From Lactarius indigo (taxonomy: Eukaryota; Basidiomycota; Agaricomycetes; Russulales; Russulaceae), in contig JAFKAC010000037.1 of the NCBI GenBank assembly GCA_025766275.1, positions 248,001 to 312,000 of the forward strand: a stretch of 64,000 bases of DNA, given 5' to 3'. Shown piece after piece: positions 1 through 64,000 of this stretch. A model generated the notes under the pieces. The model worked only from the letters and a program-made list of their open reading frames with translations. It was not told where the DNA came from and ran no database searches. Within the stretch, counting starts at the first letter, position 1, and each line of letters begins with the position of its first letter. The position numbers and the translations under genes were made by a program.

Positions 1-1
1 A

Positions 2-700
2 TATACGTCTCAGGCAACTGCCTCAGATATTTCCCATTACCAGTCCTTGATTGGGAGTCTGCTTTATGTGCAGATTGGCACTAGGCCAGATATCTCCTTC
101 GCTGTGTCACGTTTGGCGCAGTACGCAGCGAACCCTTCACCACAACATCTGCGACTTGCGCAGTATGTCCTATCCTACTTAGTGGGAACTATGGATATGC
201 GTATTGTTTACGATGGTGCCAATGGCGATGGCCTTCATGGCTACACTGATTCCAGTCTGGCTGATCAGACTGACGACCGCCACTCCACCTCTGGTTATGT
301 GTTCCTACTAGCTAACGGTGCAATAAGCTGGTCTTCGCGCAAGCAAAAGACTGTTGCCCAAAACACAACGGAAGCGGAATACATGGCCATGACCGATGCG
401 GCTAACCAGGCTGCGTGGTATCAGAGCTTCCTCACGGAACTCGGGTACGAGGTCGACGACCCCATCCCACTTCATGGTGACAATAAGGGTGCTATTGACT
501 TAGCCTTGAACCCTGTCACTGGGAGACAGTCTAAGCACATTGCCATAAGGCATCATGTCATTCGGGAGTACATCGAAAAGGGGACCATCACCCTCATTAG
601 AACTCCTACTGTGGATATGGTTGCGGACGGCTTCACAAAGTCACTACCGCGTGTCCTGCTGCAGAAGCACAACGATGACATGGGACTTGTGTGTACTTAG
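2..700 (+). CDS. Ty1/copia Pol, C-terminal RT/RNase H part (5' end outside window)
   Basis: The frame is open from base 2 and ends in TAG at 698-700. It encodes the end of the reverse transcriptase and the whole RNase H of a Ty1/copia polyprotein. Seen in the product: a GTRPDISFAV motif that follows the RT domain in copia elements, SSRKQKTVAQNTTEAEYMA (RNase H core with catalytic acidic residues), the downstream HGDNKGAI segment and the terminal SKHIAIRHHVIRE / ADGFTK motifs. There is no internal stop, so this end of the element is not visibly decayed. It is followed within 20 bp by a polypurine stretch and then an LTR starting TGTTGA, the expected order for a copia 3' end. The element is on the plus strand, opposite to both gypsy elements. 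Gag, protease, integrase and most of RT must lie upstream of the window. Family call is firm; activity cannot be judged. Confidence 0.93.
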   Translation, partial: YTSQATASDISHYQSLIGSLLYVQIGTRPDISFAVSRLAQYAANPSPQHLRLAQYVLSYLVGTMDMRIVYDGANGDGLHGYTDSSLADQTDDRHSTSGYVFLLANGAISWSSRKQKTVAQNTTEAEYMAMTDAANQAAWYQSFLTELGYEVDDPIPLHGDNKGAIDLALNPVTGRQSKHIAIRHHVIREYIEKGTITLIRTPTVDMVADGFTKSLPRVLLQKHNDDMGLVCT

Positions 701-719
701 ATTGTAGATCACGGGGAGA

Positions 720-1330
720 TGTTGATAAGTGACCCTTGCGCACTTAGCGGCTCGTACGGACCGGACTTGCAGCATGGACTGCTTTAAATTAGATATACAG
801 GACTTGTAGATTAGATACTATTTGATCTGTACAATCTGGACTTACCATTGCGTCATCTATGACATCACTGTACTTCTATGACATCATACATCCGGACTCT
901 GCGTTGTATAACGCTTTTGTACTTCTCTTTGTTCTTTACTTGGAACTATCTTTATTATGATGTCAGTATGATATCATCTAGTTCTGGACTCTCCTTGTTC
1001 TCCTTTCCCTTGTTCTCAAAGCGTCCACTCTTGTCCCTTTGTAGAACAATAGCACCTTTGTATTCTGTGACTAGCGTTACTTACCTTGTACTACTGTCAC
1101 CCTCTGTAGGAGTATAAGTAGAGTACCATGTACGCTCCTGGTCCACATCAGTTCTCACTGTTTGTGTGCCAGGTAAGCTCCCTTCTCTCCAATGTAACAA
1201 CATCAGTTCTCACTGTTTGTGTGCCAGACAACCTCTGCTTCACTCTGCTTGACTTCATCCCTGTTGCTGCCTTTCAGCCACCTTTGATATCTCACCACAG
1301 TCTTCTTGTCACTGTGAGTATCATCTTCAT
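720..1330 (+). repeat. 3' LTR of the copia element
   Basis: The LTR starts TGTTGA directly after a purine run (CGGGGAGA, about 712-719) that would be the polypurine tract. A TATA-like TATAAGTAG lies near 1113. The right edge is inferred: coding sequence of the minus-strand gypsy-2 RNase H becomes recognisable from about 1331, and an LTR ending in CA fits at 1330. No second copy is in the window, so length (about 611 bp) and target-site duplication are unproven. It contains the intron-like direct-repeat pair annotated at 1145-1227. Confidence 0.6.
1145..1227 (+). other. Duplicated 28-bp segment forming an intron-like unit in the copia LTR
   Basis: A 28-bp sequence at 1145-1172 is repeated exactly at 1200-1227. 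The first copy ends CAG followed by GTAAGC; the second ends CCAG. The 55 nt from 1173 to 1227 therefore have a donor, a GTAAC branch-like site and a CAG acceptor, and splicing would remove one repeat copy. It lies about 30-60 bp downstream of the TATA-like box, so it would be in the transcript leader. The solo LTR at 9494-9588 has the same layout with different sequence. Confidence 0.5.
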
Positions 1331-1639
1331 GTGTGCTGTTCATCAATTAGGTCATAGTTCGGCTCATATGGAAATGTGTCGGCCATCTCGTATGGTCGCT
1401 TTTCTGGTATGTTCGTGCTTGCGATGGTGTATAGAAGTTGGTTCGTGCAAGGCGCTGCGACCGGGTGGTTAACCATATGCATGAAGCCATATAGGTTATC
1501 AATCCAATCTTCAAATTCTTCTTTGCCGCTTTCTTCCTCCTCTTCTTGTTCATCATCTGGCTGTACTGGCCGCCGAGAGAGTCCATCCGGTCCGTGCTGC
1601 TTTCCAGGGATGTGGCGCAGCTCAAAATGAAAGGTTAGA
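1331..1639 (-). pseudogene. gypsy-2 RNase H, distal fragment
   Basis: Read on the minus strand from 1639, the product starts LTFHFELRHIPGKQHGPDG and continues with LSRR, the hallmark end of a Ty3/gypsy RNase H (FxL-x-H-x-PGxxHxxDGLSRR), followed by an acidic linker and DWIDNLYGFMH. It is the direct continuation of the RT/RNase H frame that stops at 10095: the upstream part ends NRWIVSIL and this part begins TFHFEL, matching the usual spacing in the family. The fragment ends at a stop near 1331 where the copia LTR begins. This relic shows that the intervening 8.4 kb was inserted. Confidence 0.85.
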
Positions 1640-1713
1640 TGTAGCGGTATGACTTATCGCTTACAACTAGACCAAGGTGAAGGTTAGTGAACTGAACTGG
1701 GAGCACACCCAAG

Positions 1714-2167
1714 TGTAACGCCGTCACGACGTTAGCTCGACTTGAGCTTCGATAAGGCGACTTAGGGACTTAGCTAATCACGCTTCTAGGCGTATGGCTC
1801 GAAGGCAACTTCTAGATGTTCGAAGACACTAGTATAACTGAGGCACTCTGATCGAAACGGAAGAGGGACTTTGAGATGCAAAGACAAGAAAGTGACGATT
1901 GAAGAAGACCAAGATGGCGTATCTTGGTCTTCCGCAGCTACCTTAAATACACAAAGAGCAGGCTTTCAAGCGCTGCTATGAGTCACAGTAATGTAGCGTC
2001 CAACGTATCGCATAAGTACCGTAATCCTAATACTACTACTACCTGTACTAGGATCGAGTCATCTCCCAATGCCTAACCCCTATCGTAAACTCCGAGTCCG
2101 TGACTAATATACCTTACCGCCGTAGCCACAACCGGTACAGTAAGGGGTCCGTACTAGAACCGTAACA
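1714..2167 (-). repeat. gypsy-1 3' LTR (454 bp)
   Basis: Starts TGTAACGCC and ends CCGTAACA on the plus strand. It differs from the other LTR at two sites, in CGCATAAG (CGCG in the other) and GGTCCGTA (GGTCTG in the other). Both are CpG transitions. On the minus strand it is preceded by the polypurine tract at 2171-2179. Confidence 0.95.
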
Positions 2168-2170
2168 TCA

Positions 2171-2179
2171 CCCCCTTTT
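2171..2179 (-). other. gypsy-1 polypurine tract
   Basis: The minus strand reads AAAAGGGGG, then TGA and the LTR start TGTTACGG. This is the expected primer for plus-strand DNA synthesis and fixes the orientation of the element. Confidence 0.8.
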
Positions 2180-2197
2180 CAGCGTGAGACCCCAGGC

Positions 2198-2944
2198 TCA
2201 CCAGAAGTCCCGCGCCGTCCACATGGACTGTTCGTCACTAATCCTCTCAAATACGTTAGCCCTCTCCAGCCAGTAGATACAGTCCCTCTTGTCGTCTCGT
2301 GCCGACAGCCGCATGGCCTGGAGTTGGCGGATGCGGGCCGCAAGTCGTTCTTCTTCGTACGCGGCCGCACGGTAGCGTGTCACCTCCGCAGTCAGGGACT
2401 CATCCCTGATGCGGTTAAGTGCGCGGTCCGTGATTCTGTCAGAAGCGAGGATGACCAAGTCCTCGTGGGCGATGAAGGCGCGTCCCGCAGCTGATAGCAT
2501 CGGGAAAGCATACAGGGGTTTGCCATAAAGATGAGGGGAGCCGGGGATAAGTCCCAGCACAAAGGGGTTCGCACCTCCGACAATCTGAATGTGACTGGCG
2601 TTCCTCTCTACGCCGTCGGGTCCGGTGATGGGGAAATGAATGTAATGGGGCTGTCGATTCACCCTGAACCCCTCAGGCACAAGGACCTGCGCGGGGTCGT
2701 CGTCGTGCGTAATGGGGGTGTGAAGTGCGACGCCGGGCAGTCGCACACGTCCTTGAGACATGGCGGTTCCGTCGGTGTGGACGAGCCATGGGGTGATTCG
2801 GGGATTAGTAGGGTGGCTGTGCGTTCGAAGGAGGGGGTGTCTGACCAGGTAGTAATCTTCGTCGTCAAGGTGAGCGTCGTCGTTAGGGAGCGCTGCCTGC
2901 GCTGCCGCAACTCGCTCAATCTCCTCTGCGCTAAGCGCAGTTGT
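2198..2944 (-). CDS. gypsy-1 third ORF of unknown function, between Pol and the 3' LTR
   Basis: The frame is open from 2944 to the TGA at 2198. The first ATG is at 2761, which gives 187 aa starting MSQGRVRLPGV. The 61 codons before it also read as plausible protein (an acidic helix, then DDEDYYLVRHPLLRTHS). It is in the same frame as pol and separated from it only by two adjacent TGA codons at 2945-2950, so it may be an extension of Pol rather than a free ORF. Within it, PHYIHFPITGPDGVERNASH suggests a folded beta-rich domain; the C-terminal half is helical and charged. It stops about 20 bp before the polypurine tract, so it fills the space where an env or accessory gene would sit, but no signal peptide or membrane segment is seen. 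Similar ORFs occur in relatives as I recall them; no function is known to me. Confidence 0.55.
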   Translation of the reverse strand, partial: TTALSAEEIERVAAAQAALPNDDAHLDDEDYYLVRHPLLRTHSHPTNPRITPWLVHTDGTAMSQGRVRLPGVALHTPITHDDDPAQVLVPEGFRVNRQPHYIHFPITGPDGVERNASHIQIVGGANPFVLGLIPGSPHLYGKPLYAFPMLSAAGRAFIAHEDLVILASDRITDRALNRIRDESLTAEVTRYRAAAYEEERLAARIRQLQAMRLSARDDKRDCIYWLERANVFERISDEQSMWTARDFW

Positions 2945-2947
2945 TCA

Positions 2948-5900
2948 TCAGCCCACTCCTTCGCCACTCTCCGCCAGTCCTCCGCTGCTTCTAACTCCTG
3001 TTGGGTCTTCGAGGGGACGGTCGGCAGGGAGAATTCCCCGTGTGCCGATGAGGTCGTCACCTGGGGGGATGATGGCGACGGGCTCTCGATTACCGTTGTC
3101 ATCTCGGAAGATGTGAGCGACGGCATGCTGCTGCTCGTCGTCGGGCTGGTGAGTCGGGTCGGGGAACCTCTGTAGGACATTAGCCCACTCTTGAGCGGTG
3201 ATATGCCCCGCTCGCATGTTTGCAGGTGTGTACGGAGTGAGCTGGACCTGTTGAACCACGGTTTCTTCGTCGTCTTCGAGGAGGTTGGCGGCGTCTTGTG
3301 CAACTTGGTCGAGGAGGATCGCTGTGGTGACATGTCTAAGAGGGGAAGTGGGCATAGAGGTGTGAGTGGATCGAAGGTAGAGGGGATACTCCTCGTAGCT
3401 GTCCGTGGGCTGGTTTTTAAGGAGCCGTATGGCTGTCCGGTCCGCTTGATACGCCTCTATCGCTTCCGGCGCGAATACATCATCCTTATCGACCCACTGG
3501 TTCTCCAAGTCCGGATACCCCTTCCATTTGATGAGATATTGGAGCTTTTTGCGGCGGCCGAAATGCTGTGAGTCCAGAACCGCCTCGACTTCGTACTCCT
3601 CTTCTCCTTCCACAAGGTCTGGTGGTGGTTGTGTGAAGTTTTCGCCGTGGATGGTTGTGTTTTTGTACGGCGTGAGAAGATCTATGTGGAATACCGGGTG
3701 GATACTCCACTGCGTGGGAAGCTCGAGGCGATAATTGTAGGGGGACATCACCTGGGTCACTTTAAATGGTCCGTGGCGTCGCGCCGCCAATTTCACCGTT
3801 GGTTGATTGGTTCGGAGATGCTTCCCTTCCAGCCACACTTGATCCCCTACTTGATAACGGGGTGTGTTCCAATGTTTCACCCATCCTTCTTGTGCCTTCT
3901 TGATAAGGCTCTGGGCCAATTGTCGCGCTTCCTTTAACTGTGTCAATCTAGTAATTACGTTTGGGATAGGGGATGGCTTATCCGTCCAATCGGCTGTCGG
4001 GTCGTAACCCATGAGTAGCATAAACGGAGATTGCTTTGTGTGTTCATGGGGCCAGTTATTGTGGGCAAATTCCGCTATTGGAAGGTATGCCGCCCAGTTA
4101 TCTTGCCGCTCGTTGGCCCAGAACCGCAGATACTGCTCCAGCCACTGATTGGTCCGTTCCGATTGTCCATCCGTTCATGGGTGATACGCTGTTGAAATGT
4201 TCTGCTTGATGCCCAAGATCCGGCACACCTCCTTGGTGAACTTGGACGTGAATCGGGGGTCGCGGTCACTGATAATTTTGCGCGGTAGTCCGAATCGTTT
4301 AAAAACATGATTGACATACAGGATAGCGGTTTCTTCTGCCGTAATTTCTTCGTTGCACGGGATAAATATTGACACCTTACTGCAGTCGTGGTCTGTGACA
4401 GTGAGGACGCTGTCGTAGGATTGGGACGCTGGCAGTTTGGTGATGAAGTCCAGCGCGATAGTGTAAAAGGGGGGGGCGTCCATCACAGCAGTGATGGGGT
4501 ATAGTGGTGCGCGGGTCGGTCTTGTATTTACCTTGTTCCGTTGGCAATTGGCGCATCCCACTACGTATTCGTATACGTCCCGACGAAGGCGCTGCCACCA
4601 GTAGTGTCGTTCAACGATCCGCTGGGTTCTGCTGATACCGGGGTGTCCATGAACAGGAAGGTCGTGGTGGTCATGTATTATAGCTCGGTATGCCGTTATG
4701 GGTCCAGTGATTACCAACTTTCCATCCTTGTACCATTCTCCTTCGATCTGCTTCAATTGGTGGGCGTTGACCCATGCTTTGATGATGGTTGGGTCCTGGA
4801 CCCGTCTTGGTTGTTGCAGCATTGGGTGTGTTTCCAAGGCGCGTGCGGTATTAGTAACTCGTACGAAGACTTCCGGAGGTAGGACGACCACACCTTGGTT
4901 ATCCTCCTCTCCTTCGTTGTAGTCTGGCCGTCTGGATAGAGCATCCGCTCTTCCGTTGTTCTTCCCCTTGATGTGATGGATCTCGAAGTCGTATTCCATC
5001 AATTCCAACACTTCTCGGGCGACTCTTCGACTGATCTTTTGCGGGGTTTTCCAGTATTGGAGGTTGAGGTGGTCGGAGAATATTCTGATTTTGTGGTGGG
5101 ATCCTGCAAGTAGGGGTCTCCAGTGCCGAAGGGCCTTGACGATGGCGAGAAGTTCTAGATCATAGATATCGTAGTTTCGCTCGGCTGCATTGAGTGTTGC
5201 CGAGTAGTAACCTATTGGGTGCTTGCGACCGTCATTTTTCTTTTGCAGGAGTACCGCACCTACCGCAAATCCCGACGCATCGACCTCTAGTTCAAACTGG
5301 TCTTGTAAGTTAGGGTGGGCCAGCACGGGTTCTTCCGTTATGAGACGTTTGAGGGTTTTGAATGCGCAGTCTTCATCGTCTCCCCACTTCCACTCCGCAT
5401 CCTTCCTCGTTAATTGGTTGAGTGGACGCGCGTGAGTTGCGAAACCTCAGATGAAGAGGCGGTAAAAGTTACAGAATCCCAAAAATGAGCGTACGTCCCT
5501 GACTTTGGTTGGCGTTGGCCAGTCTTTGATGCCGCGAACTTTTACCGGGTCCATACGTGTTACCCCCTTTTCAAGGATTACCCCCAGGTAATCCATCCGA
5601 GGTTGGTGGAACAGGCATTTCTCGAGCTTGAAGTAAAGGTCGTGGTCCTGGGCAACGCGAAGGACATCCGTGACTGCTGCAACGTGGTCGGCAGACGTAG
5701 ATCCTTCGCGCGTAGCGATGCCGATGTCGTCCATATAGACGCGAATGACCGTGCCCCGAAGTTCGTGTTTTGCAATAGTGTCACGATAGATATGGTTCAT
5801 CATAGTTTGGAAGGTCGCCGGCGAGTTAGTAAGCCCGAAGAACATGACCGTTGGTTCAAAGAGCCCGAACTTGGTCTTGAAGGCCGCCTTTTCCTGGTTG

Positions 5901-7009
5901 CCGTCCCGTATGCGGATATTGTTATACCCCCAGCGAATGTCGAGTTTAGTGTAGATGTAGGCGTTGCTGAGGTCATAGATGAGGTCCTGGATCAGCGGGA
6001 GTGGGTACTGATTGCGTATGGTATGCGAATTAATAACGCGGTAGTCCTGTACTGGGCGTAGTTTTCCGTCCTTCTTTTTAACGAAGAAAAATGAAGACGC
6101 GTACGGGGAAATGGAGGGGCGAAGGTACCCTTGCTGGAGTTTTTCATCCAGAAACTCCTTAAGCTGCCCTTCCTCCTCTTGTGTTAATGGGTATATCTTA
6201 CAGTCGATCGTGGAGGGCGTGTCGGGTTTAAAGTCAATCGCGTGATCCCATGGCCTGGCAGGGGGAAATCGCTGGGATGCTTCTTCGCTGAAGAGCTTCT
6301 GGAAGGCCTGATATTCCGCCGGCAGTTCTACAGGTTTTTCATCCGTCTTTGCCTTGATGGCTAATTCCGTAGACGTAGTTGCCCGCAAATACGTGTCTCC
6401 TTCGTCCATCTCCAGGATGATTGCCTCCTTTTGTTCGTTAGTGAGGGCAGACGCGATAACAGTATGATGGTTCAGACTGTCCTGTGTACTAATCACGATA
6501 GGCATGACGTCTTCATGTATGACTGCATCTCTCCAGTTAATGGTAGGTTCATATGTCGCCAACCAGGGGTACCCTAGAACGATGTTTTCGCTTCCGAGGT
6601 CCGTGATAAGGAAGCGCATGGTCCTGTGATATCCCTTGGCGTATATGTCTAGGTCGGTAAAATGAGTGATAGACCCAGCTTTATTTTCCGTGTTATCTAT
6701 ATTCCAAATTTTTCGCGGCTGGGCCAACGGTTGGACACCTATGCCCAATCTATTTGCGAAAGTTGGATGCATGAAATTGTCGGTGGCTCCGGAGTCCACC
6801 AATGCTCTTATGTCGGCCATTCGGTAATTCGTGCGAATCGAGACTGGAATTCGAAGGGAACGAAAGCGTGTCATGATTACAGAATTACAGTTTAAAGCCC
6901 TCACCCAGGCCGATGGGTTCAGGCGCTCCGAAAACCCTCTTTTCCCCACAAGTCCTGTAGTATCAGGTCTTTTACTTCGTCTGGTGCGTTTGCGACTCCG
7001 GTGAGCCAC
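2948..7009 (-). pseudogene. gypsy-1 Pol: protease, RT, RNase H, integrase, chromodomain (two nonsense codons)
   Basis: One continuous frame is broken only by TGA at 5447-5449 and TGA at 4175-4177; all segments stay in the same phase, so there are no indels. Domains in order: protease with LVDSGATDNF; reverse transcriptase with FVKKKDGKLRPVQDYR and the catalytic VYMDDIGIA; RNase H with LEVDASGFAVGAVL and HHIKGKNNGRADALSRR; integrase with a CANCQRNK zinc-binding end, catalytic Asp in ALDFITKLP and ISDRDPRFTS, and the Glu after the second stop in NQWLEQYLRF; then a chromodomain with YLIKWKGYPDLENQW. The first TGA sits where relatives have FIRGF and the second where they have YHP(Q/R)TDGQ, so both fit CGA changed to TGA. 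Pol is in the -1 frame relative to Gag. The chromodomain would direct integration to modified histone. As it stands no full Pol could be made without readthrough. Confidence 0.9.
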
Positions 7010-8907
7010 TCTTTGGCTCGTTCTTCTGCAGTTTTGCTAGTCGAAGCGGCCTGTATTTGAGCCGGCGCTGTTTCTTGCGTGTAGTAATCGGTTTCCGTTG
7101 CTCGGACCGTGGATGGCCTGGCACTTTGTGGTTGCCATTGCCGTGGCTGTCTAGGATGGGGGCAATTTTGTGAGAGGTGACCGGGGTTATGGCAATTGTA
7201 ACACAACACCGTCCTTAGGTCTCGTCGTGACCCTCCTCTTCCTCGCCCCCTCGCCCCAGGTCCTCCCCTTGGTGGAAAGGGGGGTAAGCCGGTGTAAGGC
7301 GGTTTGCCGTAGTCGATCTCTTCTGACCCTGCTAACCTTGCTTTTGTTCGATCGGCCGAGGTATCCATTGCCCACGGGTTTGCAAGGTTTTGCGGGACAG
7401 TCCATCCGGCGTTGCCCGCTTTCTTCGGCTTAGTGTCTTTGTATTCGTCCACCCTTGCTCGAATGTGAATGTAGTTGCGTTGTCGACGGAGTGTTGCTCG
7501 TTTCCATTCGTCGAAAGTTTCTGGCTCGTCCAGATCGTAGGTCTTCTCGTATAATTTCTTCGGCAGCCCCTTGGTGAACAAGTCGATGGTTTGGGGATCG
7601 TTGAGACGGTAGCTGGCCTTTCTGGCGGCTTCCTCGAATTTGTTGACGTATTTGTCGATATCCCCGTCAACCATTTTGAGCCCCTTTCTCAACAGGGCTT
7701 GAGCTTGTTCTCGTTCAAGGGTATTGACGAACCTTTGGTTAAAACCCTCTGCTACTGCGTTCCATAGGTCTCTTGTGTGCTGGTCTATTCCTCGTTGTAT
7801 TTGCCGGTTGAGCCACTTGAGGTACGAAAGTACCCATTCGCTGACTGATACTCCTTTGATGTAAGATAGGAACAGGAGACTTCGTCGGTAGTCGTTGCGC
7901 ATGACGGGGGTGTCGAGGTTCATTCCCCAATATACATGCCATTGCGTGAGGAATGAATCCACTTTCGTGCGGTCGCCGTCAAAGATAGTGGGGGGTTCAC
8001 CGGTTAGTTTTTTGTGTCCTCCTCCTCCTGCGCCTCCCGGTGGTCCTCCACCGCCGCCGCCTCCCGGGGGTCCTTCTCCTGGTGGGTTGTTTGGGAGGTC
8101 TGGTGGATTCCCCCCTCCGCCTGGTCGTCGAGGGAAATCCCCTCCTGGCGGTCCTCCCCATCCTGGTGGGGGATCAAGTGTCAGTCCTTGCCTTTGTCCG
8201 CCCCCCGACGGGGGATCTCCTTGATCGGGTCCGATAGCCCGAAATATTGCTGCGTCGTCTGTGGTCATCCGATGTCCAGTTTCAGGATTGATGGGCATAA
8301 GATTTCGTTGTGACTCTTGTCTGATTGCTTCAGCTGCTTCTCTTGCCGCTTGTTCTCTAACGGCCATGATTTCCTCTGCCGTCATCGTAGTTGTGGCCAT
8401 CTCTGCTGCGGGTGATCGCACGTGAATGACTTCTGGTTGTTCCGAAATGTGTAAGGACTCAGCTCGTTGGATGGTGTATTGTTCGATGGGTCCAACGCTT
8501 GCTGGTGGATTGTCTTCGCTCTGTTCTTCTTCCTCGGTTTCTTCGCTCACTGCTTCTCCTGTCGAATGTTCTCGTATCTGGCCGTCTATTGGCCCCCAAT
8601 CTGATCGCGAATTGAGTTCTCGCACGTCAATGTCGCACTGATATTGTCTCCCTGCTGGCCTTACAACGTCCCAGCGATGATCTATGGGGTTCCACGTAAT
8701 CTCCACCCAACACAGATGGTCAAAGTTGAACTCAACGGGTCTGAACCTTGTAGGTCCGTTAAACTCGACGAAGTATCCCGTTTCGTCTCCTCGGTCTCTC
8801 CACCGGGCTGCTCCCAAGAATCGGGTTGGTACGTTGCGGTCTCCTCTTCGTTCTAGGTAGTAGGGACGGAAACTCGTCCACTGTTCTTGGGTGTTGACAG
8901 TCGCCAC
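6919..8907 (-). CDS. gypsy-1 Gag with CCHC zinc knuckle
   Basis: The frame runs to TGA at 6919. It is a 660-residue-class Gag: an acidic N-terminal region, a long proline/glycine-rich linker, a capsid-like helical block (TIFDGDRTKVDSFLTQW onward), an arginine/glycine-rich segment and then one zinc knuckle, CYNCHNPGHLSQNC (C-x2-C-x4-H-x4-C), which would package the RNA. The C-terminus overlaps the Pol frame. No AUG exists at the expected start: position 8907 is GTG, in frame and open back to a TAA inside the LTR. The first in-frame ATG would delete about 160 residues. Either the start codon has been lost by mutation or initiation is non-AUG. Confidence 0.88.
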   Translation of the reverse strand: MATVNTQEQWTSFRPYYLERRGDRNVPTRFLGAARWRDRGDETGYFVEFNGPTRFRPVEFNFDHLCWVEITWNPIDHRWDVVRPAGRQYQCDIDVRELNSRSDWGPIDGQIREHSTGEAVSEETEEEEQSEDNPPASVGPIEQYTIQRAESLHISEQPEVIHVRSPAAEMATTTMTAEEIMAVREQAAREAAEAIRQESQRNLMPINPETGHRMTTDDAAIFRAIGPDQGDPPSGGGQRQGLTLDPPPGWGGPPGGDFPRRPGGGGNPPDLPNNPPGEGPPGGGGGGGPPGGAGGGGHKKLTGEPPTIFDGDRTKVDSFLTQWHVYWGMNLDTPVMRNDYRRSLLFLSYIKGVSVSEWVLSYLKWLNRQIQRGIDQHTRDLWNAVAEGFNQRFVNTLEREQAQALLRKGLKMVDGDIDKYVNKFEEAARKASYRLNDPQTIDLFTKGLPKKLYEKTYDLDEPETFDEWKRATLRRQRNYIHIRARVDEYKDTKPKKAGNAGWTVPQNLANPWAMDTSADRTKARLAGSEEIDYGKPPYTGLPPFPPRGGPGARGRGRGGSRRDLRTVLCYNCHNPGHLSQNCPHPRQPRQWQPQSARPSTVRATETDYYTQETAPAQIQAASTSKTAEERAKEWLTGVANAPDEVKDLILQDLWGKEGFRSA
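6940..6946 (-). promoter_or_regulatory. Putative -1 frameshift slippery site G GGA AAA between Gag and Pol
   Basis: In the Gag frame the minus strand reads TGG GGA AAA GAG; the heptamer G GGA AAA has the canonical X XXY YYZ form. Slipping back one base gives GGG AAA AGA, which enters the Pol frame exactly and continues open into the protease. The Gag stop is only 19 bp further on. I did not fold the downstream sequence, so a stimulatory structure is not shown. Confidence 0.65.
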
Positions 8908-8915
8908 AATTGAAT

Positions 8916-8926
8916 ATCTTGGTCTT
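8916..8926 (-). other. gypsy-1 primer-binding site for self-priming
   Basis: Two bases inside the 5' LTR edge the minus strand reads AAGACCAAGAT. This is the exact complement of ATCTTGGTCTT, the sequence that starts 34 nt downstream of the LTR TATA box and so should be the 5' end of the transcript. It does not look like a tRNA 3' end complement (no TGG start). Confidence 0.7.
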
Positions 8927-8928
8927 AA

Positions 8929-9382
8929 TGTAACGCCGTCACGACGTTAGCTCGACTTGAGCTTCGATAAGGCGACTTAGGGACTTAGCTAATCACGCTT
9001 CTAGGCGTATGGCTCGAAGGCAACTTCTAGATGTTCGAAGACACTAGTATAACTGAGGCACTCTGATCGAAACGGAAGAGGGACTTTGAGATGCAAAGAC
9101 AAGAAAGTGACGATTGAAGAAGACCAAGATGGCGTATCTTGGTCTTCCGCAGCTACCTTAAATACACAAAGAGCAGGCTTTCAAGCGCTGCTATGAGTCA
9201 CAGTAATGTAGCGTCCAACGTATCGCGTAAGTACCGTAATCCTAATACTACTACTACCTGTACTAGGATCGAGTCATCTCCCAATGCCTAACCCCTATCG
9301 TAAACTCCGAGTCCGTGACTAATATACCTTACCGCCGTAGCCACAACCGGTACAGTAAGGGGTCTGTACTAGAACCGTAACA
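8929..9382 (-). repeat. gypsy-1 5' LTR (454 bp)
   Basis: Same length and ends as the LTR at 1714-2167, with two differences in 454 positions. It is followed (plus strand) by CAAG, matching the CAAG before the other LTR. Confidence 0.95.
9119..9164 (-). promoter_or_regulatory. gypsy-1 LTR core promoter and start-site hairpin
   Basis: A TATTTAAG box (9164-9157) lies 34 nt upstream of ATCTTGGTCTTC (starting at 9130). The DNA 9119-9147 is a perfect 12-bp inverted repeat around a 5-nt loop (GAAGACCAAGAT / ATCTTGGTCTTC). The downstream arm would be the first bases of the RNA and is what pairs with the primer-binding site; the upstream arm duplicates the primer-binding-site sequence. Confidence 0.6.
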
Positions 9383-9493
9383 CAAGCCTAGTGCGGAGAC
9401 AAGTCACACACCGAACGTACAGGCACAGCGGAGAGTAGACACACGTGAGGACTTTATACAAGTCCAAAGGTCAGGTGATCACGCTGTGGCACG

Positions 9494-9588
9494 CTGAGTG
9501 GAGAACCAAGAGGACAAGTTAACATTGGAGAAGAGTAAGGGAAATACAAAGAAATGCGCACCTGAGTGGAGAACCAAGAGGACAAGTT
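9494..9588 (-). other. Duplicated 27-bp segment forming an intron-like unit in the solo LTR
   Basis: An identical 27-bp sequence occurs at 9494-9520 and 9562-9588. On the minus strand the first copy ends CACTCAG followed by GTGCGC, and 68 nt later the second copy ends CACTCAG, so 9561-9494 has a donor, a TTAAC branch-like site and a CAG acceptor. The motif TCTCCAATGT(T)AAC before the second copy is shared with the copia LTR at about 1186-1198. Confidence 0.5.
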
Positions 9589-10030
9589 GGTTCCACTCAG
9601 GACGCTACATGAGGGTTTATATACACTGCTGCGGCTGAGTTCGAATTACTATAGAACCTTGTTACTAAAGGTACATGTAATAGTGATGAGTCAGACGCTG
9701 ACACGTCGTATCTAATTATAGCATTATCTATTGTGCTGACTGATGCACAGTCATTAACGCTGACAGAACAATGACGTGTCCTTATCTATGAGTCACAACC
9801 CTATAACAACGTAGTCTAGAACTATCTAGAACCTTCCCTGCTTATCGTCCAATGAGAAACTACTATACTAATGAGGAAAGTGACCTAAAGAGGTAACATC
9901 CGATAAGGAAGTTACTATCCCAGGGTCACATGCTTGTGGGTGCACATGTTGGCACCACGTGACTAACCATCTTATCATATCTAATGATAAGGACTTGGAC
10001 GTTTGAGCACAACGTTGGAGACTCGTATCT

Positions 10031-11971
10031 TCACCAAATAAATCCGTAAAAATACAGAAAAATAAGGCAAAAATAAAGCGTCCATGACATTAGAATTGAT
10101 ACTATCCAGCGGTTGACGCTGGCCAACGGTGCGATGTCTGGATTATTGAGCATGCCTTTGATATACCTGGCATCTACTTCCACTATTAGGTTGTGCACGC
10201 CGACGATGAATATTTTGTAAGTGCACAGTGCCCTATAGAGGCCGTATAGTTCTAGCTTCGGTTGCGAAAAGCGGCGCTCTCGGTCGTTTAGCGGCAACGA
10301 GCCAAAGCGTGCGTAGTACCGCTTTTTCGGCATTGCTGGGTCGGCCTGGCAGAGGTAAAACCCTATGGCTATCGGTGAGGTGTCCACGGCCAGTATTACC
10401 GGTGAGTCGGATTGGTAGTCAATCGGCCGAAGCGCCGGCGAACTCAAGAGGGCCTGCTTTAAATCTTCTTGGGCCGCAACTTGCGCCGGTCCAAATTCGA
10501 ATAGAATGCCTTTGCGAGTGAGATTGATGAGCGAGTTGGCTCGTTTCGCAAAGTTTTGTATGAATATCCTGCACACTCCTACAGTGCTGAGGAATGCGCG
10601 AACTTCAGATAGGTCTTTGCATGGTCCCCAGTTAACGATCTTGTTCATGTGGGCCACCTCTGGTAGCCTTCCACGCGGTGTCCACCGGTGTCCAACTGCA
10701 GTTATTTCCTCTGCGCAAAGTATTGATTTTAGGCCGCTAAACGTGCCGCTGCAGTACTTGACTCGCTGGACTACTCGATTGAGTCCTTGGAAGTGCTCCC
10801 AGATAAATCGGTGGATGCCGGTATTTTCTAATATGCGTTCTTCAGTTCCGTCGGCTAGTTCGTACTGACCTGCCGGTCCACGAATCGGCACATCATCGAT
10901 GTAAGGAACCGTGACGTCTGGGATCTCTGGCTGCAATATGTATGTGACGTTGTTGTGAAATATCGGGACCAAGTTCGTCCATCCCATGGGTAAAGTGACC
11001 AGTCGCAGGGTGCCGAATGGTGATTGGAAGGTTGTTAAATCTTGTGATTCTGGTGATAAGCCTCGTTCATCGTAGCCGACATATAGGTCTAGCATGCCGC
11101 CGCATGCTCGGCCAGCGAAATGCTCGCCTATCTGATCAGTGAATGGGGTGATGCCAGCGTGCTTGATTGTAACTTTGTTAAGTGGCTCCAAGCTGTGGAC
11201 TATGCGCAGTGATTTTCCATCTTTCTTTACAACGCAGAACCACCGGGATTGGTATGAAGAATTCGATGGCTCGTATACACCGGTGTCGATCTTGCATTTT
11301 ATTAACTGGCAGACTTCGTCGTAGATTCCAGGTGGTATTGGTATGTTTCGCTGAGCCCAAGGCTTGTGCGGGATCGTAGGGATTTTGATTGGCGGAAAGA
11401 AGTCTTCGCAGAAGTGTCCACGCTCAGCATCTTCCCAGGCAAATGCTTTATTCTGGATGCACATGAATTTGTGCATCAGCTTGCGTTCTTCTGGTAATAA
11501 GAAGTTACCGGCGTGCACGAGGTCAAATTGCGTTTTGCGTTCGCTAGTATATTGGCCGGTCGGTCGGAACTCGCTTGGTTTAGTGGGTAGTGCCGGTAGG
11601 TCTTGTAGTGGGTTGCCGGTTATTTCGTGGACTATTCTGAACCGGCTTGGGAGTTCGGTTTCTATTGGTCTGATTTTGAGTGCTACAGGTTTGTATTTCT
11701 TGCCGAGGTATATTGCGGCCGGTGCTTTCGCGTTGGCGAAGGCGATGCTTTTGCCTTCCTGCCGGGCCGGCTGATCGCTGCTGTTAGATTCCGAGGTATT
11801 AAGGTAGGTGCTTAGGTTGGGGTTTTCTGAATCACATAGAGAAATGTACGCCGCTGCGATGTCTTGTTGCATGGTATCTGCCGGTAGTGGCGCACAAGCT
11901 TTGATTGTCGCTTCCTGACTTGACTGATTGAAATTTAATATTATTGCAAGCTCTCCTTGGTTTGTTACCAA
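10031..11971 (-). pseudogene. gypsy-2 Pol: reverse transcriptase and start of RNase H, truncated by insertion
   Basis: The frame is open to 10031, but the last codons (from about 10089) belong to the inserted solo LTR. The product carries an N-terminal linker and then a gypsy RT: WFCVVKKDGKSLRIVHSLEP, the FQSPFGTLRLVTLPMGWTN region and the catalytic VPYIDDVPIRG, followed by the thumb/connection region and the start of RNase H (VILAVDTSPIAIGFYLC, VEVDARYIKGMLNN). It ends at NRWIVSIL, where the TTAGA duplication and the solo LTR begin; the remainder is at 1639-1331. Pol lies in the -1 frame relative to gag-pro and begins right at the gag-pro TAA at 11983. YIDD instead of YMDD is usual in this gypsy group. 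There is no internal stop in the RT part. Confidence 0.88.
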
Positions 11972-11982
11972 ATCATTGATGC

Positions 11983-14769
11983 TTAAAAATCCGAGTCTTG
12001 CGATTGTCCACTTGTCTGCTTCTTTCTTCGCTCAGCAAATCGGTTGCTGCCGCGTGGTACCGTCGGCACCGTTGCCATTTTCCCGGTGTTCGGGTCGAGG
12101 ATCGTTATTGTCTGGTCTTTGTTCCGGTAGTTGCGCACCACGGATTGGGTCAGTATGTCGAATGGCCGCCCAAGTAGTATATCATAGGCTGGCGAGCGCA
12201 GTATGTGAACTTGTAGATAGAGGGTTATTTCGCCGACGTGGAATGGTACATTGCACGCCAGTCCTAGCGATTGATCTACACCGCCATTCGCCGAGATCAT
12301 GTTGAGCCGTATGCTCGGGTTGTAAGGGATCGCCAGTGCATTGCACACTTCTTCTGACATTGCGACTATTTGGCAGCCGGGATCTAAGATGGCCTCTATC
12401 TTTTCTGATCCATCGACTACTGGTAAGATCGTGTGTAGGGCATTTGATTTGGTCGTGACTTCGATCGTATTTTGCGATCCATCATCATCGGCCGGTCGCG
12501 CCTTTAGTAACACCTCATACGGGTCGGCTATTATTGTCGCGCCGGCCAGTGGAGTGCACTTGGCGATCAAGAATGCCGCCAGCATATGCGATTCTGTTGA
12601 TCGCTTCGGCTCCTCCTCGGTACTGTCTTCTACGCTTTCTTGGGCGTTAATGCAAGCAACGCGGCACTTTGTTGTTACTTCGTTGACCTGGGCCCGCAGT
12701 TCTGGTGCTAATGAGAGTAGTTCTCTTTGTATTACTGTTACTTCGGCTTCCATCATCCTTTCGTAGACTTTTCCTGCTGCCTTTTCGTCGTATATGGCTG
12801 TATTTGATGTATAAGCGCGCTCACTTTTGCGGTCGTTCGCCATATTTGTTGCCAGGGTCGGTCCTAGAGTAATCGGTTCTGCTTCTTGCGTTCTGGCGAA
12901 TGGATGTTCCTTTATTGTCGCCGCAACCTCAGTTGTTGCTTCTATCATCTTTTCTAGGTGTGGTGGTCGTTCCTTGCGATACGACTGGCTTTCTTGCTCT
13001 TCTTCTGAGTCTTCTTGCTGGATGCGGGCAGTCAGCATATGTTCGAACCTGGTCCTGGTCCTTCCGCCCATCCTTGGTATGAAGCCTCTTCGAAATGCAT
13101 ATACGCCTGCTTGTCCTGGTTCTGGGCATTCTTCTGCAAAGCAGACTGTTTTCGCTGTTCGCGCTTCTGCGGATGCTGTCGGCCTTGACATTTCAAGTAA
13201 CATTTGTGCCGCCGCTATTTGTCCTGGATTTTGCCTGTGGTATTCGTCTATGCGGTCGCGCAGCCATGCTCCAGTGATATGCTGAGGGACCACGGTGCCT
13301 GATGGTAGCATGATTTTCCCTTCTGCGCTACGCTTGCACTTGCCGAGTCACATATATTCGGCCACTACTTCGCACTCTTGCATGAAGTGTCCTGGCGTTC
13401 CACAGAAGTTGCACTTGGTGGTCGGTTCCCCTATCGGCCTAGGATTTCCGGCGTTTCAGGCCTTCTCGCTTGAGTTTTGGATTTCTAGCGCGTTTTTAAA
13501 CATTTCGCCTAGTATCACGACCGCGGTTGCTAGCGCGGTTTGGATCTCTGTCTTTATCTCTGTCGCCGGTGGGAGTGTCACACTTGCCGAAGTTATGCTA
13601 GAGATTGCGACCGGTGCTCGGCCCTGGAGTATGTAGCTTGCGGCATCATACAAGTCTTCTAATCTGTAGGGGTCTTGCTGGTTGTGGTCTGGCATCTTTA
13701 GCTGTAGCCTTTGCTTGACTTGTTGTTCCATATCCAGCTGTAATCCTCGCATGAACGCTCTGGTCTGCTCGGCCTGCGACATTCTGTTTTTGCCGATCAA
13801 GTATTTGGAGATTACTTTGAATTGTCGGTAGTATTCGCCGAGTTCCAGTTCTGAGACTATGCCGATGCGGGCACGCTGTCCTACGAGCGTATCCAGGTGT
13901 AGGATTGTATGAATGTCTTCCGAGGATCCGGGGTATAGCTTGTAGATCTCGGCTTTGTATTCTTTGTATGTTTTTGTTACATCCGTTAACGCATCGCTTG
14001 TCTTCCATACTCTTTCGGTCGTGGCTGTCGTAAGGTATTTGAGTGTGCCACTTTTCTTATCTGCGTTGGTTGTTACTGTGTGCCTATTGTATAGGGCCTC
14101 CACTTCTGCAAAATATCGGCCGAGCTCTTCTGGGTGCTCGCCATCAAAACTAGGTGCTGACCGCTCACCTCTTCCGGGTAAATCTGCAAGGGGCATTCTT
14201 CTGATGTTGACCGCTGCTGCGGGGACGGGCTGGTTTATTCTTGCTGGTGGTAGTCTTGGGGCCGGTTGCGGTACGGCCTGTGTTTGAGTTGGGTTCTGGT
14301 TTATTGGGGGTACTACGGGGTTTATCGCTGTGTTGCTTTGCTGAGGCGGCGCCAATTGCGCTCGTTGGTTACTACTGCCGGGCTGCCGGTTATTATCTTC
14401 TGTCGCTGATGCTGTGGTGTTTGCTGGTTGGTTAACACTTTGATCGGCTGCTTCCTGTTCTTCAGCCGATAACGCTTCCGCCTGCTGTTGTTGTGCTAGG
14501 ATTTTCGCTCTTGATCTTGTTGTTGCGCCGTGGCATGCGGGTAACGGAGCCGAGTGACTTGACAGGATGAGGTCGACTTCCTTTTCGCTATTAGTTTCTT
14601 CTTGTCCCAAGTGACTAGGTGAGGGGTCACTTTGTTCGCTACTAAGGCTGCTAAGGGGTGTTAGGTCTTCGGGGCTAGGATAGCTTCCTGGAATTGATTG
14701 AGTCAGGTCGTATCCGGCCGCAATTAATTCTTCTAGTAGGCTTCGCTGTTCTCGCCTTCTCGGCAGTAT
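11983..14769 (-). pseudogene. gypsy-2 Gag-protease polyprotein (two nonsense codons, start codon lost)
   Basis: One frame carries Gag (capsid-like block with SFDGEHPEELGRYFAEVEAL), a zinc knuckle CNFCGTPGHFMQEC at about 13380-13420, and a protease with LDPGCQIVAMSEEV and DILLGRPFDIL. Asp-Pro-Gly replaces the usual Asp-Ser/Thr-Gly at the protease active site, as in a known group of basidiomycete elements. TGA at 13456-13458 and TGA at 13348-13350 interrupt the frame; both are in phase and both fit CGA (Arg) changed to TGA, the second at the conserved EYIRxGKCKR-type position. The open frame reaches back to about 14778 with no ATG; ATA at 14769-14767, followed by LPRRRE, is a likely mutated start. 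Dead as it stands. Confidence 0.85.
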
Positions 14770-14833
14770 GTTAGTTATTTAATGCACACGCAAACCTTCT
14801 ATATTCCAACTTCCCCACGTTGGCCACCAGAAA

Positions 14834-15661
14834 TGATACCCTAAACTGTCGCTAGACACAAGAACGACCGGTAAAGGAGTAATATTGGGTTCGAGAAGTC
14901 GGGGAATATAGGACCGATAATCCGGCCGATGGCAACTTTAACCGAAGGCGCACCGACGCGGGACCGAACGAGCCGAAGCCAACCAAGGTGAGAGCAATGT
15001 AGTCTTAACGCAACGCAGGGCTGCGAATAGCCAAGGTATAGCCAAATACACACACACGGGTGCTCTGCAAAATCAAAATAGAATAGATGTCATAGATAAT
15101 CGAATAGTAGAATATGAGCGTATGAATAGAATGAAGTCGCTATGGGCTCCCCGAAGGTTGCTGCTGTAGTACCTGTGGTATAGAGCTATTTATATGCTGC
15201 TGCTCGCCGACCGAATCCGCACCTCACCGCTTTTCCCTTGCTGACCGTCCATCTTACTCTCCTGCCTTAAACCCACACCGGTCTGATCTGCTCTTCTCTG
15301 GGGTGTTGCCTTACCAACTCTAGGTGCTGCTTTGCCTATTCACGCCATGGCCGCGCCTGTGATTCTGCTCGGCCGCTCCAGTATGTCGCTATTCGCCATG
15401 TTGGCCCTGATCGGTTTCTGGGGCTTTCACGTGTACCGCGCTAATATCAGCACCGTCCCGTACCCCGCACTGGGGCCGCACCCGTGATTACAGCAGTAGG
15501 CCACCATTCACATATGCGGCTAGAATCTTCGGGCATCTCGGCCCATCACCACGGGCCGCTCTTCCCGCCGCCGAGAGTGACCGATCGCAATACTCTAGAT
15601 GGGCCGGTCGGGCCGGTCTGCCGCATATTGTTGTATTAGCTTAGATCTGTGAAAATTAACA
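14834..15661 (-). repeat. gypsy-2 5' LTR (about 828 bp)
   Basis: On the minus strand it begins TGTTAATTTTCACAG at 15661 and ends GTATCA at 14834. It is followed after a few bases by GGTGGCCAACGTGG, which would be the tRNA-type primer-binding region, then the gag leader. An ATATAAATAG promoter-like box sits near 15190. No matching 3' LTR is in the window, so the ends rest on TG/CA termini and context. Confidence 0.7.
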
Positions 15662-15687
15662 CTTAGCAGCGCGCCGGGTGTATCAGC

Positions 15688-15902
15688 GGGCCAAGTAATG
15701 GTCCCACATTTGACCACCATGGTCAAACGCGGGTCAAGTAATGGTCCCGCATTTGACCATCATGGTCAAATGTGGGCCAAGTAATGGTCCCGCATTTGAC
15801 CACCATGGTCAAACGTGGGCCAAGTAACGGCCCCACGTTTGACCATCATGGTCAAATGTGGGCCAAGTAATGGTCCCACATTTGTCCATGGTGGTCAAAT
15901 GA
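15688..15902. repeat. Five tandem copies of a 43-bp palindromic repeat
   Basis: Five consecutive 43-bp units begin GGGCCAAGTAATGG (variants in two). Each includes a dyad; in units 2 and 4 it is TTTGACCATCATGGTCAAA, a 9-bp perfect inverted repeat with a 1-nt centre. The array ends 26 bp from the gypsy-2 LTR and lies about 100 bp inside the primer-binding site of the LTR at 16017, so it is probably internal sequence of that truncated element. Confidence 0.8.
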
Positions 15903-16003
15903 AGAGTCATTATTTGGATATACATGGTAACCCTAAGTCAAATTTCCAATCAGAACCCACTGTGAACCATGAACCTAGTTATAATTCGTCCATATATAAT
16001 GAA

Positions 16004-16014
16004 ATCTTGGTCTT
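16004..16014 (-). other. Primer-binding site beside the LTR at 16017
   Basis: The minus strand reads AAGACCAAGAT, identical to the gypsy-1 site and again two bases inside the LTR edge. It shows that this is a truncated element (LTR plus the start of internal DNA), not a solo LTR. Confidence 0.65.
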
Positions 16015-16016
16015 AA

Positions 16017-16571
16017 TGTAACGCCATCACAGCGTTAGCTCAACTTGAGCTCAGTAGAGGTGGTAACAACTTAGCAGTTAGTCACAACGATGCGGAGGTC
16101 CGTGCCCCTGCCTTCAGTGAATACGCGAAGGTACACCGGCAGGCCTTGCTATCCTTTATGAATGTGTCTGAGAAATATGGGACAGAGTCAAAGAATGAGG
16201 AGAAAGAGAAGTCAAGTGACGATTCAAGAAGACCAAGATGGCGTATCTTGGTCTTCGCAGACTATCTTAAATACAAGTCAAGCAGGCTTTCAAGCACTGC
16301 TATGAGTCACAGTAAGGTAGCATCCAACATATCGCAGAAACATCGCAAACACTAATACTACTAGTACCTGTACTAGTATCGAGTCACCAAGGCACCGCTC
16401 AGTCAGCTATCATACACAATCGCCTATCGCACTGTTGCATCCCTATCGTAGAGGCCTAAGGCCGAGAGTCTGTGACTAATCTACCTTACTGCCATAGTCA
16501 CAACCAGTACAGTAAGGGTTCATATACAGTCAAGTCGCGTATTATTGGTCAAGATCGGGCCAAACGTAACA
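16017..16571 (-). repeat. Diverged relative of the gypsy-1 LTR (about 555 bp)
   Basis: Begins TGTAACGCC and ends ACGTAACA on the plus strand. It shares blocks with the gypsy-1 LTR, including the 12-bp start-site inverted repeat (GAAGACCAAGAT / ATCTTGGTCTTC), the TATTTAAG box 34 nt upstream of it and the distal CACAACC-GTACAGTAAGGG stretch. Other parts are diverged or longer, so it is a different family. The internal side is cut off by the gypsy-2 LTR. Confidence 0.75.
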
Positions 16572-18244
16572 ACATAGTTGGTGATGAATCTGTTGGCTTT
16601 GAGAACGTCAGTATCAGAGTTTCATTGTAATACTGAGTGAGATAATAAAGCCAGCATTAATCCATTCGACTACAGAGCAAACTCTGCAGACTTTGGTCTT
16701 TGGAGACTACCATAGTCTATGCCAAAAGAACTGCTCAACCGTGTCAACTTCAGACAGTGGGCCAAGTCTGTGTACTCCTCTAGAGTACAATACTGGGTCT
16801 GTTATGAACCAGGGCGCCTTCCAGGGTTTGATCGCTGTGTCTCATAACAAATCTGTTCTTCCATAGGAGATACAGATAGTATGAGTGCGCCACCACTGGA
16901 TGCTACTTCATCAAGAAGTGCAACAGCAAGCCCTGTAACAGGGCCCATAACCTGTTGCGCAGCAAAAGCCTTACAGGTAAAGCGCAGCACGCAGGAGGGA
17001 CGTTCTCACCTTTGCAGTAGGTTGAGAGACTGTTGTAGAGGGGAGAGTGTGCACAAGTGAAGAGGGGTGAAGTTCTGTATTCGCCTCCCTCCCCATAGGA
17101 GGATATTTATGCTCTATGGCCCCACCATGTCCATTTGCGCAAAAGTGATGAGTAAAGGCATCCACAATATCACATTTTTACACATGCCTGATGTGTTTCG
17201 CACTTCTGAGACAGTCATGAGACTTCTCCTCATCACCAGACATGATACGCCCACTACCATATGTATCCTGACTTGCCTATTATGGTAAACATAGTACTGT
17301 AATGTCGTAACTGCTATAGATAAGGTCCTTATGTACTTATCACGTTTCAACAGGAATGAACGGGTAAGACAGAGAAACCTGAGGAAAAGCACACAGTTGT
17401 TCTACTGACCTAGTTAGGTGTTGTGCTGGAAATCCACTTTGGAATGTTACAAATACGTTTGATGGTAGAAAAAGAGGTGCCAACATGAACCAATACGACC
17501 GAGTTGCCTGAGATTGGTTGAATAACTGGGGGCGCAGATGGTCAAGTGATGATATAGCAGGATCCAAATCAATAGACCCCTTCAACAAATACACAAGGGG
17601 CAGACTTAAAAGTTTACTAGCGGGGTTCATGATTAAGTCAGAAAAAAAATGTTTTTAAAATTAGTTATGTCACAAGAATCAGGTTATAAAATAGTTGTCC
17701 CAACATATCGCTCGGCAGCATTGCCATCAAGGTCTTGATCAAGGTTGCCATCCCCTCTCCCTTCCCTTCCGAAAACCCTCAATGATGGTCTGTCATCACA
17801 TATCCAGTGACCTGAAAGAGATGGCTCTTTCCATGTCTCTTCAAGGTGTTCATGATTGGATATCTGTGAATACACATGTGTCAGTGAACAGTCACTCAAG
17901 CAGTTGTGCAGCTTGCCCAAGGGTTTTGGCAGGTATGGGTACAGAATTTGTGACCCTCATGAAACCCTTACCTAATGTCACAGGTCACAGGTTTCGCTGG
18001 GCACACAGGTTGCCGGACTGGGTGATGCTGCAATGTGTCAACATGTCAACAACCACCACAGCAGCATTCACATCCAATGCAGTCCTCGTCAACTGCATTC
18101 ATTTGGTCCAGGAAACCCTCAAGAAGCTACTAGGCTAAGTGGTCTTGCCATATCAATTTAGCTGACTTTTAGCTAACTACAATATTGTGTTTTTGTTTTT
18201 GTTTTTTTACTTTCTAGGTTTAAACACGCTCTCTGGGTGCCACG
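16572..18244. other. No recognisable gene
   Basis: Short open frames only. Some minus-strand stretches (for example 16802-16990 and 17684-17920) read as protein-like but match nothing I know and are broken by stops. Probably decayed transposon sequence. Confidence 0.4.
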
Positions 18245-18545
18245 ACATCACAACACCAACATGGTGCCACGACTCGACATCACCACGACACCATGACACA
18301 GACGCAGCGCTGACACCACAACATCAATATGGTGCCACAACACCATGATATCAACATGGTGCCGTGACACCACAACTCTGACACGGTGCCCTGGCACCAT
18401 GACACTGACATGGTGCCACAACACCATGACACTGACATGGTGCCACAACACCACGATACCAATGCAGTGCTGTGATGCCACGGCAGCAACATGGTGCCAC
18501 AACCCCGTAATATCGATACAGCGCTGCTACACCCACGACACCAAC
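18245..18545. repeat. 27-bp minisatellite, about 10-11 imperfect copies
   Basis: The unit is close to ATGGTGCCACAACACCAT plus GACACTGAC. Each contains a short ATGGTG/CACCAT inverted repeat. The unit is a multiple of three, so several frames on the minus strand stay open through it; no start context or flanking coding sequence supports a gene. Confidence 0.85.
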
Positions 18546-18959
18546 ACGGCTTGCAAGCCTCACCCACAACGCTATGGCCTTCTTAGATTACAACTATTAG
18601 TGTAGTACAGTAACTAAATATACACTAGTCCCGTCGGACACATGAAAAGGTAATTTTCACCATGTGGCCTGAGGTATCATAGTCATATCATCCCATTGCA
18701 CGGCAAGCACAACTTAGAACTGAAAGTGATAAGTATAATTTTATTCATTTATTTGTATTTATAACATTTATTTTCTGTGGGAAAAAAGACCGGCATGGGT
18801 CGTTTAAACCCCGGTACCACTGTACTCAAAATGGAAGGGGCCTATTGATTTGGATCCCGCTGTAAATGAGGAATGTGAACCGTGTGAACTACTGATCGAG
18901 AGCGGGATCGATTTGATCAACGGTTTTGTTTCCGACGATCCAACATGCGCAACAAGCGC

Positions 18960-19080
18960 TTTGACGAATTCCAAAGATCCAGTTCCGAGTCCTTATTATA
19001 GGAAGGGAAAACGCAGGAATGGGATCAATCCCACAAAGAATGTGTGATACGACGGAGAGCCATTATTTACTGGGGGATTT
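18960..19080 (+). pseudogene. Degenerate fragment of the P-loop GTPase family
   Basis: About 115 bp align base for base with the P-loop exon of the gene at 22526 (sequence around GTCCTTATTATAGGAAG, then ACGGAGAGCCATTATTTAC). The Walker A glycine-lysine codons are scrambled by substitutions and small indels. No other exon of the gene follows. A dead duplicate fragment. Confidence 0.65.
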
Positions 19081-21940
19081 AGGTACGTCACCAGCTCTTT
19101 CAAACAATCAGAAAGAGAAAGGACATGGAGACAGATGGAACTCACTGATCTTGTAGAGTACGGACACGAACGCTCCTCCTTGTCCAGCTGGCTGCAACAC
19201 CTGGCCGCCGGGTTGCACGTTGCACGACCAAGCATGAGTGAGTAGTACGATGCTTCCGGTCAACCAGTCCCCCGACGACTCCCACAGCTTCCTCTCACCG
19301 TGCCTTCTTTCCTCGCAGGTTCAAGCATTCTCAAAACATCCACATCAAGGGCGTGCCCAGTCTCATTAAGTCACTATCCATGGTCTCTTCGACATACTTA
19401 TTCTCCATCTCGATGTCCCTGTCCCAGTGAATGACGACCAGTGCTTCCGTGTTACACTTCCGCAGGAGGTGGGGTGCCTCCTCCAAGGGTTCTATTTCCC
19501 ACATTTCCAGAGTGCCGTTGCTCCACTCCCCTAGCTGCTTGTCATCCCTCCATCTCCAGATTTCCATCCTCCCAGCGGCCTCGTGCGAAGGGCCGGTACC
19601 ATCTCCGAGCTGGACATGGCTTGCGCTGATTTGTCGGTTTCACCTTCCCGCCCATGTTCCTTAGCATACTGACGCACACTATCCCTCCCAGTGCCCGGTC
19701 CTCCTTCCAAACGCGCCCCACCTGCCCACACATTCAGCTCGCCAGCATTCCTGGACTCCCCATCTGAGTCCGTGCATGTACCTCCTGCATCACCACCACC
19801 CCCAGCATATTATAGTGACTACTCCACAGACATTGGAGCAGCGCAGCCCCATGGCTCGCCCGACAGCAAGCGCGCCAGAGCCCTCTGATCTCTCTCTCAT
19901 TCGTCCTGGCGCCCGTCCCGTCCTCGTGGCTGCCTGTCCTTGCCCGTGTCTCAAAGCGCTTCAGCGCCACTGTGCAACTCGCGCTCTACCGTACCCTCAA
20001 GCTATCCGCCGACGACACCGACGCGTGTGTCGCTCGTGACGATGCTCATGCTGCGCGCCTACCCATCCGTGCGCAGCTTGTCATTTGTCCTAGCGCTAGC
20101 CCTGGCGCTCCGATCAAGGCGCGCACTGTCTGCGCTGGCGCTACCTGCCTTCGACACCAAGTTGCTCTCCCCCTTCTATACCACTTTCCTCTGACAGACT
20201 GGCACTAGGTCTCACTGCAAGCGCTGGACAAGCAAAGCAGATCGTTATTGTCAAATGCGCAGGGACTTCGGACGCTCTGCCTGCGGGTTTCTCTGCCGAC
20301 AGAGGCTGCGAAGGCGGAAGAAGACCCGTTGCGGCCCGCACTGTGGACGCGACCTCCACTGGGATCAGAATTATGCTGTGTCGTCTTTATTTCGAGGGCT
20401 TACTGGGAATTCGGGTGGGGAGAGAGGGTACGCGTGAACTAAGCTCATGTATGCTCGTTGTTCACAAAAAAGATGGATGTTTTCTTTCCGCGTATATCCT
20501 CCTCGTTCGATAAACACGCTCATTACGACTTGATCATTTTTCTTTAAAGATAAGGGGGCAGGTCTCCAGACAGCCTTTCTTTATCTGATCACTGCATGAT
20601 CGCTACCCGATATCCTCATATTATAGCTGTCTATAGTTCCATCGTAAAGCTCATATACATGCACATACTGATGTTAGTGGAAGATAGATAAGATCACTGA
20701 GACATCACTGTATTGCACCGAATACAGCTTTAACCAACCTAATCGACTTGACCGTCGTCCACCGGAACCAGTTCGAACGGATACGCATCTCAGCTGATAT
20801 AATGCGACTGTTTGCGCCGTCGTTCGGCCAATATACCACGAGAAAGCAGAGGAGTGCGCTGGTGCAGTGTCAAGGGACTTGTGCGCTGGTACCAGGTCGG
20901 GAAGCTGGAGCGTAACGTTAGGGTCATGGGTGGAGGAGCTTCAGTCGGGTATGCATGGAGACGGAAGGCAAGTACCGATCTTGTCGAGCCCGAAAGGAAC
21001 CACTTGCCCTCCGCCTCGCGCCCGCGCACGTCCTCCTCGATTGGCCGGCTGCGCCACCCAACTAGCCCGTGCCCGTCAAGCACGAGTAATATGGTGGCGA
21101 GCTCGTGTGTATAGAACTGCTACTACAACTGCTCCTTCGTCATGCCAGAGGGGAAGGCCGCTAGGCACACGAACGACAAAAGTTTGGACTTGACGTCGTC
21201 GGGTCTTCGCAACGCGGGTTATGTGGCGGGGACTGGGAAGAACTGATCAGTGGTCAGGTCGGTGAGCAATATGGAGAGGATTGCGCACTCTTTCTCTGCG
21301 TCGCTGACCCTGAGATTGCGCTAGTGGACACCTGAATCCATTTCGAGATCTGAGTTTGACCGAAGTCCCGAGCAAAGACAATTGGGTACTTACTTCACTT
21401 GAGGGGTGGGCTTGTTTTTTGCGCGTTGTTGAGAGAGTCGCAAGGGGGACGTCGTTGAGTTGACTGTTTCTGATGCTGAGAAAGGTTGGGTACTACTTGA
21501 CTCTTGAGAGAAATGCCAACGGCTGCAAGTCGGGCCAAACGGCGCAGTGATATCCAGCATCATCAGTGAGTCGACGGGAGTTGGCAGTTCCAGGCAAGTT
21601 GTCGCAGACAAAAAGTTGGAACAGACGACTCGAGCTCATGGTGGCGCGTCACTGTTTCACACACTCGTCCGTGTAACTCGAGTCACTCGTCACCGCGTCA
21701 CCGCGTCACCCGTCACGACTTGCGTCCTTGCCTCTGACAGTCATTCACACATCCATCTTTGCTTCATCAGGGTTCTTCACAAGGCACCCCAAGCTTAAAC
21801 AACCAAATTCCTTATATCTTGGGATGGGATCTAATTCAAGATCTGCAACTGATATAGACGATCGACCTCAGTTCGTTCGAACGGCTTCCTCTCGCCGAGC
21901 ATAGACTGACCGAATCACGCACAGAGTTATTTATTTGAAA
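19081..21940. other. No gene assigned
   Basis: Several short frames exist. A minus-strand frame at 19331-19567 and a proline/serine-rich plus-strand frame at 19691-19888 have somewhat protein-like composition, but I see no motif, intron set or paralogue that would make them genes. GC-rich patches around 19.7-20.2 and 20.8-21.2 kb keep many frames open by chance. Confidence 0.35.
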
Positions 21941-21983
21941 GGTATATAGAACCTACCATTGCTTCTCAAAAGAATTGATATAG

Positions 21984-22424
21984 TTGCGTAGAAATATCTG
22001 TCGATTTTATCAAGACACGTCCCACATCCGACCTCGAGCTGGTTTTCAAAGACGATGCCGGTGTCACACACAAGTCTAACAAGTTCAAGAACGGCGCCCT
22101 TGTTCACTGGGACCCCAACATGTTCGTGTCATTAGCCATGTTTTTTCCCTCACCCGTCGAGTGCTAATTATTCCGCGTAGCTATGTCAAGACCCACACAA
22201 AAGCTACGTTGACCATCGAGCGGGCGCTGTTCAAAATAAGGGTCGCTAAAGTTTCCGTCGAGTTTATGCCATATAAGTTTGGAGACGATAAGGTCGTCCG
22301 CCTGGAAGGTGGTGGTGCCTTTCCTCCCAGTACAATCCGCTTCTTACTGAGCGGCTTCACAGATAGCGACCATCGCGTTGCCGTGACTTTTGTTTACACG
22401 AAATCCAAATCGGTGGGTCTTTGA
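21984..22424 (+). CDS. Hypothetical beta-rich protein, two or more exons, upstream of the GTPase
   Basis: An exon from 21984 (after a TATAG acceptor) to 22121 reads VEISVDFIKTRPTSDLEL and onward to HWDPN. A 59-nt intron (GTTCGT...GCTAAT...CGTAG, 22122-22180) then joins to an exon reading YVKTHTKATLTIERALFKI and ending at TGA near 22424. Joining the exons keeps one frame. Alternating hydrophobic/polar residues suggest a beta-sandwich domain of C2-like size; I recognise no family. The 5' end is unclear: an ATG at 21822 starts a short frame (MGSNSRSATDIDD) that may be an earlier exon. The GTPase gene starts 100 bp downstream on the same strand, so this may be its N-terminal part in some relatives. 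Confidence 0.45.
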
Positions 22425-22525
22425 TTGTTCTCTAGTGCCAGAAAGCCGTTGAATTCCTCCTATAGTCGGCAGACGTCACTCGCGATCTTGACCCTCGAGC
22501 CACCTTCCCAAACACCATTGCTCCA

Positions 22526-25500
22526 ATGGACATACAGCAACCCCGTCGTCGAATTCCAGAAATCAAGTTCCGCGTGCTTATTATAGGCAGAGCAAACGCA
22601 GGAAAGACGTCTATCCTGCAGAGAATCTGCGAAACAACAGAGAGCCCCATCATTTACCGGGGAGGGGAGGAAGTACGTAGTCCACCCTTTTTGTCCGCGA
22701 ACCTGATCTCACTGCCGACCAGGTTAAACTCGATCCGTCCATGGATGTAAGTGATAGTAGGATTCTCTTCGGTCGTCTTAAACACGAAGCCAGCGAGGCG
22801 AGCACGGAATCGACGACGAACTCGTGTTCTCTAATCATAAGGGCTACGTTTTCCACGACTCGTGTGGAATTGAGGCAGGTAGCGCCAAGGAACTCATGAT
22901 TCTGCAAGAGTTCATTCGACGCAAGTGTGGAGAAAGGCGACTGGCAAACAGATTGCATGCGATATGGTTTGGACTGTCAAGTGTTCACGATTATGACAAC
23001 TAACGGTCATGGTTTTTGAGGTACTGCGTCCCAATGGACAACCAACGGCCACAGCTCGATCTCAAATTTTTCAAGGACATCTGTCCTGACGGAAACGGTG
23101 TGTCATTACGGACGTCCGTGACTAGATTAACCAGATAATTTTCAGTCCCTATCGTTGCTGTATTTACAAAATATGATCAATTCCTACGAAATGTCCAAAT
23201 CTATGTGGAGGATTTCGGAGGCCCAGATGACAATGTATCGGATGTGGCGGAGAAACAATTTGAAGAGCACTACTTGCGTGCACTGGATGATGGTGTTAGA
23301 TTCGTACGATTAGAAAGTGAGTGGAGGGCCAGATACGAGAGTTACGTGCTAATACTTTTGGGCAGAAATGCACAAGCAAAATATGGGCTGCGATAAGCTT
23401 ATTGAGACGACAGCTGCAGCTTTAAATGACGACATCGTCGGATTGATGCTTTTGGCCGTGCAGAACGGTAATTTAGAATTGAGTGTTAAAGAAGCTTTGA
23501 GGCGGTGAGTGTGCTAATGGGAGTGCAATGTGAGCGACAATGACGATGAGCATAGCAGTGCCGGTTCCCATACTGACATGGGGGTCAGAGAAATAGTTCG
23601 GCAGTGTCTCATCCCGTTTCCACAAATCTGGGTGAGTATCGATAAGGCGATACAGTAAATTGTGGTACAGGATTGATAATTGATAATCTTTGATACTGCC
23701 TGACTACTAGTGGGTGAGTGGCTGCCATGGCTCTCTGTGTTTCAAATCTGCTGACGATGGCTGTCCTCGGCTATCCAGAGAGTGAGTGGCTGCTGTGACT
23801 CTCTGTTTCGAGCCAGCTGACGACAGTTTTCCTTGGCTCTCCAGTTCGTGAGTGGCTGCTGTGGCTCTCTGTGTTTTGAACCTGCTGATGACGGCTGTCC
23901 TCGCCTCTCCAGATAGTGAGTGACTGTCGTGTCTATCTGTGTTTCGAGCCTGCTGACGACGGCTGTCCTCGGCTTTTCAGGGAGTGAGTGGCTACCGTGA
24001 CTGTCTGTGCTTCTAGCCTACTGATGACGGCTGTCCTCGCCTCTCCAGATAGTGAGTGACTGTCGTGTCTATCTGTGTTTCGAGCCTGCTGACGACGGCT
24101 GTCCTCGGCTCTCCAGGGAGTGAGTGGCTGCTGTGACTCTCTGTGTTTCGAGCCTGCTGACGACGGCTATCCTCGGCTCTCCAGAGAGTGAGTGGCTGCC
24201 GTGACTCTCTGTGTTTCGAGCCTGCTGACGACAACTGTCCTCGCCTCTCCAGCTCGTGAGTGGCTGCCGTGACTCTCTGTGTTTTGAGCCTGCTGACGAT
24301 GGCTGTCCTCGCCTCTCCAGTTCGTGAGTGACTGTTGTGTCTATCTGTGTTTCGAGCCTGCTGACGATGGCTTCCTCGGCTGTCCAGGAAGTGAGTGGCT
24401 GCCGTGACTCTCTGTGTTTCGAGCCTGCTGACGACGGCTGTCCTCGGCTCTCCAGAGAGTGAGTGGCTGCCGTGACTCTGTGTCTCAAGCCTGCTGACAA
24501 CAGCTGTCCTCGCCTCTCCAGAGAGTGAGTGGCTGCCATGACTGTCTGTGTTTCGAGCCTGCTGACGACAGCTGTCCTCGCCTCTCCAGAGAGTGAGTGG
24601 CTGCCATGACTGTCTGTGTTTCGAGCCTGCTGATGACGGCTGTTCTCGCCTCTCCAGGATGTGAGTGGCTGCCGTGACTCTCTGTGTTTCGAGCCTGCTG
24701 ACGACAGCTGTCCTTGGCTTTCCAGGAAGTGAGTGGCTGCCGTGACTCTGTGTCTCGAGCCTGCTGACGACAGCTCTCCTCGCCTCTCCAGAGAGTGAGT
24801 GGCTGTCGTGACTCTCTGTGTCTCGAGCCTGCTGACGACAGCTGTCCTCGCCTCTCCAGAGAGTGAGTGGCTGCCGTAGCTCTCTGTGTTTCGAGCCCGC
24901 TGACGATGGCTGTCCTTGGCTCTCCAGGAAGTGAGTGGCTGCCGTGACTCTCTGTGTTTCAAGCCTGTTGACGACGGCTGTCCTCGCCTCTCCAGATAGT
25001 GAGTGACTGTTGTGTCTATCTGTGTTTCGAGCCTGCTGACGACAGCTGTCCTCGCCTCTCCAGCTCGTGAGCGGCTGCCATGACTCTGTGTTTTGAGCCT
25101 GCTGACGACAGCTGTCCTCGCCTCTCCAGCTCGTGAGTGGCTGCCGTGACTCTCTGTGTTTTGAGCCTGCTGACGATGGCTGTCCTCGCCACTCCAGTTC
25201 GTGAGTGGCTGCTGTGTGTCGCTGTGTTTCGAGCCTGCTGACGATGACTGTCCTCCACTCTCCAGCCTGTGAGTGGCTGCTGTGTGTCGCTGTGTTTCAA
25301 GCCTGCTGACGACGGCTGTCCTTGGCTCTCCAGGAAGCGAGTGGCTGCCGTGGCTCTCTGTGTTTCGAGCCTGCTGACGACGGCTGTCCTTGGCTCCCCA
25401 GGTCGTGAGTGGCTGCCATGTGTCACTGTGTCTTGAGCCAGCTGATGACTCTTGCCCTCGGATCTTCAGGATGTGAGTTACCATATGCCTTTCTGCATCT

Positions 25501-26239
25501 TTTTACCTGTTGATTATACCTGTCTTTGACTATTCATCAATCTCACTCATCCCTGATCAACTAGAGCGTGCGTGCTTGCTCCCTTTTATAGCTTGCTAAT
25601 GGTGTTTACCTCTAGTTTTCCAGTTTGTAAGTGCTTTCGGTATATTCACCGAACCAAAAATCTCACTTGTCCTTCAGACAGTGCAGATTATGTCACTGCC
25701 CGCCATTCGAAATGTGTTCTTTTTGTACTACATTCATCTATCCCTGGCTTACGATTTTTATCTCTCTAGCTTACTGCCACCGGTCTTGGCACCGGTTATC
25801 ATTTGATTCTCGGTATTTCACATCATTATCTTTAGCGCCTATTTGACTTTTGTCTAAGCTCTCATCCTCATCTTGAAGCATGCCAGCTTATTATGTCTCT
25901 CAAACATGTCACCTGAATTAGCTTTAACCCATGCGGACGTTTGCTATTGGGATGCAAACATTGCCTCGAAAATTCAACAATACCTCGCTGCACCTCAAGA
26001 GCACTCTGACGAGTCATTTGCAAGCTTTATTATGTCCACTGATTTCGTTCGTTTGTTTTTATATCTTTTAATATATTGTCTCAATCTTTTAGTACAGTCC
26101 TACTCTTCGGTCGAAACCACATTTTCACAGACATGATCGTTGGTTTAGGCCGTTCTGGGAATCAATATTCCCATGCAAGTTTATCTTCGTACTGGAGTTG
26201 AGCAACACCGCATGGAAGATAGTTAGATCTATTATTTAA
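22526..26239 (+). CDS. P-loop GTPase with a 3' region made of one-codon exons (possibly decayed at the end)
   Basis: ATG at 22526. Seven exons join in frame: 22526-22672, 22723-22746, 22794-22966, 23021-23097, 23146-23316, 23366-23504 and 23556-23631 (807 nt, 269 codons). The product starts MDIQQPRRRIPEIKFRVLII and has the P-loop GRANAGKTS (GxxxxGKT), a DSCGIEAGS switch-like segment, and TKYD (the NKxD/TKxD base-recognition motif) after VPIVAVF; this is the G-domain family expanded in Agaricomycetes. After exon 7 (ending QIW in phase 0) come about 30 consecutive 3-nt exons between GT-AG introns, most in the tandem array at 23714-25472. Distal exons are weaker: a block reading SPELALTHADVCYWDANI near 25905, and a last exon with HRHDRWFRPFWESIFPCK ending TAA at 26239, both paralogous to 28.9-29.6 kb. 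A TAA at 25855-25857, if exonic, would end the protein early. Role unknown; probably nucleotide-dependent signalling or defence. Confidence 0.7.
23714..25472 (+). repeat. Tandem array of about 26 intron-like 68-bp units, each followed by exactly 3 nt
   Basis: Each unit has a GTGAGTG donor, a GCTGAC-type branch motif, a pyrimidine-rich stretch and a CTCTCCAG acceptor (about 65 nt), followed by 3 nt and the next GTGAGT. I read 27 such triplets including the one before the array (23711-23713) and the last (25470-25472): AGA 7, GAA 4, TTC 3, ATA 3, CTC 3, GGA 2, GAT 2 and TGG, CCT, GTC once each. None is a stop. One unit has a GC donor (GCGAGTGG). Unit length varies slightly, the triplet length never. 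If every intron is removed the triplets add 27 codons in phase 0 to the GTPase. Because 68 is not a multiple of three, unspliced reading gives no repeated peptide. Confidence 0.9.
25473..25769 (+). other. Three further 3-nt exons between non-repeated introns
   Basis: Downstream of the array the pattern continues with unrelated intron sequences: AGC (25565-25567) before GTGCGTG, TTT (25624-25626) between TTTTCCAG and GTAAGTG, and ACA (25678-25680) between CCTTCAG and GTGCAG. These introns are not copies of the 68-bp unit, so the one-codon exons are not only a by-product of the repeat. Confidence 0.55.
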
Positions 26240-28321
26240 TGGTCTAGGAATCGTGTACTATTTGAGCCATGTATGATGTGTACGATCGAACTCGATGTCA
26301 TAGATTGCATCCACCCCCAATCATTCGTCCGCTCACGCTTCAGTTGCCACCCTCTTTGCAGCCTCTACTATCACTGGTCCGTACAACCACAGCGGGTGCA
26401 CACGTCTCGGCGGTCAAAGTGGTAGATGCAGATGTAGAATACACAGTGGCGTTAAAGGGTACAACACCTGCCATATCCGTGTGCCGCTTGATCGTGTGAT
26501 TGAGCCTGGTGACCTTTTTGGGGTCTGGGACAGGGAGCCGTGTGGGGTGCCCTCATCTGACAGTGCGATCTCTGCAAAGCTATGTCTTTGAAACGTACTG
26601 TCAGAGGTGCTCTGTCCAGCTTATGGGCGCCATGCATAGGAACGTAACCAGGGTTTCGTTCGCCTGCTCATGGATCAGCTTGAATTGGTGGTGCTGTGAG
26701 GAATTGGCCCTCCTCGTCTTCCCTGTATACATGCGCGAGTTCGTGCAAGGGCTGTAGGCATGTGGTTCTGTCGTTTGTTTGAGGCCGGTAATGACTAGAC
26801 ACGATGTTGGTGATGTTATTGAGCAAGCACTCTCTTGAATCGGACCCTGGTGTCCTGACTGAGTCGGATGAGCGGGGTGCCTAGGAGTTAGGGGCACACA
26901 ACGCAGAATGAGTAGAATGTGGATATTGTAGGTCTGGCCCACATGCTCTTGGGCATTTTCTGGGCGGAGACAATGATATCTCAAGCATCGAGACCAAGTG
27001 AAGCTACTCAATAATACAAGTGTGCAGGTTTCACGGTGGACCAGAGGGAAATTTATGGCATGGACCAGAGCAGCGCAATGGCCGATATACAAGTACTCTA
27101 CACCCGACTCAAGGCTTCTCGAGAACTATTGCCTCAAATGGGTATTCGCTTGCAAGTGCGTTCAAACAAGTCCAAAGAGACGCATCGCGGAAGGAAGGTC
27201 ACTGGTCCAATGTTTTTCCTCTCCGAATTCTCCCCTTGCCGATCTTTATGATGCGACAGTGCTACTTTCCACTAGTTCTGCATTGCATTTGTAGTTCAAC
27301 GTGCCATAATTGTATCACTGTGCGACTCCGAGACTCTCCGTCGTCCAGGTGAGCATGTCAGTCGCTACCGCTTTCAGCGAGTCAGTCTCATTCGAAACAG
27401 CTTTGTTTGCGTCAACGACTCGCCGCCATCGATATCTTTTCACACATCGCCAGAGATGGCTTCCTGTCGCTTTTCAATCCCCCCTGCAGTACTGAAGTGT
27501 GCAGCGTCCCTACCCTTTATTTAATGCCCACAACTTCAAGTTCATCCCACTCCAGAACACAGGGCACTGTGTCATAAGGACTAACACGCGTAAACCTCAG
27601 TTCCTAAGCTATATTTGGTCTAACCTATGTCAACACTCCCTCCTCTCTGACCAGGGGTCCCGCCACCACCAAACCGGAAACGTCATGCGGTCAAAGTTCC
27701 TCGCCGACTTCAAATACTTACTACACTAGTACTCGTAATGTCTAGTAAAGACTCCAAACCATCCCCATCGCCGCTTTGCGCATAACACCGATGCGATTTC
27801 TCCATCTGTGTTGCTGGACGAAATCAGGATACTATCGGGATCTCGTCTTCGGTGGGCAACGCCGTGCCGTGGTCGATGTCTCACAGCGGACTCTCTCCTC
27901 GCGCCCACGCTTGGATGGCGGGCATCCACGCCATTGCAGAAGCAGGATAGCAGGAGATGACCTCGAGTTTGAAGCCCCAGAGAAGGTCCACGCCAACGCT
28001 CATTGGTCTGTCCATGTTGTCCCGGTAGCCGCTAAGCCTCGCGGGTGCAAAGCTTGGGGTGGTCGCAGAGGTAGATACAGACGCAAACGCGGCACAGCAA
28101 GGTGGAGGCTAGGAGCACGCTGTCCGCTGTGCGTGTGCGGAAGGACAGCTCCAACGAGTCTTTCGGCCTGGTGACCTTTTCAGGCCAAATACGGGGAGGC
28201 ATGCATCGGCCTGTGCAATTTTCGTGAAGCTCCGTCCTTAACGCATCGAGTCAGAAGAATGGGACTGGAGGATGTGGGCAAGTGAACGAACACCAAACGA
28301 GGCGCGGAGGGTCCTGTCCAG
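26240..28321. other. No intact gene; diverged duplicated blocks
   Basis: Segments around 26.40-26.62 kb and 28.05-28.32 kb share scattered sequence (for example GCCTGGTGACCTTTT) and sit before the later array, so they are probably diverged copies of one unit. Near 26.47-26.58 kb a plus-strand frame reads RVPLDRVIEPGDLFGVWD, protein-like but short and stopped. Other frames are not supported. Confidence 0.4.
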
Positions 28322-28857
28322 CTGGTGAGCAGCTGTGGTGACTTGGTGCATTTCGAGCCTGCTGACGATGGCTGTCCTCGGCTCTCCAGCATGTGAGTGG
28401 TTTCCAAAATTTCAAGCTTACCGGCAATAGCTGTCCTCGGCTGTCCAGTTGGTGAGTGGTTGTTGTGGCTCAGTACGTTTCAAGCTTAGTGATGACGGCC
28501 ATCCTCGGCTGTCCATCATGTGAGCAGCTGCTGTGGCTCAGTGCATTTCAAGCCTACCGACAACGGCTGTCCTCTGCTCTCCAGTCCGTGAGTGGCTGCC
28601 ATGGCTCGGTGCTTTTCAAGCCTACTGACGACAGCCATCCTCGGCTCTCCAGAAAGTGAGTGGCTGCCATGGATCAATGCGTTTCAAGCCTACTAATGAT
28701 GGCTGTCCCTGACTCTCCAGTTTGTAAGTGGCTGCGGTGTCTCGGGGCGTTTCAAGCCTACTGATGACGGCTGTCTTTGACCCCTAGTTGGTAAGTGGTT
28801 GCAGTGATTGGGGCCTTTCAAGCCTCCTCATCAGGCCTATACTCGGCTTTCCAGGAA
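28322..28857 (+). repeat. Second, older array of intron-like units with 3-nt exons
   Basis: Nine triplets (CTG, CAT, TTG, CAT, TCC, AAA, TTT, TTG, GAA) separate eight units related to those at 23.7 kb but visibly more diverged from each other. All eight donors are intact (GTGAGC, GTGAGT or GTAAGT). Seven of eight acceptors are intact; one reads CCAT instead of CCAG before the second CAT. Branch-like motifs (CTGAC, CTACTAAT, TGATGAC) persist in most. The spacing of exactly 3 nt is kept throughout. Confidence 0.85.
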
Positions 28858-29617
28858 GTGAGTAGTCGTTTCCTCGGCCTGTTTCTTCGCTTGTTGATCA
28901 CGCTTGTCCTTGACCTTCCATTGATCCTACTCATTCCTGGCCCTCAAGTGCGTGCGTGCCGCATGCACTTCAAGTTCTTTCCAGCCTGTTAATCGTGTTT
29001 AGCTTTGGTTATCTTCTTTGTAAGTGCTCCCCGTATGTTCACTCAACCAAGTATAAGGCAATGCAGGCTACGTCATTTTCCACCCTTCAAAATGTGTTAT
29101 TTTCGTATCACAACCATCTTTCTCTGTCGCTTATGAAATTTATTTCTCTAGCTCACCCACAAAAGTCATCGTGATCCTCATTTGATCTTTGGTATTGCAC
29201 TCTATCGTGTTTAGAGCATATTTAACCTCTGTGGAAGGTGCTATCATTATCTTCAAGCACACCACGTTCTTACGTCTCTCGGGCCTCTCAGCCGAATCCG
29301 CACTGACTCGGGCGGAGCTGGACTATCGAGAGACGAAGGTCGACTTGAAAATTCAACGACACCTTACGAGGTCTTCTCACTGAAAAGACTCTGTTGTGCT
29401 ATCTGCACGCTTTATTATGACTACGGATATTGGTTCTTTTTTACTCTTGCGTCTGTTATGATAATATCTAATCATGCTTCTAGGGCTATCTCAGTCCCTA
29501 TCTCAGTCCTTGAACGAGCTTTTAGTGCCCGCCCAATCTTCTGTCGAAACACACGTGCATAGAAAAGACCATCGGTTTAAACGGTTTTGGAAACCCGTAT
29601 TTCCGCGCACGTCTTGA
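28858..29617 (+). pseudogene. C-terminal part of a second GTPase-family copy without its G domain
   Basis: The sequence after the second array matches the 3' end of the gene at 22526 in order: a TGC triplet before GTGCGTG, a GTAAGTG donor, a coding block reading FLRLSGLSAESALTRAELDY and a last exon with HRKDHRFKRFWKPVFPRTS ending TGA at 29617. An acceptor seen at 25623 in the first copy is lost here, and a TGA follows LTRSSH. No P-loop exon is found upstream of the array, so this is a 5'-truncated copy. Confidence 0.6.
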
Positions 29618-30474
29618 GGGTCACCACAAGGAAGGTTTAATAGATGCTGTGTCGGGTGGTCTAGCAATTGTGTAGTCGAGTCTATGATGTATACGTCATT
29701 CGGTATTGTTGTTGTCGTTTCACCAAATCCGGTTTCTGTTCGTGAGATGGGAGAAGTCCATTACTATGTATGATCAACGATCAACAAATGATTCGATTTT
29801 GGAGAGCTGTAAGGATAGACTTTCACTTCACTTTCCCTCTACCCACCAACCGCCGGCAGTGACCACTCGTAGTATGTTTCATAGAGGCTCTTCGGCGCTT
29901 ATACAAGCGGCTCTCCAGCGCATTGTACCGGAGAGAGGGTTGTTGAGATCGTGCTCGAAGTCTCAGACCGCATACTACTACGGTCATCATTGCTGCTAAC
30001 AACACTAGGCCGCCCGATGGTCACAGGGTCAGTCTGGGGAGCGCGTCCGCCGTGTCCATCTGGAAGCCTGAGAGCATGTGGTCCGAGCCTGGAGACGTTT
30101 TTTTTTTGGGCCGAAGCGGGCTCCCAGGCAAATCGGATGGGCGACCTGGGCTGACACTGAACGACCCAGGGAGTCAGGGCCAAGTCGTAGAAACAAAAGT
30201 ATCAGGAAGACTCGGGAGACCAGAGACTGGGGCTCGCACGCGCCGAATGCCCATTCTATTGATATTGGATCTTCACCCACATCGCTAGCAGAGCGCATAC
30301 TCAATCAGACCAGACCGGGAAAACTATGCACAGGGTATGTTACCAGGGGTATAAATGGCGACACGACATGGATAGATAAAGCGATAAGTATGTTATGTAC
30401 ATCCAAAAGGCACGACCACCCTGTCCGCGTAGTAGTGACTTAACCAGACCCGTCAAATAAGACATCGTTGTCAC
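29618..30474. other. No recognisable gene
   Basis: Short overlapping frames on both strands near 29.9-30.3 kb; a poly-T run at about 30100. Probably intergenic. Confidence 0.4.
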
Positions 30475-32508
30475 CTATGACGAGGACGATGCTGCGCCCG
30501 ACCCGCCAACGGCGGCGCCCACGAGCCCACCAAGCAAGTCGCGCCATCCACGGCGCACAGACACGCGCGTGCCGCCCGCATACTCCTCCGCAAGCCACTC
30601 AACGAAGCGCGCATCGAGGCTGCTCAGCGGGCCCAGCGCGAGCGCGAGCAAGTCGCGCGGCGTCAGCTGCGCATCTGGGAGAGAAGACGCGGTCGACGGG
30701 AGGACGGTAGCGAGGCGGGAGAGGAGGAAGCGCGTCTGCGCGTGGAAGGTCTGTAGCAGCGCGAGCGTCGTGCGCGTCTGTCGGCTGCGCACCAGCACCG
30801 CACCGTCCTCCTCGTCCTCGTCCTCCTCGCTGGAGCCGTATTTCCCCCCGTCGTCGTCGTCGTGTGGGCGGTACGGCGCGCGGCGCCCTTCGATGCCGTC
30901 TCCATGCGGACGGACATGCGCACGGCGCCCGGTCCCGGTCCACGACCATTGGTCGCGCGATCTACTGGAGCCATTGCCGTTGCCGTTGCCGTTGCTGCGC
31001 CAGAGGCCGGAGCAGAGCCTCGCGCAGACGACGCAGACGTCCTCGTATACGCCCCATGCGTCCGTCCATGCCCAAGCCGGGGCCGATGCGCGATGCGCAC
31101 GCGCGCGCGCGACGCCGTTCGTGTCTGCGTCCAGCTGGAGTATACGGTCGAGCTCGGTCCACTGTCCAAAATTCAGTAGATGCACGGCGTCGAGCACGGG
31201 GGGAGGGAACGTACCAGTTTCACGTCGCTCCAGGTGAAGCGTATGGTGGAGAGGCGGTATGTCGGCCTGCGCGCGTACGACTCCCTAGTCGCGAGCTGTA
31301 GGCCCGGGCGCGCGGTCGCTCGGCGCTCGGTAGGTGCATAGGAGGTCAAGTCGACGACCAGGTCGTAGTACTGCGGTTTTTCGAGGAAGACCGCGTCGGT
31401 CGTGCAGGCTATCCAGCCGCGGCCGGTACGCGACTCGCGCTCGAGCGTGTCAATGTCATGTAGCGTGACCATGCCGAGGACGTTGATGCCCTCTTTGTGC
31501 TTTCCCTTCAGCTCCAGGGTAGCGCCGTGCCCCTCGCCCTGGGTCGTGGGGGTCGTCTGGTCCTCGAAACACATATCCGCGGCTACTTGGCAGAGGAAGC
31601 ACGCCGCTTCGACGGGCGGCTGCGTATAGATGAGTATTCGCCGCCGACCGAGTACGTGCTTGTATAGCGTGAGCGAGGAGGGCCCCAGTACGCGCAGGAG
31701 GTGGGGGAGGTGCAGCGTCGGGGGCGTAAAGGGCTATCACGAATGAGCTGGGACGAAAAAAAACTCTCCCTAAGCGTGTGGGAGAGCTCACCTCGTACCC
31801 ATCGCCGCCGTCCTCGACCCCTCCATCGTCCATATCGAATTCGAGTTCCTCACTCCACCGATTCCATGCGCCTGCACCACCCAGGTCTTCGAGACGGGCC
31901 TTGCGCAGCTCGAAGAACCGCCGCGCGGGCGCCCAGACGTCCTGGCTGCTATCGCCCTGGATAACAGGAGGATCGGAGTGGAGATCGCGCACGAGGGCTT
32001 TGAGGGCGGGGACGTGGCGCCATGGGCGTGGGCGCAGGGAACGCGCGAGGAGAATGCCGAGGGAGGAGAGACGGAAACCGCGCTGGCCCTGTTCGGATGT
32101 CGGGCGCCGTGAAAAGACGCATACACCGCGCAGGCCGTGCTTCGTGAAGTACCTAGAGCAATAGAGGTGAGGCGAGGGTAAAATGGAGGGGGGAATGGAG
32201 ACGTACACGACGTCCTCTTCTACGAGGTGGAGTCCACTGGGTAGCGAGCTGAACTCGACGCCATCGAGTTGTAAGTCTGCGTGGGTTAGCGAGCGCCGGG
32301 GATGTTTGAAAAGGAGAGAGCAAGTACCATCGCTGGCTTTGAGGGACCAGTCGAGGTCGTTGCCTCGTGTGGGGTGGAAAGAGGCGTGAAAGATAGCGAC
32401 TGCGGATTATGGTCCGGTGTCAGCCCCAATGCGCCAGCGGATGTGTCAACTTTTGTACGTGCCTATGTCCTGTGGTGGGGCTTTTGTTGAGGCCGCCGCC
32501 GTCGCCAT
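30475..32508 (-). CDS. LCHN/ANR2-like DENN-family protein (DUF2347/DUF4484 type)
   Basis: Six exons on the minus strand join in frame: 32508-32451, 32399-32328, 32276-32207, 32152-31792, 31733-31215 and 31161-30475, giving 588 aa. The N-terminus reads MATAAASTKAPPQDIGTYK then IAIFHASFHPTRGNDLDWSL; then LDGVEFSSLPSGLHLVEEDV, FTKHGLRGVCVFSRR and RLSSLGILLARSLRPRPWRH, the hallmark of the LCHN/ANR2 branch of DENN-related proteins. The middle has YKHVLGRRRILIYTQPPVEA; the C-terminal exon is acidic and Ser/Gly-rich before a conserved LVEWLAEEY-like end. DENN relatives act on Rab GTPases in membrane traffic; the role here is inferred. The first intron uses an unusual GTTGAC donor, chosen because it restores frame. 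Transcribed divergently from prefoldin 5. Confidence 0.8.
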
Positions 32509-32609
32509 CGCCGTCGACGTACGAGTTGGTGGGAGCGAAAATGATCGAACAGGGGGAGTGGTGGCTGAATGGAGAAATAATTTGTCGCGTGGGCTGTATT
32601 ACAACACCC
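32509..32609. promoter_or_regulatory. 101-bp bidirectional promoter region
   Basis: It separates the ATG of the minus-strand LCHN-like gene (32508) from the ATG of prefoldin subunit 5 (32610). Both leaders and any core elements must fit within it or overlap the coding regions. No clear TATA box on either strand. Confidence 0.6.
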
Positions 32610-33215
32610 ATGTCTGCAACAACCGCTCCCCAACAGATCAATGTCGCCGATCTGGAGCTTCCTCAGCTCGCAGAGGTGAAAAAGCAGCTCGAAGAAGTAC
32701 GTTTTCATGTGTGTGTGTGCTCACAGCGAGTGGCTACATTGTTGCAGGAACTCTCACACCTAACCAACTCATTTGCGCAACTGAAACAAGCGCAAGCGAA
32801 ATTCCACTCGTGCATCGAGAGTGCCAAGGAGGTCAAGCCAGAAAACAAGGGTAAGTAAACCCTTGGCAATGCACGAGGATGATACGAATGCACGCGATTC
32901 AAAGATAAAACTATCCTGGTGCCGCTCACGGGCTCTCTCTACGTCCCGGGAAAGCTACGAGATGTCGAAAATGTGATGATCGATGTTGGGACGGGGTACT
33001 ACGTGCAAAAGGTGGAGATCGTGATCACATCTGACATGAACACTGAACCGATCTCACGGCAGACACGAGGCCAGGCGGTGAAACACTACGAACGAAAGAT
33101 CGAATTCATCAAGACGAATCTGGACACGCTGCAGGAGACGATACAAAAGAAGCAGGATAACATGAATTACTTGGTGAATGTAATCCAATCGAAGCTGCAG
33201 GGAGGAGCAGCATAA
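32610..33215 (+). CDS. GIM5: Prefoldin subunit 5
   Basis: Four exons: 32610-32696, 32748-32850, 32905-33011 and 33063-33215, total 149 aa, the usual size. Prefoldin is the cytosolic hexamer that delivers unfolded actin and tubulin to the CCT chaperonin; subunit 5 is an alpha-class subunit. Visible are the N-terminal coiled coil (LPQLAEVKKQLEE, LTNSFAQLKQAQAKF), the beta-hairpin region VPLTGSLYVPGKL and VMIDVGTGYYVQK, and the C-terminal coiled coil (HYERKIEFIKTNLDTLQETI). The third intron (33012-33062) is 51 nt, a multiple of three and without a stop; retaining it would insert 17 residues between YYVQK and TRGQA, where other prefoldins have none. It is head-to-head with the LCHN-like gene across 101 bp. 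Confidence 0.9.
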
Positions 33216-33349
33216 AAAAAGGGTCGTCATCATGACATAATCCCTACCCTAAGAAGTGTGAATCTAGACTTGAAACACGTGACACCCGGAGTGAAGAGTG
33301 GCCGTGTAAGTGGGACGTGAGAGCGAACGAACCCAGTCTAACACTGACC

Positions 33350-34642
33350 ATGGCTACCCAGAACGACTCGGTAACCGTATTCCCTCGTCCCCGCCGCTTT
33401 TATTAATGTCCTGCCAGGCAAGCAAGCTCGCCATGTCCCGTGCTCTCGGAGCCGCATTCCTCACCCACCAAGTCGAGCAACTCGAAAAGTCGGTCTCCGT
33501 TTCCCCTCCCCGCAACAATAACAACTACAACCCCAACCATAATACAAACTGGAGAGAGCGCCAGCGCTCGCACCCTCAGTCAACCGACTCGAGGCGTGGT
33601 CAGCTTCCCGTCGGCGGTATCAAGTTCACCACTACTGCCGCCCCCACCCCCAATCAACCTTATCAGAGGGACCAGAAGGAGCGTCCAATGGCCGTCGGTG
33701 CGGGTCCTAGGAAGCGTGGAGCCGAGGATCCCCACCCCCGCAGGGGCGGAGCTAAGGACAAGGACGCCGACGTCATCGTCGTCGACGCAAGCGTACTCGT
33801 CAACGCCCTCGGACAGCTCAAGAAATGGTGCCGCGATGGCCAGGAGGAGATCATCATAGTGCCCCTTGAAGGTTTGTCACACACGTTGGTAGCGTGTAGC
33901 GCTCGTTCGCTGGCTAACGACGGGAACTCCTTGCCCACCCCTGTGCCCTGACTCACCAGCGCTTAACACTCTCGACCTCCTCAAGAAGGGCTCTACACCG
34001 CTCGCCCAGCGCGCCCGCACCGCCTCGCGCATGCTCGAATCCCAGGTCGGCACCAACCCACGCGTGCGCGTCCAGCAGGACGCCGCCTTCGTCCTCTGGG
34101 ACCAGATCGCCTTTTCCGACGACGAGCCGCCGGCGCCGGCGCCGCTCTCCTCGCCCGAGTGGGTCCGCCGCACGATATGCTGTGCCCGATGGGAGGCCGA
34201 ACACGCCGACGCCGCCCGCCCACGCGTCGTCCTCGCCACCCTCGCGCAGTCCCCAGCCACCCAACCGCACCAGGGCATCTCGCCCGTCCCGCTGCCCCTC
34301 TCCGCGCCACAGAACCGCCACGAGCCCCGTGCGTCCGGCACCCTCGTCGCGTACTGGGCGCGCCGCGCGTGTCTGACCGTGCTCGAGGTGTCGTCGTCCT
34401 CCTCCTCCCCTGGCGGCGGTGGTACGGGCGCACCGGATTCTGTCGGTGGCCGTGCGATTTCGCCTGAGGGCCGTTGGTCCGCTAATCATCATCATGGGCA
34501 CCGCGGTGGACGTGGTGGCGGTGGCGGTGGCGGTGGCGGGATGGTGGAGCGCCCGCCGGCGGTCAAGGCCATGATGGACGTTATTTCCCAGCCTAGCCGC
34601 GTCGTGCGTGTACTCGCGCGCGGCGAGAAACTCGACCCATGA
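33350..34642 (+). CDS. PIN-domain protein, Nmd4/SMG6-like
   Basis: Three exons: 33350-33370, 33418-33871 and 33960-34642, giving 385 aa. A basic, Asn/Arg-rich linker precedes the domain DVIVVDASVLVNALGQLKKW then EEIIIVPLEALNTLDLLKKG, which fits the start of a PIN nuclease fold (first Asp in VVDAS, Glu in PLEAL). The second half has LVAYWARRACLTVLEV and a glycine-run tail (GGRGGGGGGGGG). PIN proteins of this kind act in RNA decay; fungal Nmd4 associates with Upf1. I cannot tell from the sequence whether all catalytic acids are present, so activity is open. The first exon is only seven codons (MATQNDS); joining it avoids a TAA in the unspliced frame. Confidence 0.75.
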
Positions 34643-36316
34643 GGCCCCGTGAGCGCTTCCCCACGAAGAAGTGCTGGATCGCCCATCCGTGATTACGTCG
34701 TTCATATGTAGAAAGTGAAAGTTGGTGGGTTTTAAAGTCGACGAACCTAACCGGAATGGTGCGTTTTTTTTTTTTCTCAATAGTATGTCTAATTGCTGAG
34801 AGGGTTTCCGCGACCGCAAGGTTTTATAGATCGGACGGATGTTTTCTGGATTCTGGAAATGCCTCAAGTGTCCTGCTGTGGTTCGCTCTCACCCTCCTCG
34901 CACCCCCCGGCCTGCCTGCCTCCTTTGGCCCCCCCCCCTGCCGAATGATCGTGTTCAAGTTTCCGTGGGTTAGCGTGGCCGCACAGGAATCATTATAGAC
35001 TCTACTAGCTCCCGTAGCTTTTATTACGCGCGCCGTTCCCCTTGGCTCCGTCCTCTGTCTCGCTTTCCCGTCGTTCGCTTCGACTCGAGCTTATTGGACA
35101 TCCTGAGCTTTTCTTTCTTGCATCTCGTTTTGTATGCCTTTCTTCTCCCCTTTTTGTTTTACATTATGATTGTCGCTCCCAATGCCCGAGGTCAAACCTC
35201 CTGCGCGTTTTGTTTGTTTGATCCTGTGTAATATGATATCATGCAATCTTATGTTGTTTGTTTGTCTGGATTCATACGTTCGAGCTGTCGTCGGCTCGGA
35301 GCCTCACCCATCTTGTCTCGTCCTCGGAAATGGTACCATCGTTTTCAACTATCTCTCCATCGCTGTTCTACTGCATCTACTTTGATTCTGAAACTTTTTT
35401 AGTTTCGTCTTCGGTCGCGAGCCGAACGCGAACTGCTGACCTGAACCTGACCCGGAAGAAGAGAGACGTCGCCGGATCACCGACCAAAGCTCGGATCAAA
35501 CACAGATTCTACCCATCGTATCATACTTTCCCACAGTTCTCCGAAGTACCCCAGGTGACGCGCAAGGGCCCATCGCGGTCGGAAATTTCCCTCTGCTGCT
35601 CGGACAACCCCGTCCAAAAAAAAACAAGGTTTTATGTGCCTATATATTGCTCGAACGGGACTGGGAGGTATACGAGTCGCGAACCCGACTCGAGTCCGAC
35701 CCTTGCTCTGTCGCATAAGGCATGGGCTTTCCCTTACCTCCTCGTCCTGACCGCATCGCCCGAGGCTCTCAGGTGATCGATTGTTTTTGTGGGGGGGAGG
35801 AGGAGCCTTTTGCCTAATACCCTAATTATAATTGGGCCGGCTTGAGGCGTACGCGGCCAGGTATGGCTCTCACCTGAGCCAGGTTGTCAGCTCGGCTCGG
35901 CTGACGATTAGCTCGGAGTCGTGTCTGATCAGCTAGGTTTGGTCAGAACCAGTGGTAGTCTTCACGATAACTAGCAATCCGTCATTTTGAAAGTCTCTCT
36001 CTGCCCCCTGCAAAGTCTAAATAAGTTAGTTTAGATCAGCATCTGGCAATGTATACTAGTATGCACGCAGTGCATTAGAGCAAACACTCTCATGGACAGA
36101 CGAGCACCTTCCTGTGCAAGTTTGGTTATCGATCATCTAGTATTGTCATTCGGAGGCGACGGGATATATTTCTCCGCGTTGATTGCCGCAGTCAGTCAGT
36201 GTGTGGTTCAATCACCGTGATGCACGAGCGATTTTGCAAAAATAGTTTTTTTTTTTGCGCGGGCGCGGGCGGATAAAATGTGAACGACGACGACCTGTGC
36301 TCCTGACAAGTCCCCC
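34643..36316. other. Intergenic, no gene seen
   Basis: Contains poly-T runs (34767-34777, 36247-36256) and short frames only. The stretch 35250-35776 stays open in one frame but shows no motif or intron pattern. Confidence 0.5.
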
Positions 36317-37046
36317 ATGCGTACCTACTACTTTGACAATCTCCCCGGCGACCAGCGCCTCCAGCACGATTCCGGGAAACCGCTCGATATCGACCATCTT
36401 CGCAAGTTCGGGGTCCTCTACTGGACCGTCCCTCTGGACAGTACAGGCGGCGGATACGAGGCCGAAATCGACAGGATCGCAGATCAGCGAGGATACAAAA
36501 ACCGCGATACTATCAATGTGACCAAGGAGGGTCTCGGCGACCAATACGAGTCTAGGCTCAAGTCGTTCTTCGATGAGTGGGTTGGAGAGTCTACTATAGT
36601 AGATACACGCTCACGCCGCCGCTGCCTATAGACACATGCACGAAGATGAAGAGATACGGTACATCCTCTCTGGATCTGGCTTCTTCGATGTACGCGGTGG
36701 GTAAAAAAAAAAACAGATGGTCCCGCGAGTTCTCCGAGTAAGCTAAGTAATGGAATCCGCAGAACATCCCTCGGACGAGTGGATCCGCATTCACGTCTTT
36801 CCCGGAGATCTGTTAGTCCTCCCGGCTGGCATCTACCACCGCTTCACGCTCGACGAGCTGAACCAGATCAAAGCTCTGCGCCTGTTCAAGGTCCGTCGTC
36901 GTCTCATTCTCCTTTACCTCTGACATTATGAACGCGATGCGTTTTTATCATAGGACGAACCAAAGTGGATACCTTACTCGCGCAGCCAGGAGACTGAGTC
37001 CAACCCGTTCCGTGTTCAATACATCAAGGAAATCACTGCTGTTTAA
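36317..37046 (+). CDS. ADI1: Acireductone dioxygenase, copy 1
   Basis: Four exons: 36317-36576, 36632-36696, 36763-36890 and 36954-37046, total 181 aa, normal for the family. The enzyme oxidises acireductone in the methionine salvage pathway; the bound metal (Fe or Ni) decides the product. Cupin metal ligands are all present: HMHEDEE (His, His, Glu) in exon 2 and IYHRFTLDE (His) in exon 3. Other family signatures: [20 protein letters not shown] at the start, [41 protein letters not shown], and [10 protein letters not shown] near the end. Intron positions match those of copy 2 exactly. Nothing suggests decay. Confidence 0.93.
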
Positions 37047-37650
37047 ACCTTTTGACCGGCGTGATGAGGTCGTCCCATGTAACTATAATGTATACGCTCC
37101 ATAGGGGTGGAAGACGGTGAATTGATTCGTGAGCGGCGAAACGCTCCTCTTTGTGAAGAAACTGCTCTATTACTGGTACGATGTTCGCGCTCTTGTCCCA
37201 GTTTGAGGTCCTTTTGGTCGCACAAGGAATTCGCCCCTAACGTCAAGGACAAGTTGATGTCAGTGCGACGATTTCCTACTACGGTACTGCCCCGACATCA
37301 CTTGCGTCCCACTGCCAACCTCAGAGCGTTGGTTACTGCTGGCCAAAGTGTTATTTTGAGACGACAGCCTCAAACCAGACTCAGATGGTGGACGTCAGTA
37401 CCAAGCGACATGCGCCCCCGACGACGATAACGACGCAGCTGCGTGTGACCCCAACTTGGACTCGAGTGACAGTCACCCTACGTCGGTGCGAACGACGCAG
37501 ATGCGCCCCAGCCACCGACATGAGGCCAAAAATATTGAACTGTTAACATGTACCTTGTCCCTCTATGCGTCTGAAACACCATGTGTGTCGTGCGTGTAAT
37601 ATGGCGATAGTGCAGCAATCATTTTCCTTTTCGTTGAATCGGAACTCGTC
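37047..37650. other. Intergenic, no gene assigned
   Basis: A plus-strand frame at 37107-37430 is open but has no recognisable motif or paralogue. Confidence 0.4.
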
Positions 37651-37659
37651 TCCTCACCT

Positions 37660-38150
37660 TACAAGGAGCAAGCCCACTCTCCCTCCTACCTGGGTCCTTC
37701 GACATCAACCAGGCCTTCTCCGAGAAAGACGCCGGAGTCGGAGTGTTTTAAGCCTGACGCCGTTCATCCCCTCGCCGCATGCGTTGGTCAGTGCGCGACC
37801 TGACGCTTCAGTTAGAGCTCCCTTCACTGGGTGGGATAGAGGCGCGCGTGCGGCACGACCCCATCTGGGTCTTGTTTTTTTTAGCGACCATAGACAAAGG
37901 TGCGCAGCGGAGCGACGGGCGGGTGTGACGATCCCTAGAGAAAACCAGAGCGGGGAGATGGTCGCATGGGTGGTTTGTCTTCCCGCGCATATACAGTTCG
38001 AACGCCGTCGGCCGTACACCCTCTCGAGATACCCCCCCTCCCGGGCGTGGCGCATGCCGAGGTCTCGGCTTTCGGCGGGTATAGTGGACGGTACACGCCA
38101 CGGCGGGAGGCATAGGCCTGAAAGAAGAGCATCTTGCGCTGGACATGAGT
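37660..38150 (+). pseudogene. Decayed copy of the GNAT acetyltransferase gene
   Basis: The sequence follows the gene at 38826 in order: a leader resembling CTGGACATTTTGG then GACATCAAC..GCCTTC, the GACGCCGTTCATCCCCTCG block, and near the end GCATGCCGAGGTCTCGGCTT. Many substitutions, indels and stops, and a poly-T run at about 37870, break the frame. The copy ends about 20 bp before the GTPase fragment at 38172. Confidence 0.75.
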
Positions 38151-38171
38151 GTTACTTGAGGGAATGGGCCC

Positions 38172-38610
38172 ATGAGAAAGGTACCTAACTCCAGAAACCC
38201 GGGCCGCTGCAGTTCGATGTTTCCTTTGTCGTGCAAATGTTCACCATCCCGTCATCAAATTCCAAAGATGAAGTTTCGAGTCCTTATTATAGGAAGAGCA
38301 AATGCTGGAAAGACGACTATCCTACAAAGAGTCTGTGAGACATCCGACGGCCACATTTATTACCAAATATTCCGGAGAAAGGATCAGGGAGAGGACCCGG
38401 AGAAGGTACATGGTCCAACCTTGTCTACGAGTCCAATCTCACTACCGACCAGGTTAAACTTGAGCCGTCCATCGATGTCAGTAACGGTGGTACTTCTCTT
38501 CTCAATTTGTGCCCATAAGTCAGTGGTTGAACGAGCGCGTTTTATGACTCTGACAAATTACCAACCCATCACCTCAGAGTTCTCTACTGTGCTGTCTTCT
38601 TGTTGAAACA
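38172..38610 (+). pseudogene. 5' fragment of a P-loop GTPase gene
   Basis: A frame reading IPKMKFRVLIIGRANAGKTT, then ILQRVCETSDGHIYYQIFRR, closely matches exon 1 of the gene at 22526 with an intact Walker A motif. The next intron (GTACATGG...ACCGACCAG) and the start of exon 2 (VKLEPSID) are kept, but the donor after that codon is changed from GTAAGT to GTCAGT and the following exons are absent. A truncated duplicate; it has no one-codon array. Confidence 0.75.
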
Positions 38611-38825
38611 AGACCACATTACCTCGCTCATCATCAATACACTCACACTCGCATTGACACGTAAAAAGTGATCAGAACCACACCCCACCACGCCGTGCAC
38701 GTAATAGAGCGCTGGTACAGTAATCCTTTCCCCCGCTGTATCGGAACCCACCGGCCAGACATAAAAAGCTCCGCAATCTCCGCATTGTGACTCATCGAGT
38801 ACTCATCTCCTCACCTCGCAAACAG

Positions 38826-39602
38826 ATGGCATATATCAACTCTTATGAGAAGCCTGAGAGCCCCACTCTCTTACCTGGATATTTTGGTCCAGACCCCTAC
38901 GACATCAACTGGGCCTTCCCTCTCTACGAGGAGACTCTCGAGTCGGAGCGGGTCAAGCTGACGCCGTTCATCCCCTCGCTGCACGCACAGGAGTACGCAA
39001 GGCAGGTCAGCGCGCGACCGGAGCTGCAACGATGGTTCCCGTTCGACCTCTCTTCGCTAGACCTACTCCTGACGGCGGTAGAGGTGCGCGTGCGACGCAA
39101 CCCTTCATGGATCCTTTTCGCGATCATCGACAAGGCGCGCGGCGGCGCAATGGCAGGCGTGATCGGGCTGATCAACGCATCCCCAGAGAACCTGACCGCC
39201 GAGATCGCCTGGGTGCTCGTCTTCCCCGCATTCCAGCGCACATATGTTACCACGAACGCCATTGGCATCATGCTTCATTACGCCCTCGAACTCCCCTCGC
39301 CCTCGCCCGGTCCCGGACGCAGCATACGCCGAGGTCTCGGCTTTCGGCGCGTGCAATGGACTGCGCACAGTGCGAACAAACCGTCGCATGCGGCGGCGAC
39401 GCGCATGGGCCTGAAGGAAGAAGGCGTCCTGCGCTGGACGTGGGTGCTGTATGGAGGCGCGGAGGGGAATGGAATCCCGATCCGGACTGGAGACCCGCTG
39501 AGTCCGAGACCAGGGCGACATAGCGTGTTATTCGCTCTTTGTGCGGACGATTGGGAGAACGGGGGCCGAGAACACGTGCAACAACTGATAGACCGCAAAT
39601 AG
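38826..39602 (+). CDS. GNAT-family N-acetyltransferase
   Basis: Single exon, 258 aa, from the ATG at 38826. The frame is open to 38787 but without an ATG. The product has the layout of fungal RimJ/RimL-type GNATs: NWAFPLYEETLESERVKLTP at the N-terminus, AGVIGLINASPENLTAEIAW (beta strands 2-4), VFPAFQRTYVTTNAIGIMLH (acetyl-CoA-binding region), then GLGFRRVQWTAHSANKPSHA and RMGLKEEGVLRWTWVL (usual C-terminal signature). Substrate unknown. It lies between two acireductone dioxygenase genes and has a dead copy 0.7 kb upstream, so the region has been duplicated locally. The linker PSPSPGPGRS before the signature is longer than usual. Confidence 0.85.
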   Translation: MAYINSYEKPESPTLLPGYFGPDPYDINWAFPLYEETLESERVKLTPFIPSLHAQEYARQVSARPELQRWFPFDLSSLDLLLTAVEVRVRRNPSWILFAIIDKARGGAMAGVIGLINASPENLTAEIAWVLVFPAFQRTYVTTNAIGIMLHYALELPSPSPGPGRSIRRGLGFRRVQWTAHSANKPSHAAATRMGLKEEGVLRWTWVLYGGAEGNGIPIRTGDPLSPRPGRHSVLFALCADDWENGGREHVQQLIDRK

Positions 39603-40017
39603 GCCATGAGGGGTGGGCCCACGGGGATGGGTGGGCGCAAGGATGAGGGAGCCATCTAGTCCGAGTCAGTAGTACTAGACTCAGTACTAGTCTTCTTATA
39701 TTGATTGATGAGTATGGACGACCTACAGTAATCAAGGTTGTTACCATATAAGTTACTCTAACTTGAATTCAATTGGCGGTCACCAGTCACCGATCACCGG
39801 TCACCAGCTTGGTCACCAGCCTTGCCTCACATGCCAGACTCTCACTTTTTGGATCCAACTTGGGTCACCACTTCTCGTACCTCAACGACCTCGGTTCGGT
39901 TTGACCGGTTTTGTCACGTACATGCCCTGGAATATAAAGACGTTCAAGAAAGGATACTGGGGCCCAACTCAGGGCGACTGTCTGTGTCTCCTCTATCCTC
40001 GCAGTCCCTAGCACACT

Positions 40018-40740
40018 ATGCACGCATACTACTACGACAATGTCCCCACCGACCAGCGCCTTCCTCACAACTCAGGGCTGCCCGTAGAGCTCGATTATCT
40101 TCGCAAGCTCGGCCTTACCCTCACCACTGTCCCTTTGGACACAGAGGGTGGGTGGGAGCCCGTAGTTGACAAGATGGCGGCTGAGAATGGCTGGGACAAC
40201 CGCGACATTATGGATATAACTAAAGAAGGACTCGGCGACCACTTTGAACAGATGCTCGACAAGTACTTTACAGAGTTTGTGACACCTACGACGTTACTTT
40301 TACCGCCATGGACTAAATTCATCTCGCAGACACATGCACGACGATGCGGAGATTCGATATATTCTCTCTGGCTCCGGTTACTGGGATATACGAGGTTTGT
40401 AGAGTATCTGCAAACCTCAGTGATTCTTCATTGCTCACTCTTGGGTACAGAGTATCCCACCGACCGGTGGATCCGCGTTCAGGTCCTTCCTGGAGATTTA
40501 ATTATCATCCCAGCTGGCATTTACCACCGTTTCACGCTGGACGAATTCAATCAGGTCAAAGCTTTGCGCTTCACCAAGGTCCGTTCTCAAGGTCTCTCCG
40601 ACGATCGTCGCGTTCTAAAATTGATATCTGTTCAGGGGGAACTCCAGTATTCTTCCACAGCGCGCGGTTCGGAGACTGACGCAAGTCCCTTCCGTTCTCA
40701 ATATCTTGATTCGATTAAGGAGGTTGTAGTTGGCGCATGA
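40018..40740 (+). CDS. ADI1: Acireductone dioxygenase, copy 2
   Basis: Four exons: 40018-40274, 40330-40394, 40451-40578 and 40636-40740, total 184 aa. Same reaction and same exon layout as copy 1. Metal ligands are kept: HMHDDAE in exon 2 and IYHRFTLDE in exon 3. The N-terminus is MHAYYYDNVPTDQRLPHNSG. The C-terminal exon is more diverged: GELQYSSTARGSETDASPFR replaces the [14 protein letters not shown] end, so the tail has lost a conserved segment. The last intron (57 nt) is a multiple of three without a stop, which is why the unspliced frame also stays open. Divergence from copy 1 is clear, so this duplication is not recent. Confidence 0.88.
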   Translation: MHAYYYDNVPTDQRLPHNSGLPVELDYLRKLGLTLTTVPLDTEGGWEPVVDKMAAENGWDNRDIMDITKEGLGDHFEQMLDKYFTEFVTPTTLLLPPWTKFISQTHARRCGDSIYSLWLRLLGYTRFVEYLQTSVILHCSLLGTEYPTDRWIRVQVLPGDLIIIPAGIYHRFTLDEFNQVKALRFTKVRSQGLSDDRRVLKLISVQGELQYSSTARGSETDASPFRSQYLDSIKEVVVGA

Positions 40741-41265
40741 GTACGAGTGCGACGAACGCGGTCATCTCGCCGGAGCTACGAATCTGAATTCTCATCAGAC
40801 CTATGTCGTAAACAAAAGAACGAAATTTCCATTTGTCTCTCCACGTTCTGTCTTCATTAGTAGGGTATCGACTATTCCGAGTCTAATCTCAGTTCTGCTA
40901 AGAATTCACAATATCCTTCTTTCGAACGGCACCAATTCGAGTTACGGACATGGGACGAGTAGCTCCACTGGCACTCCATGAGATCCGGCACTCATACACT
41001 TCTTCAGGATTGGAGTTTCATATCAAACGATGTGATCGGAGTCGTACTGTCTAGGCGACGGCGTGAGTGGAATCCTGCGACGAATGGCGAACTTGATGTG
41101 GTCTGTAAGGCCGCCAATAGTGGCATCCAAGATCTTGTCCAAGATGGCATCTCTGCGTTGTGGCGCCCCGGGCCGGTGTCCAGGTGTTCTCTTTTCCGAC
41201 ACCGTGACTGCTCGCAAGGCGCCCGATCCCCACAAACTCGAACCAATCTTTTCGTGGTCTAATAT
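40741..41265. repeat. Segmental duplicate of 44533-45000
   Basis: The DNA downstream of copy 2 matches the DNA downstream of copy 3 in order, for example GAGTACGAGTGCGACGAACG versus GAATACGGATGCGATGAACG, then a CGTAA(A/G)CA block and a TCGATT..TTCCGAGTCT block. The duplication thus covers the gene and at least 0.5 kb of flank. Confidence 0.7.
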
Positions 41266-43932
41266 ATAAATCTAGACTCCGCGAATACAGAACCTCAGGC
41301 TTCAGGCCTCAGGCCCGACGCATCTACTACTAGTACATATAGTACATACAAGCATTACTGCTATCCCCTTCGATCAATTCCAAATCCTATGCTGACCGTA
41401 TCGCGCCGCGGCTGTACGTTAATCAGCACTTACTCCAGGTTCTTCCCCTGCGACATCGTCGGCGAGAGGGATCCCGAACACGTAGATGGCCCTGTTTCCG
41501 CCATGCAGGAACTCGACGATAAGCGACATTCGGTGTGCGGCCTAATTCCGACTCTCTACTATGGATGTGCGGTTTGAACGCCGCGGGACTCGCCCGATGG
41601 TGACTGCCGTAAATCATGTCATGCTTACGCGTGATCGGGGGGAAGATGCAAATTTGAGTACGCCTTTAATCCGCCGCAGATACTATCTGTTTCAATTCGA
41701 ACTACTGGCAGCTGATCAATCTCGTTTAGCTTTTCCACGTGGACACGACGTTCCTTCTTGTGCACCCTTCGACATTCAACAACTCCCCCCGAGCTCGTAC
41801 CCAGCAAATTGCGACCTCTTTCCTGAATAGCTCTTCCGCGGTGTCAACGGCGATGTTATTGCGCCTGTATACTACGTGAATCAAGCGCTTTTCCTAATCT
41901 ATGAACAAAGGCTTGAACAACTTGAAGCCTGACGCTCGTGAGGCGATTCTGCCGGGTTCTTGTTAGAGGTTTTCAAACCAGGGGGTTCCGAGTTCATCGC
42001 ATGTAGACTGTAGCCACTTGGCATGGCGAATGATCACCGCCCCACCGGAAAAATAACTCACCAGGGACATCACAAATTCGGTGCGCCGCACTTACCGACA
42101 AAATTTCACTACCCTCCTAAAGGACGATGAATACGAGCTGCATAACGCCACCATACACCCGCGCCGCGGCTGTGTTTTTAAGCCGGTGCGTTGCTTCGTC
42201 TACGATATCGTGGTAGTACACATTCAGTGCCCAACCATGTGAGTGGGCCACCCCAGTCCATCACGCGCACCCTATGCGTTCGCTCATCTGTGGTATCAGT
42301 TTGTTTCTAACGAACCACGGACGATACTCCACGCCATCGCACACATCTTGAGCCGAAATCCCAAAGAAGCCCGCGGCGAGCGACGCAAGCGCCATGCAAC
42401 CACCCACACGAGGGCCGACGTGCGTGAAACACTGCTACCTGCCAAGGCAAGTGCGAATAAAGCGTCATATCCGGGCCCCACGGATCAGGTGTGCAGCTAG
42501 GTGACAGGGAAGAAAAACTGCGCCATGACGATGTACTGCAGGTATTTCTTCGGCTGTATTTCTCGAAGCAGCACGCGACGGAGCAAAGAAGGGCGGCAAA
42601 GAAGCCAAGATGAAGCGCAAGCATCAAAGTTCTGGCGCAGAATTTGACAGCGAAGTGATTGTTCTAGCATTGACGACGATATTGACCCGGAGGAGGGCGA
42701 GATTTAGATAGAAGGTACACTAGAGCTGCCACGGGGTCTAGCTTATAATTAATCAGGGCGACGAAACCATTAATACCACCGAGAGCTGGCCAAAGCGGAG
42801 GCATTAGCAACAGTTAATTGACCCAGTTGATTGACCACGACGATCACCATCTCACTGGGGAGATTGAAGATCTTACGCTTCCATCGGTTTGTCGGCGTCG
42901 ATTCACCGTCGAAGATGCTTTCCTCTGGCTCGCGGTCCGGTGAGGACGCCTTGGACACCAACAATCTGTTGGGTCCTGGTTTCGAGGCTTCGGTTGACCT
43001 CATCAGATTACGTGACCAACCTTATAGAGAAGCGGACGGGTCTTAGCTGTATCAGTGACGACAAAAAGGAGAAAAGAGCGGAGGCAAATGGAGCGAAGAC
43101 ACTGGGGGCCCCTTTCTGATTTTAAAAAGAACCTCCTTGTTGACCAGGGTCCTCGGGTGGTCTGTCCATATGTCCATGGAGTGAATTGATGGAAGAATAT
43201 GCGCAGTACATCACAGTCAGGTCCTGGTCATCGACGGCGTGCTCGGATGCATTTTTGTATTTTTATTGTTTTTGCGTTCTTGCCTTGGTCTTGGTCAAAG
43301 CCCCCACCCACAGGGCATGAATCAGTGCCAGTGGAACCTTCCATTGATATACACTTTCTCTGACACGCACCTCAGCTGCACCCTCGTCACGCTCCGATTC
43401 ACATTTTCGACCCCCTCTATTCACAGCACCAGACGTCCCATTCACACCTCAGTTCACGGATCCGACGCTTGACATCTCGCGCTCGCCCAGCCACTAGCTA
43501 GTAATCGTGGCCCATCTGACAGCAACGCGCGCGTCGTGATGCTGATGCCAGATATTTTCGTCGCCACCAGCGCACCTTTGCCTTCAGATTGAGATTTATT
43601 CGGGCGCCTGCAGACAGTTGGCCTATGAAGGGGTGATTCTGGGCGGAGAGAAGGGCGACCGCACAGTATGATTGAATGAAAGGGAAAAAAAATACTGTCC
43701 AGTATCACAAGAGTATACTGGGGAAATGGTGAAAGCGGGCCGGTCCGTCGGACACCGTCCGAGGGATGACGAAGTCAAAACCCAATCCCTGGTCAAAACT
43801 CTCCGAGTCCTTTTCAAAACCTCGGAATACCGTGTCATGAGATCTAACAAGATGCAGAAAAATGGCAACTCAGGACGCTACGTTGTCTCTTCTCGATCCT
43901 CGTTGGCCCTCTCTCTAATCACGTTGCACACT
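41266..43932. other. No gene assigned
   Basis: Several short frames. A stretch at 42540-42720 reads as a decayed acidic C-terminus in one frame (DDDIDPEEGEI), so a dead gene may lie at about 41.4-42.7 kb, but I could not identify it. Confidence 0.35.
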
Positions 43933-44532
43933 ATGCGCGCCTACCACTTTAACAATGTCTCCGCCGACCAGCGCCTTCCACACGGTTCAGGACTGCCCGT
44001 AGTGTTCGATTATCTTCGTAAACACGGCCTCGCCCTCTCCGCAGTGCGTCACGTGCCCTTGGACACCGAGGGGGGGGGGGGTATCCCGTGGCTGACAAGA
44101 TGGCGAATGAGCGTGACTGGGACAATTATGATATTATAAACGTAACTAAAGAAGGGCTTGGCGACCACTTCGGACAGATGCTTGACAAGTTCTTTGTGGA
44201 GTTAGTGACACATGCGAATCACAACCTTGCTATGATCATCGTGTATCACACAGATCGATGGATCCACGTTCAGGTCCTCCCTGGAGATTTTATTATCGTC
44301 CCAGCTGGTATTGACCACCGCTTTACGACGAATTTAATCAGGTCGAGGATTTGCGCTTCACCAAGGTCCGTTCTTGGGGTTTCTCTTACGATCGTCGTGT
44401 CCTAAAAGCTGTCGGTGAGTGTTAAAGAGGGAACTCCAGTATTTTTCCACAGGGCGCAGTTTGGAGACTGATGCCACCCCCTTCTGCTATCAGTGTCTTG
44501 ATTCAGTCAAGAAGGTTCTAGGAAACGCATGA
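43933..44532 (+). pseudogene. Acireductone dioxygenase, copy 3 (dead)
   Basis: It starts MRAYHFNNVSADQRLPHGSG and is closest to copy 2. Exon 1 is shifted out of frame at a run of 12 G (44070-44081). Exon 2, which carries the HxHxxxE metal ligands, is missing: the sequence goes from the exon 1 donor (GTTAGTG) to a CACACAG acceptor and exon 3 (DRWIHVQVLPGDFIIVPAGI). In exon 3 the Tyr before the last ligand His is Asp (GIDHRF) and the next codons are disrupted. Clearly non-functional. Confidence 0.88.
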
Positions 44533-47500
44533 ATACGGATGCGATGAACGCAGCCCCACGTAGGATCTATCTTCTATTAAGCCTATATCGTAAGCAGAAG
44601 GGTGAAACTTCCATTCTCTAGTCGCGTTCCGCCTTCATCAGGGTGTCGATTCTTTGTTCCGAGTCTTATCTCAGCTATGAATCTGCAAAGCCCCTGTTTC
44701 AGACTGAAGCAATCCGAGTTGGGAGCATGGGCCGAATGGCTCCGCTCGATATGCATTGCATCCGGCACTCGTTCAATTCTTCTGAACTGCAGTTCCAGAC
44801 GTATCAATCGCACTGGCTATATGACGTGAGCAGAATACAACGACAAATGGCGAACTGGTATGGTTCCGTGGCGCGTGGTGCCACCAATGGCGGCGGCTCT
44901 GTGTTCTTGTTTAGGTTTTGTGTTATTGAGTGCCTTCCCTTCCAACTTGAACGCCATTCGCGAGGTTCTTAGGGTCTTAAGCCAGTTGGTGCACATATGT
45001 TTACTGCCATTGGCCAATACAAAATCTAGGTTTGAAGGTAACGCGTCACGAGATAGATTATTCGGATCTTCCTATTCGTCCAACTGAAGCCAAGCTAGTG
45101 TTGAAAACACCTTCTCCACAGTCAAATAATACGGACCATCACTTGACCTTATCGAGATAGATAGAACCACGTTCACCCTCGATTTATAGGGTATCGTGGT
45201 GTCCGCGGCACTGCTCTCCACCGAGGGACATGCTAATATGGACAATTAGCGATCACTCGGTCACGGAACAATTATAATGGCATCACGAATCCGGTCAATG
45301 GTACATCGGGAGTTCAACTACCCAAGCTGTCCCCTCCTCGGAAATACGATGATAAGACTCTATGGTCTCGCTTTGTCCCGTTGAGTATCAACGGCATTTC
45401 GACATTCGCTTCCCTCCGTGGATCAAGACCCACTGAGTTCCGTGCGGAGGGAAAACTTGCTGACACCTTCCAGGGTATTTTTTTTTTTTTTGAACCTTCC
45501 GGGGTATTCCAACACCGTAAACGTCTCCTTTGAGGTTTCCAGCGAACCCGTTTCCGCGTCTACAGTACGGTACAGTAATGCTTTCATCTGCATGTGTTAT
45601 CAGCGGACCTAGAATACGCCGCACAGGAAGCACTGGGGTGAGACGTTCCCAGTCCTAATCGACAGGCTGAACGCCCGTTGGGACGGCGTCTATCCAGTCT
45701 GAATGTGCATCAACCTGTATCCAGGTTCAATTACACAGTTAGGAGCTCTTCTCGCACTTGGCGATCTCAGCGTCAAAAGTTGGCCAAGCCCTGGGGTCTG
45801 TAATTATAAGTATCAGATACGCATATAAGAACGTGATCGGAAATCAAGGACATGGATACTATTGATACACTGATACACGCCCAGGTGGGATGCTACTACC
45901 AGTATCGCATACAACCTCCGCGGAATTGCATTTCGACCCTGAATGAGTGTTGTGATAATACCAACGGCCTTCTGAGATTCGAAGAGGCCCGCTTCGGTAC
46001 CGCCTTGTATAGGAACAAAAGACTACACAAACCGTTTAGCAACTTGAAGGAGCGGCGGTCACTGTCGGGACCTACTCTTGGTGTCTGACTGCATGTTATA
46101 GGACGCTGCGAGTCGCGGCGAGCGACCACGATACACGTGTAGCAGTGTAAACGCTCCCTGTTTCTTCCCCTTTGGCGTCGACGTCGTATTCATCCGTAGT
46201 GACCTTCGAATTGTGCCTAGCCTCCCTCTCCGATCGTTTTGCCTCCTTTTCTGTATAATTCAATGAACAGCGGTTGGCAAGATATGATTATCCGAAGCTC
46301 CGGGGACAGGTCTGCAACTAGCTGCAACCCCCGAGTTGGAGTCTGGGACACGAGCGCATCATATGATCTACTGTAAGGAAAGATTAATGCAGCTCAACGC
46401 GAGCATGAATTACATCCTGAGTCATCGAATCACCACGTTGCTGAACAGCCACGCTTGTGTGGGAACAAATTCGACGATAATAAGTCGTTGAGTTGCCAGT
46501 GGGTGCGTACGCCATACGGTACCTCGGTTCGCCTTTGTAAGAGCGCAAGAATGCGCGACTCAGCCGTTTTGGAAGACAGGCCGAGGTCGCTCGACGTGAA
46601 CTAAGAAGTATTTATGTAGGGAAAATTAATTTCGTAGAGCAAAAACCGATACCGCGGTCCAGCTTGAAGCCGCGGTCGAGAAACGGAGCTCGACTTACGT
46701 AACACTGACTTAACGCGTTATATTGCCGGTCCAGCCGGTCCGATGCTTACGCATGTGCGACTCTCCAACTGCAACAGCCTTGTTCCGGTGATGTCCGAGT
46801 CTGAGCTGTGGATTCATGCACATCAGAGAATGTCAACGTGTGTGTGGGAATCTGATTCGCACAGTAACGCTCATTAGAGTTCTCACCGTGATTCGCTCCA
46901 GTTGTTTTAGACTTCTGTCATCCAGTCCTTGTCGTCACCCAAGCCCACAACTGGCCTAGGTTCACCCAAAATATGACCTTTGGCAGGATCCAGTATCACC
47001 CACATCCTAGAACGAGTATGATGACCCGCAAGCTGGCTGTTTGCTCACTCTGAAACGTGAGCAGCTCCGCAGTATTTGTCGCCGGCACTTCGTCGTCGCG
47101 TCATCAATCAAGGCAAGAACCAAGGTGTACTGATCTGAGGGCCACTTCTATTGATGATCTACACCAGGTGTCAGCTATTTTCGTCAGCTCAGCCGCTGCA
47201 CTGACACTTCTACAGCCAGCGGATAAAATTTCTCGTAAACTCCTTGGGGCCCTACCAGCACCCCGGCCTATTGTCATTAGGCTTTACTAACAGTCGCGAC
47301 TTGAAGCAACGAGGTGGGATCACACCACGCCGGGAGGAGGTCTCCCTGCGCCTGGGGCCATCAGATAATGGGGAAAGAAGATACCAGGAACAATAATGAA
47401 CCACCATGCACCGTCCATCAGCCCGAGAAATTGCCCACGTTGATTTGGTCAGGCTCGTTTATATGCTGAACAGTAGTATGCCATAACAGATTTCCATCCC

Positions 47501-47569
47501 CCATCACGGCGTCGTTTGTCTACTCTACTCCACTGGTTGGAGACAATTTCTGTGCAAGCCACGAATATT
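44533..47569. other. Duplicated flank, then no recognisable gene
   Basis: The first 0.5 kb duplicates 40741-41265. The rest holds only short frames, a poly-T run (45479-45491) and, at 47050-47560, sequence that resembles the DNA before the membrane-protein copy at 54557, so it belongs to that duplication unit. Confidence 0.4.
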
Positions 47570-49086
47570 ATGGGTCCCGAAAACGTGTCAGTGTTTCGCC
47601 AGCGAGGGATGACTCTACTTTTTCGCACCTTCTATCTAATTATTCAATCGGTTTTTTATGGTGAGCTTCGTATTCTAATCTCTCTACGTTAGTCAAGCTT
47701 ATATGTGCTCATTGCTCAGGGATCTATGCAACGCTTATCCCAATTTCAACATATATAACGATGTTAGTTGTCTTATTTCCTTCTGGACAAATCGTTTCAA
47801 CATATGCGAAGGAAGAAGGGTCTGCACTCCATGAGTCAGAAAATCTTGTTCGGCGTAATAGTCTTCATGTTTTCTTTGTCAACTGCGTACTTGGCCGTCT
47901 CAATTGTGGACTTGGTCACCCTCATCAAGACCTGGTATCTCGTTGTAGATGTCCCCGACTCAGTCGGCACAACAAGACCTACGGAGAACCTTCTGGTTCT
48001 ATTCAACGCCTTGACCGTAATTAATGTCGGTGGATGACCTCACTCTTATCTTCAATTGCCTGGTAATATGCTCACGAGCCCTGCAGTATTCCCTGACGGA
48101 TGGCGTCGTCGTTTGGAGAGCTTGGACCATATGCCGTGATGAATACAGAAAACTGTTGATAGCGCCGATTGTGATGTTCGTGTTAACGACGCGTACGTCG
48201 CCCTCTCCTCCTGGCTTTTACATTCTACAAGTGGAACCCCTTTCCAGTCGGTGTCGCAGCAACCATCTTCGTCAGAGTATTCATCACGATCGACCCTGTT
48301 AGGGACCATAATCGCCTGACAACCGCCATCAACGTTTTCCAGGAGACCACGTTGATTTCTTCCCTTGTCACCAATATTTTGGGTACGGGGGTAATATCGT
48401 TGAAAGCATGGTACGCCTGGTGTACTATCTAGGTGACGCAGTGCTGATAAGCTACCCTAGGAGGTATAGGAGGTGGATCGTAGTGGATCTGCGACGTGTT
48501 GTAACCAAGAGGACAAAAGCGGAAAGAGTACTGGCTCTCCTTGTAGAATCTGGCGTGTTTTATATGTTTTCTGGCGTACGCCCGGTCTACTCTCTGAAAG
48601 GAAAGATAACTAATCCTCAGTTGATCAAGGCGATGTTAGTCGCGGCATCCCTCATACGTCTGCCTGGATCCCACTTCATGCTTGGGAGTTTATATTCGCA
48701 AGCCGCCGTTCACCTGGCGGTAAGTATTGTCTTCGGATTTAAGTCTGGAACTGACAAGATCATGTCAGGGGATCTACCCGGTGATTGTCCTCATACTCGT
48801 CAACCAAGAAGCATCAATGGACACGACACTATTTAATTCGACCCTCCCCGTAATTATCACCGACTTAGAACAAGCCGCCTCCCAGTTCAGAGCCAGTCAG
48901 GCTGGTGCTCGCCAAACCAAGTCTATTCCGGGAGCCAGCCTCCGCTTTACACCTGCGCAAGGGCCGGACCCTTCGCGAAGCTCTCTCGCCCCGTCATCAC
49001 CACCGGGCTCCCTGGCGTCCAGTTCAAGCCTGGAGCCCGATGCTGATCGGGAGATCAGATTAGAGACCAGCGACAGTGTGGAATAG
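47570..49086 (+). CDS. Multi-pass membrane protein, copy A (intact)
   Basis: Eight exons: 47570-47660, 47720-47762, 47812-48025, 48087-48192, 48248-48410, 48461-48575, 48630-48719 and 48769-49086, total 379 aa. About seven hydrophobic segments: LLFRTFYLIIQSVFYGIYAT, FGVIVFMFSLSTAYLAVSIV, LLVLFNALTVINYSLTDGVV, APIVMFVLTTLGVAATIFVR, LISSLVTNILGTGVISLKAW, a segment around FYMFSGAMLVAASLI, and AVHLAGIYPVIVLILV. The tail of about 100 residues is Ser/Pro-rich and would be cytosolic or extracellular. It resembles seven-helix families expanded in Agaricomycetes (DUF6533-like in layout), but I recognise no functional motif. The 54-nt intron 48576-48629 is a multiple of three without stops; copies B and C show it is removed at the same place. 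Confidence 0.8.
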
Positions 49087-50791
49087 ACTTTAAAACCGAT
49101 TCCCATGCCTAGTCGATGATGCAAGGTGCATGATACCCCGAAGCAAACGTCCAACAAACATCACCTTCGGATCAGTCACGTTCATGTGCCACACTCGATT
49201 TGGGTTTGGGGGTATAAACATTCCAAGGCGTACTCGGGCCGTTCTTCAGAGATAAGGTGCAACCTACGAAGTCTGCAGTTCGGACTGCTGCAGCTATTGC
49301 CACGATAATGAAGAAGACAGGAGTCTCGGCTACTGTAATAGTACTGTATAAACACGGAATAGAATGATATGTCGTTATCAGCTAAGCCCTAAGACCGACA
49401 TTCCTTTGGACTGGCGTAGAGAGTGGCTTTGGGCCTGCTTGCAAGTGCTGTGCGAACAACCCGAGGAACAATCTATCTCGACAGCGGATTATAGAAAGGG
49501 GCCACCGGCCCTGATAAGTCTACAACATCTGTATTAGGTCAGTGCTCTGGAGTAGCTCCAAGATATGCGCATATATACAGTATTTATGACGGTCGCTCAA
49601 AGCCTCGCAACGCAAACACCTAGATCGGTTCCGTACCGTAACTTGAGCCACTCATCTACTAGAATGTGAAACGTACTTTTCTTTCTACATTCACCCTACC
49701 TTTTTCTCGCTTTGGTTTTTTGGGACTACAGTACTCGTATGACTGGGAGAGTGGCCTCAATGGCGTTGCAGAGCCAGAGATCGCACCGGTGTGATATCGT
49801 CGTGATCTCGAAAGTGGGTATACTGTATGTTACGAAGGGGGTACGGATCAAGGTACGGATTGCTTTCGCAATCGTGTTCCAAGTCGTATTCACCAAGGTA
49901 TCTACGAAAATCAAAACGAAAATGCTCTGGGTGCACCGGGCAAAGAGTGGCACGTGTCCTTTATGACTAATCCGGGATGTATCCGTACGCAGCTGTTCTC
50001 ATCGAGGTTCTCACAAGGGTTCTCATCTCGATTCTCCCCAGTTGATTATATTTATTCGTCACGGTCCCCACTCTCTTTCTGGAACCCATAGAGGTTCACG
50101 CAAAAGACCAATCAATTGACATCGTGTCACCTGCAGAGAGTGCAATGGGTCTGGCTGATTGCTGACTTTGCCACTGGGACGAAGAGTGTCTGTGGGACTA
50201 CAAATTTGAAATTTTAATCGCCAACAGCCAACAGCCCTCCAGCCTGAGTTACGGACATCGCTCGACATGAAGGTGCAATGGTCTATATAACTCATTCAAA
50301 AAAAGAAGGTCCAAGAATCCCTGGTGCCACTAATAGGTCCGCACATGTCAGCCATTTCATTAACACAGCCGCCACACGTCCGCCACCGGCGGCAAGACTG
50401 GCAGGAGAAATTTCACGGCTTGTCAACTTCAGACACTACCGGCCCCCTGCGGCCTATTGTCGCCACATGTTGTATGTTTCAGAGACATCACAGCGACAGT
50501 CATAACCAATAGGTGTGGTGGGATTGCCGGATTTATACCCTAGAAGAAGCTTGCATCAATATTTTGTCAGCTTATTTATCTCAGGTCATCAGATAGTTAG
50601 GGCACAGGTGCTGAGAATGAATGTGAGCTATCTTCCATCACGCCCGACATCAGCCTGAGACCTTACCTATGCTAACTGTCAAGTTCGTTTATATTCTGGA
50701 CAGTACTAGTGGTAATATGCCCCAACGCTTTTCCAGCCTCCCCCACGTTTGTCTACTCTACAGATATATTCTGCGCAGGCCGGAGAATATT
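49087..50791. other. Spacer between membrane-protein copies
   Basis: No gene recognised. The last 150 bp before copy B resemble the DNA before copies A and C (GTTCGTTTATATTCTGGACA-type), so the promoter was duplicated with the gene. Confidence 0.4.
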
Positions 50792-52308
50792 ATGGTTTCC
50801 GAGAATGTGTTTCACCAGCGTGGCATCACTTTACTTTACCGTACATTCAATCTTATGATCCAGTCTGTTCTTTATGGTAAGTTTTGCATTTTCTTCAAGT
50901 TCGCTCTACTCAGGTGAAGCTGGTACGTGCCCAGGAATCTATGCATCACTTGTCCCAGTTTCGACCTATATAATGATGTGAGTTACCCGTATTCCTTCTG
51001 AAAAACCATCTCAATCGGCAGTCCTACCAATGTGAAGGAAGAAGGGCTTGCGCTTGCTGAGCCAAAAAATTTTGTTCGGCGTAATACTCTTCATGTTTTC
51101 TTTGTCAACTGCGTACCTGGCCGTCTCAATTGCGGATTTGATCACTCTCATCAAGACCTGGTATCTCTCTATGGGTCTCTCCGAGTCGACCGGCACAAAC
51201 AGCCCAACGGAGGCACTTCTAATTCTATTCAACGCCTTGACTCCCATTAATGTTGGCGGATGCTGTTCTCACGTTATGTGCCAATGGACTCACAAACTCC
51301 GCAGTATGCTCTGACGGATGGCGTCGTCGTCTGGAGAGCTTGGATCATATGCCGTGATGAGTACAGAAAACTGCTGAGAGTGCCGATTGTGATGCTTGTG
51401 TTAACGATGCGTACGTTGTCCCCCCCATTTACAGTCTAAGTTCCACGAGCAGCCCCTTTGCTAGTCACTGTCGCAGCGACCATTGGCATTAGAGTTTTCA
51501 TAAATACTGACCCCATTAGGGACAAAAATCGCCTGGCAACTATCATCAACGTCTTCCAGGAGATCACGTTGATTTCTTCGCTTCTCACTAATATTTTGGG
51601 TACGAGTGTTATCTCGTTGAAAGCGTGGTATGCCTGTCGTTCTTGCTATGTGCAACACCACTGAGTCCGATACCGGCTGCTATAGGAGGTATCGGAGGTG
51701 GATCGTAACGGATCTGCAACGTGTCGTGAACCTGAGGACAAAGACGGAAAGGGTGCTTGCCCTCCTTGTAGAATCTGGGGTGTTTTATATTTTTTCTGGC
51801 GTGCGCATGGTCACCTCTTTACTGAAAAAAGGTGCTAATTCTTCATTGATTCAGTCGATGTTGGTCGCGTCATCCTTCATACGTCTCCCTGGATCCCACA
51901 TTATGCTCGGGAATGTATACTCGCAAGCAGCTGTTCACATGGCAGTGAGCGTTCTGTCTAAATTTAGGGTTGGAACTAACAAAATGCCAGGGAATGTACC
52001 CAGTGATTGTCGTCGTGCTCGTCAGCCGAGAAGCGTCAATGGACAAGACAGTGTTCAATCAAACCCTCCCAGTGGTCATCACCGACTTACAACAAGCCTC
52101 CTCCCACTTCGCAGCCAATCAGACCGCTTCTCGCCAAGCCAAGTCCACACACATGACCAGCCTCCAATTTGCGAGTGCGCAGGGTTCGCATCCTACGCGG
52201 GGTTCTCTCGACCCATCGTTGTCATTGAACTCCCTGTCCTCCGGTTCAAGCATGGAGTCTGATGTTGGCGCAGAGATCCAATCAGACCATAGGGGTAGCA
52301 TGGAGTAG
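50792..52308 (+). CDS. Multi-pass membrane protein, copy B (probably intact)
   Basis: It starts MVSENVFHQRGITLLYRTFN. Every intron of copy A is found at the same position, with GT donors and AG acceptors, including GTATGCC...GCTATAG at the fifth. The exons join to a protein of similar length ending DHRGSME then TAG. The same hydrophobic segments are present: FGVILFMFSLSTAYLAVSIA, PTEALLILFNALTPIN, VPIVMLVLTMLTVAATIGIR, GMYPVIVVVLVS. The first intron is longer than in copy A, with an alternative acceptor 22 nt upstream of the one that keeps the frame. Divergence from copy A is moderate, so the duplication is not recent. Function as for copy A. Confidence 0.75.
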
Positions 52309-52496
52309 GCCCGTGCAGGTGTCATCCCCTGAGGGAATTCAGATGGTCGCTGTATCAACTAATTTAGCAATAAGGATAAATGCGGGTCTTCTTTACCTTC
52401 CCGAAATAAGCCCCACTGTCGGCCATGCGCCACTACCATCTCAGGATAGAGGCTCGTTCTTTGTGCTATCGGGTACTGAAGCTTACAAAACACTTT

Positions 52497-53961
52497 CTAA
52501 GTGTATGCAAGCCCAGGCTGTCCCTTAGATATATATGGCACATGCCCACTCTCTCGACCTAGAGTGCGGGCTGTTGCCGGGGGAGCCATGAAAAATGGGG
52601 CATTTAAAGGATATGTCACAGATGCTTCAGGAGGTATGTGTCCGGTTTTGCATCTGGGTAGGTATCCAGGACGGGAATCTTCATGCCGGCTGGATTCGTA
52701 ACCTGTCGCAACTGACATAGAGTCACTGTCAGTGGTCCTAAGCAGAATCAGCACCTCATTAGGGCGAGTGTTCACCGGTCGACTACGCACTTACTTTGCG
52801 TGTCTCTAATCCCCGACGGCATGCTCAGACTCTGTATGTCTTGTTGATGCTCGTGTCGTGCTCGCGGTGCGCCTCCTCGACACCTCTGTACGTTATTCCT
52901 AAATAAAGACCAAGATCCCCAACCGCCGGTTGCGTGGGAACGAGCTAAGAATCGAGTTTGGTGCGCACCTCGGTTGCCTCACGCTGATGCGCATCGAATA
53001 TATTCGGCTTTGCCGCAGTCACGACGGACATCTGCACAGGTTTGAGAACGATGACGCCACTGAGCCTGGAGGAAGCTGAACTGATTTCGAGTGATAACCG
53101 CCGTGACCTCATGATAGCGGTACTATACAGCCAATCACATTCAAGTTGCCATTGGCGAGTCATCACAAGAGAATATATACACTTCCCTGACGAAATTGAT
53201 TGCCAACCTTGCCTTGCACTTTGCTATGATATGGGTCGCGGCAGCAGGAGCTTTGTTCGTACTGTAGTTCCGTAAATTGATGACTAAGCGATAGCGATCA
53301 TCATCACTGTAGACCTTTCTTCCGAGTACCAATGGGGCGACACTGGTAGAATATTTAGATGTTTTAGGAGGAGATGCTCTTGCTCCAGAAGGCACGTGTC
53401 CAGTTTTGGATTTGAATGCGCAACGATAGGGTCCTCATGCTGACTAGACTTGTGACCTGTAGCAGAGTAAGGGTGTCGCGTCGCAAGAGAGGCAGAACTA
53501 CTGGCACTCGATCGAAGCAATGGGACCCAAATTGAAGTCGGTACTTCCATTCGAGCGAACACTCACCATTGACGAGCCCCTAACAGTATGCTCGTAGTCA
53601 ATTACACTTGTCGGTGCTCATCTTGTATTTTCAGTGTGCGTCCTCAGGCTTCAGGCTTGGGCCGTTCCCGGATAAAATTTGAGACCAGCTGTGACTCCTC
53701 AGTCCGCGGAACCAGCGGCATGGGCTAACCTATCGACTTTGGTGCGCACCTCCATTCGCCTTCCGGTGAGCATCGGAGGGATTCAAGTCTGCCTCGGTCA
53801 CGATGGACTTTGGTACTGATCTGAAAACGACAACGCCCCTGTGTAGAACCTGGCAGCCTGAGATTGCTTACGCCGTTGGCTGCCGTGATACTGTATTTGA
53901 CGGTTTTGGTTTGGCGCGACTCGCGACACGACATGTAAAGTCGCTGACTAAGCAATGGCAT
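52497..53961 (-). pseudogene. Two tandem diverged copies of an unidentified minus-strand gene fragment
   Basis: Two blocks of about 0.7 kb, 52.5-53.17 kb and 53.28-53.96 kb, match each other in order. Minus-strand frames give similar ends: one block has VIVLKPVQMSVVTAAKPNIF..DAHQREATEVRT, the other VVVFRSVPKSIVTEADLN..DAHRKANGGAHQ. Their downstream parts share TGYESSRHED versus TGHKSSQHED. Stops and frame changes break both. The family is not recognised. Confidence 0.5.
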
Positions 53962-54556
53962 GTCTCGTTATTTTCAAGGTTATTTTAGTTACGGTCTTGG
54001 TTACAGTCGTCATGCATCCGTCAATCAAGGTGCACTGGTCCGAAACTGCCCCTGTGATGATCTCCATACATCTGAACATTAGCCAACTTATTCAACACAG
54101 CCGTAACACTTACCCTATCATTGGGCGCAATTTTCGTGGCTCATAAATCCCGCTCATAAACCCCCTTTGGACACTGCTGGTACCACTCCTCCTTCAAGCC
54201 TATTGTCGGTAGGTCCCAGGGACGCTAACAGTTGCAAACCAACTAGGCGGGATTGTAACGCACGACGACGGGGGGAGCGTGCGTCAATACTTTATTACTT
54301 TGTCACCTAGCGTACTCATCTTAGACCATCAGACCCATGAGAGGCGCAGACGCCGGGAATGAATACGTGCCATCAGCGCGTCAGCTGCCACATGCATCGC
54401 ACTGCAACTCATCAGCCCGACATGTTACTGATGTTACTTGTCAGGTTCGTTTAAAAGCTAAGCAGTAGTATTCCAAAATGGATTTCCACTCCCCCCCACG
54501 TTTGCCGACTCTACGGTATTGGTTTGAGACATATTCTGTGCAGGTCAGGGAATATC

Positions 54557-55690
54557 ATGATTTCCGAGAACGTGTTTCACCAGCGCGGCATCACCCTACT
54601 TTACCGCACCTTTAATCTCATAATCCAGTCCGTTATTTATGGCAGGTTTCATATCCTTATCTCTATGCTCCATCCGAACTCATACGTATTCAGGGATCTA
54701 CGCAACACTTATCATCATCTCAACATATCTAATGACGTGAGTGATATTACTGTATATCCCTCCGGAAAAATCAATTTAACCGGTCCGACCAATGTAAAGC
54801 CAAAAGGGCCTGCAGTTTCCGAGCCAGAAGATTATGTTCGGCGTGATAGTCTTCATGTTTTCCTTGTCAACTGCGTACCTGGCTGTCTCAATGGCGGATT
54901 TGATCATTCTCATCAAGACCTGGTATCTCGCTATAGATCTCTCAACCAGTAGGAGGAGCCCTACAGAGACACTTCTAGTTCTATTCAACGCTTTGGCCCC
55001 CATCAATGTTGGTAGATGATCTTACTCTCACATTGTGTACTAATGAACCCACAAAGTAGTATGCCCTAACGGACGGCGTCGTCGTCTGGAGAGCTTGGAT
55101 CATATGCCGTGATGAATACAGAAAACTTTTGAGAGCGCCGATTGTGATGCTTGTGTTAACGATGTGTACGTCATCCTCCCCTCTTACCGTCTGAGTTCCA
55201 CGAGCGGGCCCCCTTACCAGTTGGTGTCGCATCGACCATCGGTGTCAGAGTCTTCATAAACGTCGACCCCGCGAATAGAGAAAGCCGCCTTGCCGATACC
55301 ATCAACGTCTTCCAGGAGATTACGTATATTTCTTCGCTTGTCACTAATATTTTGGGTACGGGAATCATTTCGATGAAAGCATGGTACACTTGGGGTTTCT
55401 GGATAGGTAGAACAATTACTGATTAGCTGCTATAGGAGGTATCGAAAATTGATTGTAGCGGATCTGCAACATGTCGTAAACAAAAGGACAAAGGCAGAAA
55501 AGGTGTTGGCCCTTCTTGTAGAATCCGGCGTATTTTATATTTTTTCTGGCGTGCGCCTGGTCTCTTCTCTAAAACGAAAGACGTAAGCTAACTCTTCATT
55601 GATTCAGGCATTTATGGTCGCGTCGTCCCTTATACGTCTGCCTGTCTCCCACTTTACACTTGAGAGTTTATTGTCGCAAAATTCGGGAAG
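54557..55690 (+). pseudogene. Multi-pass membrane protein, copy C (3'-truncated)
   Basis: It starts MISENVFHQRGITLLYRTFN and follows copies A and B through the fifth hydrophobic segment (LISSLV-type block reading YISSLVTNILGTGIIS) and the FYIFSG exon. The first intron has a GC donor (TATG then GCAGGTT). The other introns keep GT and AG. Homology stops within the next exon, after SLIRLPVSHFTLESLLSQ, at about 55680, where the AT-rich segment begins; the last hydrophobic segment and the tail are missing. The protein, if made, would lack the end of the membrane domain. Confidence 0.75.
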
Positions 55691-55985
55691 GGGGTTATAA
55701 CGTCTTATAATGATTTAATGTAATGTAATTTTGCCGGAACATTGTAACCATTATAAGAAAGACTGGCTTCTGATAATCGGCTTTGTAATTATACTTGTAA
55801 GTTGCCTTATTAAGTGATTATAAGGCCCGATGGATCATGTCATTTATTATAAGAAACACGTAGTATTACCAGATCGATCACGATTATAATGTATGATTCC
55901 ATTATAATTCTCCTTACAAGATCAACTCCCTTTCTGATAATTCAACAAGCTACGGCCCGGGTTGCTAAATCATAAAAATTACATA
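55690..55985. repeat. AT-rich segment with many TTATAA/ATTATAA motifs
   Basis: About 300 bp in which TTATAA or ATTATAA occurs at least six times in both orientations (CTTATAATG, CATTATAAG, CGATTATAATG, CCATTATAATTC). It begins exactly where copy C loses homology, so it may be an insertion, possibly a MITE-like element. No clear terminal inverted repeat or duplication was found. Confidence 0.45.
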
Positions 55986-57130
55986 ATTTATTTACAACCT
56001 TTTTTTGTCGGTCAATGAAGGGGAGGGTCGATGAGCGAAAGGGCACATGCCCCAGTCTGCATGTACCGTCTCCTTATTCCTGCCCCATACATATGCAGGG
56101 GGAGGGGGAGGGCACCTGCACCTTTCTGTATGTCTCCCATTCACACATCGCCCCTGCAAGCTGACCAGTATGCCACACCTGTGTTTGTGCGCTGGTGCTA
56201 CGCAAGCAAAAAGCAGAGGGGGCATACCCTCTGCCACACTTCACGCGGCCCCATGTTCATGTATTGCACAAGAGCGGGGGAGGGGGGGGTTGCTATTGTA
56301 GACATGGGTTCCTGTCAGCATGTCAATGGGAAGGGAAAGGAGAAGACGTACCACGGCGCAAAAAGGGTTTGTATGTCCCGTTCACTGTGCACTACTCTTA
56401 GCACGCACATGATCCACGGCAAACAAAAACCTAGCTCCGCATCTGGATGAGTCGTGGGAGGTAGTTCCGACTCCGGCAGCAGCTTTAGCTTCTTGAAGCC
56501 GCGCTCACAAGGCTCGTTGAGGGTGAGACGGATGATAGCACCAAGAGGAAGAGAGACGCAGCCAAGCCCAACTGAGAAGAGCCATTCTCTAGCCCCTATG
56601 CGCGTGACGTCGAAAGCGGCACCACCAACGAAACAGATTAAGACTTGTACGGCAACCTCTGATGGAAGATTTTAGCCATGCTACACAAACTCAGAAGAGA
56701 GGACACACCGGTGGTGATGACGGCCATGAAATACCGATTCTTCGACATGCCTTCCAACTTTCAATCCAGCCGTCGGCAGTTGAACGAATTGAAGATCTGC
56801 GCGAACACGAACATATTGAAAACAAGTGTCTGCACAATGTTGTTGCGGTGTTTGCACGCCTCGTTGTGGTGAGGTGGGCACAAGGGGAAGTGGGTGGGCG
56901 TCCTAAAAAAAAAAAAAAAGGGAGGATCCTCTGTACATCGACAGAGGTGGAGAGGAGAAGAAAACGGACATGATATGTGCGCGCTGCCTTTTGTGGTAGA
57001 TAGATGGGTGGGGAGTCCTTAAAAAAAAAGGGGGGGGAGGGGAGGGTCCTCATCTGCATATCAATGGTGCAGGAGAAGGGGGAAAGAAAGGCACATACGT
57101 CGGGGTGCAAATGTGGGGGGTAACAAAGAA
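55986..57130. repeat. Low-complexity G/A-rich region with degenerate repeats and homopolymers
   Basis: Contains poly-A runs (56905-56919, 57021-57029) and poly-G runs (for example 56279-56288), and loosely repeated units such as GGGTCCTCATCTGC / GGATCCTCTGTACATC followed by GGAGAAG-rich DNA. It surrounds the ATPase relic at 56440-56885. No other coding signal. Confidence 0.5.
56440..56885 (-). pseudogene. C-terminal relic of a PMC1-type Ca2+-transporting P-type ATPase
   Basis: On the minus strand a frame reads HRNNIVQTLVFNMFVFAQIF then NSFNCRRLD, TGA, KLEGMSKNRYFMAVI, and after a gap EVAVQVLICFVGGAAFDVTR, IGAREWLFSVGLGCVSLPLG, AIIRLTLNEPCERGFKKL. These are the last transmembrane helices of plasma-membrane/vacuolar Ca2+-ATPases (TLVFN-FVFxQxFN, then ARxWxxSxxLGxxSLPxGxxIR). 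The catalytic domain is absent, there is a TGA in frame, and the DNA on both sides is low complexity. A gene remnant. Confidence 0.8.
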
Positions 57131-58078
57131 GTGGGTACTACACAGTGGGTAATACACTCGGAAGGGAAGGCTGGACGACGACGTTGAATTCAAACTTGCT
57201 TATAAGCTAGCCACCCTGAAAACATGGCAGGTTTTGATGCTATCTGGGGCTGCGAACGTAGGGGGAGTGACAGAAGGAGGGAGGGCATGCGGAAGGGAGG
57301 GAACTTGAGTTGGGGTACAGAAGAAAGTGTCGTGTTCGAATCCGAACTTGCTTACCAGTGCTTACTAATCGCATTCCTTTTTGAGAAACTAGCCACCCTA
57401 TAGTAGATTGCTCCGCGCTAAGGGCCAACGAGATATATCATTAGCAGAGTGAGATGTACCATAACATGGTGTCAATACTTGTGCATCCAAGGCGTTGCGA
57501 ATAGTCCAGGAAGAGAACCCCAAAGCTTCCCAATCCTGAACGGCAAGTGCTGATAGTTGATCCTGGCGCTCACGTGCAATGTCAAGCGTGTAATATTAAG
57601 CACCCAGAAGCGCAAGCAGAAGCGCCTCGGCAAGTCGTTCAGTAATATGAATCCCTCGGGTTGTTCACACCTTCACTATGCGTAAAACGGAGAGAACGGA
57701 AACTGCGCATCATACGGTGCACGTAAAGGCTAGGTAGCGCCGTCTACCTGAAACGCAGCAAGCTGTTCGATGAGATCGACAGCTTTCTCAACCCGACCAT
57801 ATGTCGCGTTCAGCCTAATCAACTCCCGGGTAGCTTCGTTGCCATTCATGCCCATGAGGACGGAGCCCCAATTCTCACAAGGACCGAGGATGGTGAGGGC
57901 TTGATCAAGAAGTGCGACGGTTTGTAGAAAACTAAACCGGAAAGGATATCTCACGTTTCAGACGACTCTGTCTCTCAATGTCCGAGTCTAATAGATCAAC
58001 TAAACTAGACAGAACTCTAGGAGTCTATTGGTGAGGGAACAGGTACCGTTCTCTTATTAGTGGCTTTCGTCGTTGGTT
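57131..58078. other. No assigned gene
   Basis: A minus-strand frame at 57730-57954 reads protein-like (LDQALTILGPCENWGSVLMG, ELIRLNATYGRVEKAVDLIE) and ends at a stop, so it may be the last exon of an unidentified gene or fragment. The rest shows nothing. Confidence 0.35.
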
Positions 58079-59734
58079 TCACCTTTTGAGTGGTGGCTGC
58101 TTCTTTTTAGACTGACGCTTGGGGCGACGCACTGCAATGTCCAGCTCGTGGTCATCTGCCATAAGTTTTGTGTCGGTGTTTGCGTCCTTCGGGGGTTGCC
58201 CCATCTGATCATTGACAGGGGCTGGACCCCGCACACCATTAGAACTAGGGGATTGAGTGTAAGGAATCAGTGCTGGATCGTCGTCGGCAGCACCCATGGG
58301 CTGAGCCACATGGGCTGGAGGGCTAGATAAGCAGGTGACTTCAGAAAGTTCGGCTTGCTGGAGGCGTTTGAGTAGATCTTCGACGTCTCCTCCATGGCCT
58401 TGATTGAGGGAACCTGTGCCAGATGAACTAGTCGCAGCTTCCAAGTCCGTTTTGAAGAGGTGGCCGTTAAACCAAGAAAATAGTTCCGTGCGGTAGCTAA
58501 TGGGAAAACGAATGATGGATTCCTTGTACAACTTGAAGCGTTCCTTCCAAATAACGCCACTGGGGCCCTTGGTCCTCGTAAATGACTGGTCTTGGCTGCA
58601 TGCATATATGAGCTAATAAATCGGGTCAGTAAAGGAGGACATCACAACACTATGACTTACGAGGGTCGCTGCCATTGCAATCATCCCCGCGGTGGTCCTT
58701 TTCACACCCCAGAGGACCGCTTTCGGCGCACGATTCCCAGTACCTGAACCATCTATCGATGAGGGCCCGTACAAGATGATTTTAAGGAACTGAAGAACAT
58801 GTTAGCAGTACACACGACCAAAGATTCTTAGACTCATACATACCTTCACTAGCGCCATGCACTGGAATGGACGGGTACTCGAGGTGTCCTGGTCGGGGAA
58901 TAGAAGCCGTGGCCAAAGTGGATACAGTTCGGATGGCTTCCCAGGGTTTTCAAGGAGCCGACGCAGCACTGGGGCACTTGTACGATCGAAAGTTTTCAAG
59001 AAAAAAGTAGAGTCGACCTCAAGCACGTGGCTCGCATAAGTGCGCACCAAGTGCACCGAATTTGCCCGTTCCTGGTTCAATTGCTTCAAGAACTATTATG
59101 TGGATCACTGATTCAGAGACGCGGTCTGGGGGTATGTGCAGAGGCGATTGAAACTTACGATTGATATGAAGGACCGCTTTCGATTGCGATCCGCAAGTAA
59201 CTGCCGGAGGCTAGGCGCAAGATCTAAATAAAGCTCAGCCATAACACCGCGGACTTCGGCATGGGGATCATCGGGGGAATAGCGTGCGGGATTGAGCGGA
59301 TCGAAGTTCTGAGGGAAGGGGACCTCGAGCGTAGCGGTGTCGACCCAAAGCTCCCCAACCACGGAGAACCTACCCCCAGCATGCGAAATTTCCTTCGACT
59401 CTCCGGATAAAGATCCCCTTGGAGCCCTTGCGGCATTTGTGGGCCTGCGAGAGGCCGCCAACTCGTCACGATCAATTTTTAGCGCCTTGTACTTCTCGAC
59501 AAGTAACTGGTAATCGATCTGGATATTTTTGAGTGACTAGAAGAGTGACAGGTCAAGTCCAGTTAGCACAAAAACAGACAAGATTGTATGACTGACATCA
59601 CGCAGTTGCGAAGCTGTCAACTCGTCGACATCCAATGTCACCATGGGCCGCAATAGCGCCTCGTCATCTGACTCCAAACCGTCAGGGAAGGAATCGGGCT
59701 GTGAGGAAAGTGATTCGTTGTTGTCGTCGTCCAT
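58079..59734 (-). CDS. DUF6698-like protein of unknown function
   Basis: Five exons, all in phase 0: 59734-59597, 59536-59159, 59092-58844, 58789-58661 and 58612-58079, total 475 aa. The start is MDDDNNESLSSQPDSFPDGL; then a coiled segment (LKNIQIDYQLLVEKYKALK), a central domain (LYLDLAPSLRQLLADRNRKR, TFDRTSAPVLRRLLENPGKP), KAVLWGVKRTTAGMIAMAAT, YACSQDQSFTRTKGPSGVIW then ERFKLYKESIIRFP, and a disordered tail ending with a basic cluster (RRPKRQSKKKQPPLKR). The AVLWGxKRTTAxMIA block and the following CSQDxSF..TGPxSGI-like block are what I recall from the DUF6698 family, which is expanded in Agaricomycetes and often near transposons. No catalytic motif is seen. Confidence 0.75.
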
Positions 59735-60240
59735 GTAAAAAAAAGTATATTCGTGAGAGTCAATGGGAAGGACAAAGTCAGCGAATCAGTGATGCGTCGA
59801 CAATGACAACAACTTCTTACCTCTTATATCCTATAGTCGCCTTTCAATCGCCAAAAGAAAAGGTTCAATACAGCACCTAGAAAGTCCACGTCCACGTACA
59901 AAGACACCTGCTATCCTGGCGTGAATGGTTCTGTTACAACATGATTGACGTCTAGATCAACTGTATTGATCAGCACTCTTCTAGATAATCGGAGAAAGGG
60001 GTTTGAGTGATCGGCCATGCGATTGTTGTGTTGATACTTACGTGTGGCGATGACGCGCCGGCATTGCTCTCAAGAACAATCATACTTTATTGATGATTGG
60101 AGAAAAGGATGCGAGTTCATCGATCATGCGATTGTTGTACTGGTACTTACGTGTGACGACCTCATCGGAGACATAGGTGATAGCAATAGGACGAGAAAGT
60201 TCTTGGGCGCCACTAGGGTTGACAAATATTCCGTCCTCAG
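59735..60240. other. No gene assigned
   Basis: A short repeat is visible: a GCGATTGTTGT-containing stretch with (T/A)TACTTACGTGTG occurs at about 60018-60050 and 60128-60160. Nothing else is recognised. Confidence 0.35.
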
Positions 60241-60420
60241 CTAGGAATCGTCAGATCTTTGTCTCGAGAGCAGAGATGTCACGATAAAGCTTCTTGAGCT
60301 GGACGGAGAAGGCACTCGTCTTGGACTCTTTGTGGGCTTTGTGGTCGAAGACGGAAGATGGCACCGATGAACCATCTGTAGTGCTGGAAGAGAGGGCGAA
60401 ATTGGAAGAGACGATGGAAT
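60241..60420 (-). pseudogene. Possible N-terminal fragment of an EST1/SMG7-like protein
   Basis: One minus-strand frame reads SVFDHKAHKESKTSAFSVQL then KKLYRDISALETKI and a TGA. This resembles the start of EST1/SMG5-7-type proteins, which bind telomerase or act in RNA decay, but only about 35 residues are present and no downstream exon could be found. Low confidence. Confidence 0.35.
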
Positions 60421-60504
60421 TTGCGTATGAGCAGACTGAGGATATGGAAGCATTGTAATAATACTCACTAGAAAGCTTTGGCGCCGCCCCCCGATCACAA
60501 TCAC

Positions 60505-60937
60505 GTCAATTTTGCGCCATCAGATTGACAAAGTCCCCGAACTCGTCCTGGTATTACTCAATGTCATTGAGATTGTCGATTTTGGTGTGTTCATTATCAA
60601 GACGACCAGCTTTATCAAGAAAGACAAGTACCAGTGCCAGTGCGGGGGGATATAGAAAGCGCGATACCAGGGTCATCGGCACCAGCTGTTCTCAGCGCGC
60701 CCGACAGGCATTGTCAGCACAAGGCAGGTTCGTGGAAGTAATGATCAAGATGAGGACGGTGTAATATTACTCTTCGATGTAATAATAATATTAGACTAAT
60801 CGATATAATAAAGGGCGCAACCTTTGTTGATTTCCCACGCTTAATAATTTAATAACATTATTACCATTGCCCCTTCGTGTTCTTTGTCTTTATCACCCAC
60901 ACCATCCCCACTATTCGCTGTAAACACTTCCCTTCTT
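60505..60937. other. No gene assigned
   Basis: A plus-strand frame near 60530-60640 reads IDKVPELVLVLLNVIEIVDF then GVFIIKTTSF, protein-like but short. 60760-60870 is AT-rich with AATAATATTA motifs and may be the terminal region of the Plavaka element; no inverted repeat could be confirmed. Confidence 0.3.
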
Positions 60938-63900
60938 ATGCCAAAAGCAAGTCAATCTCCGAGCAAAAACAAGAAATGTCCAATATGTTGCACTAGATAC
61001 CGCATCCAAGGTTATCCTGCCCATGTCAAGAAGTGTGAAAGAGAACGAGAGGAGCGCCAGGGGGACAAAAGATACGTCAAGGCTCTGGAGAAGAGACTTC
61101 GTGCACTAGATACTCTTGGTGCGTGATGGACAACTAATAATATTTGACATACTGACCATGTTTTATGAATCAGCTCCGAGTGCCGCCATAATTCCAGATG
61201 AACCCCTACCCCGTACCTTCACTGCTGCCGAACCGATGGATCTTGACGCTGGATGGGGGACATCTGAGTCAGGTGCGCTATATATCAATCTTCCTAGCAG
61301 TTGGTTTGATCATCTACTCAGTGCGTGAACCAACACCTCCTGTCGCACGAGCAACTGGCTCTTCTAATAACCCTAAATTTACGGTCGAATACCACCCAAA
61401 TAGTGGACGAAGGCCTGAACCACTTCGTGAGGAGCCCAGCAACACACGTCGACGTACCAACCCCCCCCCTCATAAAACGGAGCCGTGGCGGCCGTTCTTT
61501 CGAACACGCGAAGACTTCGTGTTCTCGGAGGTTCTCATGGAGATTGGAGTGACCAAGGATCAATACGACCGTCTCTCTAAGATTGTCGGAACGTGCATCG
61601 ATGGCAAGGGCACACTTACCCTGTTGGCTTACCCGGACATGATGGGTGCATGGGAGCGCGCCTCGTCTCAACTGACGCCCGTGAGGCTACTAGTTGTATT
61701 GAAGTTTAATTGCTAACCTTTTCAAGTGCTAGTTTGTTTTCGACAATATTGCAGTCCCATACAAAGGTGAGGATCGCATGTTCGAAGTATCTTATCGCCC
61801 ACTGTGGGACTGGGCGGTTGATCTCATCATGGATCGGCAATTGGCCCAACATTTTGAATGGGATGCGCGGAAGATTTTCAAGCACGATGGAGAGACTACT
61901 TCTCGTGTGTATAGTGAGCCTTGGACTGCGGACGCGTTTTGGAACTTTCAAGTACGCATACCACTCTTTATTGTCTCCTTGTAGCACTTGTTCCAATGTG
62001 TACGATTTTATTGTTGAACCAATCATTGCAGTCTCGGATCCCAAAGGGTGCGCGTCCGTTGTGCTTCATCCTCTATGCGGATAAGTCGAAGCTGTCAAGT
62101 TTCGGCACAGAAATGGCCTACCCAGTGATCGCACGCTGCGCGAATCTACCAGTTGAGATTCGGAATAGCAACAGCACTGGTGGTGGCCGCGTTATCGGAT
62201 GGTTGCCGATTGTAAGTTTTCTCGCAGACTCAGATAGGAGATATCTAATGTTGTACTGCACTTATTCTAGGTCCCGGAAAATCCAGAGGACTCTAAGGAG
62301 ACGGCATTCGTCAACTTCAAACGCGAGGTCTGGCATCGCGCGTTCCGTCGCATAATCGAATCCATCATCGAGAAATCTAAGACGGGTTGCTGGCTTCGGT
62401 GTGCCGATGGCACTGACCAATTATTTTACCCTGGCATCATCATATTATCTGCCGACTATGAAGAACAGTAAGTACTTTATTCTATCACCGCCTGAATCGG
62501 CTGACCCCAATGTATTAGATGCATTATGTCTCTTATCCGGGGCACTCGCGGCAAACGGCCCTGCCCGGTTTGTTTGGTCCCCGACGACGAGCTCACTGAC
62601 ATTACAAGGACTTGGCCGTTGAGGTCAACGGCAGAGATGCAGAAAATCATCGTACGTGGGCGCACCCTCCCCAAGAACGTTCGCGAGAAACTTCTCATTG
62701 GACATGGGCTTCGTGATATTGATGTGAGTCTCATTGATTATTTCCTCTAATAATCATGCGTAACTATGAGTTCAGAACGTGTTCTGGCTTGTCAACAATT
62801 CGGACCCATATCGCGCGCTGTCCTTCGACAGGCTTCATTCAAACAATACTGGCCTATTCGGGCACCATTTGTGGCGGGAGTTCAAGGCTTTGGCTCAAAC
62901 ATGGGGCGGCGCAGCGTCGAAAGTCGATCAACAGTAAGATATTTCCCGTCTTATCCAAGTCGATGTCCAAGTGCTTTATTCCTTCAGATTTGATCTCGCG
63001 CCTCGCTGGCGTGGCCTACATCACTTCCCTGCAGTGATGAAGGTGTCTTTCACGGATGGCACAAAGTTCGAGGATATATCCAAGGTGCGTCAACTATATG
63101 TGGCTTCATCGCGTCAACTGATTGACTCTGAATCGTCGGAATCACCCCAGGTTGTGGTCTTTGCCGCACATAATGTTATTCCGCAGGACAGCAAGAAAGG
63201 GTGGCAATTACTATATTGTCTACGAAGCCTGTCCATCTTAGATTTGCTCTTATCTCTCGAGGCACACACGGAGAAGACGATTCTCGCTGGGCGGAACGAA
63301 CTGAAGAAGTTTGCTGACTTCATGGAGGTACTCGTTTTTTCTTTTTTCGATGACTCCGCGGTATTGATCTACATAATAGAACTATATTCTACTATTTTCG
63401 GGATCGGCGGAAGAAGATAATGAGAAAGTCAAAGACTGGAACTTCCCTAAGATGCACGCGTTGGTCCACGGCTTCGACGATATCGAAGCGAAAGGTGCCT
63501 CACGCAATTACAACACGAAACCGAACGAGAAATTTCACGGCCCCCTCAGGAAGCTGTACTTGAATCGGACCAATTTCAAGAACGTTGTACCTCAGGTCAG
63601 TCGCATACATTATCTTTATAGTTTATTTCTGACAATTACCATTTAACATAGATCTTGAGGTACGATCATTTTGCGTTTATTTCAGCGCTAATCCGGGACC
63701 AAATCGACGAACTCGATGCGGCGGCTTCATGTCATGTGCAGACGTTGGACGACGACGACGACGTGGAGGACGCTTTGGGGAGCACACAAGAACAAGATAT
63801 TGGTCCCTCCCTTGGACCCACATTGACAGTACATGATGGCTCATCGCATCAAGGGAGAAGTACGACGTTCGATGCCGGGGCCGTTGTCCTGCGGTCGCAA

Positions 63901-64000
63901 CAGCCCCCAGTTACATTAAAAACTCTTGAAGGCACTAACGCTGAAAATCCGACTTTCAGAAACTTCCGTGCGAGACTCGCGACTTGGTTGACTGTTGTTC
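60938..64000 (+). CDS. Plavaka-type (CACTA-like) transposase, 5' part; runs off the window
   Basis: ATG at 60938. Early exons 60938-61118 and 61174-61272, then one from 61322, join in frame, with further short introns. The N-terminus (CPICCTRYRIQGYPAHVKKC) is a C2HC zinc finger, usual in this group. Later exons give EDRMFEVSYRPLWDWAVDLI, RPLCFILYADKSKLSSFGTE (the usual position of the first catalytic Asp), LFYPGIIILSADYEEQ, CPVCLVPDDELTDITRTWPL, NVFWLVNNSDPYRALSFDRL, MKVSFTDGTKFEDISK, DWNFPKMHALVHGFDDIEAK and NYNTKPNEKFHGPLRKLYL. This order matches basidiomycete Plavaka transposases. One junction (63328-63415) does not join in frame with simple GT-AG choices and may be damaged or misread. The last exon from about 63654 is open to the window end. 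Confidence 0.85.

Follow-up and report, generated by a model that had tools for sequence, protein, structure and literature searches.

Can a protein-coding gene store part of its product one codon at a time, with a complete intron after each codon? This question is raised by a locus in the window analysed here, a stretch of 64,000 nucleotides on contig C223 of the 90.3 Mb genome of Lactarius indigo, in which the exons of a GTPase gene run into a long block of tandem units, each with its own intron signals. A sequence-only reading of the window had suggested that this block might be a working intron array which adds codons singly, and had named as alternatives a single long intron that is skipped as a whole and a plain minisatellite. 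Our analysis supports the first of these suggestions and favours it over the other two. With a probability of roughly 0.8 we consider that the array is spliced and translated, that it encodes a hypervariable segment and that this segment is reshuffled by recombination within near-identical introns, a reading derived from comparison of DNA and protein sequences.

Structure of the array and of the window gene

The presence of a tandem array of one-codon exons between complete introns is confirmed (Table 1). Using a relaxed donor pattern, 29 exons of exactly 3 nt were found on the forward strand, none of which is a stop, and the earlier statement that the units are always separated by three nucleotides that never form a stop holds for the whole range from 23711 to 25626. 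Each unit consists of an intron, with the donor GTGAGT in most cases, a branch site of the CTGAC type and the acceptor YAG, followed by exactly 3 nt. The block had been described as about 26 units of 68 bp; the complete signals stand, but 26 of the 28 introns measure 63, 64 or, in most cases, 65 nt, which gives units of 66–68 bp, and the remaining two measure 92 and 56 nt. In addition, a GTGCGT donor near the end of the array adds the triplet AGC, bringing the total to 29.

As had been proposed, the upstream GTPase exons reach the first triplet in phase 0, the last of them ending with FPQIW. The array had also been taken for the 3' half of the gene; it does follow the GTPase exons, but further phase-0 exons lie 3' of it, and all 29 triplets are in phase 0 with the exons at both ends. 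As the gene continues in phase 0 past the array, the array sits between two coding regions, and a segment WRFIGIGRLFERRRDERREILLFPEVDSF is predicted between FPQIW and TVQIMSLPAIRN in the product of the window gene. An unspliced reading of the array was rejected, the listed frames being broken by stops throughout.

Table 1. Features of the window (positions count from the first nucleotide of the window)
Feature	Position	Strand	Remarks
Seven ordinary P-loop GTPase exons (putative)	22526..23631	+	Splice model; 268 codons, the last five FPQIW; phase 0 at the end
Coordinates of the seven GTPase exons	22526-22672, 22723-22746, 22794-22966, 23021-23097, 23146-23316, 23366-23504, 23559-23631	+	
One-codon-exon array	23711..25626	+	29 exons, 28 introns (26 of 63-65 nt, last two 92 and 56 nt)
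Triplet AGC	25565..25567	+	Precedes GTGCGT donor; overlooked by strict pattern; 92-nt and 56-nt introns on either side
First exon 3' of array, TVQIMSLPAIRN	25678..25713	+	36 nt, phase 0; matched to P0121 and P0092
Short tail exon, LTATGLGT (predicted)	25770..25794	+	25 nt; weak donors GTGTTC and GTTATC nearby; model inferred from P0121
C-terminal exon, ALILILKHASLLCLSNMS...IMSTDF	25859..26046	+	At least 188 nt; end not fixed, about 26046 as a minimum
Second array, short and decayed	28322..28951	+	9 triplets (relaxed pattern), at least one acceptor lost
Decayed copy of C-terminal exon	29243..29428	+	One internal stop; adjoins second array

The predicted protein contains the G1 motif GRANAGKTS and would, on its sequence, be classed as a P-loop GTPase; its match to the MMR_HSR1 profile is weak (21.3 bits, just below the cut-off of 21.9). 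In all 21 loci compared the reading frame of GTPase exons 3, 5 and 6 is intact, with a pooled pN/pS of 0.29 (210 pairs), and these flanking exons are under purifying selection. The three tail exons are in frame and are predicted to code for a C-terminal domain, TVQIMSLPAIRNLTATGLGTALILILKHASLLCLSNMS..., their splice sites having been located by comparison with open reading frames (ORFs) from JGI contigs (see below). An early tail model with a stop at 25804-25806 was replaced after this comparison; the first protein search, the MMR_HSR1 search and the search for PDB sequences, which gave no matches, were made with the window protein that carried this early tail. For the relative P0092 a predicted model (pTM 0.59) matched GTPase folds weakly, the fold search giving 15 matches at E <= 0.001, every one with a TM-score on the query below 0.3. 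In this model the insert appears as low-confidence helices that lead from the GTPase domain to a more confident helical C-terminal part.

Occurrence in the genome

A DNA search of the L. indigo genome gave 92 matching stretches, manual merging of which left 40 array places, that of the window among them; this is a minimum, since 40 of 51 candidates were scored. In 37 of these places GTPase exon 3 lies on the same strand, 636–939 bp upstream of the array. The other three are short and have no GTPase exon 3 within 1.6 kb upstream; one of them is homologous to the window's decayed second array. Arrays outside any gene, which the sequence-only reading had named as an argument against its proposal, are thereby limited to at most these three short places, one of which was read. 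Searching in the other direction, we obtained 62 matches to GTPase exon 3; after the 9 weakest had been dropped, 37 of the 53 kept had a listed array and 16 had none, and at the two of these 16 that were read, a tail or unit match was not found downstream on their own strand. On the reverse strand of L016 (5000-8600) and L015 (5900-9700) there are GTPase relatives with recognisable exons 1–6, for which the FPxIW end, array and tail were not found downstream, and which may constitute an array-free branch. A regular-expression search found no reverse-strand array in the loci.

The unit pattern TCCAGNNNGTGAGTGGCTG with a 3-nt exon matches the genome 838 times. No match was obtained when 1–2 or 4–12 nt took the place of the three, none when the triplet was TAA, TAG or TGA, and none for the reversed control of the pattern. 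Together with the TRF score of 2273 for the window array, the 838 matches against none for the control show that this array is not a product of chance.

Altogether 27 arrays were read in 25 sequences (the window, 20 loci and 4 further loci). The predicted segment comprises about 29 residues in the window and between 26 and 75 in those long arrays that were read, and R, E, D, L and F account for 674 of 912 encoded residues. Intron lengths range from 51 to 143 nt and fall into all three classes modulo 3, while the exons stay at 3 nt. Among the introns of at most 75 nt (n = 1082), 978 have GTGAGT, 944 CCAG and 996 a CTRAY site, the first two counts being partly so by construction, as units were chosen by donor and acceptor patterns. 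As every unit has a donor, a branch site and an acceptor, the block has the features of a spliceosomal intron array.

Open reading frames from JGI contigs and gene models of other Lactarius species

Three protein searches (best 120 of 943, best 120 of 2345 and 9 of 9 matches) yielded 162 proteins, eight of which are ORFs from JGI contigs of 1.1–3.0 kb, known here as protein only. These ORFs are uninterrupted across the GTPase intron positions that they cover (P0143 starting in exon 1, P0121 and P0122 around exon 3), and they were therefore taken as cDNA-like. What follows the FPxIW-type end differs among them: P0037 has no codon after FPxIW/FPYIY and reads through the first intron, whereas P0070 continues with four residues (FFFN), P0088 with eleven (LFEEEGDTFIE) and P0143 with eighteen (VWKDKDFYEDDKDFNEEY), in each case before an array-type intron in phase 0. 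P0077 continues with FFGVR and then with a unit in another frame, and in P0121, P0122 and P0092 about 43, 27 and 57 residues, with boundaries set by eye, lead to the C-terminal domain. Although the ORFs represent different genes, probably of other species, and ordinary longer exons could underlie them, the series suggests that the introns are removed starting at the 5' end.

The inserts of P0121, P0122, P0143, P0088 and P0070 favour array composition over GTPase-domain composition with log2 odds of 2.4–10.3. That of P0092 does not fit in this comparison (log2 odds of -28.3), but for all six inserts, P0092 included, array composition fits better than translated intron.

A translated array-type intron follows FPxIW in the gene models P0085, P0023 (L. 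sanguifluus), P0160 (L. hatsudake), P0142 (L. vividus), P0124 (L. pseudohatsudake) and P0103 (L. tabidus). As models of other species thus run into such introns, arrays of this kind are probably widespread in the genus. Many public gene models of the family end at or just before the array, or enter its introns, so that the annotation of a large Lactarius gene family is probably faulty.

The triplets as codons

Not one stop was found among 1140 triplets (27 arrays, 25 sequences). From the composition of the columns, 92 stops would be expected in 817 non-redundant triplets of 20 arrays (omitting the seven sequences L016, L022, L028, L037, L038, L039 and L040), an expectation that comes out too high, as the columns are not independent of each other and a handful of codons prevail. 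As a conservative test we considered only rare triplets that lie one step away from a triplet common in their own array; here 0 of 93 were stops against 4.7–7.9 expected (P 0.0003–0.008). In a control with 662 units, stops were about as frequent as expected in most of the other 3-nt windows for which the expectation was 3 or more (observed against expected 40 and 43.1, 80 and 80.9, 116 and 112.9). Stops were depleted in three windows, one of them overlapping the exon (at -2, 11 against 83.5) and two lying in the intron (at 19, 0 against 5.5; at 45, 34 against 67.4).

These results bear on the possibility that the entire array is skipped as one long intron, from exon 7 to 25678 and in frame, its triplets never being used. 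The frame also works without the array, and the L. tabidus gene model P0074 joins FPYIW directly to the tail. Unused triplets should however acquire stops and length changes, neither of which is seen, and P0121, P0122 and P0092 possess a segment between FPYIW and the tail, so that we regard a skip of the whole array as unlikely. Splicing and translation of the array triplets, on the other hand, are strongly suggested.

Variation within and between arrays

The triplets are the most variable part of the unit: averaged over 20 arrays, entropy is 1.61–1.69 bits in the triplet columns and 0–0.84 in the intron columns, and it is near 0 at the bases adjoining the exon. When pairs of units were taken whose introns are at most 1 nt apart, the triplets following them differed in 75–84% of cases, by 1.8–2.75 nt, in the six arrays with the most such pairs (L022 210, L011 183, L019 138, L024 60, L023 48, L013 32). 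For L020 (26 pairs) and L012 (8 pairs) the values were 54% and 50%, and all remaining arrays have three such pairs or fewer.

Related arrays show the same when compared with each other. Between L023 and L024 the array introns differ by 4.3% and the triplet bases by 60%; between L011 and L022 the values are 0.45% and 9.5%, with no difference in 1200 upstream bases. In L014/L028 and L015/L016 the triplets differ by less than 2%. Two kinds of array can be seen here. In L014/L028/L039, L015/L016/L040 and L017/L037/L038 the introns have diverged within the array and the order of codons is kept between copies, while in L011/L022 and L023/L024 the introns within an array are near-identical and codons as well as array length change quickly. 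Polymorphisms in the 5' part of the intron track the preceding triplet and those at its 3' end rather the following one, a weak and uneven association.

This pattern fits recombination within introns which would shuffle codons, the introns being homogenised and the diversity of codons being kept by selection; in the young arrays, where the units are nearly alike, codon change in place and reshuffling are inseparable by unit alignment. Local duplication of single units was considered as well and rejected, intron similarity being flat with distance (7.9–8.6 differences at lags 1–15). Triplet identity is weakly raised at lag 5 only (z 2.3), and the helical periodicity of the encoded peptides is weak (z 1.9 at lag 4, z -2.1 at lag 2).

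An intron-derived minisatellite that came to lie in the gene by accident and is copied by slippage or unequal exchange, with the splice signals as an inherited by-product, would account for homogenised units, for unit numbers that vary between near-identical copies and for the one decayed array outside any recognisable GTPase gene. Such copying should homogenise the triplet together with its intron, yet it is the triplets that vary most, and stops and odd spacer lengths would be expected. The position of 37 of the 40 array places at one site of one gene family speaks against it too, and we consider this explanation very unlikely.

Triplet choice

If the introns are spliced singly, the triplets might still matter for splicing only, for instance through avoidance of AG, and not as codons. 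Triplets ending in AG are indeed scarce (3 against 58 expected by columns, an inflated expectation), as would be expected if an extra AG competes as acceptor; in the conservative test avoidance is weak (3 against about 7). TAA and TGA, moreover, would make a GTRAGT donor across the acceptor. TAT likewise makes GTATGT across the junction, yet it is used 27 times where 33 are expected, so that a need to keep out new donors does not by itself explain why TAA and TGA are avoided. In the positionally stable arrays (the three groups of three named above) 8 of 14 triplet changes, counted by hand, are synonymous against 21–29% expected (P 0.004–0.026); one of the six non-synonymous changes alters all three bases. 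Given this synonymous excess, and JGI ORFs that are open through the segment, there is little to be said for a role of the triplets in splicing alone.

Equally improbable is an introner-like invasion, in which an ordinary exon was split by repeated insertion of one mobile intron: it would explain near-identical introns between unrelated codons, but it is difficult to see how every codon could have received an insertion in one and the same phase, and a target duplication, tested for 3 bp only, predicts identical neighbouring triplets, of which no excess is seen (89 of 782, z -1.05).

Proposed mechanism

Where introns are short and have good donors and branch sites, recognition can take place across the intron itself. 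As a 3-nt exon can hardly carry complexes on both of its sides, neighbouring introns are probably removed in turn, as general knowledge of splicing would suggest. In the spliced and translated array proposed here, every intron of about 65 nt would be removed individually, probably successively from the 5' end, and the 3-nt exons, each a codon, would together make up a segment that lies between the GTPase domain and the C-terminal helical domain. We infer this order, and likewise the inclusion of all triplets; since each exon is one codon in phase 0, any skipped exon would leave the frame intact. The introns within an array would be homogenised in the manner of a satellite while the codons remain diverse, and recombination inside near-identical introns would reorder, add and remove codons, resulting in a hypervariable segment. 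This segment may serve as a variable recognition or interaction surface, a guess based on hypervariability, clustering and the analogy with the repeats of fungal NLRs.

More tentatively, and with rather more doubt than confidence, one might speak of a codon satellite: each tandem intron unit would hold one codon of a protein segment, recombination between introns would rewrite this segment, and splicing may also include or skip its codons. Each gene could then give rise to many in-frame peptides and the family to a repertoire that diversifies fast, perhaps serving this dikaryotic ectomycorrhizal fungus in self/non-self or partner recognition. If the array is indeed spliced and translated, the spliceosome would build a protein segment from dozens of successive 3-nt exons, far beyond isolated microexons, and the arrays would offer a natural system in which to test intron definition, the order of splicing and steric limits. 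They would also represent a new route to a hypervariable protein region, with homology provided by the introns and one codon per unit.

Relation to known systems

Literature searches, which largely covered papers outside subscription, found no counterpart to a run of consecutive one-codon exons. The nearest architecture is that of the micro-exon genes (MEGs) of Schistosoma, whose micro-exons are longer and unlike one another and whose introns are not known to form a satellite. Much of the coding sequence of these fast-evolving families lies in very small symmetrical exons, and splice variants stay in frame (PMC4350168). The likeness lies in small, frame-safe exons and does not extend to membership of the same family: MEGs are platyhelminth genes, whereas in L. 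indigo the exons are single codons and the repeated unit is the intron. Nor does most of the coding sequence lie in small symmetrical exons as in MEGs, the seven ordinary exons holding 268 codons and the array 29.

Isolated 3-nt microexons have been described (PMC13149111), among them two exons of 3 nt in a gene of the fungus Dactylellina (PMC5639578); they likewise stand between ordinary introns, but L. indigo has dozens in a row. Fungal introner-like elements provide many near-identical spliceosomal introns in one genome (PMC4457414) and multiply across many genes, whereas those found in L. indigo stand in tandem and go with a single gene family. Among the first 100 of the 838 unit-pattern matches, all lie within arrays except C13:1286478.

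The fungal NOD-like receptors whose repeats show high internal conservation (het-d/het-e of Podospora) resemble the arrays in their homogenised repeats, their hypervariable positions and an expanded nucleotide-binding family. The repeats of het-d and het-e are long coding WD40 units, whereas that of L. indigo is almost wholly intron, with one variable codon per unit. As to nucleotide binding, the likeness is limited to the weak MMR_HSR1 match of the window protein.

Further observations on the window and the gene family

No GTPase exons were found upstream of the second array of the window (28322-28951). A homologue of this array, colinear with the window, is found on contig C268 (L009 from 8284). 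Other tandem repeats of the window lie at 15688-15901 and 18311-18503 (period 43; period 27/54). Further matches to exon 1 of the GTPase family are found at 18950-19060, which contains a stop, and at 38250-38366. Finally, the L. indigo proteins P0001, P0003, P0009, P0010 and P0012 carry an extra N-terminal region of about 110–170 residues before the GTPase domain, a region that is not part of our model of the window gene.
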